From the NCBI GenBank assembly GCA_023150875.1, contig JAKLKC010000003.1, positions 62,001 to 126,000 on the forward strand: a DNA stretch of 64,000 nt, given 5' to 3'. This DNA is from Myxococcota bacterium. Lineage in GTDB: Bacteria; Myxococcota_A; UBA796; UBA9615; JAKLKC01. The notes under the pieces were generated by a model. The model worked only from the letters and a program-made list of their open reading frames with translations. It was not told the origin of the DNA and searched no databases. Each line of letters begins with the position of its first letter. Positions within the stretch are counted from its first letter, which is position 1. Made by a program: the position numbers and the translations under genes. Below are positions 1 through 64,000 of this stretch, one piece after another.

Positions 1-882
1 CGAGAACCCGGCACGCTCCAGCAGCTCGCCCACGGTGCCGTCCCCGACCCCATGCAGGTTGGTGAACACAACCTTCGCGCCCCGGGCCTGGGGGCGGCGG
101 GAGAGGGAGAGGTTGAGGGCGATGTAGCCCTCGTGGATCTCCTCCCCGAGGAAGCGCACCTTCCCGTCCCGGACGGCGTCTTGGAAGGGCAGGCGCCGGA
201 CCTCGGTCACCCGCTCCACCAGGTCCGCCATCCGCTCGTCCTGGGGCGGGATCTCCTGCCCCCCCTGGGCGTTGTAGAACTTGCCGCCGTTGTCGTCGGG
301 GTGGTTGTGGGAGGCGCTGACGTTCAGCCCTCCGTGGGCGCCGAGCTGGCGGATGGCGAAGCTCAGCTCCGGCGTCGCCATGAAGCGGTCCCCGTCCAGG
401 GGGTAGGTGTGGACGGTGACCCCCGCCGCCGCGTAGACCTCCGCGGCCAAGGCGGCGAGGTCGCGGCTGGTGAGGCCCAGCAGCGGGTTCGGCACGTCCG
501 GGGGGTAGGTCTCGCGCAGGTCCCGGAAGACCCGGACGTCCGCGGCCAGCACGACGGACAGGTCGGCGTCCGCCCCGTACCGCTCCCTCAGGAAGGCGAC
601 GTGCCCCTGCACGCTCGTCGCCAGGGTGTAGGGGTTCATCCGGTTGGTGCCGACCCCCACCGGACCGCGACGGCCGCCGGTCCCGAAGGGGATCACCCGA
701 TAGAACGAGTCCAGCAGCAGGTCCCACCTGCCGTCGGACACCAGCCGTGCGAGCAGGGGCCGGTACTCCGTGAAGGCGGGATCGGTCATCCACCGGTGGA
801 GGTTGCGGGCGGCGACGTCGGCCAGCTCGGGGCGGCTCGCCACACCGGCGAGGGCGGTCCTCAGGGTCGAAAGCGCGTCCAT
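1..882 (-). CDS. Phosphoglucomutase/phosphomannomutase family enzyme (C-terminus cut by window edge)
   Basis: This is an alpha-D-phosphohexomutase, which interconverts hexose 1- and 6-phosphates; the first 294 codons are visible and the rest lies left of the window. The phosphoserine loop is present as NVSASHNHPDDNGGK (Ser at about residue 191), preceded by GTGGRRGPVGVGTNRMN near residues 67-83, the usual N-terminal substrate/Gly-rich stretch of this family. The ATG at 882 is preceded on the minus strand by GGGAGGAAC, a strong ribosome binding site. It is transcribed away from the divergent gene at 1057. The hexose-phosphate preference (glucose or mannose) cannot be read from the motif. The product could feed both the glycogen operon and the capsule locus in this window, which is inference from context. 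Confidence 0.9.
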   Translation of the reverse strand, partial: MDALSTLRTALAGVASRPELADVAARNLHRWMTDPAFTEYRPLLARLVSDGRWDLLLDSFYRVIPFGTGGRRGPVGVGTNRMNPYTLATSVQGHVAFLRERYGADADLSVVLAADVRVFRDLRETYPPDVPNPLLGLTSRDLAALAAEVYAAAGVTVHTYPLDGDRFMATPELSFAIRQLGAHGGLNVSASHNHPDDNGGKFYNAQGGQEIPPQDERMADLVERVTEVRRLPFQDAVRDGKVRFLGEEIHEGYIALNLSLSRRPQARGAKVVFTNLHGVGDGTVGELLERAGFS

Positions 883-1056
883 GCTCGTTCCTCCCGCACG
901 CCGGGCCGGCGCCGCCGGGCCATGGTAAGCCAGCGGGCGAACGAGTCAACGTCGCCGCCGAGGTCGCCAGGCCCCGCCGCCGCCCCCCGCCGGCTCCGCC
1001 CCCCGCGCCGCACCCCCGCTGGCCCGCACCCGGGCCCTGGGCTAATCTGGGTCCCC

Positions 1057-2814
1057 ATGCTCGACGCCGCCCCTCCCTCCCCCGAGCCCGCGGTCTGGAT
1101 CGACCCCGCCGCGGTGGTCCACCTCTCCACCGAGGGCCTGGAGGCCATGGCCCGGGCCGTGGCCGGGTTGCTGCCTCCGTCGGTGACCGCCACGGGCCTC
1201 GCCGGGGAGCTCTCCTGCGGGGAGGGCGAGGAGATGACCTACGCCGCCGACGACGTCGTCGTGGAGCTGGAGGTGACGGCGGCGGACCTGCTGCCATCCC
1301 CGGAGCGGCTGGACCTGCTGCTCACCCTCACCCTGCGCTCCGCCCCGTCCTCCCTCGTCGCCGAGGGCACCTGCGCCGGCTTCGTGCTCGACGAGACCTG
1401 CACCCTGGAGGTCCAGCCGACGCGGTTCGACGCCGCGGTGGGCCTCGGCCTGGGGGTCGACGCCGCCACCGGCTCCCTCTCCGCCACCGTGCTGGACGTC
1501 ACCCTGGCGGCGGGGAGCTTCGGCAACCCCCTGGACACCGGCTGCCTGCTGGGGGACGCCCTGGAGGTGCTGGCGGGCTGGGGAGTCGACCCCGTGTCCA
1601 GCCTGCTGTCCGGCGTGCTGGAGGAGCAGGAAGCGACCCTCGCCGCCCAGCTCGAGGCCGCCCTGGCGGAGGCGCTGGCGGCCCTCCAGCCCCCCTCCCT
1701 GTCCGTGGACCTGAACGGTACCCGCGTCGACCTGGAGATGGCCTTCTCGGCCGCTGAGGTGGACGGGCAGGGCCTGGCCCTCTCCCTGGCGGCCCGAGCC
1801 TCCACCCCGGAGACCTCCCCCTGCGCCGGCGTGGCGACGGCCTACGCGCCCGTAGCGACGGAGGTGCCGCCCCTGGACGGCTGGATCCCCGGGGGCCTCT
1901 CCTCGTACCACGCCGCCGTCCTGCTCCGCCGGGACCTGCCCAACCAGATCGGGTGGGCCCTGTGGCAGGGGGGGGCCTTGTGCCTCACCCTGTCCGACCT
2001 CTCCGGGATCCCGCTGACCACCGACACCCTCGCCCTGTTCGTGCCGGAGATCGCCGGGATCCACGACGCCCAGGCCTCCCCCGCCGCGGTGGCGGTGGGG
2101 GCGGGCAGGGCCCCGACGGTCACCTTCCCCGGGGGGGCCATGGCCCTGGCGCTGGACGACCTGTCCGTCTCGCTGGTGGGGGGCGTGCAGGGGCGAGCCG
2201 CCCGCATCGTCGGCTTCGCCGGCCGCGCCGAGGCCGGCCTGGACCTGGTCCTCCACGGGGGGGAGCTGGTGCCCATCCTGGACCTGGACCCGCTGTCGGA
2301 CGTCGCCCTGGATGTCTCGTACGCCGAGCTGGTGGACGAGGACGGCGCGTTGGCCTTCCTGGCGGCCCTCCCGGACCTCGTCTCGGCCCTGCTGGACCCC
2401 GCGAGCCTGCTGCCCACGCTCCCCCTGCCCGCCGCCTACGGCGTGTCGGTGGCCTCCCTCCGCACGGAGGGGGCGGACGACTCCGGGGAGTGGCTCGGGC
2501 TCTACGCCGACCTGGGCGCCGCCGCCGAGCCCGTCACCGTGGACCCCATCGACCTCTCCGGCCTCGGCTGCGAGGGCGGGGGGGAGGTCCCCATGCCCTC
2601 GTGCGAGGCCGGCTGCGGGGACGCCGGGGCCGGCTGTGATCCCGAGGCGTGCGGCGGGGACACCTGCGCCGGCGGCACCTGCTCGGCCTCCCACGCGGGG
2701 GCGAGGGACGGAATCGGCGGCGCGGCGGGGCGGGCCTTCGGGGTGGGGCTGCTGCTGGTCCTGGGCGGCCTGCGCCGCGGACGGACCCGCCGGGGGGACG
2801 CGGTCAGCGGGTAG
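1057..2814 (+). CDS. Hypothetical protein, possible TULIP/BPI-like fold with Cys-rich C-terminus and hydrophobic tail
   Basis: 585 residues, no enzyme motif recognised. The N-terminal half alternates hydrophobic beta-type segments and amphipathic helices (for example around VSSLLSGVLEEQEATLAA). The second half includes LALFVPEIAGIHD and ends with PTLPLPAAYGVSVASLRTEG followed by a strand. This layout resembles the two lipid-binding barrels of BPI/LBP (TULIP) proteins, but that is a fold-level guess. Near residues 505-545 there is a Cys-rich patch (about nine Cys), then Gly/Ala-rich sequence and GVGLLLVLGGLRRGRTRRGD, a hydrophobic stretch plus arginines like MYXO-CTERM or GlyGly-CTERM sorting tails. 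No N-terminal signal peptide is visible, which is odd for a protein with such a tail. The open frame extends upstream, but ATG 1057 sits 8 nt after a TAATCT element, and antisense phosphoglucomutase lies to the left. It ends flush against the Rrf2 gene (stop codons abut). Confidence 0.7.
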   Translation: MLDAAPPSPEPAVWIDPAAVVHLSTEGLEAMARAVAGLLPPSVTATGLAGELSCGEGEEMTYAADDVVVELEVTAADLLPSPERLDLLLTLTLRSAPSSLVAEGTCAGFVLDETCTLEVQPTRFDAAVGLGLGVDAATGSLSATVLDVTLAAGSFGNPLDTGCLLGDALEVLAGWGVDPVSSLLSGVLEEQEATLAAQLEAALAEALAALQPPSLSVDLNGTRVDLEMAFSAAEVDGQGLALSLAARASTPETSPCAGVATAYAPVATEVPPLDGWIPGGLSSYHAAVLLRRDLPNQIGWALWQGGALCLTLSDLSGIPLTTDTLALFVPEIAGIHDAQASPAAVAVGAGRAPTVTFPGGAMALALDDLSVSLVGGVQGRAARIVGFAGRAEAGLDLVLHGGELVPILDLDPLSDVALDVSYAELVDEDGALAFLAALPDLVSALLDPASLLPTLPLPAAYGVSVASLRTEGADDSGEWLGLYADLGAAAEPVTVDPIDLSGLGCEGGGEVPMPSCEAGCGDAGAGCDPEACGGDTCAGGTCSASHAGARDGIGGAAGRAFGVGLLLVLGGLRRGRTRRGDAVSG

Positions 2815-3339
2815 TCAGCGGGACGTCAGCGGGAAGACGGGTGGAGATCCGCAGCCGCCGCGGGGGTGCTCCGGGCCGGAGCCGTGGGCGCGGGCGGTGG
2901 TGACGGTGAGCGCGCCGCCGGGGCCCGGCCGGGCCTTCACCTGCTCCAGGGTGAACTCGTCGAAGACGTCGAGCATCCGGCGCTCGATCTCCTCCCACAC
3001 CGGCACCTGAGTGCACGCCTCGTGGAGGGCGCACACCGTAGCGCCGTCGTCGGAGGTGCAGGCGATCACCCGCATGGGCTGGCCGTCGACGGCCTCGATG
3101 ATCTGGCGGAAGGTGATCTCGCCCGGATCCCGCGCCAGCGCGTAGCCGCCGCCCGGCCCCATGAAGGACCGCACGAGGTCTCCGGTCACGAGCTGCTTCA
3201 TGATCTTCGACAGGAAGGCCCGCGGCACCGACATGTGGTCGGCGATGTCGTCGATGAGGACGACCCGGTCGCGGGGCTGCGCCGCCATGTAGGCCATGGA
3301 GCGCATCGCGTAGTCCACCCTGCGGTTGACCTGCATCAT
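2815..3339 (-). CDS. Rrf2-family transcriptional regulator
   Basis: A 174-residue winged-helix repressor/sensor of the Rrf2 (IscR/NsrR/RirA) family. The helix-turn-helix is clear: VDYAMRSMAYMAAQ, then IDDIADHMSVPRAFLSKIMK and GPGGGYALARDPGEITFRQI. The effector loop contains three cysteines in IACTSDDGATVCALHEAC (C-x8-C-x5-C), suggesting an Fe-S cluster, though the spacing differs from IscR (C-x5-C-x5-C) and NsrR (C-x5-C-x6-C). Two adjacent ATG codons (3339, 3336) begin the conserved region; the frame extends further upstream but that part is low-complexity and unlike the family. No strong Shine-Dalgarno sequence precedes it. No obvious target operon is adjacent. Confidence 0.88.
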   Translation of the reverse strand: MMQVNRRVDYAMRSMAYMAAQPRDRVVLIDDIADHMSVPRAFLSKIMKQLVTGDLVRSFMGPGGGYALARDPGEITFRQIIEAVDGQPMRVIACTSDDGATVCALHEACTQVPVWEEIERRMLDVFDEFTLEQVKARPGPGGALTVTTARAHGSGPEHPRGGCGSPPVFPLTSR

Positions 3340-3481
3340 GGTGCGGAAGATCCGTGCGGGAGATCCGATCCCGCCATCCGGGGAACCTAGGGCCGCCACC
3401 GGGGGGGTGTCAAGGAAGGGCGGCCGCGGGGGTGCAGACACACCCCCCTGGCCGGGCCGGGGCGAGGCGGGAGGCGACCGG

Positions 3482-4531
3482 TCACAGCTCGAAGAGCATG
3501 TAGCGGAAGATGCGGAGCTGGTCCGCCGAGTCGTTGGCCTGGACCCGGAAGCTGCTGAACATGAGGCGCCCGGACCCGCGGCTGAAGCTCACCAGGACCG
3601 GCGAGCCCTGCTGGGTGACGATGTCGCCGCCCGCCTCCTGGTACTGGATGGTGCCGGTCATGTGGATCGCCACCGTCGCGTCCGCGAAGAGCACGGGGGG
3701 CCACAGGGGCAGGTCGAACTGCATCTGCACGGCGTTGGCGCCGAGCACCGTGGCGAGGTTCGGGTCGGTGACCTGGCAGTCCACGTAGCCGGGCCGGCCC
3801 CGCTGGGCGTCGTCCACCAGCGTGTCGTCCCCGACGAAGGTCAGCTTCTCGGGGTAGAGGGACTCGACGAGGTCGTAGGCCCAGTCGGAGACGTAGACGA
3901 CGCCGCCCTGCTCCAGGTACGCGTCGATGTTGGCGAGGATCACGGGGTCGTCGACGATGCCGTCCTCGTTGAAGCCGCCGTTGAAGAACACCATGTCGTA
4001 GGTGTTGAGCAGCTCCGAGTCCGAGACGAAGTCGATGGCCTCGCCGACGTCGATGCCGTCGACCTCGGTGTAGCTGCCGAACCCCATCTCCGAGAGCAGC
4101 GTGCCCGGGTCGTCGTAGTCCCCGGTGACGACGGCGACGTTCAGGCTGAGGGGGTCGATGCAGTCGGGCTCGGACAGGCGAGTGGTCTCGCCGGCGTTGA
4201 CGGTGACCGTCCACTGGGCGACCACCGAGTTCCCCCGGGTGGCGATGAGCTGGAGGTCCGCGTGCTTGGGCACGGACTCCAGGCGGAACCGGCCGTCCCG
4301 GTCGGTGTAGGTGTAGAGGTAGTCGACGATCTTGTTCCCGGAGTCGACGACGTTGAGGTAGACGAAGGCGTTCTCCAGCCACTCCGTCCCCGAGGGGTCG
4401 CAGACCCTCCCCTCGATGGCCCCGACGTTCTCGGCGGCGTAGATGTCCGGCGGGGCGTAAACCGACTGGTCGGAGCACGCGGGGAGCGCCAGGACGGCGG
4501 AGAGGAGGGTGGTGGGGAGGGCAAGGCGCAT
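3482..4531 (-). CDS. Lipoprotein with carboxypeptidase-regulatory-like and ThuA/GATase-like domains
   Basis: 349 residues. The N-terminus is a lipoprotein signal (LLSAVLALPACSDQS, Cys about residue 19), so it is likely outer-membrane or periplasm anchored. Residues about 30-115 (VGAIEGRVCDPSGTEWLENA, then DRDGRFRLESVP) match the CarboxypepD_reg/CNA-B type beta-sandwich. Residues about 120-349 begin LNVAVVTGDYDDPGTLL and include MVFFNGGFNEDG and YLEQGGVVYVSDWAY, typical of ThuA/type-1 glutamine-amidotransferase-like folds; no catalytic Cys is evident in the nucleophile-elbow position, so it may be non-catalytic. ATG 4531 is chosen because it gives the signal peptide and has GAGGACG upstream. 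A promoter for it is recognisable at 4599-4627. Confidence 0.72.
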   Translation of the reverse strand: MRLALPTTLLSAVLALPACSDQSVYAPPDIYAAENVGAIEGRVCDPSGTEWLENAFVYLNVVDSGNKIVDYLYTYTDRDGRFRLESVPKHADLQLIATRGNSVVAQWTVTVNAGETTRLSEPDCIDPLSLNVAVVTGDYDDPGTLLSEMGFGSYTEVDGIDVGEAIDFVSDSELLNTYDMVFFNGGFNEDGIVDDPVILANIDAYLEQGGVVYVSDWAYDLVESLYPEKLTFVGDDTLVDDAQRGRPGYVDCQVTDPNLATVLGANAVQMQFDLPLWPPVLFADATVAIHMTGTIQYQEAGGDIVTQQGSPVLVSFSRGSGRLMFSSFRVQANDSADQLRIFRYMLFEL

Positions 4532-4598
4532 CGGGCGTCCTCGGGGGAGGTGCAGGCGGCGCCGGGGGAACTCCAGCGCGGCCCGGGCGGGCGTCGAT

Positions 4599-4627
4599 GG
4601 ATAACATAGCCCCGCCGCCGCGATCAA
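4599..4627 (-). promoter_or_regulatory. Putative sigma70-type promoter for the ThuA-like lipoprotein gene
   Basis: Read on the minus strand: TTGATC (4627-4622), a 17-nt spacer, then TTATCC (4604-4599). It lies about 70 nt upstream of ATG 4531 and is one of the few AT-richer spots in the region. Confidence 0.5.
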
Positions 4628-4660
4628 TGAAGACGTGACGGCCGGCGCGGCCCGGCCCGG

Positions 4661-4708
4661 CCCCGGGGCGGCACCGCGGGGACGGCGTCCCCGACGCCCC
4701 GGGGCGGC
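4661..4708. terminator. GC-rich hairpin cluster downstream of the sulfatase-fold gene
   Basis: A perfect GGGGAC-GGC-GTCCCC hairpin (4678-4692) is bracketed by two copies of ccccggggcggc (4661-4672 and 4697-4708), each containing a palindromic CCCCGGGG. It lies about 130 nt after the stop of the leftward sulfatase-fold gene and before the next leftward promoter, so a terminator or transcription-insulating role is plausible. There is no T-tract, so intrinsic termination is uncertain. Confidence 0.3.
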
Positions 4709-4837
4709 CACACCGTCGTCGCCGTCGAACTCCTCGGTGTCCACCGGGTCCGATGGCGACCGGGGTTGCCCCCCGCGAGGCACGGTGGACCGGGCCGGCG
4801 GGGAGGACCAGGAGGCGGGGGCGGCCCTCCCTCGCGC

Positions 4838-6787
4838 TCAGCGGAGCTGCGCCTCCGTGCCCGTGGAGGCGCAATCGACCCCGGCGTCCACGTAGCCGAG
4901 CTTCTTGAGCTTCTCGCAGGTGGCGGCGTCCATGCCGGTCTCCTGCCTCCGCACCGCCCTGCCCGCCGCGTGCTCCCGCGCCGCCGACAGCTCCTGCTCC
5001 AGCTTCATCCTCGCGGTCTCGACGGCGCCGTCCGTGCTGCCGCACAGTTCCCGGGTCTCGCCGGGATCGCTCCCCACCTCGTACAGCTCGCAGGGCTTCA
5101 CCCCCCGAGGGTTGCCTTCGTTGGCGAGGATGATCTTGAAGTCCCCGCCCCGCAGCGAACGGAGGCGGTTGCCCTCGAAGTCCTCCTCAGAGAAGGCCTT
5201 TCGGTCCTCAGGCGCCCGCTGGCTCCAGTCCGCCAGCATGCTGACCCCCTGCCAGCTCGCGTCGGGGGCGACCCCCGCCAGGGCGGCGACGGTGGGGGCG
5301 ACGTCGATGCTCCGGACGACCTCGGGGCGGAGGCTGCCCGCCTGCTCCTGGCGGGGCAGCTTCACGATCATCGGCACGCGGATCTGCTCGTCGTACAGGG
5401 TCGTGCCGTGCCAGAAGCCGCCGTGCTCGCCGAACTCCACCCCGTGGTCGGCGGTGAGCACGATGACCGTGTCGTCCCACAGCCCTCTCTGCTTGAGGGA
5501 GCGGAAGAGGGGTTCGATGTGCTGGTCCAGGTAGCGGACCTCGCCGTCGTAAAGCTTCGCCAGCTCCGCCGCCATGGACGGACCGGGGTCCTCGTTCTCG
5601 GCCCGGGAGTAACCGAAGCCGTCGTGGGGGTGCCGGAAGTAGGGGTCGTGGGGGTCCATGTAGTGCACGAACAGGAAGAAGCGCTCCCCGCCATACCTGG
5701 CGAGCCACTCCGTGGCGGCCTCGGTGACCCGGAACGCGTCCCAGTAGACGCTGTCGGGGTGCATCTCGGTGGCGAGGCGCTCGTGGAGCTTCCGGACCAC
5801 CGGGTACATGCTGAGGAACCCGGCGCTCCCTCCGCCCCAGAGGGGCGGCTCCGGCTCCAGGTAGGCGAAGCTCTGGAAGCCCTGGGCGAACCCGAACTGC
5901 CGCGTGATGTCGGCGCTGTTCATCAAGGCCCCGGAGTAGTAGCCCTTCGAGAGCAGCACCTCGGGAAGGGTCTCCACCTCGGGGGCGAGGACGTCGGCCT
6001 TCCGGTAGGCGTTGTGACTCGAGGGGAACATCGAGGTGAGGAGGCTCGCCGTCGAGGCCCGGGTCCACGACGCCTGGGCGATGGCCTGCTGGAACACCAC
6101 CGACTCCCGGGCGAACGCGTCGATGTTCGGACTCGGGTTCCCGGGGTGGCCGTAGGCGCCCAGGGCATCCGCCCGCAGCGTGTCCACCATGATCAGGACC
6201 ACGTTCGGGCGGTCCTGAAGGTCGGGGGGCACAGAGCCCCGGGCCGGAGCGTCCGAGGCGCCCGCGGGGGTGCCTCCGATCGTGCCGAGGAGGGCGATGA
6301 CCAGCAGCCCCCCCCAGGTCCCGAGCGCCCCCACGGGGTGGACGAGGAAGGACAGGAAGGACTTCCGGGTCGCGCTGGAGAGCAGCAGGTACACCGCGGC
6401 GCTCACCATCGCCCAGCCCGCCACGACCGCGACCACCACCGGCTTCGGCGGCATCTGCTCGGCGTAGACGTCCCGCCGGAGCGTCCACAGCAGGACCACC
6501 AGCCCCAGGGGGGCGAAGGGGGCGAGCAGGGACAGGGTGAACTGCCGGGGGGCGTCGGCCTCCTCGCCCCGCACCGCGGCGACGAGGGCGAGGCCCGCGC
6601 CCGCGACGGCACCGACCGCGGCGCCGACGAGGCCGTAGAGGACGGTCGCATACGGTAGGGCCCAACGGTCCGCGGTCCCCGCCATCGACCACACCACGGC
6701 CACCGCCTCGCCGAGACCGACGCCCGCGCCGCCGACGAGGCCCGCGGTCGCTCCGCGGACGGAGCCGGTCAGGAGGGGCCGGATCAT
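4838..6787 (-). CDS. Membrane-bound sulfatase-fold enzyme (Thr-type, LtaS/sulfatase superfamily)
   Basis: 649 residues. Five hydrophobic segments (about 12-35, 45-73, 84-103, 114-137, 150-172) precede an alkaline-phosphatase-superfamily domain beginning [21 protein letters not shown] (about residue 193 on). Metal-site elements are visible: D202 in MVDTLRAD, and [12 protein letters not shown]. At the nucleophile position the sequence is [16 protein letters not shown]: Thr242 occupies the place of the Cys/Ser that becomes formylglycine in true sulfatases. Thr nucleophiles are known in LtaS-type phosphoglycerol transferases. With the membrane domain this favours a phospho-group transferase or hydrolase over an arylsulfatase, but the C-terminal part ([16 protein letters not shown]) is typical of sulfatase-family proteins. 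ATG 6787 has GAGGT upstream; a promoter is visible at 6883-6910. An 8-bp perfect stem lies in the last codons (4849-4872). Confidence 0.85.
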
Positions 6788-7150
6788 CGGGGGACCTCGG
6801 GGGCGAGCATCACGCGACGCGCCGCCGCTCCGGCGTTCCGGGGCGGACGGGGCGCCGGCGGGCTCGGGAAGGGGCGAGGGTGGTTATACCTGGCAAGGCG
6901 GCGGAGTCAACGCCGGGCCCCTGGGACGGCCCCGGGCGCGTCCCGGTGCCCGGGACGCTGTCCGCCGGAGCGCGCCTACCCATTTCACCCGAGACCGCGT
7001 CGCGGAGCGCCTCGGGGACGGGATCCGTCGTCCTTCTTGCGGGCTGGACGCGCGGAGGCCCTGGCATCCTCGGCCCGGGCGGCCAACTTAGAGGGCGCGG
7101 CTGCCCCGCCCACGGCCGCCCAGCGCCCCGTTGAAGGCCCGGAAGGACTG
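6788..7150. other. 363-bp divergent intergenic region
   Basis: The region separates the leftward sulfatase-fold gene from the rightward DUF255 gene. It holds the leftward promoter at 6883-6910. The rightward gene must also be promoted from here, but no convincing -35/-10 pair was found for it. No coding frame here resembles a known protein. Confidence 0.5.
6883..6910 (-). promoter_or_regulatory. Putative sigma70-type promoter for the sulfatase-fold gene
   Basis: Minus-strand TTGACT (6910-6905), 16-nt spacer, TATAAC (6888-6883), close to consensus. It gives a leader of about 90 nt before ATG 6787. Confidence 0.6.
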
Positions 7151-9223
7151 ATGGAAGCCCGACAGCCGAACCGCCTGATCCACGAGACGAGCCCCTACCT
7201 GCTCCAGCACGCCCACAACCCGGTGCGGTGGTGGCCCTGGTGCGAGGAGGCCCTGGCCGAGGCCCGCCGCCTCGACCGGCCCATCCTGCTCTCCATCGGC
7301 TACTCCGCCTGCCACTGGTGCCACGTGATGGAGAGGGAGTCCTTCGAGGACGAGTCCATCGCCGGTCGGATGAACGAGGACTTCGTCTGCGTGAAGGTGG
7401 ACCGCGAGGAGAGGCCGGACCTCGACCAGGTCTACCAGACGGTGGTCCAGGCGATGACCGGCCACGGGGGCTGGCCCCTGACGGTGTTCCTCACGCCGGA
7501 CGGACGGCCCTTCTTCGGAGGGACCTACTTCCCCCCCGAGCCCCGCCACGGGATGCCGGGCTTCCCCCAGCTCCTGGACCGGATCGCCGACGCGTGGCGC
7601 TCCGATCGGGAGGGGGTGGTGGGCAACGTGACCCAGCTCATGGACGCCCTCCGGCGCATCGACGCGCCGGTGCCCGGGGGGGAGCGCCGGGAGGAGTCGC
7701 CGCTGCCCGAGGCGGTGGCCCGCCTCGCCCGCGGCTTCGACACGGTGAACGGGGGCTTCGGGGGATCCCCCAAGTTCCCCCACGCGGTGGAGCTGGAGCT
7801 TATGCTCCGGGCGTCCCGGGCCCCGTCGGCCGCGGGCTACCGGGGCCTGGTGCGCCTCGCCCTGGACCGCATGGCCCGGGGCGGGATCTACGACCACCTG
7901 GGCGGCGGCTTCCACCGCTACTCCGTGGACGAGGCGTGGGCGGTGCCCCACTTCGAGAAGATGCTCTACGACAACGCCCTCCTCCCGAGGGCGTACCTCG
8001 CCGGGTGGCAGGCCACCGGGGAGGCGCACTACGCCCGGGTGGTGCGGGAGACGCTGGCCTACGTCCGGCGCGAGATGACCCACCCCCAGGGAGGCTTCTA
8101 CTCGAGCCAGGACGCCGACAGCGAGGGCGAGGAGGGGCGTTTCTTCGTGTGGACGCCCGTGGAAATCCGCGCGGTCCTGGGCGGCGCCGACGCGGACCTC
8201 TTCATGGCGGTGTACGGGGTGACCCGGGGGGGCAACTTCGAGGGGCGCAACGTGCTCCACGTCGCCCGCGAGCCCGCCGACGTGGCGATGGCGACGGGGG
8301 CGAGCCCCGCCGAGGTGGAGGCGAGCCTCGCCCGCTCCCGGGCCGCGCTGCTGGCCGCCCGGGAGACCCGCGCGAAGCCCGCCCGGGACGAGAAGGTCGT
8401 CACCTCGTGGAACGGCCTGATGATCTCCGCCTTCGCAGAGGCGGCGGCGGTGCTGGGGGACGAGCCGTCGCTGGCCGCCGCCCGGGACGCCGCGGAGTTC
8501 CTCTGGCGCGAGCTGCGGACCCCCGACGGGCGCCTGCGCCGCACCTGGAGGGACGGGCGGGCCCGGATCCCCGCCTTCCTCGACGACCACACCCACCTGG
8601 CCGCGGCCCTCCTGGACCTCTACGAGGCCGACTTCGACCCCCTGTGGATCGAGAGGGCCCGGGAGCTGATGGAGGGGGCGGACCGCCGCTTCTCCGACGG
8701 GTCCGGCGGCTGGTACCTGACCGCCGACGACTCCGAGAGGCTCATCCAGCGCCCCCGCTCCCACCACGACCAGTCCATCCCCTCGGGGACGGCCCTCGGC
8801 GCGGACGCCGCCCTGCGCCTCGCCGCCCTCACCGGCGAGGGTCGCTGGGAGCGGCGGGTGGAGGCGGTGCTGGAGCGCCACCGCGGCGACCTCCTGCGCC
8901 ACCCCTTCGCCTCGGCCTCCCTGCTGGGGGTCGCTGACCGCTTCGCCCGCAGCCCCAAGCAGGTGGTGGTGGTCGGCGGAAAGGGGGCCGAGGCCGTCGA
9001 CCGCCTCCTGACCCCCCTCCGCCAGCGCTACGAGCCCGAGGTGGTGGTCGCCTTCCGCGATGCCGGCGCCGCCCTGGAAGGCCACCCCGCCGCCGCCCTC
9101 CTGGACGGGAAGGAAGCGCGGGACGGCGCCGCCACCGCCTATGTGTGCCAGCGATCCACCTGCTCGGCCCCGGTGACCTCCGGCGAGGGCCTGGTGGCGC
9201 TGCTGGAGGGGCGGGGGCCCTAG
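7151..9223 (+). CDS. DUF255 / YyaL-type protein: thioredoxin-like domain plus (alpha/alpha)6-like domain
   Basis: 690 residues, full length for the bacterial YyaL / human SPATA20 family. The N-terminal thioredoxin-fold domain (about 1-165) opens with [20 protein letters not shown] and carries the redox motif [14 protein letters not shown] (C54-x2-C57), then [20 protein letters not shown]. The rest resembles N-acylglucosamine-2-epimerase-type toroids, with [20 protein letters not shown] and [20 protein letters not shown] as family signatures. The biochemical reaction is not established for the family. ATG 7151 is preserved just before the conserved start and has GGAAGG at proper spacing; in-frame upstream sequence is not family-like. 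It ends convergently with the Wzi-like gene: the two stop codons share the palindrome CTAG (9220-9223). Confidence 0.9.
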
Positions 9224-10923
9224 GGGAGGTCCCACCGCGAGAGGGGGATCCGCACCTCCACCGCCACCGCTCCGTGGGTGCGGATCTCGCCGGGGACGAA
9301 GCCGGCCCCCGAGATCCGCTCGATCTGCCCCCGCACGGCGACCTGGAAGGGACCGGGTCGCGCCAGGCGCAGTCGGGCTTCCAGTCCGGCGCGGCGGCGC
9401 CTCTCGGCCACCGGCAGGACGTACACGGTCCCGTCGATCTCGTCGAGCACGCCCAGGCGCTCCCAGTCCTCGTACCAGGCGTCGGCGGAGAAGGCGCCCC
9501 CGGCGTCGTAGCCGACGTCCAGCCGGTAGGACCGGGCGTCCCCGCGCATGGGGTGGCCCATCACCCGGCCCCGGTGGTAGAAGCCCTGGTGGTAGATCCG
9601 GTGCTGCTCGTACCAGCGGAACCGGTCGTCCCTCAGGATCGCCCCCTCGAAGCGCGCGGTGAAGGGGCCCACGCCCAGGTACACGCCCCCCAGGTTGCCC
9701 ACCCCCGCCAGTGCGGGCGCGTCGACCCCGAGGAACTTCCTCGTGATCACGTCCTCGCCCGCATACTGCCAGTACACCTGGATGAACTGCACGCCGGGGA
9801 TAGACGGGGCGAAGGGCAGGTCCACCCGGGCGTCCAGGGAGGCGATCTCCTCGGCGTCGAACTCCTCCAGGGAGACATCGTCCGAGGTGTGGGGGCGTGT
9901 CCCCCAGAACAGCTCCCAGGCGTCCTTCGCCGTCGCGGGGGGGCGCCCCTCCCCGCCGTAGATCGCCGCCCGCTCCAGGCTCAGCTCGATCCACGGGAGG
10001 GGCAGCCAGGTGAGCTGGAGCGCCCACATGGAGGGGTCCTCGACGTCGGTGCGCGGCCCGTTCAGCAGGCTCCACGACGTCTCGACCGCGAACGCCCCGG
10101 CGTAGCGCAGGAAGCCCGGCAGGAAGAGGGCACCGTCGGTGCGGCCCCTCACCGTGGGCACGGGCTGGGCGTTGTTCGACAGGATGAGCGAGGCGTGCCC
10201 CGGCCCCCACGCGCGATCGGAGGTCCCCGCGGTGATCTCCACCCCCGGCCCGGCGAGCTTCACGTAGGCCGTCCGCAGGTCCAGGGCGAGGTCCCCCCCG
10301 AGCCGCACGGGCTCCAGCAGCCCGGCCTGCCCCCCGGCCATGGGGTCCACCACCACCCGGGGCTCCACCACCGCCAACCCGGGACCCGCCCCCAGCTCCA
10401 GGCGGTCCGAGAGGGCCAGGAAGGGTCCCGAGGCGTCCCCCCCGTGGTCGGGCCAGGGATCGGCGTCCGGGGTCCGCGGGGCGGCCTGGACCTCCAGGCG
10501 CACTTCGCGCACCGGATCGCCCTGCGGCTTCCAGTAGCCGCTCCCACCCTGGAGGTACCGGAGCTCCGCCGCCACCTGCGCCTCGACCCGCTCCAGCAGG
10601 CGCCGCATGGTGGGATCCGTCACCGCCCGTTCCCGGCGGATCTCGGCGACGGCCCGGGCCACCTCCATGCGGCTCCAGGGGCGCCGGTGCAGGGGCACTC
10701 CCCGGGGCCTGTAGCGCAGCGCCAGCTTCTCGAAGTCCCGGCCGAGGGGGTCCTCGACGGGCACGTCGGGGGAGGCCGGCGCCACCAGCGGCCGGGCCCG
10801 GGCGGGGGGGGGAGGAGGGGCGGCCCGGGCGGTCCCGGCCACGGCGACGGCCAGGGCGAGGCAAACCGCCACGACCCAGCCGGCGCGGAGCGATCCGCGG
10901 TGGCGCGGTCCCGGGTTGGTCAC
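9220..10923 (-). CDS. Wzi-like capsule assembly outer-membrane protein
   Basis: 567 residues, GTG start at 10923. A Sec signal ([19 protein letters not shown]) is followed by a Pro-rich linker and a short helical part ([19 protein letters not shown], about residues 82-100). Beyond that comes a long series of amphipathic beta strands with family-like stretches: [37 protein letters not shown], and [16 protein letters not shown]. Wzi proteins are 18-stranded barrels that hold capsule at the cell surface. It is the last gene of a leftward run from wzc-like (13656) through the HEAT lipoprotein, 19 bp downstream of the latter's stop, supporting a role in the same polysaccharide pathway. Identification rests on pattern and context; a generic barrel cannot be excluded. 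Confidence 0.75.
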
Positions 10924-10942
10924 GTGGATGTCGGAGCGACGC

Positions 10943-11476
10943 TCAGCGGATGCGGCGGAGCGCCATCATCGCGTTGTAGGCCAGGTACTTGTCCCGCGAC
11001 TCCAGCATCGTGGTGAGCTGGGGGATCGCGGCGCGGTCGCCGATCTGGCCCAGGGCCCAGATGACGTCGTAGGGCTTCTCCTCGGACGCCAGGAGCTTCA
11101 TCAGCGGCGCGGCGGCCGCGGGGTCCTTGAGCTTGCCCAGGGCCTCCACCGCCTCGCGCCGCACCCCGGGATCCCGGTCGTCCAGGGCCGCGATGAGGGC
11201 CGGCACCGCCCTCTTGTCGCCGAGGATCCCCAGGGACTCCACCGCCCGGGCCCGGATGTCCCGGTTCGAGTCCTTGGTCACCACCCCCAGGGCCTCGATG
11301 AGGCGGGGATCGGGGTCCTCGCCCCGGGCCGACGTCGTGGCGCCCAGGCGCACGACGGGGTTGTCGCTCTTGAGGTCCGCGAGGTAGCGGTCGATGTCGC
11401 TGCTGCACCCCGCCAGGGCGAGCCCGGCGAGGAGGACCGCGGCCGCGACGCGCGGTGCCGAGCGCCTGGGGATCAT
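10943..11476 (-). CDS. HEAT-repeat lipoprotein in the capsule operon
   Basis: 177 residues. Signal peptide with lipobox VLLAGLALAGCSSD, then about five HEAT/PBS-lyase-like repeats: NPVVRLGATTSA, NRDIRARAVESLGILGDK, DPGVRREAVEALGKLKDP and KPYDVIWALGQIGDRAA are repeat cores. Such scaffolds bind proteins rather than catalyse. The gene starts 17 bp after the wzc-like stop and ends 19 bp before the Wzi-like start, so the three form an operon. It may be an assembly or scaffold factor for the export machinery at the membrane, which is inference from position only. Confidence 0.82.
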   Translation of the reverse strand: MIPRRSAPRVAAAVLLAGLALAGCSSDIDRYLADLKSDNPVVRLGATTSARGEDPDPRLIEALGVVTKDSNRDIRARAVESLGILGDKRAVPALIAALDDRDPGVRREAVEALGKLKDPAAAAPLMKLLASEEKPYDVIWALGQIGDRAAIPQLTTMLESRDKYLAYNAMMALRRIR

Positions 11477-11493
11477 CGGGGGAACGGGCTCCT

Positions 11494-13656
11494 TCACGAC
11501 TTCAGGAGGCGGAAGCCGCCCCCCTTGCGGGGGCCCTTGCCCTCCCCCGAGGCGGCCGCGGCCTGGCGGCGGATCTTCTCCTCGCCGTACACCGAGTAGT
11601 ACTTGTAGTAGTAGTTGTACCCGGCGATGCCGAAGTCGAGCTTGTTGAGGACGACCCCGAGGGGCTCCAGGTGGGCGACCTCGAGGCGCTGGCGGATGTC
11701 CAGGATCATCTTGCGGCTGACCTTCATGCTCTCGACGACCAGCACGAAGCAGTCGACGTAGCGGGCCAGCGGGATGGCGTCGTTGACCACCAGCAGGGGC
11801 GGCGAGTCCAGGATCACCAGGTCGTAGGTGGCCTTGAGCTCGTCCATGACCTGGCGCATGCGCCGGGACTCGATGAGCTTGGCGGGGTTCGGCGGTACGG
11901 GGCCGGCGGGCAGCACGTCGAGGTTGGGCACCGAGGTCGACTGGATGCAGTCCTCGATGCTCGCCTCCCCCACCAGCAGCGAGGTGATGCCCACGGTCGC
12001 GGACACCTTCCAGATCTTGTGCTGGGAGGGGCGCCGGAAGTCGGTGTCGATGATGAGGACCCTCTTGCCCTCGATGGCCACCGACACCGCGAGGTTCGCG
12101 GTGGTGGTGCTCTTGCCCTCGCCGGGGATCGACGAGGTGACCATCAGGGTGCGCACCGGCTCGTCCAGGCTGGCGTAGAGCACGCCGTTCCGGATGGTCC
12201 GGTACGCCTCCACCAGGGGGTCCTTGGGACTGATCTCGCTGATCAGCCGGGCCTGGTTGCTCCGCACCCGGGGGATCACGCCCAGGCTGGTGAGGTCCCA
12301 GACCTCCTCCAGGTCCTCGCGGTTGCGGATGGTGTCGTCGATGTACTCGAAGACGAAGATCAGGCCGATGCCGAACATCAGCCCGAGGACGGCGCCGGCG
12401 AGGGTGTTGATGATGATCTTGGGGCTGACGAACTTGTCCGGGAGGGCGGCCTTCTCGACGAGCCGGATGTCGGTCAGGGTCATCGCCTCGGCGATCCCGA
12501 TCTGGTACTGGTAGTCCACCAGGGCCTTGTAGATGCCCTGGCTCGCCTCCGCCGCCAGCTCGAGCTGCCCGTTGTTCATCATCTTGTTGGGCAGCTCGGA
12601 GAACTTCTCGGTGAGCCCGGCGATCCCCGCCTGGATCTGGTTGCGGCTGGAGATCGCCGCCGCCAGGTCGATCTTGTACTGGTTGAGGTTGGGGGCGGTC
12701 GCCTTCTCGACCTCCAGGACGCTGGCCAGCTCCTGCTCGGTCGTCGCGATCTGCTGGCGGATGTTGATCACGTCCGGGTGGTTCGTCGTCCGGTCGAGGA
12801 GCAGCTCGTTGAGCTTCAGCCGCTGGTCGGTGAGGGCCTTGTTGATCTGGGCGATCTGGGGGTTGCCCTGCATGGAGGAGCCCATGACCGCGCCGGGGCT
12901 GGTGGTGCCCAGGATCCGCTCGGTCTCCTTCACCTTCTGGCGCAGGCCGCTGATCTGGACCTCCGCCTCCTCCGCGAGGCCCATCAGCTCCGACAGGCGG
13001 GAGACCGCCGCCTTGGTCTCGGACTGGAGGTCGATGATGTTCTGGTTGGTCTGGTAGTCGGCGATCTGCGAGAGGGCCGACTGGAACTCCTTCTGCACGA
13101 CGTCGATGCGATCGTCGATGAACTTCTTGGCGCTCCGGGTCTCCTCGCGCATCCGCTCCTGGCTGATCTCGATGAACACGTCCGCGAGGGTGTCCGCCAT
13201 GATCTTCGCCGAGTCGGCGTCGAGGGCGGTGGCGGTGATCGTCAGGAAGTCGGTGTTCTGGTACTGGGCGATCTTGTAGCCCGGCTTCGGCGAGACCATG
13301 GCGGTGATCCCGCTCGCGAGCAGGTCGCCGGGCTTCATCAGGTCCCCCGCGTCGCTGCGGATCTGCAGGCGCCAGACCGCGTCGTCCAGGACCTCCGTCG
13401 TCGCGGCGAGGGCGATCTTGTTCTGGATGGTCGAGCTCGACGAAGCCCCGAGGCTCTGCACCAGCTCCTGGAGGCCGATCTCGGAGAGCAGCGACGCGCT
13501 GGCGTCGGACTGCTCGATCATGACCTTCGAGGTGGACTGGTACGACTTGGGGATGAAGTACGAGGCGACCGCCGCCGCGAGGACGAAGAAGGCAAACGAC
13601 TGCACCAGCAGCCACTTGCGCCTCTTGAGGATAGTCCAGAGCTTGACGAGCTCCAT
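11494..13656 (-). CDS. Wzc/ExoP-type polysaccharide co-polymerase with tyrosine autokinase (BY-kinase)
   Basis: 720 residues. Membrane helix near 16-35 (LLVQSFAFFVLAAAVASYF), then a Wzz-type domain and long coiled-coil periplasmic region, a second membrane helix near 415-435 (LAGAVLGLMFGIGLIFVFEY), and a cytoplasmic BY-kinase. Kinase motifs: Walker A SSIPGEGKSTTTANLA (about 509-516 for the P-loop), Walker A' VLIIDTDFRRP, Walker B DLVILDSPPLLV. The C-terminus has a Tyr cluster GYNYYYKYYSVYGEEK with seven Tyr, the autophosphorylation tail. This protein controls chain length and export together with Wza. ATG 13656 has GGAAGG five nt upstream. It is divergent from the Wza-like gene at 13834, the expected partner. 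Confidence 0.93.
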   Translation of the reverse strand: MELVKLWTILKRRKWLLVQSFAFFVLAAAVASYFIPKSYQSTSKVMIEQSDASASLLSEIGLQELVQSLGASSSSTIQNKIALAATTEVLDDAVWRLQIRSDAGDLMKPGDLLASGITAMVSPKPGYKIAQYQNTDFLTITATALDADSAKIMADTLADVFIEISQERMREETRSAKKFIDDRIDVVQKEFQSALSQIADYQTNQNIIDLQSETKAAVSRLSELMGLAEEAEVQISGLRQKVKETERILGTTSPGAVMGSSMQGNPQIAQINKALTDQRLKLNELLLDRTTNHPDVINIRQQIATTEQELASVLEVEKATAPNLNQYKIDLAAAISSRNQIQAGIAGLTEKFSELPNKMMNNGQLELAAEASQGIYKALVDYQYQIGIAEAMTLTDIRLVEKAALPDKFVSPKIIINTLAGAVLGLMFGIGLIFVFEYIDDTIRNREDLEEVWDLTSLGVIPRVRSNQARLISEISPKDPLVEAYRTIRNGVLYASLDEPVRTLMVTSSIPGEGKSTTTANLAVSVAIEGKRVLIIDTDFRRPSQHKIWKVSATVGITSLLVGEASIEDCIQSTSVPNLDVLPAGPVPPNPAKLIESRRMRQVMDELKATYDLVILDSPPLLVVNDAIPLARYVDCFVLVVESMKVSRKMILDIRQRLEVAHLEPLGVVLNKLDFGIAGYNYYYKYYSVYGEEKIRRQAAAASGEGKGPRKGGGFRLLKS

Positions 13657-13789
13657 GAAACCTTCCGGGCGGAACGGGGGCGCACCCCGGCCGTCGCTCG
13701 ACGAAGACTATCGATTATGGCCCCAAGGAACGACGGATTCAAGGGAATCCGCCGCGGGGGGCCGTTGGGGGCCGCCGCGCGGCCGCGCG

Positions 13790-13818
13790 TTGACAGGCGC
13801 GCCCGTCTCCACTAGAAA
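13790..13818 (+). promoter_or_regulatory. Putative promoter of the Wza-like gene, short leader
   Basis: TTGACA (13790-13795), 17-nt spacer, TAGAAA (13813-13818). The expected transcription start is within about 10 nt of ATG 13834, and no Shine-Dalgarno sequence lies between, so the message may be nearly leaderless. Confidence 0.6.
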
Positions 13819-13833
13819 TCGGCTCCTCCTGCG

Positions 13834-14613
13834 ATGGACCGAAACCACCCCACCCCCCTGCTGGCCCGGACCCTCGTCGCCCTCGTGGCGGCGACGCTCG
13901 CGGCGCTCTTTTCGGGCTGCGTGCGGCAGACCCGCACCCCCGTCTCGACCCTCGCCGTCGAGGGGGCGGGCGGCTCGATGGTGCCTCCTCCGGCGCCCGA
14001 GATCGTGTTCGGGCCCGGCGACAAGGTCCAGATCTCCGTGTGGCGCCACGAGGACCTGGACATGCAGGTCATCGTGGCCCCGGACGGGACGATCTCCTAC
14101 CCGCTTATCGGCAGGATGCAGATCGCCGGGATGACGTACTCCCTCCTCCAGTCCCTCCTCACCGAGAAGATCTCCGTCTACTACGTGGATCCGCAGGTCA
14201 GCATCAACCTCGTCGAATCCGCGTCGATGAAGGTGATGGTGTGGGGCGAGGTGAAGACGCCGAACGTGCTGCAACTCTCCAGCGGGATGACGGTGCTGGA
14301 GGCCCTCACCCGTGCGGGGGGGCTGACCGAGGACAGCAGGACGGACAACATCCTGCTGGTACGGGGTGGGCGGAGCCCGGCCGAGGTCTACGTGGTGGAC
14401 GTCGATGCCCTGCTGAATCGGGCGGACCTCCGGCAGAACGTGCCCCTGGAGAAGAACGACATCCTCTACGTGCCCGAGCAGACCATCGTCAACGTCGAGC
14501 GTTTCTTCAGGCGCATCGCGGGGATCCTGGCGCCGTTCGTCAGCGGTACGGTGGTGTACCGCAACATCGCCACGGGCAACCCGGTCGGCTCCGCTTCCGC
14601 GCTCGACAACTGA
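13834..14613 (+). CDS. Wza-like polysaccharide export lipoprotein (Poly_export/SLBB)
   Basis: 259 residues. Lipoprotein signal LVALVAATLAALFSGCVRQ. The Poly_export domain begins EIVFGPGDKVQISVWRHEDL and continues with VAPDGTISYPLIGRMQIAG; an SLBB domain follows (VMVWGEVKTPNVLQLSSGMT, VLEALTRAGGLTEDSRTDNI). The end, IAGILAPFVSGTVVYRNI, suits the amphipathic outer-membrane-spanning helix. It is shorter than E. coli Wza (about 380) because it has one SLBB rather than several, as is common in deltaproteobacteria. It forms the outer-membrane channel for capsule or EPS with the divergently encoded Wzc-like kinase. Confidence 0.92.
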   Translation: MDRNHPTPLLARTLVALVAATLAALFSGCVRQTRTPVSTLAVEGAGGSMVPPPAPEIVFGPGDKVQISVWRHEDLDMQVIVAPDGTISYPLIGRMQIAGMTYSLLQSLLTEKISVYYVDPQVSINLVESASMKVMVWGEVKTPNVLQLSSGMTVLEALTRAGGLTEDSRTDNILLVRGGRSPAEVYVVDVDALLNRADLRQNVPLEKNDILYVPEQTIVNVERFFRRIAGILAPFVSGTVVYRNIATGNPVGSASALDN

Positions 14614-14738
14614 GGTGGGGAGCCCGCCCGGCGTCGTCGGGCCCCGGCAACCGACGGTCGAGGCCGTCCGCCAGGTGTCGGGCACCCACGCCGGCCGGTC
14701 GGGTGGGGGCGGCGGAAAGAGCTTGATTTCCGCTGGAC

Positions 14739-14773
14739 CTCGGGGCATAGCCTGTACCAGCCGATGCCCCGAG
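14739..14773. promoter_or_regulatory. 10-bp perfect inverted repeat at the promoter/leader of the radical SAM gene
   Basis: Arms CTCGGGGCAT (14739-14748) and ATGCCCCGAG (14764-14773) are separated by 15 nt. The left arm overlaps a possible -10 (TAGCCT, 14748-14753) downstream of TTGATT (14723-14728, spacing 19). It could be an operator for a dimeric regulator or a hairpin in the mRNA leader of the gene at 14830. Confidence 0.45.
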
Positions 14774-14829
14774 AGGGTCTCGGGCGGGGGAGGAGGCTCC
14801 CGCGCCCGCAGCCGGAGCGACCGCAGGCC

Positions 14830-16302
14830 ATGAAGATCTTCATCAGCTACCCGCCCTTCGACGACAAGGGCTCGCCGATGCTGACCCAGAACCGACAGTT
14901 CCAGTGGATGAACGTCGGCTCCTACCTCTTCCCCGTCGTCCCCGCCACCGCCGCCACCCTGCTCCAGGCCAAGGGCCACGACGTCGTCTGGCACGACGGC
15001 ATCGTGCAGAAGTGGGACATGGCCCGCTGGTGGAAGCAGATCGAGGACGAGGAGCCCGATCTGATCGCCTTCGAGTCGAAGACGCCGGTGATCATGAACC
15101 ACTGGCAGCTCGTGAAGGAGGTGAAGGAGCGCTCCCCCCGGACCCTGGTGGTCCTGATGGGAGACCACGCCACCGCCGAGCCCCTGGAGCAGTTCGAGAA
15201 CTGCCCGGTGGACTACGTCATCACGGGCGGCGGCTACGACCTCTGCCTCGCGGGGATCGCCGACTTCATCGAGAAGGGCGCGCCCCTCCCGGGCGGCGTG
15301 TACCGCCGGGAGGGCGAGGAGGTCCGGAAGTCCGGCGACTTCGACCTCTCCTACGACCTGAACCAGATGCCGTTCATCGATCGGCGCCTGACGATGGCCG
15401 ACCTGTACTTCGAGAAGTGGCGCAAGCGGATGCCCTTCTACTACACGATGGCGGGGCGGGACTGCCCGCGCCCCAGGTGCACGTTCTGCTCCTGGACGAC
15501 CATCAACCCCCGCTTCAGCGTCCGCACCCCCGAGAACTACCTCGACGAGCTCGACTACCTCGTCCGGGAGCACAACGTCCCGGAGATCTTCGATGACACG
15601 GGCACGTTCCCGTCGGGCTCCTGGCGCAAGAAGTTCTGCCAGGGCTTCATGGAGCGGGGCTTCACCGGGAAGATCCTTTTCAGCTCCAACGAGCGGTTCG
15701 ACTACGTCCGCGACCCCCGCGTGCCCGAGATGATGAAGAAGGCGGGGTGGCGCAAGGTGAAGTGCGGCCTGGAGTCGGGCAACCAGAAGACCCTCGACAT
15801 GCTCGACAAGGGGATCACGGTCGAGGACATCGTGGCCGGCTGCCGGAACCTGTCCCGCGCGGGGATCGACGTCCACCTGACGGTGATGGTCGGCTACCCC
15901 TGGGAGACCCGGGACGACGCCCAGCGGACCCTGGACCTGGCGACCGAGCTCATGGCCCGGGGGTACGCCGAGATGCTCCAGTCCACGGTGGTGATGCCCT
16001 ATCCCGGCACGCCGCTGCACCGATATGCGGTGGAGAACGGCCTCTTCCGCATCCCGCCCAAGGCGTACGACCGCTACGACATGACCGAGCCCGTGTTCAA
16101 GACTCCCGACATGGAGCCCGGCGAGGTGGTGGAGATGTGCCAGGGCATCTACAAGAGCTTCCTCACCCCCCAGTTCGTGGGGCGGCAGCTCATGCGCGTG
16201 AGGTCCACCGAGGACCTGGACTACGTACGCCGGGGGGCGACGGCGGTGTGGGGGCACCTCAAGGACTTCGGCAAGGACCGGATCACGGCCATCCGTGCAT
16301 GA
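14830..16302 (+). CDS. B12-type radical SAM protein in the capsule locus
   Basis: 490 residues. Residues 1-145 form a Rossmann-like cobalamin-binding-type domain (MKIFISYPPFDD..., VVLMGDHATAEP, VDYVITGGGYD). The radical SAM domain follows with AGRDCPRPRCTFCSWTTI: Cys212, Cys217 and Cys220, i.e. C-x4-C-x2-C instead of the usual C-x3-C-x2-C. Further signatures are EIFDDTGTFPSG, KCGLESGNQKTLDMLDKG and VVMPYPGTPLHRYA. The classical B12 box D-x-H-x2-G is not seen, which is common in BchE-like and related families where B12 binds base-off without that His. The substrate is unknown; its place between the Wza-like and glycosylphosphotransferase genes suggests it modifies a sugar or lipid in the pathway. 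ATG 14830 begins the conserved region. Confidence 0.88.
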   Translation: MKIFISYPPFDDKGSPMLTQNRQFQWMNVGSYLFPVVPATAATLLQAKGHDVVWHDGIVQKWDMARWWKQIEDEEPDLIAFESKTPVIMNHWQLVKEVKERSPRTLVVLMGDHATAEPLEQFENCPVDYVITGGGYDLCLAGIADFIEKGAPLPGGVYRREGEEVRKSGDFDLSYDLNQMPFIDRRLTMADLYFEKWRKRMPFYYTMAGRDCPRPRCTFCSWTTINPRFSVRTPENYLDELDYLVREHNVPEIFDDTGTFPSGSWRKKFCQGFMERGFTGKILFSSNERFDYVRDPRVPEMMKKAGWRKVKCGLESGNQKTLDMLDKGITVEDIVAGCRNLSRAGIDVHLTVMVGYPWETRDDAQRTLDLATELMARGYAEMLQSTVVMPYPGTPLHRYAVENGLFRIPPKAYDRYDMTEPVFKTPDMEPGEVVEMCQGIYKSFLTPQFVGRQLMRVRSTEDLDYVRRGATAVWGHLKDFGKDRITAIRA

Positions 16303-16378
16303 CGCCGTTTCCCCCCGGGCGAGGGCTACGGCCACGCCTCGGGGCAGCGGCGGCCACAGGATCCACGAGCGGTGAAGA

Positions 16379-18019
16379 ATGCGCAGCGCCGGTAGGGTTC
16401 AGGAAACGGGCGGCGGACGGGCACGGCGCCTGCCGAACGCCCCGGCGATCCCGGCGGTGAACGGGGCCGCGGCCGCGAACGGGGCAGGGTCCGCCCACGG
16501 GTCCGCCGTGCCCCCGGTGCCCCTCGCGCCGCAGCCCCCTCCCGCGACCGCCCCCCTGGTCCTCATCGCCAATCTCAGCCGCAACCTCATGTACCTCGCC
16601 GACCTCGCGGCGGTGTTCGTGACGGCGTGGGTGACCTGGCTGCATTGGCACTGGCTGAACGCCCAGCAGGCGGCGGTCGCTCCCATCTCCCTCGGCGACG
16701 TCTTCCTGCACGGCGCCCTCCTCCCGCCGATCTTCATCCTGGTGCCCATCTGGTTCGGCGTGTTCGAGTGGATGGGCCTCTACGACCCCCACAACAACAT
16801 CAGCACCCCCAAGATCCTCCAGGCCATGACCAAGGGGATCGTGGGGGTGGTGATCGGGGTGATCGTCGCCTCGTTCGTGCTGGACATCGGCGCCAGCCGC
16901 CTCTCGGTAGGACTGTTCGGCCTGTACGGCCTCCTGACCGCGGGCGTGCTCAGGGTGTCCGTCTTCCTCTCCGTCCAGAGCAAGCCCTGGAGAGGCGTCG
17001 CCGCGACCCGGGTCGCCGTGGTCGGTCTCGGCGGCGAGGCGGCGAGCCTGGCGGGCAAGGTGCGGGTCTACCGGCGCCTTGGGTACGAGTTCGCCGGGTT
17101 CATCGACGACCACCTCACCGGCGAGCCCGATCCCTCCATCCCCACCCAGGGGGCGATCCTCGGCCCCGTCGGCCAGATCCAGCGGATCGTCAACGACCAC
17201 CAGATCCACCACGTCGTCATCACCGACAACGCCTTCCCCCGGGCGGAGGCGATGGAGCTCGCCCGCACCCTGGACCGGATGGGGGTGGCGGTGTCGAAGG
17301 TGCCCTACCTGTGGGGCACCGTCGCGTCCCAGATGCGGGTGCTGCGGATCGGCGACCTGGACCTCATCCACTTCCGCCGGGTATCCTACACCCGGGTCGC
17401 CGAGCGCCTGAAGAGGGCCTTCGACGTCACCCTGGTCCTGCTCGCCGCCCCGCTGCTGATCCCCCTGATGCTGGCGGTGGCCCTGGCGGTCAAGCTGGAC
17501 TCGCCGGGCCCGATCTTCTTCGTCGACCGCCGCTACGGGCGCGGGGGGCGGGCCTTCAACTTCTTCAAGTTCCGCTCGATGGTGGTGGGCGCCGCCGAGC
17601 TGCGCGAGAAGCTGGAGGCCAGCAACGAGTCCGACGGCCTGCTGTTCAAGATGAAGGACGACCCCCGGATCACCCGGGTGGGCCACTTCATCCGCAAGAC
17701 CTCCCTCGACGAGCTGCCCCAGCTCATCAACGTGCTGCTGGGCGACATGAACCTGGTCGGGCCCAGGCCCCTGCCGGTGCGCGACTTCGTCAAGATGGAC
17801 CTGGACGCCCGCCCGGAGTGGGAGTACTGGTTCGAGCAGCGCTGCCACGTCAAGCCCGGGATCACCTGCCTGTGGCAGGTCATGGGCCGCTCCGACCTGG
17901 GCTTCGACCGCATGGTGGAGCTGGACATCTACTACATCGAGAACTGGTCCCTCTGGATGGACCTGCAGATCGTGCTCAAGACGCTGCCGGTCGTGCTCTT
18001 CAGCAAGGGCGCGCGCTGA
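16379..18019 (+). CDS. Polyprenyl glycosylphosphotransferase (WbaP/WcaJ type) initiating EPS synthesis
   Basis: 546 residues. A Pro/Ala-rich cytoplasmic N-terminus (1-65) is followed by four membrane helices (about 68-190), a CoA-binding/Rossmann-like domain (RVAVVGLGGEAASLAGKVRV) and the bacterial sugar transferase catalytic domain from about 340 (RLKRAFDVTLVLLAAPLLIP). Catalytic signatures: FFVDRRYGRGGRAFNFFKFR, KTSLDELPQLINVLLGDMN followed by LVGPRP, and HVKPGITCLWQVMGRSDLGF. It transfers a sugar-1-phosphate from a nucleotide sugar to undecaprenyl phosphate, the first step of repeat-unit assembly. The sugar (glucose or galactose) is not determinable. The next gene is in the same frame directly after this TGA. 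Confidence 0.93.
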   Translation: MRSAGRVQETGGGRARRLPNAPAIPAVNGAAAANGAGSAHGSAVPPVPLAPQPPPATAPLVLIANLSRNLMYLADLAAVFVTAWVTWLHWHWLNAQQAAVAPISLGDVFLHGALLPPIFILVPIWFGVFEWMGLYDPHNNISTPKILQAMTKGIVGVVIGVIVASFVLDIGASRLSVGLFGLYGLLTAGVLRVSVFLSVQSKPWRGVAATRVAVVGLGGEAASLAGKVRVYRRLGYEFAGFIDDHLTGEPDPSIPTQGAILGPVGQIQRIVNDHQIHHVVITDNAFPRAEAMELARTLDRMGVAVSKVPYLWGTVASQMRVLRIGDLDLIHFRRVSYTRVAERLKRAFDVTLVLLAAPLLIPLMLAVALAVKLDSPGPIFFVDRRYGRGGRAFNFFKFRSMVVGAAELREKLEASNESDGLLFKMKDDPRITRVGHFIRKTSLDELPQLINVLLGDMNLVGPRPLPVRDFVKMDLDARPEWEYWFEQRCHVKPGITCLWQVMGRSDLGFDRMVELDIYYIENWSLWMDLQIVLKTLPVVLFSKGAR

Positions 18020-18235
18020 CGGCGTCCGCTCCCGCCGCGCCGCGCCCCGGTCCCCCTCCTGGTCTCTCCCCAAGCCGATCCCGCCCCGACGGTCCCGCGC
18101 CTCCCCCGCGTCGGCGCCTCGCTGGCCGCCCTCACCCTGCTGGGGCGGGGGCTGGGCTTCGCCTTCTACGCCCTCGCCGCCGCCCGCTTCGGGCGCACCG
18201 CCGAGACCGACGCCCTGTGGCTGGCCTATGCCGCG

Positions 18236-19555
18236 GTGGTGCTGGGGATCACCCTCGGCACCAACGCCCTGGCCACCGCCTTCGGCCCCCTCTTCGCCGA
18301 GACCGACGCCCGGGACCCCTCGGGGGCCGCCGGGCTCTACGGCCGGACCTTGCTGGGGGCCACGGCGGGGGCGACCCTGCTGGCGGGGATTGGCGTCGCG
18401 GCGGCGCTCCTCCTCCTCCCGCCCACGGGCGCGGCGGGCGGGACCGCCACCCTCGCGGCGGCGTTCCTGCCCTGGCTGGCCCCGGCCTTCGTGCTGCGGG
18501 TGGCCTTCCAGGTGGTCCGCTCGGTCCTGGAGATGCGCCGTCGCTTCGCCGCGCCGGCGTGGGCCCAGGTGGTCCGGGCCCTGGCCGCCCTGGGGATCCT
18601 CGCCGCCGTCCCGACCATCCACGGCCTGGTGGCGGCCCTGGTCCTGCCCGAGGCGGCGCAGCTCGCCTGGGTCGCCGCCGCCTCCCGCGCCGCCGGCCTG
18701 GTGCCCCGCTTCGGCCCCGGGGCCGGACCCGCGCCGGGCGCGGTGTGGGCCCGCTTCGCCCCCCTGCTGGCGGGCGAGGCGGGGGTGTCCCTCAACTTCT
18801 TCGTGGACAAGCTCTTCGCCGCCGGCCTCGCCGTGGGATCGGTCACGGCCCTGGAGTACGCCGACCGGCTCCGGGTCATCCCCGAGACCCTCTTCGTGCA
18901 GGCGGTGGTGGTGGTCCTGCTGACGGACTGGGCGACCTGGTCCGCCGCCGGACGCCCCGACGCCGTGCGGGAGGGGTGCCGGAGGGCGGTGGTGTGGACC
19001 GTGGCCCTGGGCACCCCGGCGGTCGCCGCCCTCGCCCTCCTGTCCCGTCCCATCGTGGACCTCGTCTACGGCCGCGGCCAGATGGACGAGGAGGGCCTGG
19101 CCCTGACGGCCGCGGCCCTGGCCGCCTTCGCGCCCGGCCTGCTGCCCCAATCCCTGGGGGTGATCTTCGCCCGCGTGTTGGCGGCCCGGGGGAGGGCCCG
19201 GGCGCTGATGGTCCAGGGGTTGGCCTCGGCGGGGTCCAACGCCGCCCTGGACGCCCTCCTCGTCCCCCACCTCGGCGTGCCCGGCCTGGCGCTGGCCACC
19301 ACCGTCAACATGGTGATCGTGCCCGCCGCCCTCTGGCTCGCCGTCCGGGCCGACCTGGGTGAGCCGGTGGGAGCGAAGGCGGGCCGGCTGCTCCTCGGCA
19401 TCGCCCTCGCCCACGCCGCCGTGGCCCTCGCGGTGGCCCCCCTCCTCGGCGCCGTACCCGGCGGCCCCCTGGGCCGGATCGCCGTGGGAGCCTGCGCGCT
19501 GTCGATCCCCGCGGCGGGTGGGTTGCTCGCCGCGAGGCGGTGGCGAGGGCCTTGA
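18236..19555 (+). CDS. MurJ-like / MVF lipid flippase (true N-terminus probably upstream of this GTG)
   Basis: At least 439 residues, polytopic with about 12 or more hydrophobic helices; signatures include FFVDKLFAAGLAVGSVTALE, YADRLRVIPETLF and PIVDLVYGRGQMDEEG, as in MurJ. It flips undecaprenyl-linked oligosaccharides; the position after the glycosylphosphotransferase favours capsule repeat units over lipid II, but this is inference. The coordinates use the first standard start (GTG 18236). However the frame is open back to 18020, directly after the previous TGA, and the upstream codons encode LAALTLLGRGLGFAFYALAA followed by ARFGRTAETDALWLAY, the conserved first helix and loop of the family. 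No ATG, GTG or TTG occurs in that 72-codon stretch; CTG codons at 18059 and 18122 are the nearest candidates. Confidence 0.83.
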   Translation: MVLGITLGTNALATAFGPLFAETDARDPSGAAGLYGRTLLGATAGATLLAGIGVAAALLLLPPTGAAGGTATLAAAFLPWLAPAFVLRVAFQVVRSVLEMRRRFAAPAWAQVVRALAALGILAAVPTIHGLVAALVLPEAAQLAWVAAASRAAGLVPRFGPGAGPAPGAVWARFAPLLAGEAGVSLNFFVDKLFAAGLAVGSVTALEYADRLRVIPETLFVQAVVVVLLTDWATWSAAGRPDAVREGCRRAVVWTVALGTPAVAALALLSRPIVDLVYGRGQMDEEGLALTAAALAAFAPGLLPQSLGVIFARVLAARGRARALMVQGLASAGSNAALDALLVPHLGVPGLALATTVNMVIVPAALWLAVRADLGEPVGAKAGRLLLGIALAHAAVALAVAPLLGAVPGGPLGRIAVGACALSIPAAGGLLAARRWRGP

Positions 19556-19620
19556 CCCCGCGCCCGGGACGACCGACCCTGCCCGGGTCGTCCCGGCGAC
19601 CGCCGGGGGGGGAGCGCGCC

Positions 19621-20934
19621 ATGGTCCGGGCCCGCATCGTCTCGCAGGGGGAGGAGCTGGTCACCGGCCAGCGCACCGACACCAACGCCACCCGGGTCGC
19701 CGAGCTCCTCACCGACCGCGGGGTGCGGGTCTTGGGGGGCGTGACCTCCTGCGATGAGGTCGGCGAACTGGTCGATGCCTACCGCCTGGCCGCCCGGGAC
19801 GCCGACCTCGTGGTGTCCACCGGCGGCCTCGGCCCCACCTCCGACGACCTCACCGCCGAGGCGGTGGCGGCGGCGTTCGGCCTGGCCCTGGTCCACCACC
19901 CCGGGGCCATGGCCCAGGTGGAGGCGGCCTTCGTGCGGATCGGCCGCCCCATGCCCGCCGTCAACGCCAAGCAGGCACTCCTCCCCTCCCCGTGCGAGGT
20001 GGTCCCGAACCCCACCGGCACGGCCCCGGGCTTCATCGTCGAGGCCGGAGGCACGCCGGTGGTCTGCCTGCCCGGCGTGCCCTCGGAGATGGAGCCGATG
20101 ATGGCGGACACGGTGCTCCCCTGGCTGGAGCGCCGCTTCGCCCTGCGCCCCGCCCTGCGGCGCACCTTCCGAGCGATCGGGCCCGGCGAGTCCCAGCTCC
20201 AGGAACGCCTGGACGACCTGATCCGGGAGGTCGAGCCCAGGGGGGCGCAGGTGGGGTTCCGGGCGACCATCCCCGAGGTCCACGTCAAGCTCGTGGTCCC
20301 CGCCGAGGTCGAGGGCGCCGAGGCCCTCTTCGAGGCCGCCGCCCGCGGGATCGCCGACCGCCTGGGCCTGGACTGCTTCGCCACCGACGGCGCCACCCTG
20401 CCCGCGGCCCTGGGGGCGCTGCTGGTGGCGAGGGGCGCGACCCTCGCCGTCGCCGAGAGCTGCACCGGGGGCATGATCGCCCAGCTCGTCACCTCGGCCC
20501 CGGGCAGCTCGGACTGGTTCGGCTACGGCTACGTCACCTACGCCGACCGGGCCAAGACCGACCTTCTCGGGGTGCCTCCGGACCTCATCCGGGAGCACGG
20601 GGCGGTGAGCGAGGCGGTGTGCCTGGCCATGGCCGAGGGGGCGAGGGCCCGATCGGGGGCGACCTTCGCCGTCTCCGTCACCGGGGTCGCCGGCCCTGGC
20701 GGGGGGACGGCGCAGAAGCCGGTGGGCACCGTGTGGGTCGGCTACGCGGGGCCCGATGGGGCCTCGGCCCGCCTGCTGCGCTTCGGGCGCGACCGGGAGG
20801 CCAACCGCCGCTTCTCGGCCTTCGCGGCCCTGGAGCGCCTGCGCCGCCACCTGGTGCGGGCCGACGAGGGCACCCTCTTCGCCGGGCGCCGGCGGGGCCC
20901 GCCGCCCACCCTTACGGAAAACGAACAAATTTAG
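19621..20934 (+). CDS. cinA: CinA-family protein (NMN deamidase / ADP-ribose pyrophosphatase-type)
   Basis: 437 residues, complete. The N-terminal MoCF-like domain shows VSQGEELVTGQRTDTNATRV and VVSTGGLGPTSDDLTAEAVA. The C-terminal amidohydrolase domain shows VAESCTGGMIAQLVTSAPGS, WFGYGYVTYADRAKTDLLGV and SVTGVAGPGGGTAQKPVGTV. The C-terminal domain deamidates nicotinamide mononucleotide in the pyridine-nucleotide cycle. ATG 19621 has a GGGGAG ribosome binding site. recA follows 106 bp later, an arrangement seen in many bacteria. Confidence 0.92.
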   Translation: MVRARIVSQGEELVTGQRTDTNATRVAELLTDRGVRVLGGVTSCDEVGELVDAYRLAARDADLVVSTGGLGPTSDDLTAEAVAAAFGLALVHHPGAMAQVEAAFVRIGRPMPAVNAKQALLPSPCEVVPNPTGTAPGFIVEAGGTPVVCLPGVPSEMEPMMADTVLPWLERRFALRPALRRTFRAIGPGESQLQERLDDLIREVEPRGAQVGFRATIPEVHVKLVVPAEVEGAEALFEAAARGIADRLGLDCFATDGATLPAALGALLVARGATLAVAESCTGGMIAQLVTSAPGSSDWFGYGYVTYADRAKTDLLGVPPDLIREHGAVSEAVCLAMAEGARARSGATFAVSVTGVAGPGGGTAQKPVGTVWVGYAGPDGASARLLRFGRDREANRRFSAFAALERLRRHLVRADEGTLFAGRRRGPPPTLTENEQI

Positions 20935-20944
20935 GGGATCCACC

Positions 20945-20973
20945 TTGAAGCGGAGAGGCCGGGGCATTAGTCT
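20945..20973 (+). promoter_or_regulatory. Putative recA promoter
   Basis: TTGAAG (20945-20950), 17-nt spacer, TAGTCT (20968-20973), leaving about 60 nt of leader before ATG 21041. No palindromic LexA box was recognised; only a single CGAAC half-site lies just upstream, in the end of cinA. Confidence 0.5.
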
Positions 20974-21040
20974 CTGGCGGTCCGCGCGAGGGTGAACATC
21001 CATTCAGTCACGGCCCCGCCAGGCCGCAGAGGGAACCCAG

Positions 21041-22084
<1,044 letters not shown>

Positions 22085-22136
22085 TACCCTCCGGAGGGGA
22101 CGGCCGGGTGACGCCGGGGTCCACCGGGAGCATGGG

Positions 22137-23258
22137 ATGGAGAACCCGCAGGGTCCGGGCGAGAGCAGCCAGGTCAACGAGATCCTGATGGCGGCGATCT
22201 CCCAGGGGGCGAGCGACGTGCACCTCCGGGCGGGACTGCCGCCGATGCTGCGGATCCAGGGGGGCTTCGTGCCCCTCAAGGACGCGCCCCGGCTCACCGG
22301 GGACGACACGGCCCGGGTCGCGGCGTCGCTGATGACCCGGTCCCAGCGGGAGAAGTTCCTGGAGAGCTTCGACCTGGACCTGTCCTACAGCGTCCGGGGG
22401 ATCGGCCGCTTCCGGGTCAACGTGATGCGGCAGCGGCAGAGCGTGGGGCTGGTCTTCCGCACCATCCCCGGGAAGATCCCCAACTTCGGGGACCTCGTCC
22501 TGCCGGAGGTGATCGGCCGGGTCGCCCTGGAGCGGCGTGGTCTCGTCCTGGTGACCGGCACCACAGGCTCGGGGAAGTCCACCACCCTGGCGGCGATGAT
22601 CGACCACATCAACACCCAGCGGGGCGGGCACATCCTCACCATCGAGGACCCCATCGAGTTCGTGCACCTCGACAAGCGCTGCGTGATCACCCAGAGAGAG
22701 GTCGGCTCCGACACCCGCACCTTCGCCACCGCCCTCCGGGCCGCCCTCCGCCAGGACCCCGACGTGATCCTGGTGGGGGAGATGCGGGACGTGGAGACCA
22801 TCGAGATCGCCCTCGCCGCCGCCGAGACCGGCCACCTGGTCCTCTCGACCCTGCACACCCTCAACGCGACCGAGACCATCAGCCGCATCGTGAGCCAGTT
22901 CCCGCCCTACCAGCAGAAGGCGGTGCGCCTCCAGCTCGCCTCGGTGCTCCGGGCGGTGATCAGCCAGCGCCTCGTACCCCGCGCCGACGGCGCGGGCCGC
23001 GTCCCCTGCGTCGAGGTGCTGGTGAACAGCGCCCGGGTGCGGGAGCTCATCGAGGACAAGGACCGCACCAAGGAGATCCCCGACGCCCTCGCCGACGGCG
23101 CCTCGACCTACGGCACCCAGACCTTCGACCAGTCGGTGTACCGCCTCTACAAGCAGGGGCTGATCACCTACGAAGACGCCCTCGCCCACAGCAGCAACCC
23201 CGACGACCTCGCACTGCGGGTGAGCGGGATCACCGGCTCCGCGGACCGCTGGTCCTGA
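22137..23258 (+). CDS. pilT: Type IV pilus retraction ATPase PilT
   Basis: 373 residues, canonical PilT architecture. The N-terminal PAS-like domain contains ISQGASDVHLRAGLPPMLRI. The motor domain has Walker A TGTTGSGKSTTLAAMID (about 141-149), Asp box HILTIEDPIEFVH, Walker B DVILVGEMRDVETIEIAL, and His box ETGHLVLSTLHTLNATETIS. It powers pilus retraction as a cytoplasmic hexamer. Located between recA and alaS without other pil genes. It is one of three PilT-family genes in the window and has the most standard layout. Confidence 0.93.
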   Translation: MENPQGPGESSQVNEILMAAISQGASDVHLRAGLPPMLRIQGGFVPLKDAPRLTGDDTARVAASLMTRSQREKFLESFDLDLSYSVRGIGRFRVNVMRQRQSVGLVFRTIPGKIPNFGDLVLPEVIGRVALERRGLVLVTGTTGSGKSTTLAAMIDHINTQRGGHILTIEDPIEFVHLDKRCVITQREVGSDTRTFATALRAALRQDPDVILVGEMRDVETIEIALAAAETGHLVLSTLHTLNATETISRIVSQFPPYQQKAVRLQLASVLRAVISQRLVPRADGAGRVPCVEVLVNSARVRELIEDKDRTKEIPDALADGASTYGTQTFDQSVYRLYKQGLITYEDALAHSSNPDDLALRVSGITGSADRWS

Positions 23259-23309
23259 CGCCGGGAACGCCGCCGGGACCTCCCCACCCCCAGGAGCCGC
23301 CGAGCCCCC

Positions 23310-25958
<2,649 letters not shown>

Positions 25959-26214
25959 GCGCGGCCCTCCACCCGTCCGAGCCACGCTCCGCACCCTGGT
26001 CGACGCCCCCCGGGAGCGACGGGGCCCTCCGCGGGGGCGGCTCCCGTGCCTACCGCCCTCGGGACAGCGAGAATGGTGGTAGTATCGCCCATCGCTCCCG
26101 GTCGGACCGAGTGAGGTCCGGCCGGTCTTGCGCCGGCGGACCGCGGAGGGGTCCGGGGGCACCGTCCGGCGCGGGGTACAGAGACGCCGGGTACCCGCCG
26201 GGTGCCGGCGCCCC

Positions 26215-27732
<1,518 letters not shown>

Positions 27733-27744
27733 CACCGCCGCCGG

Positions 27745-28749
27745 TCAGTCGTCGTACTCGCTGGGGAAGATCTCCTCGGGCTGGCTGGTCACGACGAAGG
27801 TGGCGGAGTCGGGGGTGCCGTTGCCGTTGGTGTCCACGTCCAGCCGGGCGAGGTCCACCGCGATCCGGTAGCTGGAGCTGGAGTCCGCCAGCTTGCGGAG
27901 CCAGCGCAGGCCGAAGACCCCCTCCAGCCGGGCGTCCTCGATGGTCGCCCTCTGCCCCGAGAGGTGCAGGCGCCCCGTGAGCACGGGCTGGTCGATGTAC
28001 AGGACGATGACCTCCTCGGGGCTGTCGAGGGGAAGGAACACCCCGGGGCGCTCGGCGCGGAACCGCCCGTCCGCCTCGATGGCCACGTCCTCGAAGCGGC
28101 CGGAGAACCCGAAGTCCCTGTAGATCCTGAACTTCTCGTTGCTCTCGCGGATGTAGGCCGGACCGAACCTCATCTCGACCCTGGCCGGGACGGGGGTCTG
28201 GTGGGTCAGCCCCGGGACCTGGAGGATCCACAGCGGATAGACCCCCGGCTCGAACAGGGAGGTCAGCAGGTCGGCGTGGGCGGGATCGGCCCCGAAGCTC
28301 TCGCACTCCAGGTCGATGGACATGTTGAAGAGCAGCCCCGCGCCGAAATCCGTGGTGAATTCCGACTCCAGGTCCACCTCGCTCCCGACCGACACCTGCA
28401 TCTCGACGGCTCCGCCGGGGACCTCCGTGAGGGGGGTGAACCTCACGCCCGCGGCGTCGAAGTCGATCTCCGGCTCGGCGTCCACGGCGATCCCCGCCGC
28501 GGACAGGGCGAGGGAGGGGGAGTCGCCGGGCTCGATGGGTCGGTTGAAGAAGAAGTAGGGGCGGATCTCGTCGGGCACCCCCGCGATCCCGGGGGCGGGG
28601 AACCAATCGACCACCGCCAGGGGATCGGCTCCCACGTCTTGAAGGGTCACCTCCCACTCGTCCGCGAGGCGCTCGTTGGTGCAAGAGGACAGGGCCCAGG
28701 CCGCGAGGGCGAGGACGGGGCCTGGGTTCCGCCTGGGCGATGGCCGCAT
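27745..28749 (-). CDS. Lipoprotein of unknown function (Ig-like N-terminal segment)
   Basis: 334 residues. Lipobox at VLALAAWALSSCTNE. The first half contains DEIRPYFFFNRPIEPGDSPS and AEPEIDFDAAGVRFTP, which look like a bacterial Ig-like/SbsA-type strand pattern; the rest is beta-rich (for example RIYRDFGFSGRFEDVAIEAD) and ends in an acidic segment (SSSYRIAVDLARLDVDTNGN). No enzyme motif is seen. ATG 28749 gives the signal peptide. It is convergent with the CNNM-type gene (12 bp between stops). A TATAAT box is present upstream at 28819-28814. Confidence 0.72.
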   Translation of the reverse strand: MRPSPRRNPGPVLALAAWALSSCTNERLADEWEVTLQDVGADPLAVVDWFPAPGIAGVPDEIRPYFFFNRPIEPGDSPSLALSAAGIAVDAEPEIDFDAAGVRFTPLTEVPGGAVEMQVSVGSEVDLESEFTTDFGAGLLFNMSIDLECESFGADPAHADLLTSLFEPGVYPLWILQVPGLTHQTPVPARVEMRFGPAYIRESNEKFRIYRDFGFSGRFEDVAIEADGRFRAERPGVFLPLDSPEEVIVLYIDQPVLTGRLHLSGQRATIEDARLEGVFGLRWLRKLADSSSSYRIAVDLARLDVDTNGNGTPDSATFVVTSQPEEIFPSEYDD

Positions 28750-28813
28750 GACCGTGGCTCCTCCCGATGGGCGCCGGCGCACCCCCCGGAGCGCGGACGC
28801 CTCTCCCGCGTCC

Positions 28814-28819
28814 ATTATA
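28814..28819 (-). promoter_or_regulatory. Perfect -10 box (TATAAT) for the lipoprotein gene at 28749
   Basis: Minus-strand TGGTTATAAT gives a consensus -10. No good -35 is present; the nearest, CCGACC at 18 nt, matches only at GAC. Confidence 0.4.
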
Positions 28820-28918
28820 ACCAGCCGGACGCCGCCCGGTCGGGAGAGGCACGCCCGCACGCCCGGCCCTCGCCCGGGCCCAGCGCCGGCATCCCCCGAG
28901 GGCGGGAGCGAAAACTCT

Positions 28919-28947
28919 TTGAAAGAGGGGGGGAGGTTCGGTTAATC
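28919..28947 (+). promoter_or_regulatory. Putative promoter of the Asp-rich lipoprotein gene
   Basis: TTGAAA (28919-28924), 17-nt spacer, TTAATC (28942-28947), giving a leader of about 40 nt with GGGAG ahead of ATG 28997. Confidence 0.55.
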
Positions 28948-28996
28948 TCCGGCACTTCCTGGAAGAGGCGGCCCGACGGGCCGAGGGAGCTCGACG

Positions 28997-29875
28997 ATGC
29001 GTCCACTCCGTCCGGGTCCCGGGATCCACGTCCTCCTCGCCCTGATGCTCGCCGGCTGCGGTGGGCAGATCGGCCTGGCGGGGAGCGGAGGGACCGGGGA
29101 CGACGACACCGCGCCCCCCTCCGGCGGAGCCGACGACGACGCCGTGGGGGACGACGACAGCGTGGTCCCCGGCGACGACGACGCCGCGGACGACGACGCC
29201 GCGGACGACGACGGGCAGCCGCCGGACGACGATGCGGCGGACGACGACACCCACTCCGCGTCCGACGACGACACCGCTCCGCCCCCGGACGACGACGCGG
29301 CGGACGACGACACCCACTCCGCGTCCGACGACGACACCGGCCCTCCGCCCCCCGACGACGACTCCGCGCCGTGCACCCCCAGGACCGAGGAGTTCCTCGT
29401 CAACGGGAACTTCGACTCCGGCGCCGCGTGGCCTTGGGAGGAGACCTCGCCCCTGCCCGAGTCGATGGTCTTCTCCCATCCACCCCTGCCGGTGACGCCC
29501 GACAGCGGCGGCTACGCCGCCTGGCTCGGGGGCTACTCGAACGCCGACGACACGCTGGCGCAGCCCGTCGCCATCCCCGCCTCGGCGACGCGCATCCACC
29601 TCATCGCCCGCCTCTCCATCGTCACCGACGGGGGCTTCGGCCCCGATCTCCTCGCCATCGACGTGGTCGACCCTGGGACGGGGATGGTGGTGCAGGCCCT
29701 GGGAGCCTTCGGCGAGTCGGACGCCACCTTCGGCTGGGCGACCATCGAGGGGGACCTTCCCCTGATCTGGGCCGGCACCGACTTCCTCCTGTCCTTCCGC
29801 GCCACCACCAACGCCGCCCTCCTCACCAGCTTCTTCCTGGACAGCGTCTCCCTCAGGATCGACTACTGCGACTGA
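28997..29875 (+). CDS. Surface lipoprotein with Asp-rich repeat linker and carbohydrate-binding-like domain
   Basis: 292 residues. Lipobox VLLALMLAGCGGQIG, then about 90 residues of low-complexity linker rich in DDD, with DDDAADDDTHSASDDDT occurring twice (encoded by a 63-bp tandem repeat). The C-terminal domain (about 132-292) begins EEFLVNGNFDSGAAWPWEE and ends LDSVSLRIDYCD, a jelly-roll pattern like CBM4/9 or galactose-binding-like modules. The linker may bind calcium or hold the domain off the membrane. A similar acidic linker follows the lipobox of the FG-GAP protein at 36804-38255. Confidence 0.8.
   Translation: MRPLRPGPGIHVLLALMLAGCGGQIGLAGSGGTGDDDTAPPSGGADDDAVGDDDSVVPGDDDAADDDAADDDGQPPDDDAADDDTHSASDDDTAPPPDDDAADDDTHSASDDDTGPPPPDDDSAPCTPRTEEFLVNGNFDSGAAWPWEETSPLPESMVFSHPPLPVTPDSGGYAAWLGGYSNADDTLAQPVAIPASATRIHLIARLSIVTDGGFGPDLLAIDVVDPGTGMVVQALGAFGESDATFGWATIEGDLPLIWAGTDFLLSFRATTNAALLTSFFLDSVSLRIDYCD
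29222..29347 (+). repeat. 63-bp tandem repeat, two copies, in the Asp-rich linker
   Basis: Copies at 29222-29284 and 29285-29347, nearly identical until the last bases, each encoding 21 residues. They sit inside a longer GAC-rich stretch (29098-29367), prone to slippage length variation. Confidence 0.8.
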
Positions 29876-29908
29876 CCGTCCCCGCGACAGTGATGCGGCC
29901 CCGTCGGG

Positions 29909-30766
29909 TCAGTTCCGGGATTGGCGGACGATGGGCCCGGCGCCCTCGGCGGGTGGGGGCACCGCCTTCGGCGGATCCCGGAGGGCGTCCTCGGCCTTCC
30001 GCATCCAGCGCGTGGGCTTGCCGTCCGCCCCGGGCCGCAGGTCGGCGAAGGCCCGGCGCGCGCCGTCGACGTCGCCCAGGTGGAGCAGCGCCATGCCGAG
30101 CCGATAGCGGCCACGCTCCGCCAGGGGCACGTCGGGGAACTCCTCCACCAGCGCGCGGTAGCGGCGGGCGGCGGCGTTGAAGGCCGTCGACTTCGCCTCG
30201 GCCCGGAGCAGGCGCGCCCGCCAGTAGTAGTAGTCCCCCACCGCCGAGACCCCCTTGGCCAGGCGGCCCCGTGCGGTCTCCCGCATCTTCGCCACCTCCG
30301 CCAGGTGGCGGCCCTCGGGGAAGCGGGACTCGTACCCCTGGAGGGTCCGGACCGCCAGCTCGGTGGAGGTCTGGTCCCGCTGGGCGGTGCGGTGGGACCC
30401 CTTGAAGTGGGCCGCGGCGATCCGGAACACCACGTAGTCGAGCTCGGCGTGGGTGGGGTGCAGCTTCTCGAAGTTCCGGTAGGCGTCGACGGCGGACAGG
30501 TACTCGCCCTTGGCGAACAGGCAGTCGGCGACCCTCAGCTCCGCCTTCACCGAGTAGGGGTTCATGGGGAAGTGGTTCCGCACCTGGTCGAAGGTGGCGA
30601 TGGCCTCCTCGTAGTAACCCCGGCGCATCTGCTTCTCCGCCTTCTCGTACAGCGCCTCCGGGGTGTCTTCCCTCGCCTTGGCGAAGGCGTCCCCGGCCGT
30701 CGCCCCGACGGACAGGAGCGCCGCGGCCAGGGCGACCAGGAGCAGGAGAGGTCGGGGTGCGGTCAT
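29909..30766 (-). CDS. bamD: Outer membrane protein assembly factor BamD-like
   Basis: 285 residues. TPR-type helices match BamD: ALYEKAEKQMRRGYYEEAIA, VRNHFPMNPYSVKAELRVAD, KGEYLSAVDAYRNFEKLHPT and HAELDYVVFRIAAAHFKG. BamD is the essential partner of BamA in beta-barrel insertion. Unlike typical BamD, the signal peptide (LLLLVALAAALLSVGATAGD) has no lipobox cysteine and looks like a signal peptidase I substrate. Residues about 225-260 contain a further TPR (RGRYRLGMALLHLGDVDGAR). It is divergent from the DUF1844 gene and convergent with the Asp-rich lipoprotein gene. Confidence 0.8.
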   Translation of the reverse strand: MTAPRPLLLLVALAAALLSVGATAGDAFAKAREDTPEALYEKAEKQMRRGYYEEAIATFDQVRNHFPMNPYSVKAELRVADCLFAKGEYLSAVDAYRNFEKLHPTHAELDYVVFRIAAAHFKGSHRTAQRDQTSTELAVRTLQGYESRFPEGRHLAEVAKMRETARGRLAKGVSAVGDYYYWRARLLRAEAKSTAFNAAARRYRALVEEFPDVPLAERGRYRLGMALLHLGDVDGARRAFADLRPGADGKPTRWMRKAEDALRDPPKAVPPPAEGAGPIVRQSRN

Positions 30767-30923
30767 CGGGACTCCGGGGGGACCGCGACGGGAGGGGGCG
30801 GGGCGACACCCCGGCGCCCCAGGCGCGGCGAGCGGGCAATGTACGGATGGAACCCCTCGGGGATCAACCGATTCCCGGGATCCGCCGTCGGGTGGCCCAC
30901 CCCCGGGGCCGGGCGCGGCTCGG

Positions 30924-30951
30924 TTGACACGGATCGGGGGGTGATTAGCTT
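30924..30951 (+). promoter_or_regulatory. Putative promoter of the DUF1844 gene
   Basis: Consensus TTGACA (30924-30929), 16-nt spacer, TAGCTT (30946-30951); the leader to ATG 31010 is about 50 nt. Confidence 0.6.
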
Positions 30952-31009
30952 GCGGGCGTTCGAGAGCCCAGCGAGGAGGCGTCGAGACCTTCCCCGGGGA
31001 GCGAAGCAC

Positions 31010-31432
31010 ATGACCGAGGAGAGTGGGGCGAAGTTCAAGGTGACGGACCGCCGGACCTTCCGGGACGCGGCGTCCACCGCGGGGGACGAGGCCGCCCCCG
31101 GGAGCGGCGGATCGGAGCCCGAGGGGCCCGGAGAGGCGCCCTCCCCCGGGGAGGCCAGGGACACCGGCCGGGGACGTCCTCCGCCGCCCATCACCTTCGG
31201 GACCTTCGCGCTCTCCCTCGGCACCTCGGCCCTCGTCCACCTGGGCGAGATCCCCGAGAACGAGGGCGGCGAGGTCCGCGTGGACCTCGAACTGGCGAGG
31301 CAGACCATCGACCTGCTGGGGATGCTCGCCGAGAAGACCAAGGGCAACCTGACCCGCGAGGAGGACGACATGCTGAGGAACCTCCTGACCGACCTCCGCA
31401 TGCGCTTCGTCGCCGCCCGCCACCGCTCCTAG
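31010..31432 (+). CDS. DUF1844 family protein
   Basis: 140 residues. The first 55 are a disordered Pro/Gly/Glu-rich segment. The DUF1844 domain follows: PPPITFGTFALSLGTSALVH followed by LGEI, then LARQTIDLLGMLAEKTKGNL and ending MLRNLLTDLRMRFVAA. The function is not known; the family is widespread in deltaproteobacteria and related groups. ATG 31010 is preceded by GGGGAGCGAAGCAC. The frame extends far upstream, antisense to bamD, but has no family similarity there. Confidence 0.87.
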   Translation: MTEESGAKFKVTDRRTFRDAASTAGDEAAPGSGGSEPEGPGEAPSPGEARDTGRGRPPPPITFGTFALSLGTSALVHLGEIPENEGGEVRVDLELARQTIDLLGMLAEKTKGNLTREEDDMLRNLLTDLRMRFVAARHRS

Positions 31433-31575
31433 AGCACCCGCCCCGGCCGATGGGGGCCGCGGCGACTCCGTTCCGACCTACATGATCCGGGCACGATGCT
31501 TGCCCGCCGTCGGGTGCATGGACCGATCCGCGTCCCGCCCGGCGCGATGCGGGCCGCCCGGGGAGGAGTGAGGAG

Positions 31576-34179
31576 ATGCGCTTCGACAGGCTCACGGTGA
31601 AGGCCCAGGAGGCCCTCGCTGCCGCGCAGGACATCGCGGCGCGGCGCGACCAGCAGGAGGTGGAGCTCGAGCACGCCCTGCTCGCCCTGGTCGAGCAGGA
31701 GGAGGGCGCGGTCCCCCCGATCCTCCAGAAGCTGGGGGTCCACCTGACGGCGCTGCGGGGGCGCCTCGGCGCCGCCATCGAGGCGCGGCCCAAGGTCCGG
31801 GGGGCCGGGGCGGGCCAGTTCCGCATCGGCTCTCGCCTCGGCCACGCCCTGGAAGCGGCGTGGGAGGAGGCGCAGAACCTCAAGGACGAGTATCTCTCGA
31901 CCGAACACCTGCTGCTGGCGGCGACCGCCGACACCGGGGAGGCGGGACGGGCCCTGAAGGAGGCCGGCGCCTCCCACGAGGCGGTGCTGAAGGCGATGCA
32001 GTCGGTCCGGGGCTCCCAGCGGGTGACGGACCAGAACCCCGAGCAGAAGTACCAGGCCCTCACCCGCTACGGCCGCGACCTCACGGAGCTGGCCCGGCGC
32101 GGGAAGCTCGACCCCGTGATCGGCAGGGACGAGGAGATCCGGCGCGTCGTCCAGGTGCTGTCCCGGCGCACCAAGAACAACCCCGTGCTCATCGGCGACC
32201 CCGGCGTGGGCAAGACCGCCATCGTCGAGGGGCTGGCGCTGCGCATCGAGACGGGGGACGTGCCCGAGGGCCTCAAGGGCAAGCGCCTGATCGCGCTGGA
32301 CCTGGGCGCCCTGGTGGCGGGCGCCAAGTACCGCGGCGAGTTCGAGGACCGCCTGAAGGCGGTGCTGAAGGAGGTCACCGAGTCCGAGGGGCAGGTGGTC
32401 CTCTTCATCGACGAGATGCACACCCTCGTCGGCGCCGGCGCGGCCGAGGGGGCGATGGACGCCTCGAACATGCTCAAGCCCGCCCTCAGCCGGGGCGAGC
32501 TGCGCTGCGTGGGGGCGACCACCCTCGACGAGTACCGCAAGCACATCGAGAAGGACGCGGCCCTGGAGCGCCGCTTCCAGCCGGTCTTCGTCGGCGAGCC
32601 CTCCGTCGAGGACACCATCAACATCCTGCGGGGCCTGAAGGAGAAGTACGAGGTCCACCACGGCGTGCGCATCCAGGACAAGGCCCTGGTGGCTGCGGCC
32701 CTCCTCTCCAACCGCTACATCGGCGACCGCCACCTGCCCGACAAGGCCATCGACCTGGTGGACGAGGCGATGAGCAGCCTGAAGGTGGAGCTGGACTCCA
32801 ACCCCAAGGAGATCGACGACCTGGAGCGCCGCTCCACCCGCCTGCAGATCGAGAAGCAGGCGCTGGAGAAGGAGAACGACCGCGCCAGCCTCCAGCGCCG
32901 CCAGGAGATCGACCGGGACCTCGCCGAGGTGAGGGAGGAGGTCGTCCGCCTCAAGACCCAGTGGCAGAACGAGAAGCAGAGGCTGGAGCGGGTGCGGGCG
33001 CTGAAGGAGGAGCAGGAGGGCGTCCGGGCCGAGCTGGAGCGGGCGGAGCGGCAGGCGGACTACGGCAAGGCCGCGGAGCTGAGCTACGGCCGCCTTCCGG
33101 CCATCGAGAAGGAGCTGGCCGCCCTCCAGCAGCGGATCGCCGAGGAGACGGGGGGCCATCGCCTGCTGAAGGAGGAGGTGGACGCCGACGACATCGCCGC
33201 CGTGGTCAGCCGCTGGACGGGGGTGCCGGTGCGCCGGATGATGGAGGCGGAGGTCGAGAAGCTCCTGCGGATGGAGGACCGCCTGCGGGACCGGGTGGTG
33301 GGCCAGGACGAGGCCCTCCGGGCGGTGTCCGAGGCGGTGCGCCGTTCCCGGGCCGGCCTCCAGGAGGAGTCCCGCCCCATCGGCTCCTTCATCTTCCTGG
33401 GGCCGACGGGGGTGGGCAAGACCGAGACCGCCAAGGCTCTGGCCCAGTTCCTCTTCGACGACGAGAAGGCCCTGGTGCGGATCGACATGTCCGAGTACAT
33501 GGAGAAGCACGCCGTCAGCCGCCTGATCGGCGCCCCTCCGGGCTACGTCGGGTACGAGGAGGGGGGCACCCTGACCAACGCCGTGTCGCGCCGGCCCTAC
33601 GCGGTGATCCTCTTCGACGAGATCGAGAAGGCCCACCCCGAGGTCTTCAACGTGCTCCTCCAGCTCCTGGACGACGGGCGCCTCACCGACAGCCACGGCA
33701 AGACCGTGGACTTCCGGAACACCGTGGTCATCATGACCTCCAACGTCGGGGCGGTGGAGATCCAGCGCTCCGTGGGCGATCCCGAGCGCATGAGGGTGGA
33801 GGCCATGGCGGCCCTGCGCCAGCAGTTCCGGCCCGAGTTCCTGAACCGCATCGACGACATCGTGGTCTTCCGCCCCCTCGGCCGCGAGGACATCGACCAC
33901 ATCGTCGACCTCCAGCTCCGGGAGCTGTCCAAGCTGCTGGCCGCGCGCAAGCTGACCCTGGAGCTGACCCCCGCCGCCCGGACCCGCCTCGCCGACGCCG
34001 GCTTCGACCCGGTCTACGGCGCCCGCCCCCTCAAGAGGGCGATCCTCACCCTGCTCAAGAACCCGCTCAGCACCCGTCTCCTGGCGGGGGAGTTCGCCGA
34101 GGGCGACCACGTGGTCGCCGACGTCGAGCCCGGCCGGGAGGGCCTGAGCTTCCACAAGGCGCAGGCGAAGGTGGCGTAA
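31576..34179 (+). CDS. clpB: ATP-dependent disaggregase ClpB
   Basis: 867 residues. The N-terminal Clp_N domain starts [21 protein letters not shown]-1 carries Walker [14 protein letters not shown] (about 211) and Walker [16 protein letters not shown]; a long coiled-coil M domain (about 410-525) is characteristic of ClpB over ClpA/ClpC. AAA-2 carries [16 protein letters not shown] (about 612) and the [20 protein letters not shown] region, with sensor-2 GARPLKRAI. It rescues aggregated proteins with DnaK. A GGAGGAGTGAGGAG run precedes the ATG. No CIRCE element is recognisable upstream. Confidence 0.97.
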
Positions 34180-34260
34180 CCCCTCCCCTCCTCGGGCGGC
34201 AATCGCGCCGCCGATGGGTTACGCTGCCCGGGTCGGCGCCCCCGAGCCCGCCGCCCCCCC

Positions 34261-35964
34261 GTGACCCGAAGACCCGCCCACCTCCACACCCCCCTCGCCG
34301 CCCTCGCCGCCCTCGCCGCCGCGGTCTGGGCCCCCGCGCCCTCCCCCCTCCACGCCCGCCCCCGGGACCCCGACGTGCCCCGGGGCCTCGCCCGCGCCCT
34401 CGCCGAGCCCGCCCGACACGCCTCCCGGGGTTCCTCGGCCGAGCTGGACCTCGCCCTGCGCCGCCTGCCTGGGGGGATGGCCGATCCCCAAGGCGCCGTA
34501 GTGACCGTCGAGGGGAAGGACGTGGCCGGGATCGCCGCCCGGGTCCGCGGGTCCGGGGGACGGGTCCAGGTCGCCGTGTCGGGGCAGGTGCAGGCGTGGC
34601 TTCCCTGGGCTGCCCTGTTCGAGGTCGCGGCGGCCCCGGGCGTCACCCGCGTCCGCCCCCCCCTGCTGGCCCGCCCGGCCGGCGACGTCACCGGAGAGGG
34701 CGTCGAGGTGGTGGGCGCCGACTCCTGGGTCCGCAACGGCCACGACGGCGACGGGACCCAGGTGGCGGTGGTGGACCTCGGCTTCGCGGGCTGGGAGGAT
34801 CTGGCGGGGGAGGAGGTCCCCGGCGACGCGCCCCTGCGCTTCGAGGGCCCCGCCGCCGACACCGAGCCCCACGGCACCGCCGTCGCCGAGCTGATCTACG
34901 ACCTCGCCCCCGGGGCGGACTACGTCCGCTACGCCTTCTCGACCGACTCGGACTTCATCGCCGTGGTCCAGGACCTGCTGGACCACCCCGTGGACGTCGT
35001 CAACGCCTCCATCGGCTTCCCCAACTACTACCCCTCCGACGGCGACAGCGGCCTGGCCCGGGCGGTGGACGCCGCGACCGACGCCGGGATGGTCTGGGTG
35101 GCCGCCGCCGGGAACGAGGCGCAGAAGTACCGGATCGGTCCCTTCGGGGACGATGACGGCGACGGCAGGCTGGAGTGGGAGCAGGGGGGGGCCGAGCGGC
35201 TGAAGGTCTACGCCGTCGAGGGGGGGCTCGTGCAGGTGGTGGTGCGTTGGGACGACCCCTACGGGGACGTGCGGAACGACTTCGACATCCAGCTCGCCAC
35301 CGTGGGCGGCGACGTGCTCGCCGAGAGCGCCGAGGACAACATCGACCTGGGCTACCCCTTCGAGGACCTGAGCGTCGAGATCGGGGACGCCACCGCGTAC
35401 CTGACGATCCTCGCCGCGGACGCCCCCGGGACGGGGGACATCGAGCTGTCCGCCTGGAGCTACGGGGGGCTCTCGGAGTGGACCGCGGGGGGACGGGTGA
35501 CCGTGCCCGCCGACGCCCGGGGCGCGGTGGCGGTGGGGGCCTGGGACCTGGCCAGCGGGGACGTCGCCTCCTTCAGCAGCCTCGGACCCACCGAGGACGG
35601 CCGGGACAAGCCGGAGATCTGCGCCCCCTCGGGGGTCAGCACGCGGGTCTACGGGGACGAGGGCTTCCCCGGCACCAGCGCCGCCGCCCCCCACGTCACC
35701 GGCATGGTCGCCCTGGCCCTGGGCGCCCTGGGGGGCGAACTGGCCCACGCCGACGTGCCGGAGTGGCTGGCCGGCGAGGCCGTCGACGTGGGCGCCGGGG
35801 TCCAGGAGTGCGGCGCGGGACTCGCCCACCTGGCGGGCGCGCCTCCGCCCGCGGCGTGCGGCGGCTGCCACGCCGGGGGCCGGAGCGCCCTGGCGGGCTC
35901 CACGGCCGCACCCGCGCTGGCGCTGGCGGGAGTCCTCGCGGGTCGCCGCCGCCGGAGGACCTGA
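34261..35964 (+). CDS. Secreted S8 (subtilisin-like) serine protease with MYXO-CTERM-like tail
   Basis: 567 residues, GTG start. Sec signal (LAALAALAAAVWAPAPSPLHA). The catalytic triad is visible: Asp172 in VAVVDLGFAG, His204 in EPHGTAVAEL, Ser473 in GTSAAAPHVTG; the oxyanion Asn is in WVAAAGNEAQ. An inserted beta domain at about 315-410 (LVQVVVRWDDPYGDVRNDFD) looks like a P-domain/pre-peptidase-type module. The C-terminus ACGGCHAGGRSALAG, then a hydrophobic stretch ending in AGRRRRRT, resembles MYXO-CTERM sorting signals (Cys, hydrophobic helix, Arg cluster). It is the first gene of a pair with the NRDE gene, 7 bp downstream. Confidence 0.88.
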   Translation: MTRRPAHLHTPLAALAALAAAVWAPAPSPLHARPRDPDVPRGLARALAEPARHASRGSSAELDLALRRLPGGMADPQGAVVTVEGKDVAGIAARVRGSGGRVQVAVSGQVQAWLPWAALFEVAAAPGVTRVRPPLLARPAGDVTGEGVEVVGADSWVRNGHDGDGTQVAVVDLGFAGWEDLAGEEVPGDAPLRFEGPAADTEPHGTAVAELIYDLAPGADYVRYAFSTDSDFIAVVQDLLDHPVDVVNASIGFPNYYPSDGDSGLARAVDAATDAGMVWVAAAGNEAQKYRIGPFGDDDGDGRLEWEQGGAERLKVYAVEGGLVQVVVRWDDPYGDVRNDFDIQLATVGGDVLAESAEDNIDLGYPFEDLSVEIGDATAYLTILAADAPGTGDIELSAWSYGGLSEWTAGGRVTVPADARGAVAVGAWDLASGDVASFSSLGPTEDGRDKPEICAPSGVSTRVYGDEGFPGTSAAAPHVTGMVALALGALGGELAHADVPEWLAGEAVDVGAGVQECGAGLAHLAGAPPPAACGGCHAGGRSALAGSTAAPALALAGVLAGRRRRRT

Positions 35965-35971
35965 GACCGGC

Positions 35972-36772
35972 ATGTGTACCCTCGCCCTGCTCCACCGCGT
36001 CCGGGACGACCTCCCCCTGCTGGTGGCGGCCAACCGGGACGAGTTCCTGGCGCGCCCGGCGGCGCCCCCGGGGGTGCTGGACGCCGAGGCCGGCCTCTTC
36101 GGCCCCCGGGACCTCTCCGCGGGGGGGACCTGGATCGCGGCGAACCGGTCGGGGGTGCTGGCGGGGCTGACCAACCGGCCGCCCCCCCGGTCCGCCACGG
36201 GTCAGGCCCTCCCGGACGCCGCCACCGCCGCCGAGGTCCGGGATCCCCGCCTCCGGAGCCGGGGCGAGGTCATCCCCCGCCTCCTGACCAACGCCCGCAC
36301 CGCCGCGGAGGCCGCCGAGGCCGCCGCCCTCCTCCCGGCGGACGCCTACAACCCCTTCTACCTCCTCATCGCCGACGGCAGGGACGCCTTCGCCGCCACC
36401 TGTCGGGGCGGGAGGTGCGAGCTGGCGGCCCTGGGTCCGGGCCTCCACGTCCTGGAGAACGGCCCCGTGGACGATCCGGAGTCGGTGAAGGTGGCCCGGG
36501 TCCGCGCCCGCCTGGAAGGCGCCGAGGGCTGGCCCCTCTCGGGCCTGCCCCTCCGCCTCCTGGGCGCCCTGGCGGACCACGCCCTGCCCGACGCGCCCTC
36601 GGGCCGCCGCCCTCCGCCCCTCGACGCCCTGTGCGTCCACACCCCCGTCTACGGAACCCGCTCCTCGTCGGTGGTGGGCCTTGGCCCCGGGAACCGCCTG
36701 TGGTGGCACGCCGAGGGCCCCCCCTGCGTCACCCCGGGGACGGACTGCTCCTCGGCGCTGGCCCGGGCCTGA
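35972..36772 (+). CDS. NRDE/TANGO2-family protein
   Basis: 266 residues. The diagnostic N-terminus MCTLALLHRVRDDLPLLVAA is followed by NRDE, then RDLSAGGTWIAANRSGVLAG and LTNRPPP. Cys2 is the potential N-terminal nucleophile of an Ntn-like fold. TANGO2 relatives are linked to heme or lipid handling, but the bacterial role is unknown. It starts immediately after the S8 protease stop and is probably co-transcribed. The end (VYGTRSSSVVGLG) agrees with the family C-terminal region. Confidence 0.88.
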   Translation: MCTLALLHRVRDDLPLLVAANRDEFLARPAAPPGVLDAEAGLFGPRDLSAGGTWIAANRSGVLAGLTNRPPPRSATGQALPDAATAAEVRDPRLRSRGEVIPRLLTNARTAAEAAEAAALLPADAYNPFYLLIADGRDAFAATCRGGRCELAALGPGLHVLENGPVDDPESVKVARVRARLEGAEGWPLSGLPLRLLGALADHALPDAPSGRRPPPLDALCVHTPVYGTRSSSVVGLGPGNRLWWHAEGPPCVTPGTDCSSALARA

Positions 36773-36803
36773 GCGGCGCCGCGGCCGGCCGGACGACCCG
36801 GGA

Positions 36804-38255
36804 TCACGACCCCCCGGGCCCGGCGATGGCGATCCCCGCCGCCGCCACCGTGGGCAGGTCGGTGCGGGCCTCGGGGTCGAAGCCCCCCTCGGAGCCCCAG
36901 AAGACCTGGGACACCTCGTCCTCCCCGTCCGGGGCGTAGAAGCTAGCGAAGACCAGGTCCAGGTGCCCGTCGCCGTCCAGGTCCCGGGCGGCCACCCCCG
37001 AGGCGGAGTAGGTGGGGAGCTCCACCGCCTCCGAGGGGTCGAACCCGCCGCCGGAGCCGAAGTAGAGCACGGAGTAGGGGGTGTCGAAGGATCCTCCCCC
37101 CGCGAACGCCAGGTCCAGGTGGCCGTCGGCGTCCAGGTCGGCGGCGGCGGCGTCGGTGGCCCCGGGGACTCCGAGGCCGGCGCGGTCGGTCTCGGAGAAG
37201 CCCCCCGCGGACCCGAAGTACACGTAGGACTCGGTCTCGCAGCCCGAGAACAGGCACCACTGGCTGAACACCAGGTCCAGGGACCCGTCCCCGTCGACGT
37301 CGGCGACGGCCACCGCCTCGGGGGCGACGGTGAACAGCTCGGTGCGGTCCTCCCCGGACCACCCCTCCGCCGAGCCCCAGTACACGAAGGAGCTGGCGGT
37401 GAACAGCGAACCGTTGGCGAAGACCACGTCCTCGAACCCGTCCCCGTCGAGGTCGGCCACCGCGGAGTGGGAGGCGCCGTAGGTCTCGAGCCCGGTGCGC
37501 CGCTCGGGGTCGAAGCCGTCCTGGCCGCCCCAGTAGATGTAGGAGTCGTTGTGGTAGGACTCGGCGTCCACCCCCGAGCCGTTCCAGCGGTTGCTGAAGA
37601 CGAGGTCCACGTAGCCGTCGCGGTCCACGTCGTGGGCGGCGACGTGGGACGCGCCCACGGTGGGCAGCCCCGTCCGGCGCTCCTCGGAGAAGCCCTCGGC
37701 GCCCCCCCAGTACACGTAGGAGTCGACGGCCCGCAGCTCCCCGTCGCTGACGTTGGCGAAGGCGAGGTCCTGGTAGCCGTCGCCGTCCAGGTCCCGGGCC
37801 ACGGCGCCCATCGCCCCCACGGTGGGGAGGGCCAGGCGCGACGACACGATGTAGCCGACCCCGGTGCCCAGGTACACGGAGGAGTCGATGAGGTAGCCCG
37901 AGTCGTCGGATGTCTGGGGGAAGACGAGGTCCGGCCGGCCGTCGCAGTTCAGGTCCACGCAGGCGTCGATCCCGTCGCAGTTGGGGTCGATCCCGTCCCC
38001 GGGGACCTCCGTGACGGGGGAGCCGGGGTAGGTCCCGGCGTCCCCGTCGTCGCAATCGACGTCGGCGCCGAAGCCGTCGCCGTCCTCGTCGGGCGCGGGG
38101 GGCGGCCCGGTGTCGTCGTCGGCCGCGGTGTCGTCGTCGCCGGCGACGTCGTCGTCGGCCACGGGCTCCGCGGTGCAGGCGCAGATCCCGAAGGCGGCGA
38201 GCGCCACCAGGGCAAGGGGGGCGCGGCGCGTGGTCGGGTCCTCTCCGCGGGTCAT
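36804..38255 (-). CDS. FG-GAP/VCBS beta-propeller lipoprotein with MopE-type motif
   Basis: 483 residues. Lipobox LALVALAAFGICACTAE, then an acidic DDD linker (VADDDVAGDDDTAADDDTG). Residues about 58-98 match the Cys/Asp-rich MopE-type metal-binding motif (DEDGDGFGADVDCDDGDAGT, DGIDPNCDGID). From about residue 98 onward come seven to eight FG-GAP repeats, each with a calcium-type loop such as DLDGDGYQDLAFAN, DVDRDGYVDLVFSN and DLDADGHLDLAFAG and a SYVYWG-like strand, forming an integrin-alpha-type propeller. Likely a calcium-stabilised surface adhesin or binding protein. ATG 38255 begins the signal peptide. Confidence 0.88.
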   Translation of the reverse strand: MTRGEDPTTRRAPLALVALAAFGICACTAEPVADDDVAGDDDTAADDDTGPPPAPDEDGDGFGADVDCDDGDAGTYPGSPVTEVPGDGIDPNCDGIDACVDLNCDGRPDLVFPQTSDDSGYLIDSSVYLGTGVGYIVSSRLALPTVGAMGAVARDLDGDGYQDLAFANVSDGELRAVDSYVYWGGAEGFSEERRTGLPTVGASHVAAHDVDRDGYVDLVFSNRWNGSGVDAESYHNDSYIYWGGQDGFDPERRTGLETYGASHSAVADLDGDGFEDVVFANGSLFTASSFVYWGSAEGWSGEDRTELFTVAPEAVAVADVDGDGSLDLVFSQWCLFSGCETESYVYFGSAGGFSETDRAGLGVPGATDAAAADLDADGHLDLAFAGGGSFDTPYSVLYFGSGGGFDPSEAVELPTYSASGVAARDLDGDGHLDLVFASFYAPDGEDEVSQVFWGSEGGFDPEARTDLPTVAAAGIAIAGPGGS

Positions 38256-38350
38256 GGGGGGACTCTATCACGGGGAGAGGAGCACGGGCGAGGACCGGGT
38301 CCGCCGGATCGGTGCCTCGGCCCCGGTCCGGCGTCCCTGGCACTCGGGGG

Positions 38351-39772
38351 TCAGTGGGGCTGGACCATCGTGATCCGGTCCCAGGTGTAGGTCCTGCGGG
38401 TGAAGCAGCTCGTCTGGTTGGGGGACGCCCAGCCGGTCTTCACGCAGACCGTGTCGTTCGAGCTCCCGGAGTGGTCCTCGTAGGCGTACACGACGACGGA
38501 GTGGCCGCCGTTCCAGTTGGAGAGGTGGGCCACCACCGGCCTCTCGGCGTCGATCTCTCCGCGCAGCTCCGGCCACGTCTCGCCGGTGTACCATTCCACG
38601 TCGTTGTCGAAGGCCCACGAGACGTAGCCGCGTCCGGCGGCGTAGCTGTCACCCCCATCGTCCACCTTGCTGGTGTACGTCGACCCCGTGCTGCCGCTGC
38701 ACCAGGTCCCCATCCCCTTGCGGAGCTCGTCCAGCGTCCACCGGGAGTCGGAGTCGGTATGGCTGGTGTTGGAGTTGTCGGCATCCGACGCGATGATGCT
38801 GCCCCAGAGGTGGCGGTCGTAGTACTCCATCAGGATGCCCATCGCCACCGGAGCGCAGCCGGTATAGCACGTCCCGGAAGTCCAGGAGCGAGACTCCTGG
38901 TACCAGTTGGAGAAGGCGCTGACGCCGACGTCGACGGTCCCGGACGCAGCCTGGCCCGGGGCCGTGACCGCGGCGGTGAACTCGCCGAGACCGAGCACCT
39001 CGGGCAGGTGCCGAGCGTCGTAGTCGAGGAAGGCGCGGCGGGTCGCCCTCTCCTCCGCCAGGTCCTCCCACCGCGTCTCCGCGGGGCCGGGCCAGTCCGC
39101 GGCCGCCCAGGCGCCGGCGTCGAGCAGCGCCGGGGCATGGAGCACGCTCCCGGCTTCCTCGTCGACGAACGTCCCCTCCCCCGGAGACACCTGCGCCGGC
39201 TCGGCGGAGAAGCGCACACCCAGGAAGAGAGGACCGTCGGCCAGGAAGGTCACATCCCCCTCGGCCAGCCGCCCCTGGAACCTGGCCCGCGCGCCGTCGA
39301 GCAACGCCTGGGCGGGAGCCGCGCCCTGGGAGAAGTAGCCCAGGACCACGCCGACCCCCTCGCGGGCGCCGACCTGGACGTACCCGGCATCCCGGCCGGC
39401 AGCGTCGAGCACCGGGACCTCGAACAGGTAGGGGACGGAAGCGCCGTCGACGTACAGACGGGGCTCGCCGACCACCGCCCCGGACCAGCCCGGCACCGAG
39501 CGCGCCGCCTGGACCTCCACGAACCGGTCCGCGACGACCGCCGCATCGTCGGCGGGAACGAGGGACAACTCCGTCCCGAGGTCCGGACCGCCCAGCGACT
39601 CGATGGACTCCGGACCGGCCTCGTCTCGGAGCGGGATCTCGGGATCGCCCACGCCGCCGGCGTCGACGCACCCTCCGAGGATCGTCACCGTCAGGAGAGG
39701 GAGGAAATGGCGCCGCAGCACGCGGACATCGAGCCCATGTGCGGTTCCGAGCGCCGAACGATTCAGGGACAT
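38351..39772 (-). CDS. Lipoprotein with C39/C10-like cysteine peptidase domain
   Basis: 473 residues. Lipobox VTILGGCVDAGG. Residues about 60-300 are a mixed N-terminal region that could be a propeptide or pilot domain (for example FEVPVLDAAGRDAGYVQVGA). The C-terminal domain has WTSGTCYTGCAPVAMGILME YY, with Cys in a position like the nucleophile of C39-like or streptopain (C10) peptidases, then a His in NWNGGHSVVVYAYEDHSG and VCVKTGWASPNQTSC. Extra cysteines around the active site could form disulfides. Likely a surface peptidase; substrate unknown. Composition is slightly less GC-rich than its neighbours. Confidence 0.75.
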   Translation of the reverse strand: MSLNRSALGTAHGLDVRVLRRHFLPLLTVTILGGCVDAGGVGDPEIPLRDEAGPESIESLGGPDLGTELSLVPADDAAVVADRFVEVQAARSVPGWSGAVVGEPRLYVDGASVPYLFEVPVLDAAGRDAGYVQVGAREGVGVVLGYFSQGAAPAQALLDGARARFQGRLAEGDVTFLADGPLFLGVRFSAEPAQVSPGEGTFVDEEAGSVLHAPALLDAGAWAAADWPGPAETRWEDLAEERATRRAFLDYDARHLPEVLGLGEFTAAVTAPGQAASGTVDVGVSAFSNWYQESRSWTSGTCYTGCAPVAMGILMEYYDRHLWGSIIASDADNSNTSHTDSDSRWTLDELRKGMGTWCSGSTGSTYTSKVDDGGDSYAAGRGYVSWAFDNDVEWYTGETWPELRGEIDAERPVVAHLSNWNGGHSVVVYAYEDHSGSSNDTVCVKTGWASPNQTSCFTRRTYTWDRITMVQPH

Positions 39773-40007
39773 GAGGACCTCCAGGCAAGAGTGAACGGCC
39801 CCGTGCTCGATATTCCCGCGTGGACGCGGGGGGGCCGCAGGGAGTCCAACGAGGTCCGCTTCCGGAATTAAAGGACACTGCGAGCTTCGCTCTCGGCTGC
39901 AGGCGAAGCCAGGTTCCCGCGACACCGCGGACGTCCCGACTCGTTCGCCGCAGCCGCCGCCGGCTTGTGAAAGGCGCCCTTGGGATCTGGCGCTGCAGGC
40001 CACCGCC
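39773..40007. other. 235-bp intergenic region with palindrome
   Basis: Between the leftward C39-like lipoprotein gene and the end of the leftward TPR gene. It carries a 16-nt perfect hairpin CCCGCGT-GG-ACGCGGG at 39814-39829 upstream of the lipoprotein start. It is less GC-rich than average around 39860-39880. No promoter of confidence and no gene was found. Confidence 0.4.
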
Positions 40008-40961
40008 TCAATGCCCGAACGCCACCAGCCCCCGTTCCGCCAGCACCGCGATGCGGCGGGGGACCTCGCCTTCCGGGAGGTGGTGCATCACCGCGGCGAC
40101 GTCCTCGACCCGGAGCCTGCCGTCCAGCAGCGAGAGGAGCCAGCCATCGGTGGTGTCCAGGCCCGGGACCCGGGCGAGGTCCGCGGCGCGGACCAGGGGG
40201 ATGGGCACCTCGGAGGGGGATGGGGGACGGGGAGCCGGCGGGGGACGGGCGGGAGTCGGCGGGGGACGGGCGGGGGACGGGGACGGGGACGGGGACGGGG
40301 ACGGGGAGGGACGCCCGTGGGGCGGGGCGGCGGCGGGCCTCCCCATCGCCCGCAGCCGAGCCAGGCAGCGCCCCAGGAAGGAGGACGCGGAGGCGTCGTC
40401 GGGATCGGCGTCGACCACGCGGCGCAGGACCTCCACCGCCTCGGCGACCTTGCCCCGGGCGACCAGCGCCCGGGCGGCGTCCACCGATGGCGGGGTCTCG
40501 CCCACCGCCATCGGGGCCTCGCCCACCGCCATCGGGGCCTCGCCCACCGCCCTCGGAGCCTCGCCGGCCGCGCTCAGATCTTCGCCCGCCGCGACCACGG
40601 GCTCGACCACGCCGCGCGGGGGGGTATCGCCAGGTCCGGCCCCCTCCCCTCCATCCCGCGCCTCCCCCGGGGCGGGCTCCGCCCGCTCCGATGGCAACCC
40701 CCAGTCATAGAAAGGGTTTTCCCGCCGGAGGAGGGCCGCGATCCCCTCGATCCGCGGGCCGGCCTCCTCCGGACGGGGGGCGACCGACCCGACCCTCCCC
40801 TGGAAGCCCCCGGTCCAGCGGTCCAGGACCAGCCCGTCGCCGCCCGGGACGCCGCCGTCGTCCCCCCCCGGCTCCCCGCCCCCAGGCCACTCGCCCCGGG
40901 CGTCGCCGAGCATCCCGCCGGACCATGTGGAGAGCTGGGCGTCCGTGAGTCCTTCCTGCAC
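40008..40961 (-). CDS. TPR-containing protein with helical C-terminal domain, divergent from the HEAT-PilT gene
   Basis: 317 residues, family not recognised. GTG 40961 has an excellent GAGGAGG five nt upstream; an in-frame ATG at 40913 is less well served. Residues 1-110 are Gly/Pro-rich with NPFYDWGLP. Three tandem GEAPMAV-like repeats (about 133-153) precede a TPR-like helix pair (VDAARALVARGKVAEAVEVL, then ADPDDASASSFLGRCLARLR), a (PS)n-type linker, and a C-terminal domain (VRAADLARVPGLDTTDGWLL, then SLLDGRLRVEDVAAVMHHLP) reminiscent of a winged-helix or DUF4388-like module. Position opposite the HEAT-PilT gene suggests a regulator or partner of that motor. No transmembrane helix or signal. 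Confidence 0.68.
   Translation of the reverse strand: MQEGLTDAQLSTWSGGMLGDARGEWPGGGEPGGDDGGVPGGDGLVLDRWTGGFQGRVGSVAPRPEEAGPRIEGIAALLRRENPFYDWGLPSERAEPAPGEARDGGEGAGPGDTPPRGVVEPVVAAGEDLSAAGEAPRAVGEAPMAVGEAPMAVGETPPSVDAARALVARGKVAEAVEVLRRVVDADPDDASASSFLGRCLARLRAMGRPAAAPPHGRPSPSPSPSPSPSPARPPPTPARPPPAPRPPSPSEVPIPLVRAADLARVPGLDTTDGWLLSLLDGRLRVEDVAAVMHHLPEGEVPRRIAVLAERGLVAFGH
40221..40310. repeat. GGGGAC-type simple repeats
   Basis: A G-rich run on the plus strand including about five consecutive GGGGAC units (40275-40306) encodes the Pro-Ser linker of the TPR protein on the minus strand. The run could form G-quadruplexes on the non-template side and is likely length-variable. Confidence 0.6.
40501..40563 (-). 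repeat. 21-bp tandem repeat, three copies
   Basis: Copies at 40501-40521, 40522-40542 and 40543-40563; the first two are identical and the third differs at a few bases. Each encodes a seven-residue GEAPMAV-type unit in the TPR protein. Confidence 0.75.
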
Positions 40962-41036
40962 GCCGGCCTCCTCGGGCCCCTCCCCCTCGGGGAGGCGCCG
41001 TTCGTCAACATCCTACATGATCCCGTGCTCGACGCC

Positions 41037-41065
41037 TTGCCCGCTTCGGAGCCCCCGGCTATCGT
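41037..41065 (+). promoter_or_regulatory. Putative promoter of the HEAT-PilT gene
   Basis: TTGCCC (41037-41042), 17-nt spacer, TATCGT (41060-41065). Transcription would start near 41072, about 30 nt before GTG 41103. Confidence 0.35.
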
Positions 41066-41102
41066 CCTGTGCGGGCAGGGTCGGGGCCGTGCGGAAGGTC
41101 GC

Positions 41103-43640
41103 GTGGCCCTGCTGTTCTTCAAGTCCGAGCGCAACGCCTCGCTCCAGCGGATCCGCGAACGGAGCTGGGCCACCCTCGCCGAGAGGGACGAGCTGTTCGC
41201 CCACGTCTCCGGGCTCGACGACCTCCGGATCCAGGAGTTCGTCTGGATGCTGGGCAGCCCGGACTCCGACGTGCGCCAGCTCGGAGCCCGCCTCGCCCGC
41301 CGCTGCCACGACCCCGCCGCCGTCCCGGTGCTGCTCAAGGAGGCACAGGCCCAGAGCCGCCCCCAGGTCCAGCGCCTCATCGCCAAGGTCATCGCCGATC
41401 TGCCCCGGGGCGTGCTGGTCCCGGCCCTCCTGGAGAGGCTCGCCAAGGGGGACCTGAACGAGAGGCTCCGCGTCCTCGACGTGTACGAGACCCATCCGGA
41501 CCTCCCGGACGTCGGCCTGGTCCTGGCGCTGCTCCGGGACGCCGATCCCGAGGTCCGCCGCCGCTCCCTCACCCGCCTCTCCTCCCGGCCCGCCGGCGCA
41601 ATGGACTCCCGGGTGGAGGAGCGCCTGCTCTCCCTCCTGGAGGACGAGGACGCCGCGATCCGCCTCCTCGCCCTGACCTGCCTGGGGGACGCGCCGTCCC
41701 CCCCGGCGAGGGCCCGGATCCTCGCCCTCCTCTCGGACTCCGATCCCGGCGTGCAGCAGAAGGCCCTGGAACACCTCTCGCGGAACGCCGTCGTGGACGA
41801 CGCCGAGACCGAGAGGGAGCTGATCGGGCTCCTGGCCAGCGACGCCAACCCGGTGCGGGTGGCGGTGCTGCGGGTCCTGCTGGGCGCGGCGGACCAGACC
41901 GCCGTGGTCCGCCGGATCCTGCTGTTCTCGAAGACCATCCCCGGGTGGGCGCGGGAGCGGCTCACCCTGAGCCTCAAGGAGCTGGGGCAGGAGCTCGTCG
42001 CCCCCGCCGTCGCCCTGATGCGGGACCCGGAGCCCGAGGTGCGCCTCGTCGCCCTGAGCGTGGCGGGCCTCTACGACACCCCCGAGGTCCTGGACGCGAC
42101 CCTCGCCCTGCTGGACGACCCCGACGAGTGGATCCGGATCACCGCCGTCGAGCAGCTCGGGCGCACCGGGGACGCCCGGATCGTGCCGCGCCTCCTGCCC
42201 CTGCTCAAGGAGGACGCCCTGCGGTGGGCGACCATCGAGGCCCTGGGGGCCATCGGCGACGAGCGCGCCCTGCCCGCGATGGTGTCGCTGCTGGAGGACG
42301 AGCGCGAGGAGACCCGCCTCGAGGTGCTCAACGCCATCCAGCGCTTCGGCAGGCCCGAGATCGCCCCCCAGCTCCAGCGCTGCGCCCTGACGGACCCCTC
42401 CCGGGTGGTGCGGGACCGCGCCCACGAGGTCCTGGGGCGGCTCCGGGGCGGCGACGGCGCGGAGGGAGCGGGCCCGGTCTCGACGTTGGCCCAGCAGAGC
42501 ATCCGGATCCGCGCCGCCGGCGAGGTCACCCGCCTGGACCGCATGCTCATGGACGCCCGGCGCCAGGGGGCCTCGGACTTCCACCTGTCCGTCGGCCTGC
42601 CGCCCACGGTGCGCCTGCACGGGGAGCTCGTCCCCCTGGACGCCCCCCCGGTGAGCCCCGGCGACGCCGAGACCCTGGTGCGGGAGATCCTCTCCCCCCG
42701 CCAGCAGGAAGTCCTGGACGCCCACAGCCAGGTGGACTTCTGTCACACCATCGAGAACGTCGGCCGCTACCGCGCCAACGCCTACCGGCAGCGCCTCGGC
42801 CTGTGCGCCGTGTTCCGGGTGATCCCCACCCAGGTCCCCACCTTCCACGACCTGGGGATCCCCGGGCACCTGGCGGACCTGGTGAACTACAAGCAGGGGC
42901 TGATCGTGGTCGCAGGGCCCTCGGGGAGCGGAAAGTCCACCACCCTCGCGGCGATGGTGAACCTCATCAACGAGTCCAAACGGGACCACATCCTCACCAT
43001 CGAAGACCCCATCGAGTTCGTCCACCCCATGAAGAACAGCCTGGTGAACCAGCGGGAGGTGAGCCGCCACACCGCCAGCTTCGCCAAGGCGCTGCGGGCC
43101 GCCCTGCGGGAGGACCCCGACTGCATCGTGGTGGGCGAGATGCGGGACGGCGAGACCATCGCCATGGCGATGTCCGCCGCCGAGACCGGCCACCTCGTGA
43201 TCGCCACCCTCAACACCACGTCGGCTCCCAAGACCGTGGACCGCCTGGTGGAGTCCTTCCCGCCCCAGGAGCAACCCCAGGTCCGAATGATGCTCAGCGA
43301 GTCCCTGAAGTGCGTGATCTCCCAGCAGCTCCTGGCCCGCAAGGATGGAAAGGGCCGGGTCGCCTGCTTCGAGGTGCTGATGAACACGCCCAACGTGTCG
43401 GCGCTGATCCGCGACAACAAGACCTACCAGCTCCCCTCCGCGATGCAGATCGGCAGGGCCCACGGGATCGTGCCCCTGGACGACGCCCTGCTGGACCTGG
43501 TGCGCCGGGGCCTCGTCACCCCCGAGACCGCCTGGCTCCGGGCCCGCAAGCGGGAGCTGTTCGAGGACCTGGTCCCCGACGAGTTCCGCGCCAGCCATCG
43601 CGGCGAGGTGGCCGCCGCCACCGAGGCGCCCCCGGCCTGA
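41103..43640 (+). CDS. HEAT-repeat array fused to a PilT-type motor ATPase
   Basis: 845 residues. The frame is open from far upstream, but GTG 41103 follows GGAAGG (41093-41098) by 4 nt and gives MALLFFKSERN as N-terminus; another in-frame GTG is at 41025. Residues about 30-460 are HEAT/armadillo-type helical repeats (VWMLGSPDSDVRQLGARLAR, LLRDADPEVRRRSLTRLSSR, LLDDPDEWIRITAVEQLGRT, LGAIGDERALPAMVSLLEDE). A complete PilT unit follows from about 478: LDRMLMDARRQGASDFHLSV, Walker A AGPSGSGKSTTLAAM (about 604), Asp box HILTIEDPIEFVH, Walker B DCIVVGEMRDGETIAMAM, His-box region ETGHLVIATLNTT. In that His box an Asn replaces the usual second His (TLHT becomes TLNT). A second pilT-like gene follows 32 bp downstream. 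Confidence 0.9.
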   Translation: MALLFFKSERNASLQRIRERSWATLAERDELFAHVSGLDDLRIQEFVWMLGSPDSDVRQLGARLARRCHDPAAVPVLLKEAQAQSRPQVQRLIAKVIADLPRGVLVPALLERLAKGDLNERLRVLDVYETHPDLPDVGLVLALLRDADPEVRRRSLTRLSSRPAGAMDSRVEERLLSLLEDEDAAIRLLALTCLGDAPSPPARARILALLSDSDPGVQQKALEHLSRNAVVDDAETERELIGLLASDANPVRVAVLRVLLGAADQTAVVRRILLFSKTIPGWARERLTLSLKELGQELVAPAVALMRDPEPEVRLVALSVAGLYDTPEVLDATLALLDDPDEWIRITAVEQLGRTGDARIVPRLLPLLKEDALRWATIEALGAIGDERALPAMVSLLEDEREETRLEVLNAIQRFGRPEIAPQLQRCALTDPSRVVRDRAHEVLGRLRGGDGAEGAGPVSTLAQQSIRIRAAGEVTRLDRMLMDARRQGASDFHLSVGLPPTVRLHGELVPLDAPPVSPGDAETLVREILSPRQQEVLDAHSQVDFCHTIENVGRYRANAYRQRLGLCAVFRVIPTQVPTFHDLGIPGHLADLVNYKQGLIVVAGPSGSGKSTTLAAMVNLINESKRDHILTIEDPIEFVHPMKNSLVNQREVSRHTASFAKALRAALREDPDCIVVGEMRDGETIAMAMSAAETGHLVIATLNTTSAPKTVDRLVESFPPQEQPQVRMMLSESLKCVISQQLLARKDGKGRVACFEVLMNTPNVSALIRDNKTYQLPSAMQIGRAHGIVPLDDALLDLVRRGLVTPETAWLRARKRELFEDLVPDEFRASHRGEVAAATEAPPA

Positions 43641-43672
43641 TCCCCCCGCCCCCACGACCCGGGAACGAACCC

Positions 43673-44755
43673 ATGAAGCCGATGGATCGCCTCCTCACCC
43701 TCATGGTGGACCGCGGCGCCTCCGACCTGCACCTCGTCGCCGGCAAGGCGCCCATCCTGCGCCTCTCGGGCCAGATGGAGCCCCAGCGCTCCCGCGTGCT
43801 GTCGAACCGCGACTTCGTCGAGCACGTCCGGGCCATCGCCCCCGCCCGCCTGTGGGAGCGATACATGCTCACCGGCGACGTCGACTTCGCCTACGAGGTG
43901 CCCGATCTCGCCCGCTTCCGCGTCAACCTCTTCATGCAGGAGCACGGCTTCGGCGCGGTCTTCCGGATCATCCCCTCGAAGATCATGACGGTGGACCAGC
44001 TCGGGCTCCCCAGCCAGGTGGGCCGCGCCACCCGCTTGGAGGGCGGCCTGTTCCTGGTGACCGGCCCGACGGGCTCGGGCAAGTCCACCACCCTGGCGGC
44101 GGTGATCGACCGGATCAACAGCGAGCGCAAGCTCCACATCGTCACCATCGAGGACCCCATCGAGTTCGTCCACCCCAACAAGAGGTCGATCATCAGCCAG
44201 CGGGAGGTGGGCGCCCACGCCCAGGACTTCTCGTCGGCGCTGAAGGCGGCGGTGCGCGAGGACCCCAACGTGATCCTGGTGGGCGAGATGCGGGACCGTG
44301 AGACGATCTCCCTGGCCCTGGCCGCCGCCAGCACCGGCCTCCTGGTCTTCGGCACCCTCCACACCAACAGCGCGGCCAAGACCTGCGACCGCATCGTCAA
44401 CGTCTTCCCCACCGAGGAGCAGGACGGGGTGCGCTCGGTGCTGGCCGAGACCCTCCAGGGGATCGCCGCCCAGCAGCTCGTCCGCAAGAAGGGGGGCGGC
44501 CGCGTGGCGGCGGTGGAGCTGCTCTTCCGCACCCCCTCGCTGCCGACGCTGATCCGCGAGGGCAAGACCCACCAGCTCACCGGCCTGATACAGATGGGGC
44601 GGCGCCAGGGGATGATCGCCATGGACGACTCCCTGGCGGCCCTGGTCCAGGCGGGCACGATCTCCTTCGAGGACGCCTACGAGAAGGCCATCGACAAGGC
44701 GAGCTTCCGCGCCCTCCTGGGGGGCGTCCCCGAGGCGCCGGCGGCGATGGTCTGA
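43673..44755 (+). CDS. PilT-family type IV pilus motor ATPase
   Basis: 360 residues, standard length. N-terminal PAS-like part MKPMDRLLTLMVDRGASDLH followed by LVAG; Walker A GPTGSGKSTTLAAVID (about 130), Asp box HIVTIEDPIEFVHPNK, Walker B NVILVGEMRDRETISLAL, His box LLVFGTLHTNSAAKTCDRIV. C-terminal region GLIQMGRRQGMIAMDDSLAA is typical of PilT/PilU. It could be PilU-like (retraction accessory). It lies 32 bp after the HEAT-PilT fusion, suggesting an operon; the canonical pilT is 20 kb away at 22137. Confidence 0.92.
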   Translation: MKPMDRLLTLMVDRGASDLHLVAGKAPILRLSGQMEPQRSRVLSNRDFVEHVRAIAPARLWERYMLTGDVDFAYEVPDLARFRVNLFMQEHGFGAVFRIIPSKIMTVDQLGLPSQVGRATRLEGGLFLVTGPTGSGKSTTLAAVIDRINSERKLHIVTIEDPIEFVHPNKRSIISQREVGAHAQDFSSALKAAVREDPNVILVGEMRDRETISLALAAASTGLLVFGTLHTNSAAKTCDRIVNVFPTEEQDGVRSVLAETLQGIAAQQLVRKKGGGRVAAVELLFRTPSLPTLIREGKTHQLTGLIQMGRRQGMIAMDDSLAALVQAGTISFEDAYEKAIDKASFRALLGGVPEAPAAMV

Positions 44756-44800
44756 CCCGCCACGCTGGGCGGCCCGCGCGTTTCGTGGTACGTAGAGGCA

Positions 44801-44856
44801 CGGGTCGCCGGACGGTCGGGCCGGACCGCCCGCCCCGCACCCCGCCGGGCGACCCG
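44801..44856 (+). promoter_or_regulatory. Nested stem-loop in the leader of the ASH-domain lipoprotein gene
   Basis: Outer arms CGGGTCGCC (44801-44809) and GGCGACCCG (44848-44856) form a 9-bp perfect stem; an inner CGGTC/GACCG hairpin (44813-44828) lies inside. The 3' arm ends 10 nt before GTG 44867 and abuts the GAGGGGGG ribosome binding site, so folding could affect initiation. Confidence 0.35.
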
Positions 44857-44866
44857 AGGGGGGCCC

Positions 44867-46177
44867 GTGTCCCGCGCCACCGCACCGCTCCTGTTCCTGG
44901 CCCTGCTCTGGGCCTGCTCCGACCACGACCTCTCCCTCGCCCCCGGCGACGGCGACCTCCCCTCCGGACCCGCCATCGCCGTCGACCCGTCCTCCCTGGA
45001 CTTCGGGGCGGTGCGGGTCGGCCGCTCCGGGGGCACCCTGCCGGTGACGGTCTCCAACGTGGGGACCGCCGCCCTGGACCTGCTGGGCCTGGAGCTGGAC
45101 AGCGCCTGGCCCGACGCCTTCCTGGTCACGGACCCCGCCGACGCCCGCCTCGACCCCGGCGCCTCCACCACCTTCTCGGTCACCTACGCCGCCACCGCCG
45201 AGGCCGCCCAGGGGCTCCGGGTCTCGGTCCGGAGCACCGATCCCGAGTCCCCGTCGGTCCCCGTGGACGCCTGGGGCGAGGGGGTGCGCCCCCGGATCCG
45301 CCTGACCCCGGACCTCCACGACTTCGGCGCGGTGCCCGGCGGCACCACCCAGACCCTCCTGGTGTCGATCCTGAACGAGGGCACCGACGCCCTCCGGGTG
45401 GACGAGGTCCGCATCGACGCCCCCAGCGGGGAGTTCGCCCTGGACCCCCTCCTGGACCACAACGGCGCCCTCCCCTGGTCCATCCCCCCGGGGGGAGACC
45501 TTCCGGTGCGGGTGGACTACGGCCCCCTGGACGACGCCGGGGACGTGTCGACGGTGACGGTGGTCTCCGACGACCCCGACCACGGGGAGGCGGAGGCGGT
45601 CCAGCTCGGGGCGGGCACGGGCTTCAAGGGCTTCAGCACCGGCTGGTACGTGTACGACGACGGGATCCCCTACGAGACGACCTCCAACCCCTCCCACGTC
45701 GTGGACCACCACGGGGACGAGGACCTCTACTGGTACGAGCCCAGCGGCGCCCACGGCCTCATCGACTCCGTGGACCCCACGACGGACTTCGCGGTGCTGC
45801 GGGACTACATCCTGGCCCACGCCCCCGCGCCCGTCGAGCCGACGGAGCCCTTCGACTACGACGCGGGGAGCACCCTGGCCACCTTCGCGTTCGCGACGTT
45901 CACCTACTTCCTGTGCGACTTCTACCTGGACCCCTCGGACGATGCCGCCCTCTACGAGATCCGCTCGGGCACGGTGGACGACGGGATCCAGGTGATGGTC
46001 AACGGCGCCATCCTGGGCCGCCTCTCCCTCGGGGAGGCGGGCCGCTCCTGGCCCCTCACCCACGCCTTCCCCGGGGCGGTGAACTCCCTGGTGGTGATCC
46101 TGGTGGACGACTCCCAGGTGAACAAGTACGTCCACGACCTCGCCTTCTACCGGGACGGGGTGCTGGTGACGGACTGA
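44867..46177 (+). CDS. Lipoprotein with two ASH/Hydin-type beta domains
   Basis: 436 residues, GTG start. Lipobox LLFLALLWACSDHD. Two ASH (ASPM-SPD-2-Hydin)/choice-of-anchor D-like immunoglobulin domains: IAVDPSSLDFGAVRVGRSGG (about 39-145) and IRLTPDLHDFGAVPGGTTQT (about 146-245). The C-terminal half (about 250-436) is a beta-rich module (GFSTGWYVYDDGIPYETTSN; GTVDDGIQVMVNGAILGRLS) of unknown family that looks like a carbohydrate- or collagen-binding jelly roll. It is followed by glgC, separated by 96 bp with a promoter-like element. Confidence 0.78.
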   Translation: MSRATAPLLFLALLWACSDHDLSLAPGDGDLPSGPAIAVDPSSLDFGAVRVGRSGGTLPVTVSNVGTAALDLLGLELDSAWPDAFLVTDPADARLDPGASTTFSVTYAATAEAAQGLRVSVRSTDPESPSVPVDAWGEGVRPRIRLTPDLHDFGAVPGGTTQTLLVSILNEGTDALRVDEVRIDAPSGEFALDPLLDHNGALPWSIPPGGDLPVRVDYGPLDDAGDVSTVTVVSDDPDHGEAEAVQLGAGTGFKGFSTGWYVYDDGIPYETTSNPSHVVDHHGDEDLYWYEPSGAHGLIDSVDPTTDFAVLRDYILAHAPAPVEPTEPFDYDAGSTLATFAFATFTYFLCDFYLDPSDDAALYEIRSGTVDDGIQVMVNGAILGRLSLGEAGRSWPLTHAFPGAVNSLVVILVDDSQVNKYVHDLAFYRDGVLVTD

Positions 46178-46199
46178 CCGGACCGGGGGGCAGCCGACC

Positions 46200-46228
46200 T
46201 TGCGCCCGGGGGCCCGGTCGTTTACTGT
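46200..46228 (+). promoter_or_regulatory. Putative promoter of the glycogen operon
   Basis: TTGCGC (46200-46205), 17-nt spacer, TACTGT (46223-46228), about 45 nt before the glgC start. Confidence 0.4.
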
Positions 46229-46273
46229 CCCGCGCCGCGGGCGGCTCCCGCGGCACCCGAGGGGAGGCTCGAA

Positions 46274-47539
46274 GTGGCCACGACGCGGCTCATCGCGGCG
46301 GTGATGGCGGGGGGCGTGGGCAAGAGGCTCATGCCCCTCACGGCGGAGCGCGCCAAGCCTGCCGTGCCCTTCGGGGGCATCTACCGGATCGTCGACTTCA
46401 TCCTCAGCAACTGCCTGCACTCCGGGATCCGCCAGATCCTGGTGCTCACCCAGTACAAGTCCGACTCCCTCAACCGCCACCTCATCCACGCCTGGTATCC
46501 CCTCTTCCCCCCGAGCCTCGGCTACATGATCGAGGCCGTGCCCCCCCAGCAGTGGGTCGGCGAGCGCTGGTACGCCGGGACGGCGGACTCCGTCTACCAG
46601 AGCTTCTTCCGGGTCCGGGACCTGCGCCCCGAGCACGTCGCCGTCCTCGCCGGCGACCACATCTACAAGATGGACATCCGCCGGATGTTCGAATTCCACG
46701 TAGACTCCGGGGCCGACGCCACCGTCTCGTGCATCGAGGCCCCCGTCGAAGAGGCCGCGGGCGCGTTCGGCGTCGCCGTGGTCGGCCCCGACGGCGAGCG
46801 CATCGTCTCCTTCGAGGAGAAGCCCCAGAAGCCCACCCCCATCCCCGGCCGCCCCGACACCTGCCTCGCCTCCATGGGGATCTACATCTTCCGCTCGAAG
46901 GTCCTGGACGACGTGCTGGAGGCCGGCCCCGGCCGCCAGCGCCAGTACGACTTCGGCACCGACATCCTGCCCTCCATGGTGGCCGGTGGCGCCCGGGTCT
47001 GCGCCTGGCAGTTCCGGGACGAGAGGGGCCAGCCCGGCTACTGGCGGGACGTCGGCACGGTGGACGCCCTGTACGAGGCCAACATGGACCTCGTCCGGCC
47101 CGTCCCCCGGCTGAACCTCTACGACGACGTCTGGCCCATCATCGGCCTGCGCCGTCACGTGCCCCCCGCCAAGTTCGTCTTCGCCCAGGCGGACGCCGAG
47201 GGGGGCCGGCGCGGCGAGGCCCACGACTCCCTGGTCAGCTCCGGCGTCATCGTCTCCGGCGGCCGGGTGAAGCGCTCGGTCCTCAGCCCCCGGGTGCGGG
47301 TCAACAGCTTCGCCTCGGTGGAGGACAGCGTGCTCCACGACAACGTCGACGTCGGGCGCTACGCCATCCTGCGCCGGGCCATCGTCGACAAGGGGGTCCG
47401 GATCCCGGCGGGGGAGCAGATCGGCGTCGACCTCGCCCGGGACCGCGCCCGCTTCACCGTGAGCGACCGAGGGATCGTCGTCATCCCCAAGAACTACCAG
47501 TTCGAGCCCCGCGCCGTTGGCCCCAGGGTCGAGACATGA
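46274..47539 (+). CDS. glgC: Glucose-1-phosphate adenylyltransferase
   Basis: 421 residues, GTG start with GGGGAGG upstream. Nucleotidyltransferase motif MAGGVGKRLMPLTAERAKPA followed by VPFGGIYRIVDF. Also WYAGTADSVYQSF, VLAGDHIYKMDIRRM, the YWRDVGTVDALYEANMDLV region, and left-handed beta-helix repeats toward the end. It makes ADP-glucose, the committed step in glycogen synthesis, and heads the coupled operon glgC-DUF4912-GH57-GH57-galT-glgA. The stop overlaps the next start (ATGA). Confidence 0.96.
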   Translation: MATTRLIAAVMAGGVGKRLMPLTAERAKPAVPFGGIYRIVDFILSNCLHSGIRQILVLTQYKSDSLNRHLIHAWYPLFPPSLGYMIEAVPPQQWVGERWYAGTADSVYQSFFRVRDLRPEHVAVLAGDHIYKMDIRRMFEFHVDSGADATVSCIEAPVEEAAGAFGVAVVGPDGERIVSFEEKPQKPTPIPGRPDTCLASMGIYIFRSKVLDDVLEAGPGRQRQYDFGTDILPSMVAGGARVCAWQFRDERGQPGYWRDVGTVDALYEANMDLVRPVPRLNLYDDVWPIIGLRRHVPPAKFVFAQADAEGGRRGEAHDSLVSSGVIVSGGRVKRSVLSPRVRVNSFASVEDSVLHDNVDVGRYAILRRAIVDKGVRIPAGEQIGVDLARDRARFTVSDRGIVVIPKNYQFEPRAVGPRVET

Positions 47540-47967
47540 GCGAGCCCAAGCACCCCCACCACCGCGTCGAGGCGCCGCCCCTCCTGCCGCCCCGCACCGG
47601 CGTCGCCGGGATCCGCGGCATGCCCCGGAACCCCCACTCCAGCTTCGTGTACTGGGAGCTCTCCCCCGATGACGAGGCGCGCCTCGCCGCGGCCCCGGGG
47701 GCGAGGGTGGTGCTGCTGGAGGCCGAGGGGGAGGGCTCCAGCGCCGTCGTCGGCGACGCGGCGGTCCCCACGGGCTCCCGCACCCGCCCCGCCCGGGGCG
47801 GCGAGTCCTACCGCCACGCCCTCGCCCTGCTGCACCCGGACGGCGGCATGGACCTCCTCCACGCCTCCCCCCGCTTCACCGCCCCCGGCGGTCACGGCGC
47901 CGAGGAGGACTTCGAGGCCGTCGCCGCCTACGCCCACCGCTTCGTTCCCCCCCTGGACGTCGGATGA
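47536..47967 (+). CDS. DUF4912 domain protein in the glycogen operon
   Basis: 143 residues. The motif HSSFVYWELSPDDEARLAAA is characteristic of DUF4912, a small beta-sandwich that resembles starch-binding/CBM48-like modules and often sits next to GH57 genes. The function is unknown; a glycogen-binding accessory role is an inference. Start overlaps the glgC stop and its own stop overlaps the GH57 start (ATGA both), so translation is coupled. Confidence 0.82.
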   Translation: MSEPKHPHHRVEAPPLLPPRTGVAGIRGMPRNPHSSFVYWELSPDDEARLAAAPGARVVLLEAEGEGSSAVVGDAAVPTGSRTRPARGGESYRHALALLHPDGGMDLLHASPRFTAPGGHGAEEDFEAVAAYAHRFVPPLDVG

Positions 47968-49583
47968 GAGCCTCCACCCTCCCCCTCCACGGTGCCCGGG
48001 GGCACCTGATGGTGGTCCTCCACGCCCACCTCCCCTACGTCCGCCAGCCCGAGCACCCCCGGTTCCTGGAGGAGGAGTGGTTCTACGAGGCGGTCGCCGA
48101 GACCTACGTCCCCCTCTACCGCGAGCTCCGGGCCCTCGCCGACCGGGGCGTCCCCTTCCGCCTCACCCTGGGGATCACCCCTCCCCTGGCGGAGATGTCC
48201 CGGGATCCCCTGCTCCGTTCCCGCCTGCGGGGCTACCTGGAGGACCGCCTGCGCCTCGCCGAGGCCGAGGTCGCCCGCACCCGCACCCACGATCCCCGCT
48301 TCACCGAGGCCGCCCGGGTGTACCTGGAGGTCTACGGCGAGGCCCTGCGCCTCTTCGACGAGCGCCGGGGCGACCTGCTGTCCTGCTTCCGCGAGCTGCG
48401 GGACGCGGGGCACCTGGAGATCGTCACCTGCGCCGCCACCCACGGCTACCTGCCCCTCCTCGCCACCCGGGAGGGGCGCCGCGCCCAGGTCCTCCAGGCC
48501 GTCCGCGCCCACCAGCGCCACTTCGGCGAGAGCCCCCGGGGGATCTGGCTCCCCGAGTGCGCCTACGCCCCGGGCCTGGACGAGCTGCTGGCCGAGGCGG
48601 GGATCCAGTACTTCTTCCTGGACCACCACGGGATCGTGGGGGCCGAGCCCCCTCCCCACGGCGTCCACGCCCCCGTCCGCACCCCCGGGGGCCGCTACGC
48701 CTTCGGCCGGGATCCCGAGGCGGGCCGGCAGGTGTGGAGCGCCACCGAGGGCTACCCCGGCGACGCCGCCTACCGGGAGTTCTACAAGGACATCGGCTAC
48801 GAGGCGTCCCTGGAGATGGTGCGGCCCTTCCTCCTCCCCGACGGCCGCCGCCACGGGGTGGGGATCAAGACCCACCGGATCACCGGCAAGGTGCCCCTGG
48901 ACCGCAAGGAGCCCTACGATCCCCGCGCCGCCCGGGAACGGGTGCAGCAGCACGCCGACCACTTCGTCGCCTCCCGGGTGGCCCAGGTGGAGGGGCTGGC
49001 CTCCTCCGGCGGCGGGCCCTTCGCCGTCGTCGCCCCCTACGACGCCGAGCTGTTCGGCCACTGGTGGTTCGAGGGGCCGGCCTTCCTGGGCGCGGTCCTG
49101 GAGCGCCTGGCCCGGAGCCCCGTCCGCTCCACCACCCCCGGGGAGTGGATCGACGGCGGCCTCCCCTGGCACGAGGGGCGCCCCGCCGCCAGCTCCTGGG
49201 GGGACGGTGGCTTCTACGACGTGTGGCTCAACTCCAGCACCGAGCACTACTGGCCCCACCTCCACGCCGCCGAACGCCGCATGGTGGCCCTCGCCCGGGA
49301 CCACCGGGACGTCGTGGACGGCCGGGCCGAGGACGAGGCGACGGCCCGCGCCCTCGCCCAGGCCGCCCGGGAGCTGCTGCTGGCCCAGGCGTCCGACTGG
49401 ACCTTCCTGGTGAGCGGCGGCACCGCCCCCGACTACGCCGACCGCAAGATCCGCCTCCACCTGGCCCGCTTCGGGCAGCTCCACGACCAGATCCGGCGCC
49501 GCGCCGTCGACGCCGAGGAGCTGGCGTCCCTGGAGGCCCTGGACAACCTCTTCCCCGACGTCGACTGGCGCCTCTGGGCGTGA
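47964..49583 (+). CDS. GH57 1,4-alpha-glucan branching enzyme
   Basis: 539 residues. The GH57 barrel starts HLMVVLHAHLPYVRQPEHPR. Catalytic Glu198 lies in GIWLPECAYAPGLDELLAE and acid Asp360 in VVAPYDAELFGHWWFEGPAF, spaced as in Thermococcus GH57 branching enzymes (E183/D354). The C-terminal helical part contains WLNSSTEHYWPHLHAAERRM and VSGGTAPDYADRKI. It makes alpha-1,6 branches in glycogen, replacing a GH13 GlgB. Starts at ATGA with the DUF4912 stop; the next gene begins at GTGA. Confidence 0.94.
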   Translation: MRASTLPLHGARGHLMVVLHAHLPYVRQPEHPRFLEEEWFYEAVAETYVPLYRELRALADRGVPFRLTLGITPPLAEMSRDPLLRSRLRGYLEDRLRLAEAEVARTRTHDPRFTEAARVYLEVYGEALRLFDERRGDLLSCFRELRDAGHLEIVTCAATHGYLPLLATREGRRAQVLQAVRAHQRHFGESPRGIWLPECAYAPGLDELLAEAGIQYFFLDHHGIVGAEPPPHGVHAPVRTPGGRYAFGRDPEAGRQVWSATEGYPGDAAYREFYKDIGYEASLEMVRPFLLPDGRRHGVGIKTHRITGKVPLDRKEPYDPRAARERVQQHADHFVASRVAQVEGLASSGGGPFAVVAPYDAELFGHWWFEGPAFLGAVLERLARSPVRSTTPGEWIDGGLPWHEGRPAASSWGDGGFYDVWLNSSTEHYWPHLHAAERRMVALARDHRDVVDGRAEDEATARALAQAARELLLAQASDWTFLVSGGTAPDYADRKIRLHLARFGQLHDQIRRRAVDAEELASLEALDNLFPDVDWRLWA

Positions 49584-51796
49584 GCGTGGACCGAGCCCGC
49601 GGCCCCTCCACCGCCGGTGGCGCCCCGGCGGGCGGCCACGAAGCCCTGCGCGTCGCGTTCCTGTGGCACATGCACCAGCCCGACTACCGCCACCCGGAGT
49701 CGGGGGAGGAGGTCATGCCCTGGGTGCGGCTGCACGCGCTCAAGGACTACTACGACGTGGCCCGGATCGTCGGCGAGGCGCCCCCCGGGGTGAGGATGAC
49801 CTTCAACCTCACCCCCGTCCTCCTCGTCCAGATCCAACAGTTGGAATGGCGTCCCTCCCAGGACCCCTTCTCGCGCCTCTCCCGGAAGCCCGTGGACCGG
49901 CTGCGCCTCGACGACAAGCTCTTCATCCTCCAGCACTTCTTCAGCGTGAACGAGGACCGGATGCTCCGGCCGCTGGACCGGTACGCCTGGCTCTACGAGC
50001 AGGTCCGGGCCGCCCACGGCCACCCGGAGCGGGTCCTCCAGCGCTTCTCGGACCAGGACTACCTGGACCTCCAGGTGCTGTTCAACCTCGCCTGGAGCGG
50101 TCGCACCCTGAGGGAGCGGCCGCCGGTGCGCCGGCTGCTGGCCAAGGGCCGCGGCTTCACCGAGGTGGAGAGGGACGAGCTGCTGGCCGTCCAGGACGCC
50201 TTCGTCGCCGAGGTCCTGCCCCTGTACCGCCGCCTCGCCGACGAGGGGCGGATCGAGCTGTCCACGACCCCCCTGAACCACCCCATCCTCCCCCTCCTGT
50301 GCGACCTCCAGGCCGCCCGGGAGGCCAACCCCCACTGCTCCGTGGACGGGATCTCCTTCCGCCACCCCGAGGACGCCCGGGAGCAGGTCGCCCGGGCCCG
50401 GGCCCTGGCGGAGGGGGCCCTGGGGCGGCGCCCCGAGGGGATGTGGCCGTCCGAGGGCAGCGTCTCGGAGGAGGCGGTCCGCCTCATGGGGGCCGAAGGG
50501 GTGCGATGGATCGCCACGGACCGGCAGGTGTTGGAACGCTCCCTCGCCCTCTCGGGGCGCCCCTCCGACCCCCTGGCCCACCTCACCCCCTGGCGGCTCC
50601 GGGGGGAGGGCAACCCCGCCACCTTCTTCCGCGACACCACCCTCTCGGACCTCATCGGCTTCACCTACTCCCGCTGGGAGCCCGAGGCCGCCGTGCGGGA
50701 CCTGCTGCACCGCGCGCGCTCCCTGCTCCAGTCCGTCCCCGATCCCGGCCGCGCCGTGCTGCCGGTGATCCTGGACGGCGAGAACGCCTGGGAGTTCTAC
50801 GCCGACCACGGGGTCCCCTTCCTGACCTGTCTGATGTCGGCCCTCGCCGCGGCCCCCGACGTGCGGGCGGTGACGATGTCCGAGGCCCTGGGGGCGGTGC
50901 CCGCCCGGGAGCTCCCCCGGCTGAGGGCGGGTTCCTGGATCCGCGCCGACTTCGACACCTGGGCCGGCCACCCCGAGAAGAACCGCGCCTGGGTCGCCAT
51001 CGTGGACGCCCGGTGCGAGCTGGAGGACCACCGCCGCAGGGGGGACGCCGATCCCGCCGCCCTGGCCAACGCCTACGACCACCTGCTTCGGGCCGAGGGG
51101 AGCGACTGGTTCTGGTGGCTCGGCGACGACCACTACACGCCGTTCAAGCGGGAGTTCGACGAGCTGTTCCGCCTGCACGTGGTGGCGGTGTGGCGAGCCC
51201 TGGGGGTGAGCCCGCCGGCCTACCTCTTCGAGCCCATCGCCGACCCGGCCCGGGCGGTGGCAGTCGAGACCCGGGAGCCCTTCCAACTCATTCGTCCCAC
51301 ATTGGACGGGGAGGCCCAACGCTACTACGAGTGGATGGGGGCGGGCTACTTCGACGTCGCCTTCCAGAAGGGGGCGATCTTCACCGGCGAGCCCCTGGTC
51401 CGTCGCGTCCACTACGGGTTCGACGAGGGGACCCTGTACCTTCGCCTCACGCCCCGGGAGGGACGGGCCGACGACGTGCTGGGGGAGGCGCGGGTCGAGG
51501 TCTGCGTGGACGACGCCGACCGGGACCGCCGCTGGACCTGGACTTTGGAGCCTGGCGGGTCCTGTCGCCTCCGGGACCAGGCCGGCGCCGAGGCGCCCCC
51601 CGGCAGGGTGGGCGTCGGCCTGGTGGTGGAGCTGGGGATCCCCCTGGCCTCCATGGACCTCGCCCCCGGACGCACCCTGCGCCTGCACGTCGAGATCGTC
51701 TCCCCCGACGGCCGGAGCGAGCGCCTGCCCCTGGAGGCCTCCATCCAGGCGGCGGTGCCACCGCCGGAGTTCAACCGCCTCAACTGGTCCCTATGA
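49580..51796 (+). CDS. GH57 alpha-amylase / glucanotransferase-type enzyme
   Basis: 738 residues, GTG start overlapping the previous TGA. The N-terminal GH57 barrel begins LRVAFLWHMHQPDYRHPESG. The probable nucleophile is Glu292 in GMWPSEGSVSEEAVRLMGAE, and the acid Asp399 in VILDGENAWEFYADHGVPFL. A C-terminal half (about 400-738) is the larger extra domain typical of COG1449-type enzymes (DWFWWLGDDHYTPFKREFDE and a beta-sandwich end). It likely trims or rearranges glucans. Amylase and 4-alpha-glucanotransferase activities cannot be separated by sequence here. Confidence 0.9.
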   Translation: MSVDRARGPSTAGGAPAGGHEALRVAFLWHMHQPDYRHPESGEEVMPWVRLHALKDYYDVARIVGEAPPGVRMTFNLTPVLLVQIQQLEWRPSQDPFSRLSRKPVDRLRLDDKLFILQHFFSVNEDRMLRPLDRYAWLYEQVRAAHGHPERVLQRFSDQDYLDLQVLFNLAWSGRTLRERPPVRRLLAKGRGFTEVERDELLAVQDAFVAEVLPLYRRLADEGRIELSTTPLNHPILPLLCDLQAAREANPHCSVDGISFRHPEDAREQVARARALAEGALGRRPEGMWPSEGSVSEEAVRLMGAEGVRWIATDRQVLERSLALSGRPSDPLAHLTPWRLRGEGNPATFFRDTTLSDLIGFTYSRWEPEAAVRDLLHRARSLLQSVPDPGRAVLPVILDGENAWEFYADHGVPFLTCLMSALAAAPDVRAVTMSEALGAVPARELPRLRAGSWIRADFDTWAGHPEKNRAWVAIVDARCELEDHRRRGDADPAALANAYDHLLRAEGSDWFWWLGDDHYTPFKREFDELFRLHVVAVWRALGVSPPAYLFEPIADPARAVAVETREPFQLIRPTLDGEAQRYYEWMGAGYFDVAFQKGAIFTGEPLVRRVHYGFDEGTLYLRLTPREGRADDVLGEARVEVCVDDADRDRRWTWTLEPGGSCRLRDQAGAEAPPGRVGVGLVVELGIPLASMDLAPGRTLRLHVEIVSPDGRSERLPLEASIQAAVPPPEFNRLNWSL

Positions 51797-51800
51797 GCCC

Positions 51801-52838
51801 ATGCCCGAACTGAGACACGATCCCATCCAGAAGCGCTGGGTCATCATCGCCACCGAGCGGTCGCGCAGGCCCTCCGACCTCCACGTCGGCTCGTCGGCGG
51901 TGGGGGACGCCGGGGCCTTCTGCCCCTTCTGCCCCGGCAACGAGTCCGCGACGCCGCCGGAGATCATGGCGATCCGCCCGCCGGGCTCCCACGCGGGGGC
52001 CCCCGATTGGAAGGTGCGGGTCGTCCCCAACAAGTTCCCCGCCCTGCGCATCGAGGGCAGCCCCGACCGGGAGGCCGCGGGGGTCTACGACCGGATGAAC
52101 GGGATCGGCGCCCACGAGGTGATCGTGGAGACGCCGGAGCACGGAACCTCCCTGGCGGACATGGACTACCGCGGGGTGGAGCGGGTGGTGCAGGCCTACG
52201 TCGCCCGGCAGGCGGACCTGCTGCGGGACCAGCGGTTCAAGTACGTGCTGGTGTTCAAGAACCACGGCGAGGTCGCCGGTGCCACCCTGTCGCATCCCCA
52301 CAGCCAGGTCATCGCCACGCCGGTGACTCCGCGCACCATCTCGACGGAGCTGACCTCGGCTCGGGAGCACTACCACCTGAAGGAGCGCTGTCTCTTCTGC
52401 GACGTGCTCGCCCAGGAGCTCCAGGCGGGGGCGCGGGTGGTGTGGAGCGACCCGATGTTCGCGGTGATCGCCCCCTACGCCTCCCGCTTCCCCTTCGAGC
52501 TGATGATCCTGCCCCGGCGGCACGGACACGCCATCACCGCCCTGACTCCCGAGGAGGTCTCGGGCCTGGCGCGCGTGTTGCGTGACACGTTGCGGCGCCT
52601 CAAGATCGCGCTGGGGGACCCCGCCTACAACTTCATGATACACACCGCGCCGAACCTGGACTACGAGCCCCGCCGGGTCACCTTCTGGCAGACGATCCCC
52701 TGGGACTTCCACTGGCACATCGAGATCATCCCCCGCCTCACCCAGGTGGCGGGCTTCGAGTGGGGCACGGGCTTCTACATCAACCCCACGGCACCCGAGG
52801 AGGCGGCGATGTTCCTGCGGGGGATCGAGCTGCGGTGA
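51801..52838 (+). CDS. galT: GalT-family nucleotidyltransferase (galactose-1-P uridylyltransferase-like)
   Basis: 345 residues. Opens LRHDPIQKRWVIIATERSRR; zinc-site Cys pair in FCPFCPGNESATP. The active-site motif is HPHSQVIATP (His165, His167), with HPHGQ in E. coli replaced by HPHSQ, as in many bacterial enzymes. A conserved second half (WDFHWHIEIIPRL) completes the two HIT-like domains. Standard role is the Leloir pathway; in this operon it might act on ADP- or UDP-glucose and Glc-1-P exchange. It begins 4 nt after the GH57 stop and its own stop overlaps glgA. Confidence 0.88.
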   Translation: MPELRHDPIQKRWVIIATERSRRPSDLHVGSSAVGDAGAFCPFCPGNESATPPEIMAIRPPGSHAGAPDWKVRVVPNKFPALRIEGSPDREAAGVYDRMNGIGAHEVIVETPEHGTSLADMDYRGVERVVQAYVARQADLLRDQRFKYVLVFKNHGEVAGATLSHPHSQVIATPVTPRTISTELTSAREHYHLKERCLFCDVLAQELQAGARVVWSDPMFAVIAPYASRFPFELMILPRRHGHAITALTPEEVSGLARVLRDTLRRLKIALGDPAYNFMIHTAPNLDYEPRRVTFWQTIPWDFHWHIEIIPRLTQVAGFEWGTGFYINPTAPEEAAMFLRGIELR

Positions 52839-54292
52839 GGGTCCTCCACGTCGCCGCGGAGTGCGCCCCCTGGGCGAAGGTGGGGGGGCTGGCGGACGTG
52901 ACCGGCGCCCTGCCCGCCGCGCTAAGCGCCGTGGGGGTGGACGCGGCCCTGGTCCTGCCCCTGTACCGCGAGGTGCGGGAGCGGGGGATCGAGGGGGAGC
53001 CGGTGGCGGGCCCCTTCCCGGTGCGCCTCGGGGGGAGGGCCTGGCCGGTGACCCTGAGGCGGGCCACCCACCCCGAGGGCTTCCCGGTGGTGCTCCTGGA
53101 GTGCGACGAGCTTTACGACCGGGAGGGGATCTACGTCGACCCGGGGACCCGGGAGCCCTTCCCGGACGACCTGGAGCGCTTCGGGGTGCTGTGCCGGGGG
53201 GCACTGTGGGCGGCGCAGGTCCTCGGCAGGTGGGACCTCCTCCACGCCCACGACGCCCACGCCGCGGCGGCGGTGGCGATGCTCGCCGCCGGCTACCGCC
53301 ACACGCCGCTGGAGTGGACGCGCTCGGTCCTGTCGCTCCACAACGCCGGCTACCAGGGCCTCCACCCCCTCGCGGCGGCGGCGACGCTGGAGCTGCCCCT
53401 CGGGGACACCCGCCCCGGGGGCCCGGCGGAGTTCTGGGGACGGCTCAACCTGCTCAAGGCGGGGATCTGCGCCGCCGACGGCCTGCACACCGTGAGCGAG
53501 ACCTACGCCCGGGAGATCGTCTCGGGCCCGGAGTTCGGCTTCGGCCTGGAGGGGGTGCTCCGGGAGCGGGCGGACCGCCTGGTGGGGATCCCCAACGGCA
53601 TCGACACCCGGGCCTGGGACCCGTCCCGGGATCCCCACCTGCCGGCCCGCTACGACGCCGCGGACCGGTCGGGCAAGGCGGAGTGCAAGCGCGCCGTTCA
53701 CCGCCTGGCGGGGTGGGACGAGTCCGACCTGTCCCGCCCCCTGCTGGCGGTGGTGAGCCGGCTGGTGGACCAGAAGGGCCCGGACCTGGTGTTGGAAGCC
53801 CTCCCCGCCCTGTTGGACTCCGGGGCGAGGCTGGTGGTCCTGGGCGCCGGGAGCCGGGAGTACGAGGACGCCTTCACCCGTGCCGCCGCCTCCCGCCCGG
53901 ACGGGATCTGGACGCGGATCGGCTTCGACGAGCCCCTGGCCCACCGCATCGAGGCGGGCGCCGACGTCTTCCTGATGCCCTCCCGCTACGAGCCCTGCGG
54001 GCTGAACCAGATGTACAGCATGAGGTACGGCACGGTCCCCGTGGTGCGCGCGACCGGGGGCCTCGCCGACACCGTCCTGGAGTGGGACCCGACCACGGGG
54101 CGAGGTACGGGGTTCCGCTTCGAGGCCCCCACCTCCGAGGCCCTCCTCGCCGCCACCGCGCGGGCGCTGGAGACCTACCGCGACCCCCACGCCTGGGCCC
54201 GCCTGGTCTGGAACGGCATGGCGCGGGACTTCTCGTGGGAGGGGGCGGCGGCGCGGTACAAGGACTGGTACGAGGGGGTGGGGAGGGGGTAG
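52835..54292 (+). CDS. glgA: Glycogen synthase (GT5)
   Basis: 485 residues, GTG start overlapping the galT stop (GTGA). N-terminal motif MRVLHVAAECAPWAKVGGLA followed by DVTGALPAAL contains the K-x-G-G-L ADP-glucose loop. Further GT5 motifs: LHAHDAHAAAAVAMLAAGYR, HNAGYQGLHPLAAAATLELP, GIPNGIDTRAWDPS, and MPSRYEPCGLNQMYSMRYGT. It elongates alpha-1,4 chains from ADP-glucose; all other operon genes act around this step. Lacks the extra carbohydrate-binding domain of some GT5 enzymes. Confidence 0.95.
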   Translation: MRVLHVAAECAPWAKVGGLADVTGALPAALSAVGVDAALVLPLYREVRERGIEGEPVAGPFPVRLGGRAWPVTLRRATHPEGFPVVLLECDELYDREGIYVDPGTREPFPDDLERFGVLCRGALWAAQVLGRWDLLHAHDAHAAAAVAMLAAGYRHTPLEWTRSVLSLHNAGYQGLHPLAAAATLELPLGDTRPGGPAEFWGRLNLLKAGICAADGLHTVSETYAREIVSGPEFGFGLEGVLRERADRLVGIPNGIDTRAWDPSRDPHLPARYDAADRSGKAECKRAVHRLAGWDESDLSRPLLAVVSRLVDQKGPDLVLEALPALLDSGARLVVLGAGSREYEDAFTRAAASRPDGIWTRIGFDEPLAHRIEAGADVFLMPSRYEPCGLNQMYSMRYGTVPVVRATGGLADTVLEWDPTTGRGTGFRFEAPTSEALLAATARALETYRDPHAWARLVWNGMARDFSWEGAAARYKDWYEGVGRG

Positions 54293-54402
54293 GCTCCTCA
54301 CTCCCCCCGGCGGCTCCGCGTCCCGCGGGTGCTCACCTCGCCGCCCGACCGCCACTCCGCCCCTTCCCCCGTCCCGCCCGGCCCGCGCACGTCACGAAAC
54401 GG

Positions 54403-54431
54403 TTGATCCTGGGGCTCGCCGGAGGCATCAT
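54403..54431 (+). promoter_or_regulatory. Putative promoter of the amine oxidase gene
   Basis: TTGATC (54403-54408), 17-nt spacer, CATCAT (54426-54431). Transcription would begin just before the hairpin at 54444-54464. Confidence 0.4.
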
Positions 54432-54443
54432 GCGCCATCGCCC

Positions 54444-54464
54444 GGGCGGAACGGTTTTCCGCCC
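54444..54464 (+). promoter_or_regulatory. 8-bp perfect hairpin at the 5' end of the amine oxidase mRNA
   Basis: GGGCGGAA (54444-54451) and TTCCGCCC (54457-54464) with a 5-nt loop. AAGGAG (54468-54473) and ATG 54480 follow directly. It may protect the mRNA 5' end or modulate initiation. Confidence 0.45.
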
Positions 54465-54479
54465 TGCAAGGAGTCGGTG

Positions 54480-56198
54480 ATGGCGCGTTCTCCGCTCTTC
54501 TCGAGGATGGCCCAGGTCCACCGCATGGGGCGCTACTGCGAGGACCACGGGCTGAGCGCCCGGCAGGCCCGGGAGCGGCTGGACGACCTGCGGTGGGCGG
54601 CGGAGCGCGGGCGGTGGTCGCGGCGGCAGGTGCTGGCGGCGCTGGGGATCGGCGCGGCCGGGCTCGCTTCGACGTCCATCCTGGGGGCGCGGAAGAGTCA
54701 CGCCGGGGGTGGCGGCGGGGGAGGTGGCAATGGGCAGGGGTCCTCCCCGCGAGTTGCCATCGTGGGCGGGGGCATGGCGGGGATCGCGTGCGCGGATCGC
54801 CTCGAACGATCCGGCGTGGTTCCGGTGGTGTACGAGGCCAGCAGCCGCCTGGGCGGCCGGATCCGCACCTGGAGGGGCTTCCCGGGGGGCCTGGTCGCCG
54901 AGGCCGGCGGCGAGATGATCGACAACCTCCACAAGACGATCCTCGGCTACGCCATCGAACTTGGACTCGCCCGGGAGGACCTGGGCAAGAACCCCGGCGA
55001 TCCGCTCTACTACTTCGGTGGCGCGCACTGGCACGAGGACGACATCGTCGACGAGTACCGCGAGATGGTGGACCGGATGCGCCCGGACCTCCAGGCCTGC
55101 TCCGGCTCGCCGACGTTCTACTCCCACACCGCCGAGGACGTGACGCTGGACAACACCGATCTGGCGACCTACCTCGACGCCCGTGCGGGCGACCTCCCGC
55201 GGGTGCGGGAGGCGCTGGCCCAGGCCTACGTGTCCGAGTACGGCCTCGAGTGCGCCGAGCAGTCCATGCTCAACATGCTGCTCTTCATCCACCTGGACAG
55301 CAGCCGCAACTTCCGCGAGTTCGGCGTGTTCAGCGACGAGCGATACCACCTCACCGAGGGGAACGACCAGCTCGTCCTCGGGCTGGCGGCGCGCCTCGCC
55401 GCCACCATCAACACCGGGGCGAAGCTGACGCGCCTCGCCCGGGACGTCTCGGGCGGCTTCCTGCTCTACTTCAACGGCTCCGCGGAGGCCGAGGTCGCCG
55501 ACGCGGTGGTGCTGACCCTTCCCTTCTCGGTGCTCCGGGGCGTCGACCTGGACGCCAGCCTCGACCTGAGCGAGGACAAGCGCCGCGCCATCGACACCCT
55601 GGGCTACGGGGCCAACTGCAAGACCATGGTGCTGTTCGACGGCCGGCCGTGGAGCGACCTGGCCGGAAGCAACGGCCTCGTCTACAGCGACCTGCCCAAC
55701 GTGCAGAACGCCTGGGAGACCAACTACACCAAGGCCGGGGCCTCCGGAGTGCTCACCGACTACTCCGGTGGAGATCGGGCGAAGGATCTCCAGGTTACGG
55801 GGACGGGGTACTACTGCGGGTCCTGCCACGTCGGACCGGTCGGCGACCTGAACATCGAAGACTCGCTGATCCAGTCCCAGGTCCAAGCCTTCCTCGCCGA
55901 CCTGGACGTGATCATCCCCGGCGCGGCGGCCCGCGCGGCGACCGAGGACGGCAAGTTCGTGGTCCACCGCGGCCACTGGCTGCCCCAGAGCGCCTCCAAG
56001 GGCTCCTACACCTGCTACGCCCCCGGCCAGTTCACCCAGGTGGCGGGGTTGGAGGGGGAGCCCGCGGGGTTGCTCAAGTTCGCGGGCGAGCACGCCAACT
56101 CCTTCTACGAGTGGCAGGGCTTCATGGAGGGCGCGGCGCTGTCCGGGATCGACGCCGCCGAGGCCCTCCTCGACGACATCCGGGACGGCCGACTCTAG
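54480..56198 (+). CDS. Tat-exported flavin-dependent amine oxidase
   Basis: 572 residues. A 45-residue cytoplasmic-type N-region is followed by a twin-arginine signal SRRQVLAALGIGAAGLAST (RR48-49), then a Gly-rich linker (about 75-88). FAD-binding: VAIVGGGMAGIACADRLERS and EASSRLGGRIRTW. The end KFAGEHANSFYEWQGFMEGA followed by LSGIDAAEAL is the conserved C-terminal FAD contact of monoamine oxidases/polyamine oxidases. It probably oxidises amines or amino acids in the periplasm. ATG 54480 is best placed after AAGGAG; a GTG precedes it directly in frame. Convergent with hrpB. Confidence 0.9.
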   Translation: MARSPLFSRMAQVHRMGRYCEDHGLSARQARERLDDLRWAAERGRWSRRQVLAALGIGAAGLASTSILGARKSHAGGGGGGGGNGQGSSPRVAIVGGGMAGIACADRLERSGVVPVVYEASSRLGGRIRTWRGFPGGLVAEAGGEMIDNLHKTILGYAIELGLAREDLGKNPGDPLYYFGGAHWHEDDIVDEYREMVDRMRPDLQACSGSPTFYSHTAEDVTLDNTDLATYLDARAGDLPRVREALAQAYVSEYGLECAEQSMLNMLLFIHLDSSRNFREFGVFSDERYHLTEGNDQLVLGLAARLAATINTGAKLTRLARDVSGGFLLYFNGSAEAEVADAVVLTLPFSVLRGVDLDASLDLSEDKRRAIDTLGYGANCKTMVLFDGRPWSDLAGSNGLVYSDLPNVQNAWETNYTKAGASGVLTDYSGGDRAKDLQVTGTGYYCGSCHVGPVGDLNIEDSLIQSQVQAFLADLDVIIPGAAARAATEDGKFVVHRGHWLPQSASKGSYTCYAPGQFTQVAGLEGEPAGLLKFAGEHANSFYEWQGFMEGAALSGIDAAEALLDDIRDGRL

Positions 56199-56225
56199 GT
56201 CCCTGCGGCCGACCAGCGGAGGCCC

Positions 56226-58784
56226 TCATCGCCGCGCCGCTGGCGGCTCGGCGTTCAGCGGGTCCTCGGGCCAGGAGTGGCGGGGGTAGCGGCGGCGGAG
56301 CTCGGAGCGGATCCCGGGGTAGTGACGCTTCCAGAAGCCGGCGAGGTCGGTGGTGACCTGGACGGCGCGGTGGTTGGGCGCCAGGAGGTGGAGGACCAGG
56401 GGGACGCGGCCGGGGCCGATCGCCGGGCCGTCCGCCATGCCGAAGAAGTCCTGGAGGCGGGACTCCACCCAGGGGGTGCGGCCGGGGGAGTAGTGGACGG
56501 GGGCGCGGCGGCCACCGGGGAGTTGGACCGCTTCCGGCGCCAGCCTGTCCAACTTGGGACGAGCGCCCGGGCCGAGGTGTTGGATCCAGGCCCCCGGCAG
56601 GTCCGCGCGCCGCAGCTCTTCCAACGAGCCCCGGCCCCGGCAGAGGGAGGCGAGGACCGTGCGGCGGGCGTCGTCGTCCAAAGGCGGTAGGCCCGCGTCG
56701 GGGGCGGCTTCCCGCACGAAGGCGATCCGCGCCAGGAGCCGGTCGTGGGCCTCGCCGTCGCACAGGGAGCGGGGGTCCAGGGCGAGGGCGGCCGATTCCA
56801 GCGCCCGGGTGGTCCGCGGATCGTCCCGGGGGGCGGGTCGCCGGGACTCGTCGATCACCAGGCGGTCGTACACCAGGCGCTCCACCCGCTCGACCCGCTC
56901 CGAGGTGGCGTTCCAGGCGATCTCCGCCTCCTCCCGCAGCGCCTCCCCCGGCAGGTCGATGAGCCAGTCCGCCTCGATGGCGCTGGCGAGGCGGACCAGG
57001 GGCACCCCCTGGCGCTCCTCGGCGTCCACCGCCACCACCAGCGGCGCGTCCCGGACGCAGCTCGACTCCGCCAGACGCGCCGATCCGCCCCCCGCCAGGA
57101 GCAGGTCCACCTCCCCCTTGCGCTCGCCCCCCGCGGCGCGGCGGCGGGCCACCCGGTCGGGGTAGGCGGCCAGGATCGCCTGGAGCAGCGCCCGGTCCCG
57201 CTCCCCGGGGTCGGCGGGCCCGGAGGAGGGGGGCCGGCCCGAGGCGGCGGGGCGGCGCAGTTGCCGGACCACCCTCATGGCCCCCCGCGCCGCGTCGGGA
57301 TCCAGGCCGAGGGAGCGGCACCGGGCCTCGGCGAAGCCCGCGGCGGCGGCCTGCTCGAAGAGGCCCGCCAGCTCCAGCACGTCCGACTCCCCCCGCAGGA
57401 CCGCCGCCGTCCGGCCCCGGTCGGCCCGCACGTCCCTCTCCCCCAGGAGGGCCGCCACCGCCGCCGCCTCGCCCCCGATCCCCCGGGCCTCGCCCTCCAC
57501 CAGCAGGCGGGCCAGCCGGGGGTGGAGGGGGTGGCGGAGCATGGCGCGGCCGGTGGGGGTGAGGGCGCCGTCGCCGGTGACGGCGCCGAGGCGCTGGAGC
57601 AGGCGGTCCGCGGCGGCGAGGGCCGCCGCCGGCGGGGCCTCGTACCACTCGAAGGCGGCGAGGTCGGCGATCCCCGCGGCGTGGAGTTGGAGGGCCTCCT
57701 GGGCGAGGTCGGCGCGGCGCACCTCGGGGGCGTCGAACTCGGGGCGGGTGTCGTGGTCGTGGCGGGTGAAGAGGCGCACGCAGAGGCCCGGGCGGGTCCT
57801 CCCGGCGCGGCCCGCCCGCTGGGCGGCCGAGGCACGGCTCACCTTCCGCACCCTCAGGGTGGGCAGGCCGGTCCACGGATCGTGGGAGGGGATCCGGGCG
57901 AGGCCCGAGTCCACCACCGCCACCACGCCGTCGATGGTCACCGACGTCTCGGCGACGTTGGTGGAGAGGATCACCTTGCGCCGGTCGGAGGGGCCCACCG
58001 CCCGTGCGGTCTCGGTTGCGGGCAGGTCGCCGTGGAGGGGGAGCACCCGCAGGGAGGCCCGGTCGGCGAGGGGGGCCAGGGCCTCGGCGCAGCGGCGGAT
58101 CTCGGCGGCGCCGGGCAGGAAGACCAGCACGTCGCCTTCGAGACCACCGTCCACGAGGCGGCGGACGGCGTCCCGGACCTGGGCCGGGAGGGGCCGGCCG
58201 TCGGGGAGGGGGGCGTGCTCGACTGCCACCTCGAACCGGCGGCCCTCGGAGCGGAGGCGGGGGCAGCCCCCCAGGAACTCGGCCACCGGCCCGGCGTCCA
58301 GGGTGGCGGACATGACCACGAGGCGCAGCTCGGGGCGGCGCTCGCGCTGGAGGCGCCGGAGCAGGGCCAGGCCGACGTCGCCGGGGAGGTGGCGCTCGTG
58401 GAACTCGTCCAGCACCACCGCCGCCACGCCCCGCAGCTCGGGATCGGCGAGGAGGCGGCGGGCGAGCAGCCCCTCGGTGACGAAGCGCAGGCGGGTCCGC
58501 GCCGAGGCGACCTCCTCGAACCGGACCTGGTAGCCCACCCGCCCCCCGGGGGCCTCGCCCAGCTCCCGGGCGACCTGCTCGCAGGCCAGGCGCGTGGCGA
58601 GGCGGCGGGGCTGGAGGACCAGGACCTCCCCCTCTTCGGCCAGCCCTCCCTCCACCAGGGCCCAGGGGACCCGAGTGGTCTTGCCCGCCCCCGGCGGGGC
58701 CTCCAGCACCAGCGAGGGGCCGGACCGCAGGCAGGCGAGCACATCCGGGAGGAGGGGGTCGATGGGGAGGGAGGGGCGGGGCAC
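56226..58784 (-). CDS. hrpB: ATP-dependent RNA helicase HrpB
   Basis: 852 residues, GTG start 58784. DExH helicase: Walker A EAPPGAGKTTRVPWAL, VLQPRRLATRLACEQVARE, DEAH-variant VVLDEFHERHLPGDV, SAT motif LVVMSATLDAGPV, motif V ILSTNVAETSVTIDGVVAVV, motif VI AQRAGRAGRTRPG. The C-terminal HrpB domain is complete (SPGRTPWVESRLQDFFGMAD). It starts 11 bp after the xth stop and is probably co-transcribed with it. The physiological role is poorly defined in most bacteria. Confidence 0.94.
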   Translation of the reverse strand: MPRPSLPIDPLLPDVLACLRSGPSLVLEAPPGAGKTTRVPWALVEGGLAEEGEVLVLQPRRLATRLACEQVARELGEAPGGRVGYQVRFEEVASARTRLRFVTEGLLARRLLADPELRGVAAVVLDEFHERHLPGDVGLALLRRLQRERRPELRLVVMSATLDAGPVAEFLGGCPRLRSEGRRFEVAVEHAPLPDGRPLPAQVRDAVRRLVDGGLEGDVLVFLPGAAEIRRCAEALAPLADRASLRVLPLHGDLPATETARAVGPSDRRKVILSTNVAETSVTIDGVVAVVDSGLARIPSHDPWTGLPTLRVRKVSRASAAQRAGRAGRTRPGLCVRLFTRHDHDTRPEFDAPEVRRADLAQEALQLHAAGIADLAAFEWYEAPPAAALAAADRLLQRLGAVTGDGALTPTGRAMLRHPLHPRLARLLVEGEARGIGGEAAAVAALLGERDVRADRGRTAAVLRGESDVLELAGLFEQAAAAGFAEARCRSLGLDPDAARGAMRVVRQLRRPAASGRPPSSGPADPGERDRALLQAILAAYPDRVARRRAAGGERKGEVDLLLAGGGSARLAESSCVRDAPLVVAVDAEERQGVPLVRLASAIEADWLIDLPGEALREEAEIAWNATSERVERVERLVYDRLVIDESRRPAPRDDPRTTRALESAALALDPRSLCDGEAHDRLLARIAFVREAAPDAGLPPLDDDARRTVLASLCRGRGSLEELRRADLPGAWIQHLGPGARPKLDRLAPEAVQLPGGRRAPVHYSPGRTPWVESRLQDFFGMADGPAIGPGRVPLVLHLLAPNHRAVQVTTDLAGFWKRHYPGIRSELRRRYPRHSWPEDPLNAEPPAARR

Positions 58785-58795
58785 GGGAGCCAGGA

Positions 58796-59575
58796 TCAGG
58801 GAAGGTCGAAGGTGGCGATCACCGGGGCGTGGTCGCTGGGCAGCTTGCCCTTGCGCTCGGCGCGGTCGATCTCGGCGCCGGTGCAGCGGGCGGCCAGGGG
58901 TGGGGTGGCGAAGACGTGGTCGATCCGGAGCCCGTCGTCCTTGGGGAAGGCGAGCATCCGGTAGTCCCACCACGAGTATCGCCCCCCCTCGGGGTGGTGC
59001 AGGCGGTAGGTGTCCACGAGGCCGAAGGCCAGCACGTCCGCCAGGGCGGCCCGGGCCTGGGGGTGGAAGAGCACGGTCTCCTCCCACGCCCGGGGATCGT
59101 GGACGTCCCTCTCCTCGGGGGCGACGTTGAAGTCCCCGCACACGGCCAGGGGCTCCCCGGGAACGCGCCGCCGGTCGAGCCACGAGCGCAGCCGCGCCAG
59201 CCACTCCAGCTTGTACGCCCACTTCTCGGAGCCCACCGTGGCTCCGTTGGGGACGTAGACCGAGACGACCCGGAGCCCCGGGAACCGGGCGGAGATCAGC
59301 CGGGCCTGGGGGTCCTCCACGCCATCGTCCAGGCCCACCTCGACCTCGCGAGCCTCCTCCTTCGAGAGGATCGCCACCCCGTTGTAGGTCTTCTGGCCGT
59401 ACACGACCGCGCGATAGCCCAGCTCGCCCACCGGGCCGAAGGGGAAGTCGGCGTCCGCCACCTTCAGCTCCTGGAGACAGAGCACGTCGGGTTGGTGGCG
59501 CTGGAGCAGGGCCAGCAGCCGGTCCAGCCGGGCCCGCACCGAGTTCACGTTCCAGGTCATCACCGTGGTCCGCAT
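58796..59575 (-). CDS. xth: Exodeoxyribonuclease III (AP endonuclease)
   Basis: 259 residues. EEP-fold motifs: TVMTWNVNSVRARLDRLLAL, DVLCLQELKVADADFPF, GDFNVAPEERDVHDPRAWEE, RYSWWDYRMLAFPKDDGLRI, DHVFAT, LPSDHAPVIATFD. It is full length for the ExoA/XthA family. It acts in base excision repair at abasic sites. The ATG at 59575 follows GGGAGGGTCGG on the minus strand. It is upstream of and coupled to hrpB. Confidence 0.95.
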   Translation of the reverse strand: MRTTVMTWNVNSVRARLDRLLALLQRHQPDVLCLQELKVADADFPFGPVGELGYRAVVYGQKTYNGVAILSKEEAREVEVGLDDGVEDPQARLISARFPGLRVVSVYVPNGATVGSEKWAYKLEWLARLRSWLDRRRVPGEPLAVCGDFNVAPEERDVHDPRAWEETVLFHPQARAALADVLAFGLVDTYRLHHPEGGRYSWWDYRMLAFPKDDGLRIDHVFATPPLAARCTGAEIDRAERKGKLPSDHAPVIATFDLP

Positions 59576-59655
59576 GGGCCGACCCTCCCGTCCGCCGCAG
59601 TGGAGTGTGCGCCACCGGCCGGGCGCGGGCGCTTCGTCTCGGGGGTGGTCGGCGG

Positions 59656-59688
59656 AAATGTAGAACTGTTGGTGCCTGACACCCTCAC
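59656..59688 (+). repeat. Diverged REP-like element flanking the RAYT gene (downstream)
   Basis: Contains the core GGTGCCTGACACC at 59671-59683 in the same orientation as the two copies upstream of the gene, preceded by a diverged version of the AATGTAAATGTGTT arm. It lies just beyond the RAYT stop. Confidence 0.7.
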
Positions 59689-60603
59689 CTACTCGCGGTG
59701 GGACTCGAGCCGGTCCATCCACGCGCCGACGCGGGCGTCGTGGCCCGCGGCGGCGACCAGGCGCTTGATGGCGATGCTGGCCGTGGAGGCAGCCATCCCC
59801 AGGGTCCGCCCCGCCTCCACAACCGTCAGGCCGCTCCGGCGCTGGAGCCACCACGCGGCGAGGGCGCGGGGGCGGTTGCCACCGCGCCCCATCCTGCGCT
59901 CCGCGAGCGCCCCCGGGGGGACCCCCACCACCTCCGCGACCTCGGCCAGGGCGCGATCGGCCGGCACGGTCCCCGCGGGGACCTCCGGCGCCTCCGGCAC
60001 GGGCGGCGGCACCGGTCCCCGGGCCCAGAGGGACTCCTCGTCGAAGTCCGCGGGAGCGCTCCGCTCGCCGGTGCGGAGGTCCCGCAGGTAGGCCTGGTAG
60101 GCGGACACCGAGCCGAACCGCTCCAGGAGGTCGGAGCACGTCAACCACCCCGGGCAGCTCTCGCTCCCGACGTACGCCCGGTGGCTCGTCCACCGCGCCC
60201 GATCCGGGGTCTTCGCCAGGTGCGCCCGGACGGGGTTGAGGTGGATGTAGGCGAGGAGGTGCGTCCAGTGGGCGTCGTCCAGGACCAGGCGGCTCCGGTA
60301 GCGCCCGCGGAAGAGGGGGCCGTCCCAGCCGTGGGGGCGGTTCCACTTGCGCGTGTACTGGGACACCAGGTGCTGCATCGCCCGGCTGAGGTTCCCCCGG
60401 GGAACCTCCAGCAGCAGGTGGAAGTGGTTCGGCATCAACGCGTAGCCGTGCACCACCACTCCGAACTTCGGGGGCAGGTCCGCCAACGCGCCGAGGAACA
60501 GCGCGCAGCTCGCGTCGTCGCTGAAGACGGGCTCGTGGCGGGCGCCTCGGTTCATCACGTGGTGGCGGGCGCCGGGGTAGTCGGTGCGGGGCGGACGCGG
60601 CAT
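59689..60603 (-). CDS. REP-associated tyrosine transposase (Y1/HUH, RAYT-like) with C-terminal helix-turn-helix
   Basis: 304 residues. Y1 transposase domain: GARHHVMNRGARHEPVFSDD, HUH motif MPNHFHLLLE (His60, His62), YIHLNPVRAHL with Tyr119 as the probable nucleophile. The C-terminal about 90 residues include RRSGLTVVEAGRTLGMAAST followed by ASIAIKRL, a DnaA-like helix-turn-helix common in one RAYT group. It is a domesticated relative of IS200/IS605 enzymes acting on REP hairpins. Three REP-like copies flank it (one downstream, two in tandem upstream), in one orientation. Confidence 0.9.
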   Translation of the reverse strand: MPRPPRTDYPGARHHVMNRGARHEPVFSDDASCALFLGALADLPPKFGVVVHGYALMPNHFHLLLEVPRGNLSRAMQHLVSQYTRKWNRPHGWDGPLFRGRYRSRLVLDDAHWTHLLAYIHLNPVRAHLAKTPDRARWTSHRAYVGSESCPGWLTCSDLLERFGSVSAYQAYLRDLRTGERSAPADFDEESLWARGPVPPPVPEAPEVPAGTVPADRALAEVAEVVGVPPGALAERRMGRGGNRPRALAAWWLQRRSGLTVVEAGRTLGMAASTASIAIKRLVAAAGHDARVGAWMDRLESHRE

Positions 60604-60621
60604 GGGCCCAGGGTAGGGCCC

Positions 60622-60665
60622 GGGGGCGTAAATGTAAATGTGTTGGTGCCTGACACCCTGAGCTC
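60622..60665 (+). repeat. REP-like element, tandem copy 1
   Basis: 44-bp unit with core GGTGCCTGACACC (60645-60657) and a preceding CGTAAATGTAAATGTGTT segment. The core forms a GGTG/CACC stem with a 5-nt loop. It lies upstream of the leftward RAYT gene. Confidence 0.8.
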
Positions 60666-60709
60666 GGGGGCGTAAATGTAAATGTGTTGGTGCCTGACAC
60701 CCTGAGCCA
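60666..60709 (+). repeat. REP-like element, tandem copy 2
   Basis: Second 44-bp unit, essentially identical to copy 1 except for the last two or three bases, with the core at 60689-60701. A partial copy of its end (accctgagctcg) recurs at 60708-60719. Confidence 0.8.
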
Positions 60710-60765
60710 CCCTGAGCTCGCCTTCGGCGGCGGTTCTCCTGTAGCCTCGGCGGCGGAGCCGTGAC

Positions 60766-62202
60766 TTGGAGATCCTGCCCCTCGCCTTCGCCTTCGCCGC
60801 TGGCCTCGCTGTCGGGGGTGGGGTCCTCGCCGTCATGCGGGCCGACGCCGCCCGGCGGCTCGCCGAGGCGACCGCGGCCCTCCAGGCGGAGCGGGCGGCG
60901 CTGGGGGAGCGCCTGGCGGCGGCGGTCCGGGGCGAGGAGGCCGCCGCGGCCCTGGCACGGCAGAAGGAGCACGCCCTGGAGGACCTTCGCTCCGAGGTCT
61001 CGCGCCTCCACGGCGCCCGGGCGGAGCTGGCGGCGGAGCTGGACCACGAGAGGCGGTCCGCCGCCGAGAAGATCGCCCTGCTGGAGGACGCCCGGGAGCG
61101 CCTCGCCGAGACGTTCCGGGCCCTGTCCGCCGAGGCCCTGGGCCACAACAACCAGGGGTTCCTGGACCTCGCCCGGGCGGTGCTGGAGAGGCAGCAGGAG
61201 GGGGCGAGGGTCGACCTGGACCAGCGGAAGGCCGAGGTGGACCGCCTGGTCCTCCCCCTCGCCGAGTCCCTGAAGGGGGTGGAGTCCCAGGTCCGGGCCC
61301 TGGAGGTGGAGAGGGCCCAGGCGTACACCCTCCTCACCGAGCAGGTCCGCGCCCTCGCCGAGTCCCAGGGGAGGCTCCAGCGGGAGACGGCCCAGCTCGT
61401 CCGGGCGCTGCGGGCCCCCCAGGGGAGGGGGAGGTGGGGCGAGGTGCAGCTCCGCCGGGTGGTGGAGATGGCGGGGATGCTGGAGCACTGCGACTTCGTC
61501 GAGCAGGCGAGCGTCGGCACCGACGAGGGCCGCCTCCGCCCCGACCTGCTGGTGCGCCTGCCCGGGGGGCGGAACGTGGTGGTGGACGCCAAGGCGCCCC
61601 TCGCCGCCTACCTGGAGGCCCTGGAGGCCGGCGACGACGAGACCCGCCGCGCCCTCCTCGCCGACCACGCCCGCCAGGTCCGCGCCCACCTCGGGCAGCT
61701 CGCCTCCAAGTCCTACTGGAGCCGCTTCGAGCCGAGCCCGGAGTTCGTGGTCCTGTTCCTGCCGGGGGAGACCTTCTTCTCGGCGGCGCTGGAGCAGGAC
61801 CCTTCCCTCCTGGAGCACGGGGCGGAGCGGAGGGTGCTGGTGGCGACCCCCACCACCCTCATCGCCCTCCTGCGGGCGGTCGCCTACGGCTGGCGGCACG
61901 AGCGCATGGCCCGGGGCGCCGAGGAGGTGGCCCGCCTGGGCCGCGACCTGCACGAGCGCCTGCGGGTGCTGGCCAGCCACTTCACCGCGATGCGGAGGGG
62001 CCTCGAGTCCACCGTGGACGCCTACAACCGGGTCGCGGGCTCCCTGGAGTCCCGGGTCCTGCCCGCCGCCCGCCGCTTCCGCGACCTGGGCGCCGCGGGG
62101 GGCGACGAGATCGGCCCCGTCGAAGCCACCGACCGGGCGCCCCGGCGGCTGGAGTCGGGAGAGGAGCGGGTGCCGGAGGAAGAAGAGGTGGGAGCGCCCT
62201 GA
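60766..62202 (+). CDS. rmuC: DNA recombination protein RmuC
   Basis: 478 residues, TTG start with GGAG 7 nt upstream. Membrane anchor (LPLAFAFAAGLAVGGGVLAV) at the N-terminus, coiled coil (about 30-215) and a PD-(D/E)XK-like domain: GRWGEVQLRRVVEMAGMLEH and VVVDAKAPLAAYLEALEAGD, then LPGETFFSAALEQDPSLLEH. RmuC limits inversions between short repeats. The 3' end (about 62 to 73 codons) overlaps the 3' end of the antiparallel TauE/SafE-like gene. Confidence 0.94.
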   Translation: MEILPLAFAFAAGLAVGGGVLAVMRADAARRLAEATAALQAERAALGERLAAAVRGEEAAAALARQKEHALEDLRSEVSRLHGARAELAAELDHERRSAAEKIALLEDARERLAETFRALSAEALGHNNQGFLDLARAVLERQQEGARVDLDQRKAEVDRLVLPLAESLKGVESQVRALEVERAQAYTLLTEQVRALAESQGRLQRETAQLVRALRAPQGRGRWGEVQLRRVVEMAGMLEHCDFVEQASVGTDEGRLRPDLLVRLPGGRNVVVDAKAPLAAYLEALEAGDDETRRALLADHARQVRAHLGQLASKSYWSRFEPSPEFVVLFLPGETFFSAALEQDPSLLEHGAERRVLVATPTTLIALLRAVAYGWRHERMARGAEEVARLGRDLHERLRVLASHFTAMRRGLESTVDAYNRVAGSLESRVLPAARRFRDLGAAGGDEIGPVEATDRAPRRLESGEERVPEEEEVGAP

Positions 62203-62980
62203 TCAGGGCGCCGCCCCCGCCGCCCCCCTCGCCCCGCACCAGCTCCCGCCACAGGATCCACGCCGCCATGAGCAGGACCAGAACACCGAACGCCCGCCTC
62301 AGGGCCCCGGGGGAGATCCGTCCCGCCAGCAGGCTCCCCGCGAACGAGCCCGCCACCGCCGCTCCCGTCACCGTCCCGGTCAGGGTCCCGTCGATGTCCA
62401 CGTGGCCGAGGTGGCCCAGCAGGCCGGCCCCCGAGTTCAGCGCGATGATCATCAGCGAGGTCCCGATGGCGTCCCGGGTGGGCATGCCCACCCCGAGGGC
62501 CAGGGCGGGCACCGCCAGGAACCCGCCTCCCGCCCCCACCAGGCCCACGACCGCCCCCACCACCGCCCCGATCCCCAGCAGGAGCCCCACCCAGGCCCGC
62601 CCCGGCAAGGCGGCCGCCGCCGGCCGCTTCCCGCGGGGCGCCAGCATCGCCAGGCCCGCCACCACCATCACGCCGGCGAAGACCAGCAGCAGCAGCCTCC
62701 CCGGCAGGTGGGTGGCCAGGCGCCCCCCGCCGTAGGCCCCCAACGTCCCCGCCGCACCGAACGCCAGGCCGCCCCGGATCCGCACGTGACCGGCGCGGGC
62801 GTGCTGGGCGGCGGCGACGGCGCTGGTCACGCCCACCGCGACCAGGGACGTGGGGATCGCCTCTTCGGGGGGTAGGCCGACCGCGTACACCAGCGCGGGG
62901 ACCATGAGGATCGACCCGCCCCCTCCCAGGAGCCCCACGGTGACACCCACGATGAGCGAGAGCGCGGCGGCGAGCAGCAT
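61982..62980 (-). CDS. TauE/SafE (TSUP) family permease with extended tail
   Basis: 332 residues. Eight-helix TSUP pattern in two repeats: LSLIVGVTVGLLGGGGSILM, VPALVYAVGLPPEEAIPTSL and the second copy GIGAVVGAVVGLVGAGGGFL, AVPALALGVGMPTRDAIGTS. The family exports organosulfonates, sulfite and related anions. The natural end is near residue 258 (WILWRELVRGEGGGGGG); the last 74 residues are an Arg/Pro-rich tail antisense to rmuC, giving a 221-bp tail-to-tail overlap. The tail may be untranslated noise in evolution or a lost stop codon. ATG 62980 is 37 bp from the divergent PBP gene. Confidence 0.87.
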   Translation of the reverse strand: MLLAAALSLIVGVTVGLLGGGGSILMVPALVYAVGLPPEEAIPTSLVAVGVTSAVAAAQHARAGHVRIRGGLAFGAAGTLGAYGGGRLATHLPGRLLLLVFAGVMVVAGLAMLAPRGKRPAAAALPGRAWVGLLLGIGAVVGAVVGLVGAGGGFLAVPALALGVGMPTRDAIGTSLMIIALNSGAGLLGHLGHVDIDGTLTGTVTGAAVAGSFAGSLLAGRISPGALRRAFGVLVLLMAAWILWRELVRGEGGGGGGALIRALPPLLPPAPAPLPTPAAGAPGRWLRRGRSRRPPRRPGRGSGGRRAGPGTPGSPRPGCRRPRWTRGPSASR

Positions 62981-63017
62981 CGGTATCGACCTTGCTCTAT
63001 GCTTCGGCTTCGGGAAG

Positions 63018-64000
63018 ATGCAGACCCCCCGCCCATCGCCGCCCTCCCTGCTCCTCGCCCTCGGCCTGCTCGCCGCAGCGCCCCTCCTGCCGGGCTGCGG
63101 AGAGGGCCGCACCCCCTGGACCCCGGCGGACCATCCCGCCGTGGACCTGGAGGCCCGGGTGGCGCGCTGGGTGGGGCACCCGAGCGCCGTCGCCGCCCGG
63201 GACGGCACGGTGCTGGGGAAGGTCCAGGTGGATCGCTGCCTGCCCGTCCCCCCCGGGGAGATCCCCCTCCACGTCCACGACGCCTTCCTGGCCGCCGAGG
63301 ACCCCGGCCCCTGCCTCCCCGGCGAGGACGGCACCGCCGCCCCGTTGCTGGACGCCCTGGACGACACCCCCGCCGTCCTGGAGGACCCCGACGCCCGCGC
63401 CGAGCGCTGCTCCGCCCTGCGCGCCCTCGCCTTCGGCGACGAGGCCGACTCCTGCCTCCCCTGGCTGCCCCTGCCGGAGGGAGGCTGGCTGCCCCGGAGC
63501 GATCCCGACGCGGTGCGGGCGGCGTGGATGAACCTCGCCGACCTGGGCCAGGGGGACTACGGGGTCGAGGCCGCCGCGCGGCGCTGGTTCGACCGGGGCG
63601 CCTCGGCGCTCACCCTCTCCCAGGCCGCCCTCCTGGCGGCGGCGGCGACCTCCCCGGAGGCCCGCTCCGACGAGAAGCTCCTCCGTCGTGCCCGGGACCG
63701 CGTGCTGAGGCGCATGGAGGAGCGGGGCGCCGCCACCCGGGCCCAGGTGGTGGCCGCCATGGCCGAGGACGTGCCCCTCCGCCGCCCCCACGTCGACCCC
63801 TCCCCGGACCTCGCCAGCTTCATGGAGGGGGTGCGCCGCGACCTGCGGGAGCACCTCGGGGGGAGCCTGCTGCTCCGCCGGGGCGGGACCGTCGTCACCA
63901 CCCTGGACGCCCCCCTCCAGGACGCGGCGAAGCGCGCGGTGGCCGAGGGGCAGGACCGCTGGGAGCGGAACCGGAAGACCGAGGCCAAGACCATCCGCAA
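63018..64000 (+). CDS. Lipoprotein-anchored class A PBP-like protein with degenerate transglycosylase domain (C-terminus outside window)
   Basis: 327 codons visible, ATG 63018. Lipoprotein signal LLAAAPLLPGC27GEG instead of the usual transmembrane anchor. Residues 89-95 (AFLAAED) match the glycosyltransferase-51 start motif with catalytic Glu94, but the following conserved R-x-F-x-x-H-x-G is absent and so is the S-T-x-x-Q-Q block. Downstream GT51 landmarks remain: MNLADLGQGDYGVEAAARRW, LSQAALLAAAATSPE and RARDRVLRRMEERG. Residues about 292 on (GGTVVTTLDAPLQDAAKRAV) are the linker that precedes the penicillin-binding transpeptidase domain. The missing part probably carries S-x-x-K. It may be a specialised transpeptidase with a non-catalytic GT51 scaffold. 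Confidence 0.75.
   Translation, partial: MQTPRPSPPSLLLALGLLAAAPLLPGCGEGRTPWTPADHPAVDLEARVARWVGHPSAVAARDGTVLGKVQVDRCLPVPPGEIPLHVHDAFLAAEDPGPCLPGEDGTAAPLLDALDDTPAVLEDPDARAERCSALRALAFGDEADSCLPWLPLPEGGWLPRSDPDAVRAAWMNLADLGQGDYGVEAAARRWFDRGASALTLSQAALLAAAATSPEARSDEKLLRRARDRVLRRMEERGAATRAQVVAAMAEDVPLRRPHVDPSPDLASFMEGVRRDLREHLGGSLLLRRGGTVVTTLDAPLQDAAKRAVAEGQDRWERNRKTEAKTIR

Follow-up and report, generated by a model that had tools for sequence, protein, structure and literature searches.

In the window, by which the whole analysed stretch of 64,000 nucleotides is meant, a gene on the forward strand encodes a PilT-type motor ATPase with an array of HEAT repeats in front (HEAT-PilT), followed by a gene for a short PilT. 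The fusion is part of a conserved two-gene unit, whose members are inherited together and have lost complementary parts of the active site. Judging from their sequences, the two proteins would be two subunits of one dedicated retraction-type motor for the type IVa pilus (T4aP) of the cell, for which the probability is put at about 0.5, and a mixed ring is the arrangement that they suggest. As far as could be found, HEAT-PilT and its partner are undescribed so far.

HEAT-PilT gene and its product

In HEAT-PilT, a flexible linker joins the HEAT repeats at the N-terminus to a full PilT motor. In the following, cis designates residues on the ATP-binding subunit (the second HIS-box histidine, His2, and the catalytic Glu), and trans the Thr and the first histidine (His1) of the HIS-box loop of the neighbouring subunit. 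The features of the gene are:

41093..41098, + strand: Shine-Dalgarno-like GGAAGG, 4 bases 5' of the GTG start (read in the sequence)
41103..43640, + strand: HEAT-PilT gene, 845 aa (one uninterrupted frame, HEAT_2 and TIGR01420 matches, orthologue starts)
41103..42446, + strand: HEAT solenoid, residues 1-448 (Pfam HEAT_2, AlphaFold2 model, conservation)
42447..42530, + strand: flexible linker, residues 449-476 (pLDDT below 50 at 450-473; poorly conserved)
42531..43562, + strand: PilT motor domain, residues 477-820 (TIGR01420, PDB fold matches)
42915..42941, + strand: Walker A GPSGSGKST, residues 605-613 (motif reading)
42999..43025, + strand: Asp box IEDPIEFVH, residues 633-641 (motif reading)
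43113..43148, + strand: Walker B DPDCIVVGEMRD, residues 671-682, with catalytic Glu679, cis (alignment, motif reading)
43182..43226, + strand: HIS box ETG-H697-LVIATL-N704-T; T695 and H697 (trans) kept, second His replaced by N704 (cis)

The GTG at 41103 is likely the start codon, as orthologues share the start position. G+C content at codon position 3 is 0.95-1.0 in the gene, from about 41211 on.

Residues 1-448 hold about 13 HEAT repeats. HEAT_2 (PF13646) was recognized by Pfam in five stretches (E=7.9e-40, 135.5 bits against a threshold of 27.7), and the AlphaFold2 model has 27 consecutive helices at residues 2-448, with a mean pLDDT of 79. These above-threshold matches and the helical solenoid place the arm among the HEAT-repeat proteins. 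Residues ~241-440 are much more conserved and include the motifs GW-R-R (281-286) and DxWxR (341-345); by its conservation, this half is likely the contact face of the arm. A plasmid origin of the HEAT part was rejected, as a plasmid collection searched with this part gave no match.

The motor domain matches TIGR01420 with E=1.1e-129 and 432.6 bits (cut-off 319.1) over residues 478-817, that is, positions 2-341 of the 343 in the model, and its top PDB fold matches are all PilT (6ojx with TMt 0.90, 5fl3, and 3jvv). The catalytic set of PilT/PilU is present, with K611, E634, E679, and the NTD arginines R557 and R572. Of the two HIS-box histidines expected of PilT/PilU, H697 is kept and the other is N704. 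The AIRNLIRE region corresponds to VSALIRDNK at residues 765-773, where the LIR core is kept and the remainder changed. HEAT-PilT is therefore like PilT in its motor fold, Walker A, Asp box, Walker B, Arg fingers, and LIR core, but differs in its length, the solenoid in front, the Asn at the second HIS-box position, and the constant partner gene.

The initial annotation had described about 430 residues of HEAT repeats joined to an intact PilT unit, and this is confirmed by the HEAT_2 and TIGR01420 matches together with Walker A, Asp box, and Walker B; motif reading likewise confirmed the Asn in TLNT. Its view of a binding solenoid on a retraction-type motor was right, but the conservation of the family and the partner gene had been missed.

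Partner gene and the two-gene unit

The partner is encoded on the same strand:

43673..44755, + strand: partner, single-domain PilT, 360 aa, 32 bases 3' of HEAT-PilT (TIGR01420 E=2.5e-131; conserved neighbour)
44330..44374, + strand: partner HIS box STGLLVFGTLHTNSA; first His (trans) lost, second His (cis) kept

In related loci, a short PilT lies directly behind HEAT-PilT on the same strand and in fixed order wherever the contig continues. The sole exception is genome G035, where the short PilT, 63% identical, is 22 kb from HEAT-PilT on the same contig. No third gene is common to the pair loci; since any other neighbour was found in at most 4 of 14 loci, HEAT-PilT and its partner form an isolated unit. 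In the subclade of L057 (10696-13254), L218, and L225, the partner has a long low-complexity N-terminal extension, which in L057 is about 500 aa long with repeats such as GSAIRRTGQMRSPLRQSGDQ.

The arrangement resembles PilT-PilU of Pseudomonas, Vibrio, and Acinetobacter, where two PilT-family genes are also adjacent and the second is apparently dedicated to the first. PilU, however, forms its own clade, has both HIS-box histidines (44/44), and is without AIRNLIRE, whereas the partner has lost His1, keeps LIR-E, and is outside the PilU clade. Identity of the partner with PilU was rejected by tree and motifs, and HEAT-PilT does not group with PilU in the tree either.

Non-HEAT tandem PilT-PilT pairs (L058, L059, L085, L086, L089, L114, and L132) have the same order and a His1-less second gene. 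Such pairs occur in several phyla, and their type is distinct from PilT-PilU. Two further forms have a HEAT and PilT chain with a His1-less partner behind it, namely HEAT-PilT type 2 and a short-HEAT type (L007/L020, L052, L055, L217, and L228-L239). Type 2 branches as a clade of its own, and its HEAT part is longer (~560-730 aa); the short-HEAT type is inside the main HEAT-PilT clade and has far fewer repeats. A second HEAT-PilT in the genome of the window (L020, contig C95 of G000, ~83-87.5 kb) is longer, with a 1102-aa frame, and has its own His1-less PilT partner.

Reciprocal losses in the active site

An alignment was made of the PilT domains from HEAT-PilTs and their partners, from the other tandem pairs, and from ordinary PilT and PilU; the cis and trans roles of the HEAT-PilT residues were taken from DotB and PilB structures. 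In DotB, CTDn brings Walker A, Glu235, and His260 to the contact, and CTDn+1 brings Thr251 and His253 (PMC6153414). In GmPilB, H420 is in contact with both the gamma-phosphate and, in the adjacent packing unit, T411 (PMC5424180). DotB numbering is converted to that of HEAT-PilT by a constant offset of 444, by which Glu679 and residue 704 are assigned to cis and Thr695 and His697 to trans.

His1 (H697) is kept in 66 of 66 first genes and lost in 61 of 61 second genes; the latter are 59 plus two partners, L219 and L220, that were first filed under 'other'. The loss in second genes may go back to one or a few old events, and the 61 cases are then not independent. No first gene and no ordinary PilT or PilU deviates at T695, which second genes have lost in about seven events. 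Second genes, like ordinary PilT/PilU, always have His2 (residue 704) and Glu679; in first genes only, His2 was lost in about five events (about four of them among HEAT-PilTs) and Glu679 was lost or weakened in about four. The trans residues are intact even in those HEAT-PilT lineages that are without both His2 and Glu679. All ordinary PilT/PilU rows keep both HIS-box histidines (of 139 rows in the class 'other', 137 are ordinary PilT/PilU and the remaining two are HEAT-PilT partners). The pairs in a later batch of 20 loci, which were fetched once the rule of directional loss had been formulated, conformed to it without exception.

The TLNT variant is not unique to the window, as the second HIS-box histidine is gone in 13 of 59 HEAT-PilTs (12 with Asn and one with Gln); both histidines are kept in the other 46. 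Going by the alignment, reciprocity is complete only in some lineages, that of the window included. The initial annotation had suggested that the Asn may alter coupling, which is plausible; given the opposite HIS-box loss in the partner, TLNT makes better sense as one side of a reciprocal change than as an isolated variant. Arg665 was also considered as a diagnostic trans residue and was dropped; it is weaker in partners, but R/K-variable in ordinary PilT and PilU too.

Proposed mixed-ring motor and its alternatives

HEAT-PilT of the window is broken in cis and intact in trans, and the partner is intact in cis and broken in trans, so the two would match as neighbours in a ring. Intact trans residues in HEAT-PilTs with broken cis residues make most sense if they serve the site of another protein. 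Both proteins would then sit in one hexameric ring, most simply alternating as 3+3. At the productive interface the partner would bind ATP in cis, with its intact Walker A, Glu, and second HIS-box His, and HEAT-PilT would complete this site in trans through Thr695 and His697. The opposite interface would be degenerate in this organism, with Asn704 facing Leu. In this genome, three interfaces of a mixed ring would be complete and three degenerate on both sides, against six half-sites in a homohexamer of either protein. The HEAT arms, on their flexible tether, probably dock the motor to a putative cytoplasmic or polar partner, and docking would set where or when the motor acts on PilC.

A 3+3 ring would fit the C3 geometry of solved PilT hexamers, which are often in alternating C3 open-closed states (6ojz, 6olk). 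The complementary residue loss would also fit a heterohexameric motor of the ASCE/RecA type. The genome has one PilO locus, one PilB above the cut-off, and nine PilT-family proteins; given the single PilO locus and PilB, the pair most likely serves the single T4aP, alongside canonical PilT. To our knowledge, no motor of this superfamily has so far been clearly established as heterohexameric. A structure of a mixed ring is not known to us either, and this second point counts against such a ring. The stricter form of the proposal, an obligately mixed ring of two PilT paralogues in which the cis and trans halves are split and only one paralogue carries a solenoid arm, is tentative and stands slightly below even odds.

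A further point against a mixed ring is that the best studied pair, PilT and PilU, assembles into two separate homohexamers (PMC6821130). HEAT-PilT and the short PilT could likewise cooperate without mixing, each in a homohexamer of its own, and the two rings could be stacked or alternate on PilC. The HEAT-PilT ring would then regulate or recruit, and that of the short PilT would be the motor. This is possible, with the odds leaning clearly against it. PilU is encoded beside PilT and depends on it, both being homohexameric (PMC6821130; PMC6762196), and the losses of Glu679 and His2 in HEAT-PilT fit a ring of little ATPase activity. Such a ring has no evident use, however, for trans residues that stay invariant where its own cis residues are broken, and every partner is without the trans His that its own ring would need, while PilU has retained both histidines.

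A role outside retraction is improbable. HEAT-PilT, together with the short PilT, would then be a solenoid-tethered regulator or traffic ATPase in a process such as polarity, secretion, or DNA handling. The position of the pair away from the pil cluster (C66, C11), the neighbours that are not common to the loci, and several PilT paralogues elsewhere without known retraction role (PMC5065972) are in line with it, but both proteins are far above the PilT/PilU family cut-off and have retained the LIR core of AIRNLIRE, the retraction motif.

The preferred reading, a mixed-ring retraction motor, touches questions in the literature. Mixed rings of type IV filament ATPases, and switching between retraction motors, are discussed as open (PMC6711533). 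Opposite and directional losses in the active site make the mixed-ring idea directly testable, because sequence alone tells which residue of which protein to restore or break. Myxococcus xanthus retracts pili even without PilT, and the motor responsible is unknown (PMC9108774; PMC5065972). In a good part of Myxococcota, the HEAT-PilT pair is a candidate for an additional retraction motor, and the HEAT arm could couple motor activity to a cellular signal.

Distribution and origin

A profile search of 379 Myxococcota genomes revealed HEAT-PilT of full or near-full length in 38. With type 2 and the short-HEAT type, 63 of these genomes are above the threshold in all, a few of them with fragments. 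The HEAT-PilT of locus L057 is from Myxococcales bacterium SP4258 and was found in a scan of genome contigs that was dominated by ordinary PilT. In two other phyla (148 and 149 genomes, 297 together) no HEAT-PilT was found, and only single-domain PilT matched. HEAT-PilT is an old, conserved family within Myxococcota and not a one-off. A frameshift, which the initial annotation had named as a possible artefact, a misassembly, or a chance joining of two genes has a negligible probability and is already refuted by the 38 independent genomes, in which this architecture recurs in full or nearly so at 36-45% identity.

Nor had the fusion been catalogued before. Pfam and NCBIfam are without a family model for it and name only the two parts, a literature search gave no paper on it, and a survey of myxobacterial T4P systems covers PilT homologues with HEAT unmentioned (PMC6060248).

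In a quick tree, with deep branches partly unresolved, first genes group apart from second genes and the subgroups on the two sides mirror each other, which suggests an old duplicated pair that was already present before HEAT. First genes of the nearest relatives (L058, L059, and L085) are without HEAT and have a different, short, unrelated N-terminal domain, with a weak DUF4388-like match below the cut-off in the two that were scanned. HEAT was therefore gained within the Myxococcota lineage, in one event or two. An MshEN domain on the non-HEAT sister genes was also considered and is unsupported by Pfam.

Surroundings of the pair in the window

A third PilT-family ATPase is encoded at 22137-23258 (+), directly behind recA (21041-22084) and with cinA before it. 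This recA-pilT linkage resembles that of Geobacter pilT1 (PMC5065972). Beside the pair, at 44867-46177 (+), there is a gene for a putative lipoprotein with Ig-like domains of the HYDIN/ASH type, which is not common to the related loci. It is followed at 46274-54292 (+) by a glycogen-type cluster, with a nucleotidyl transferase with GlmU-like C-terminus, two GH57 proteins, and more apparent carbohydrate genes.
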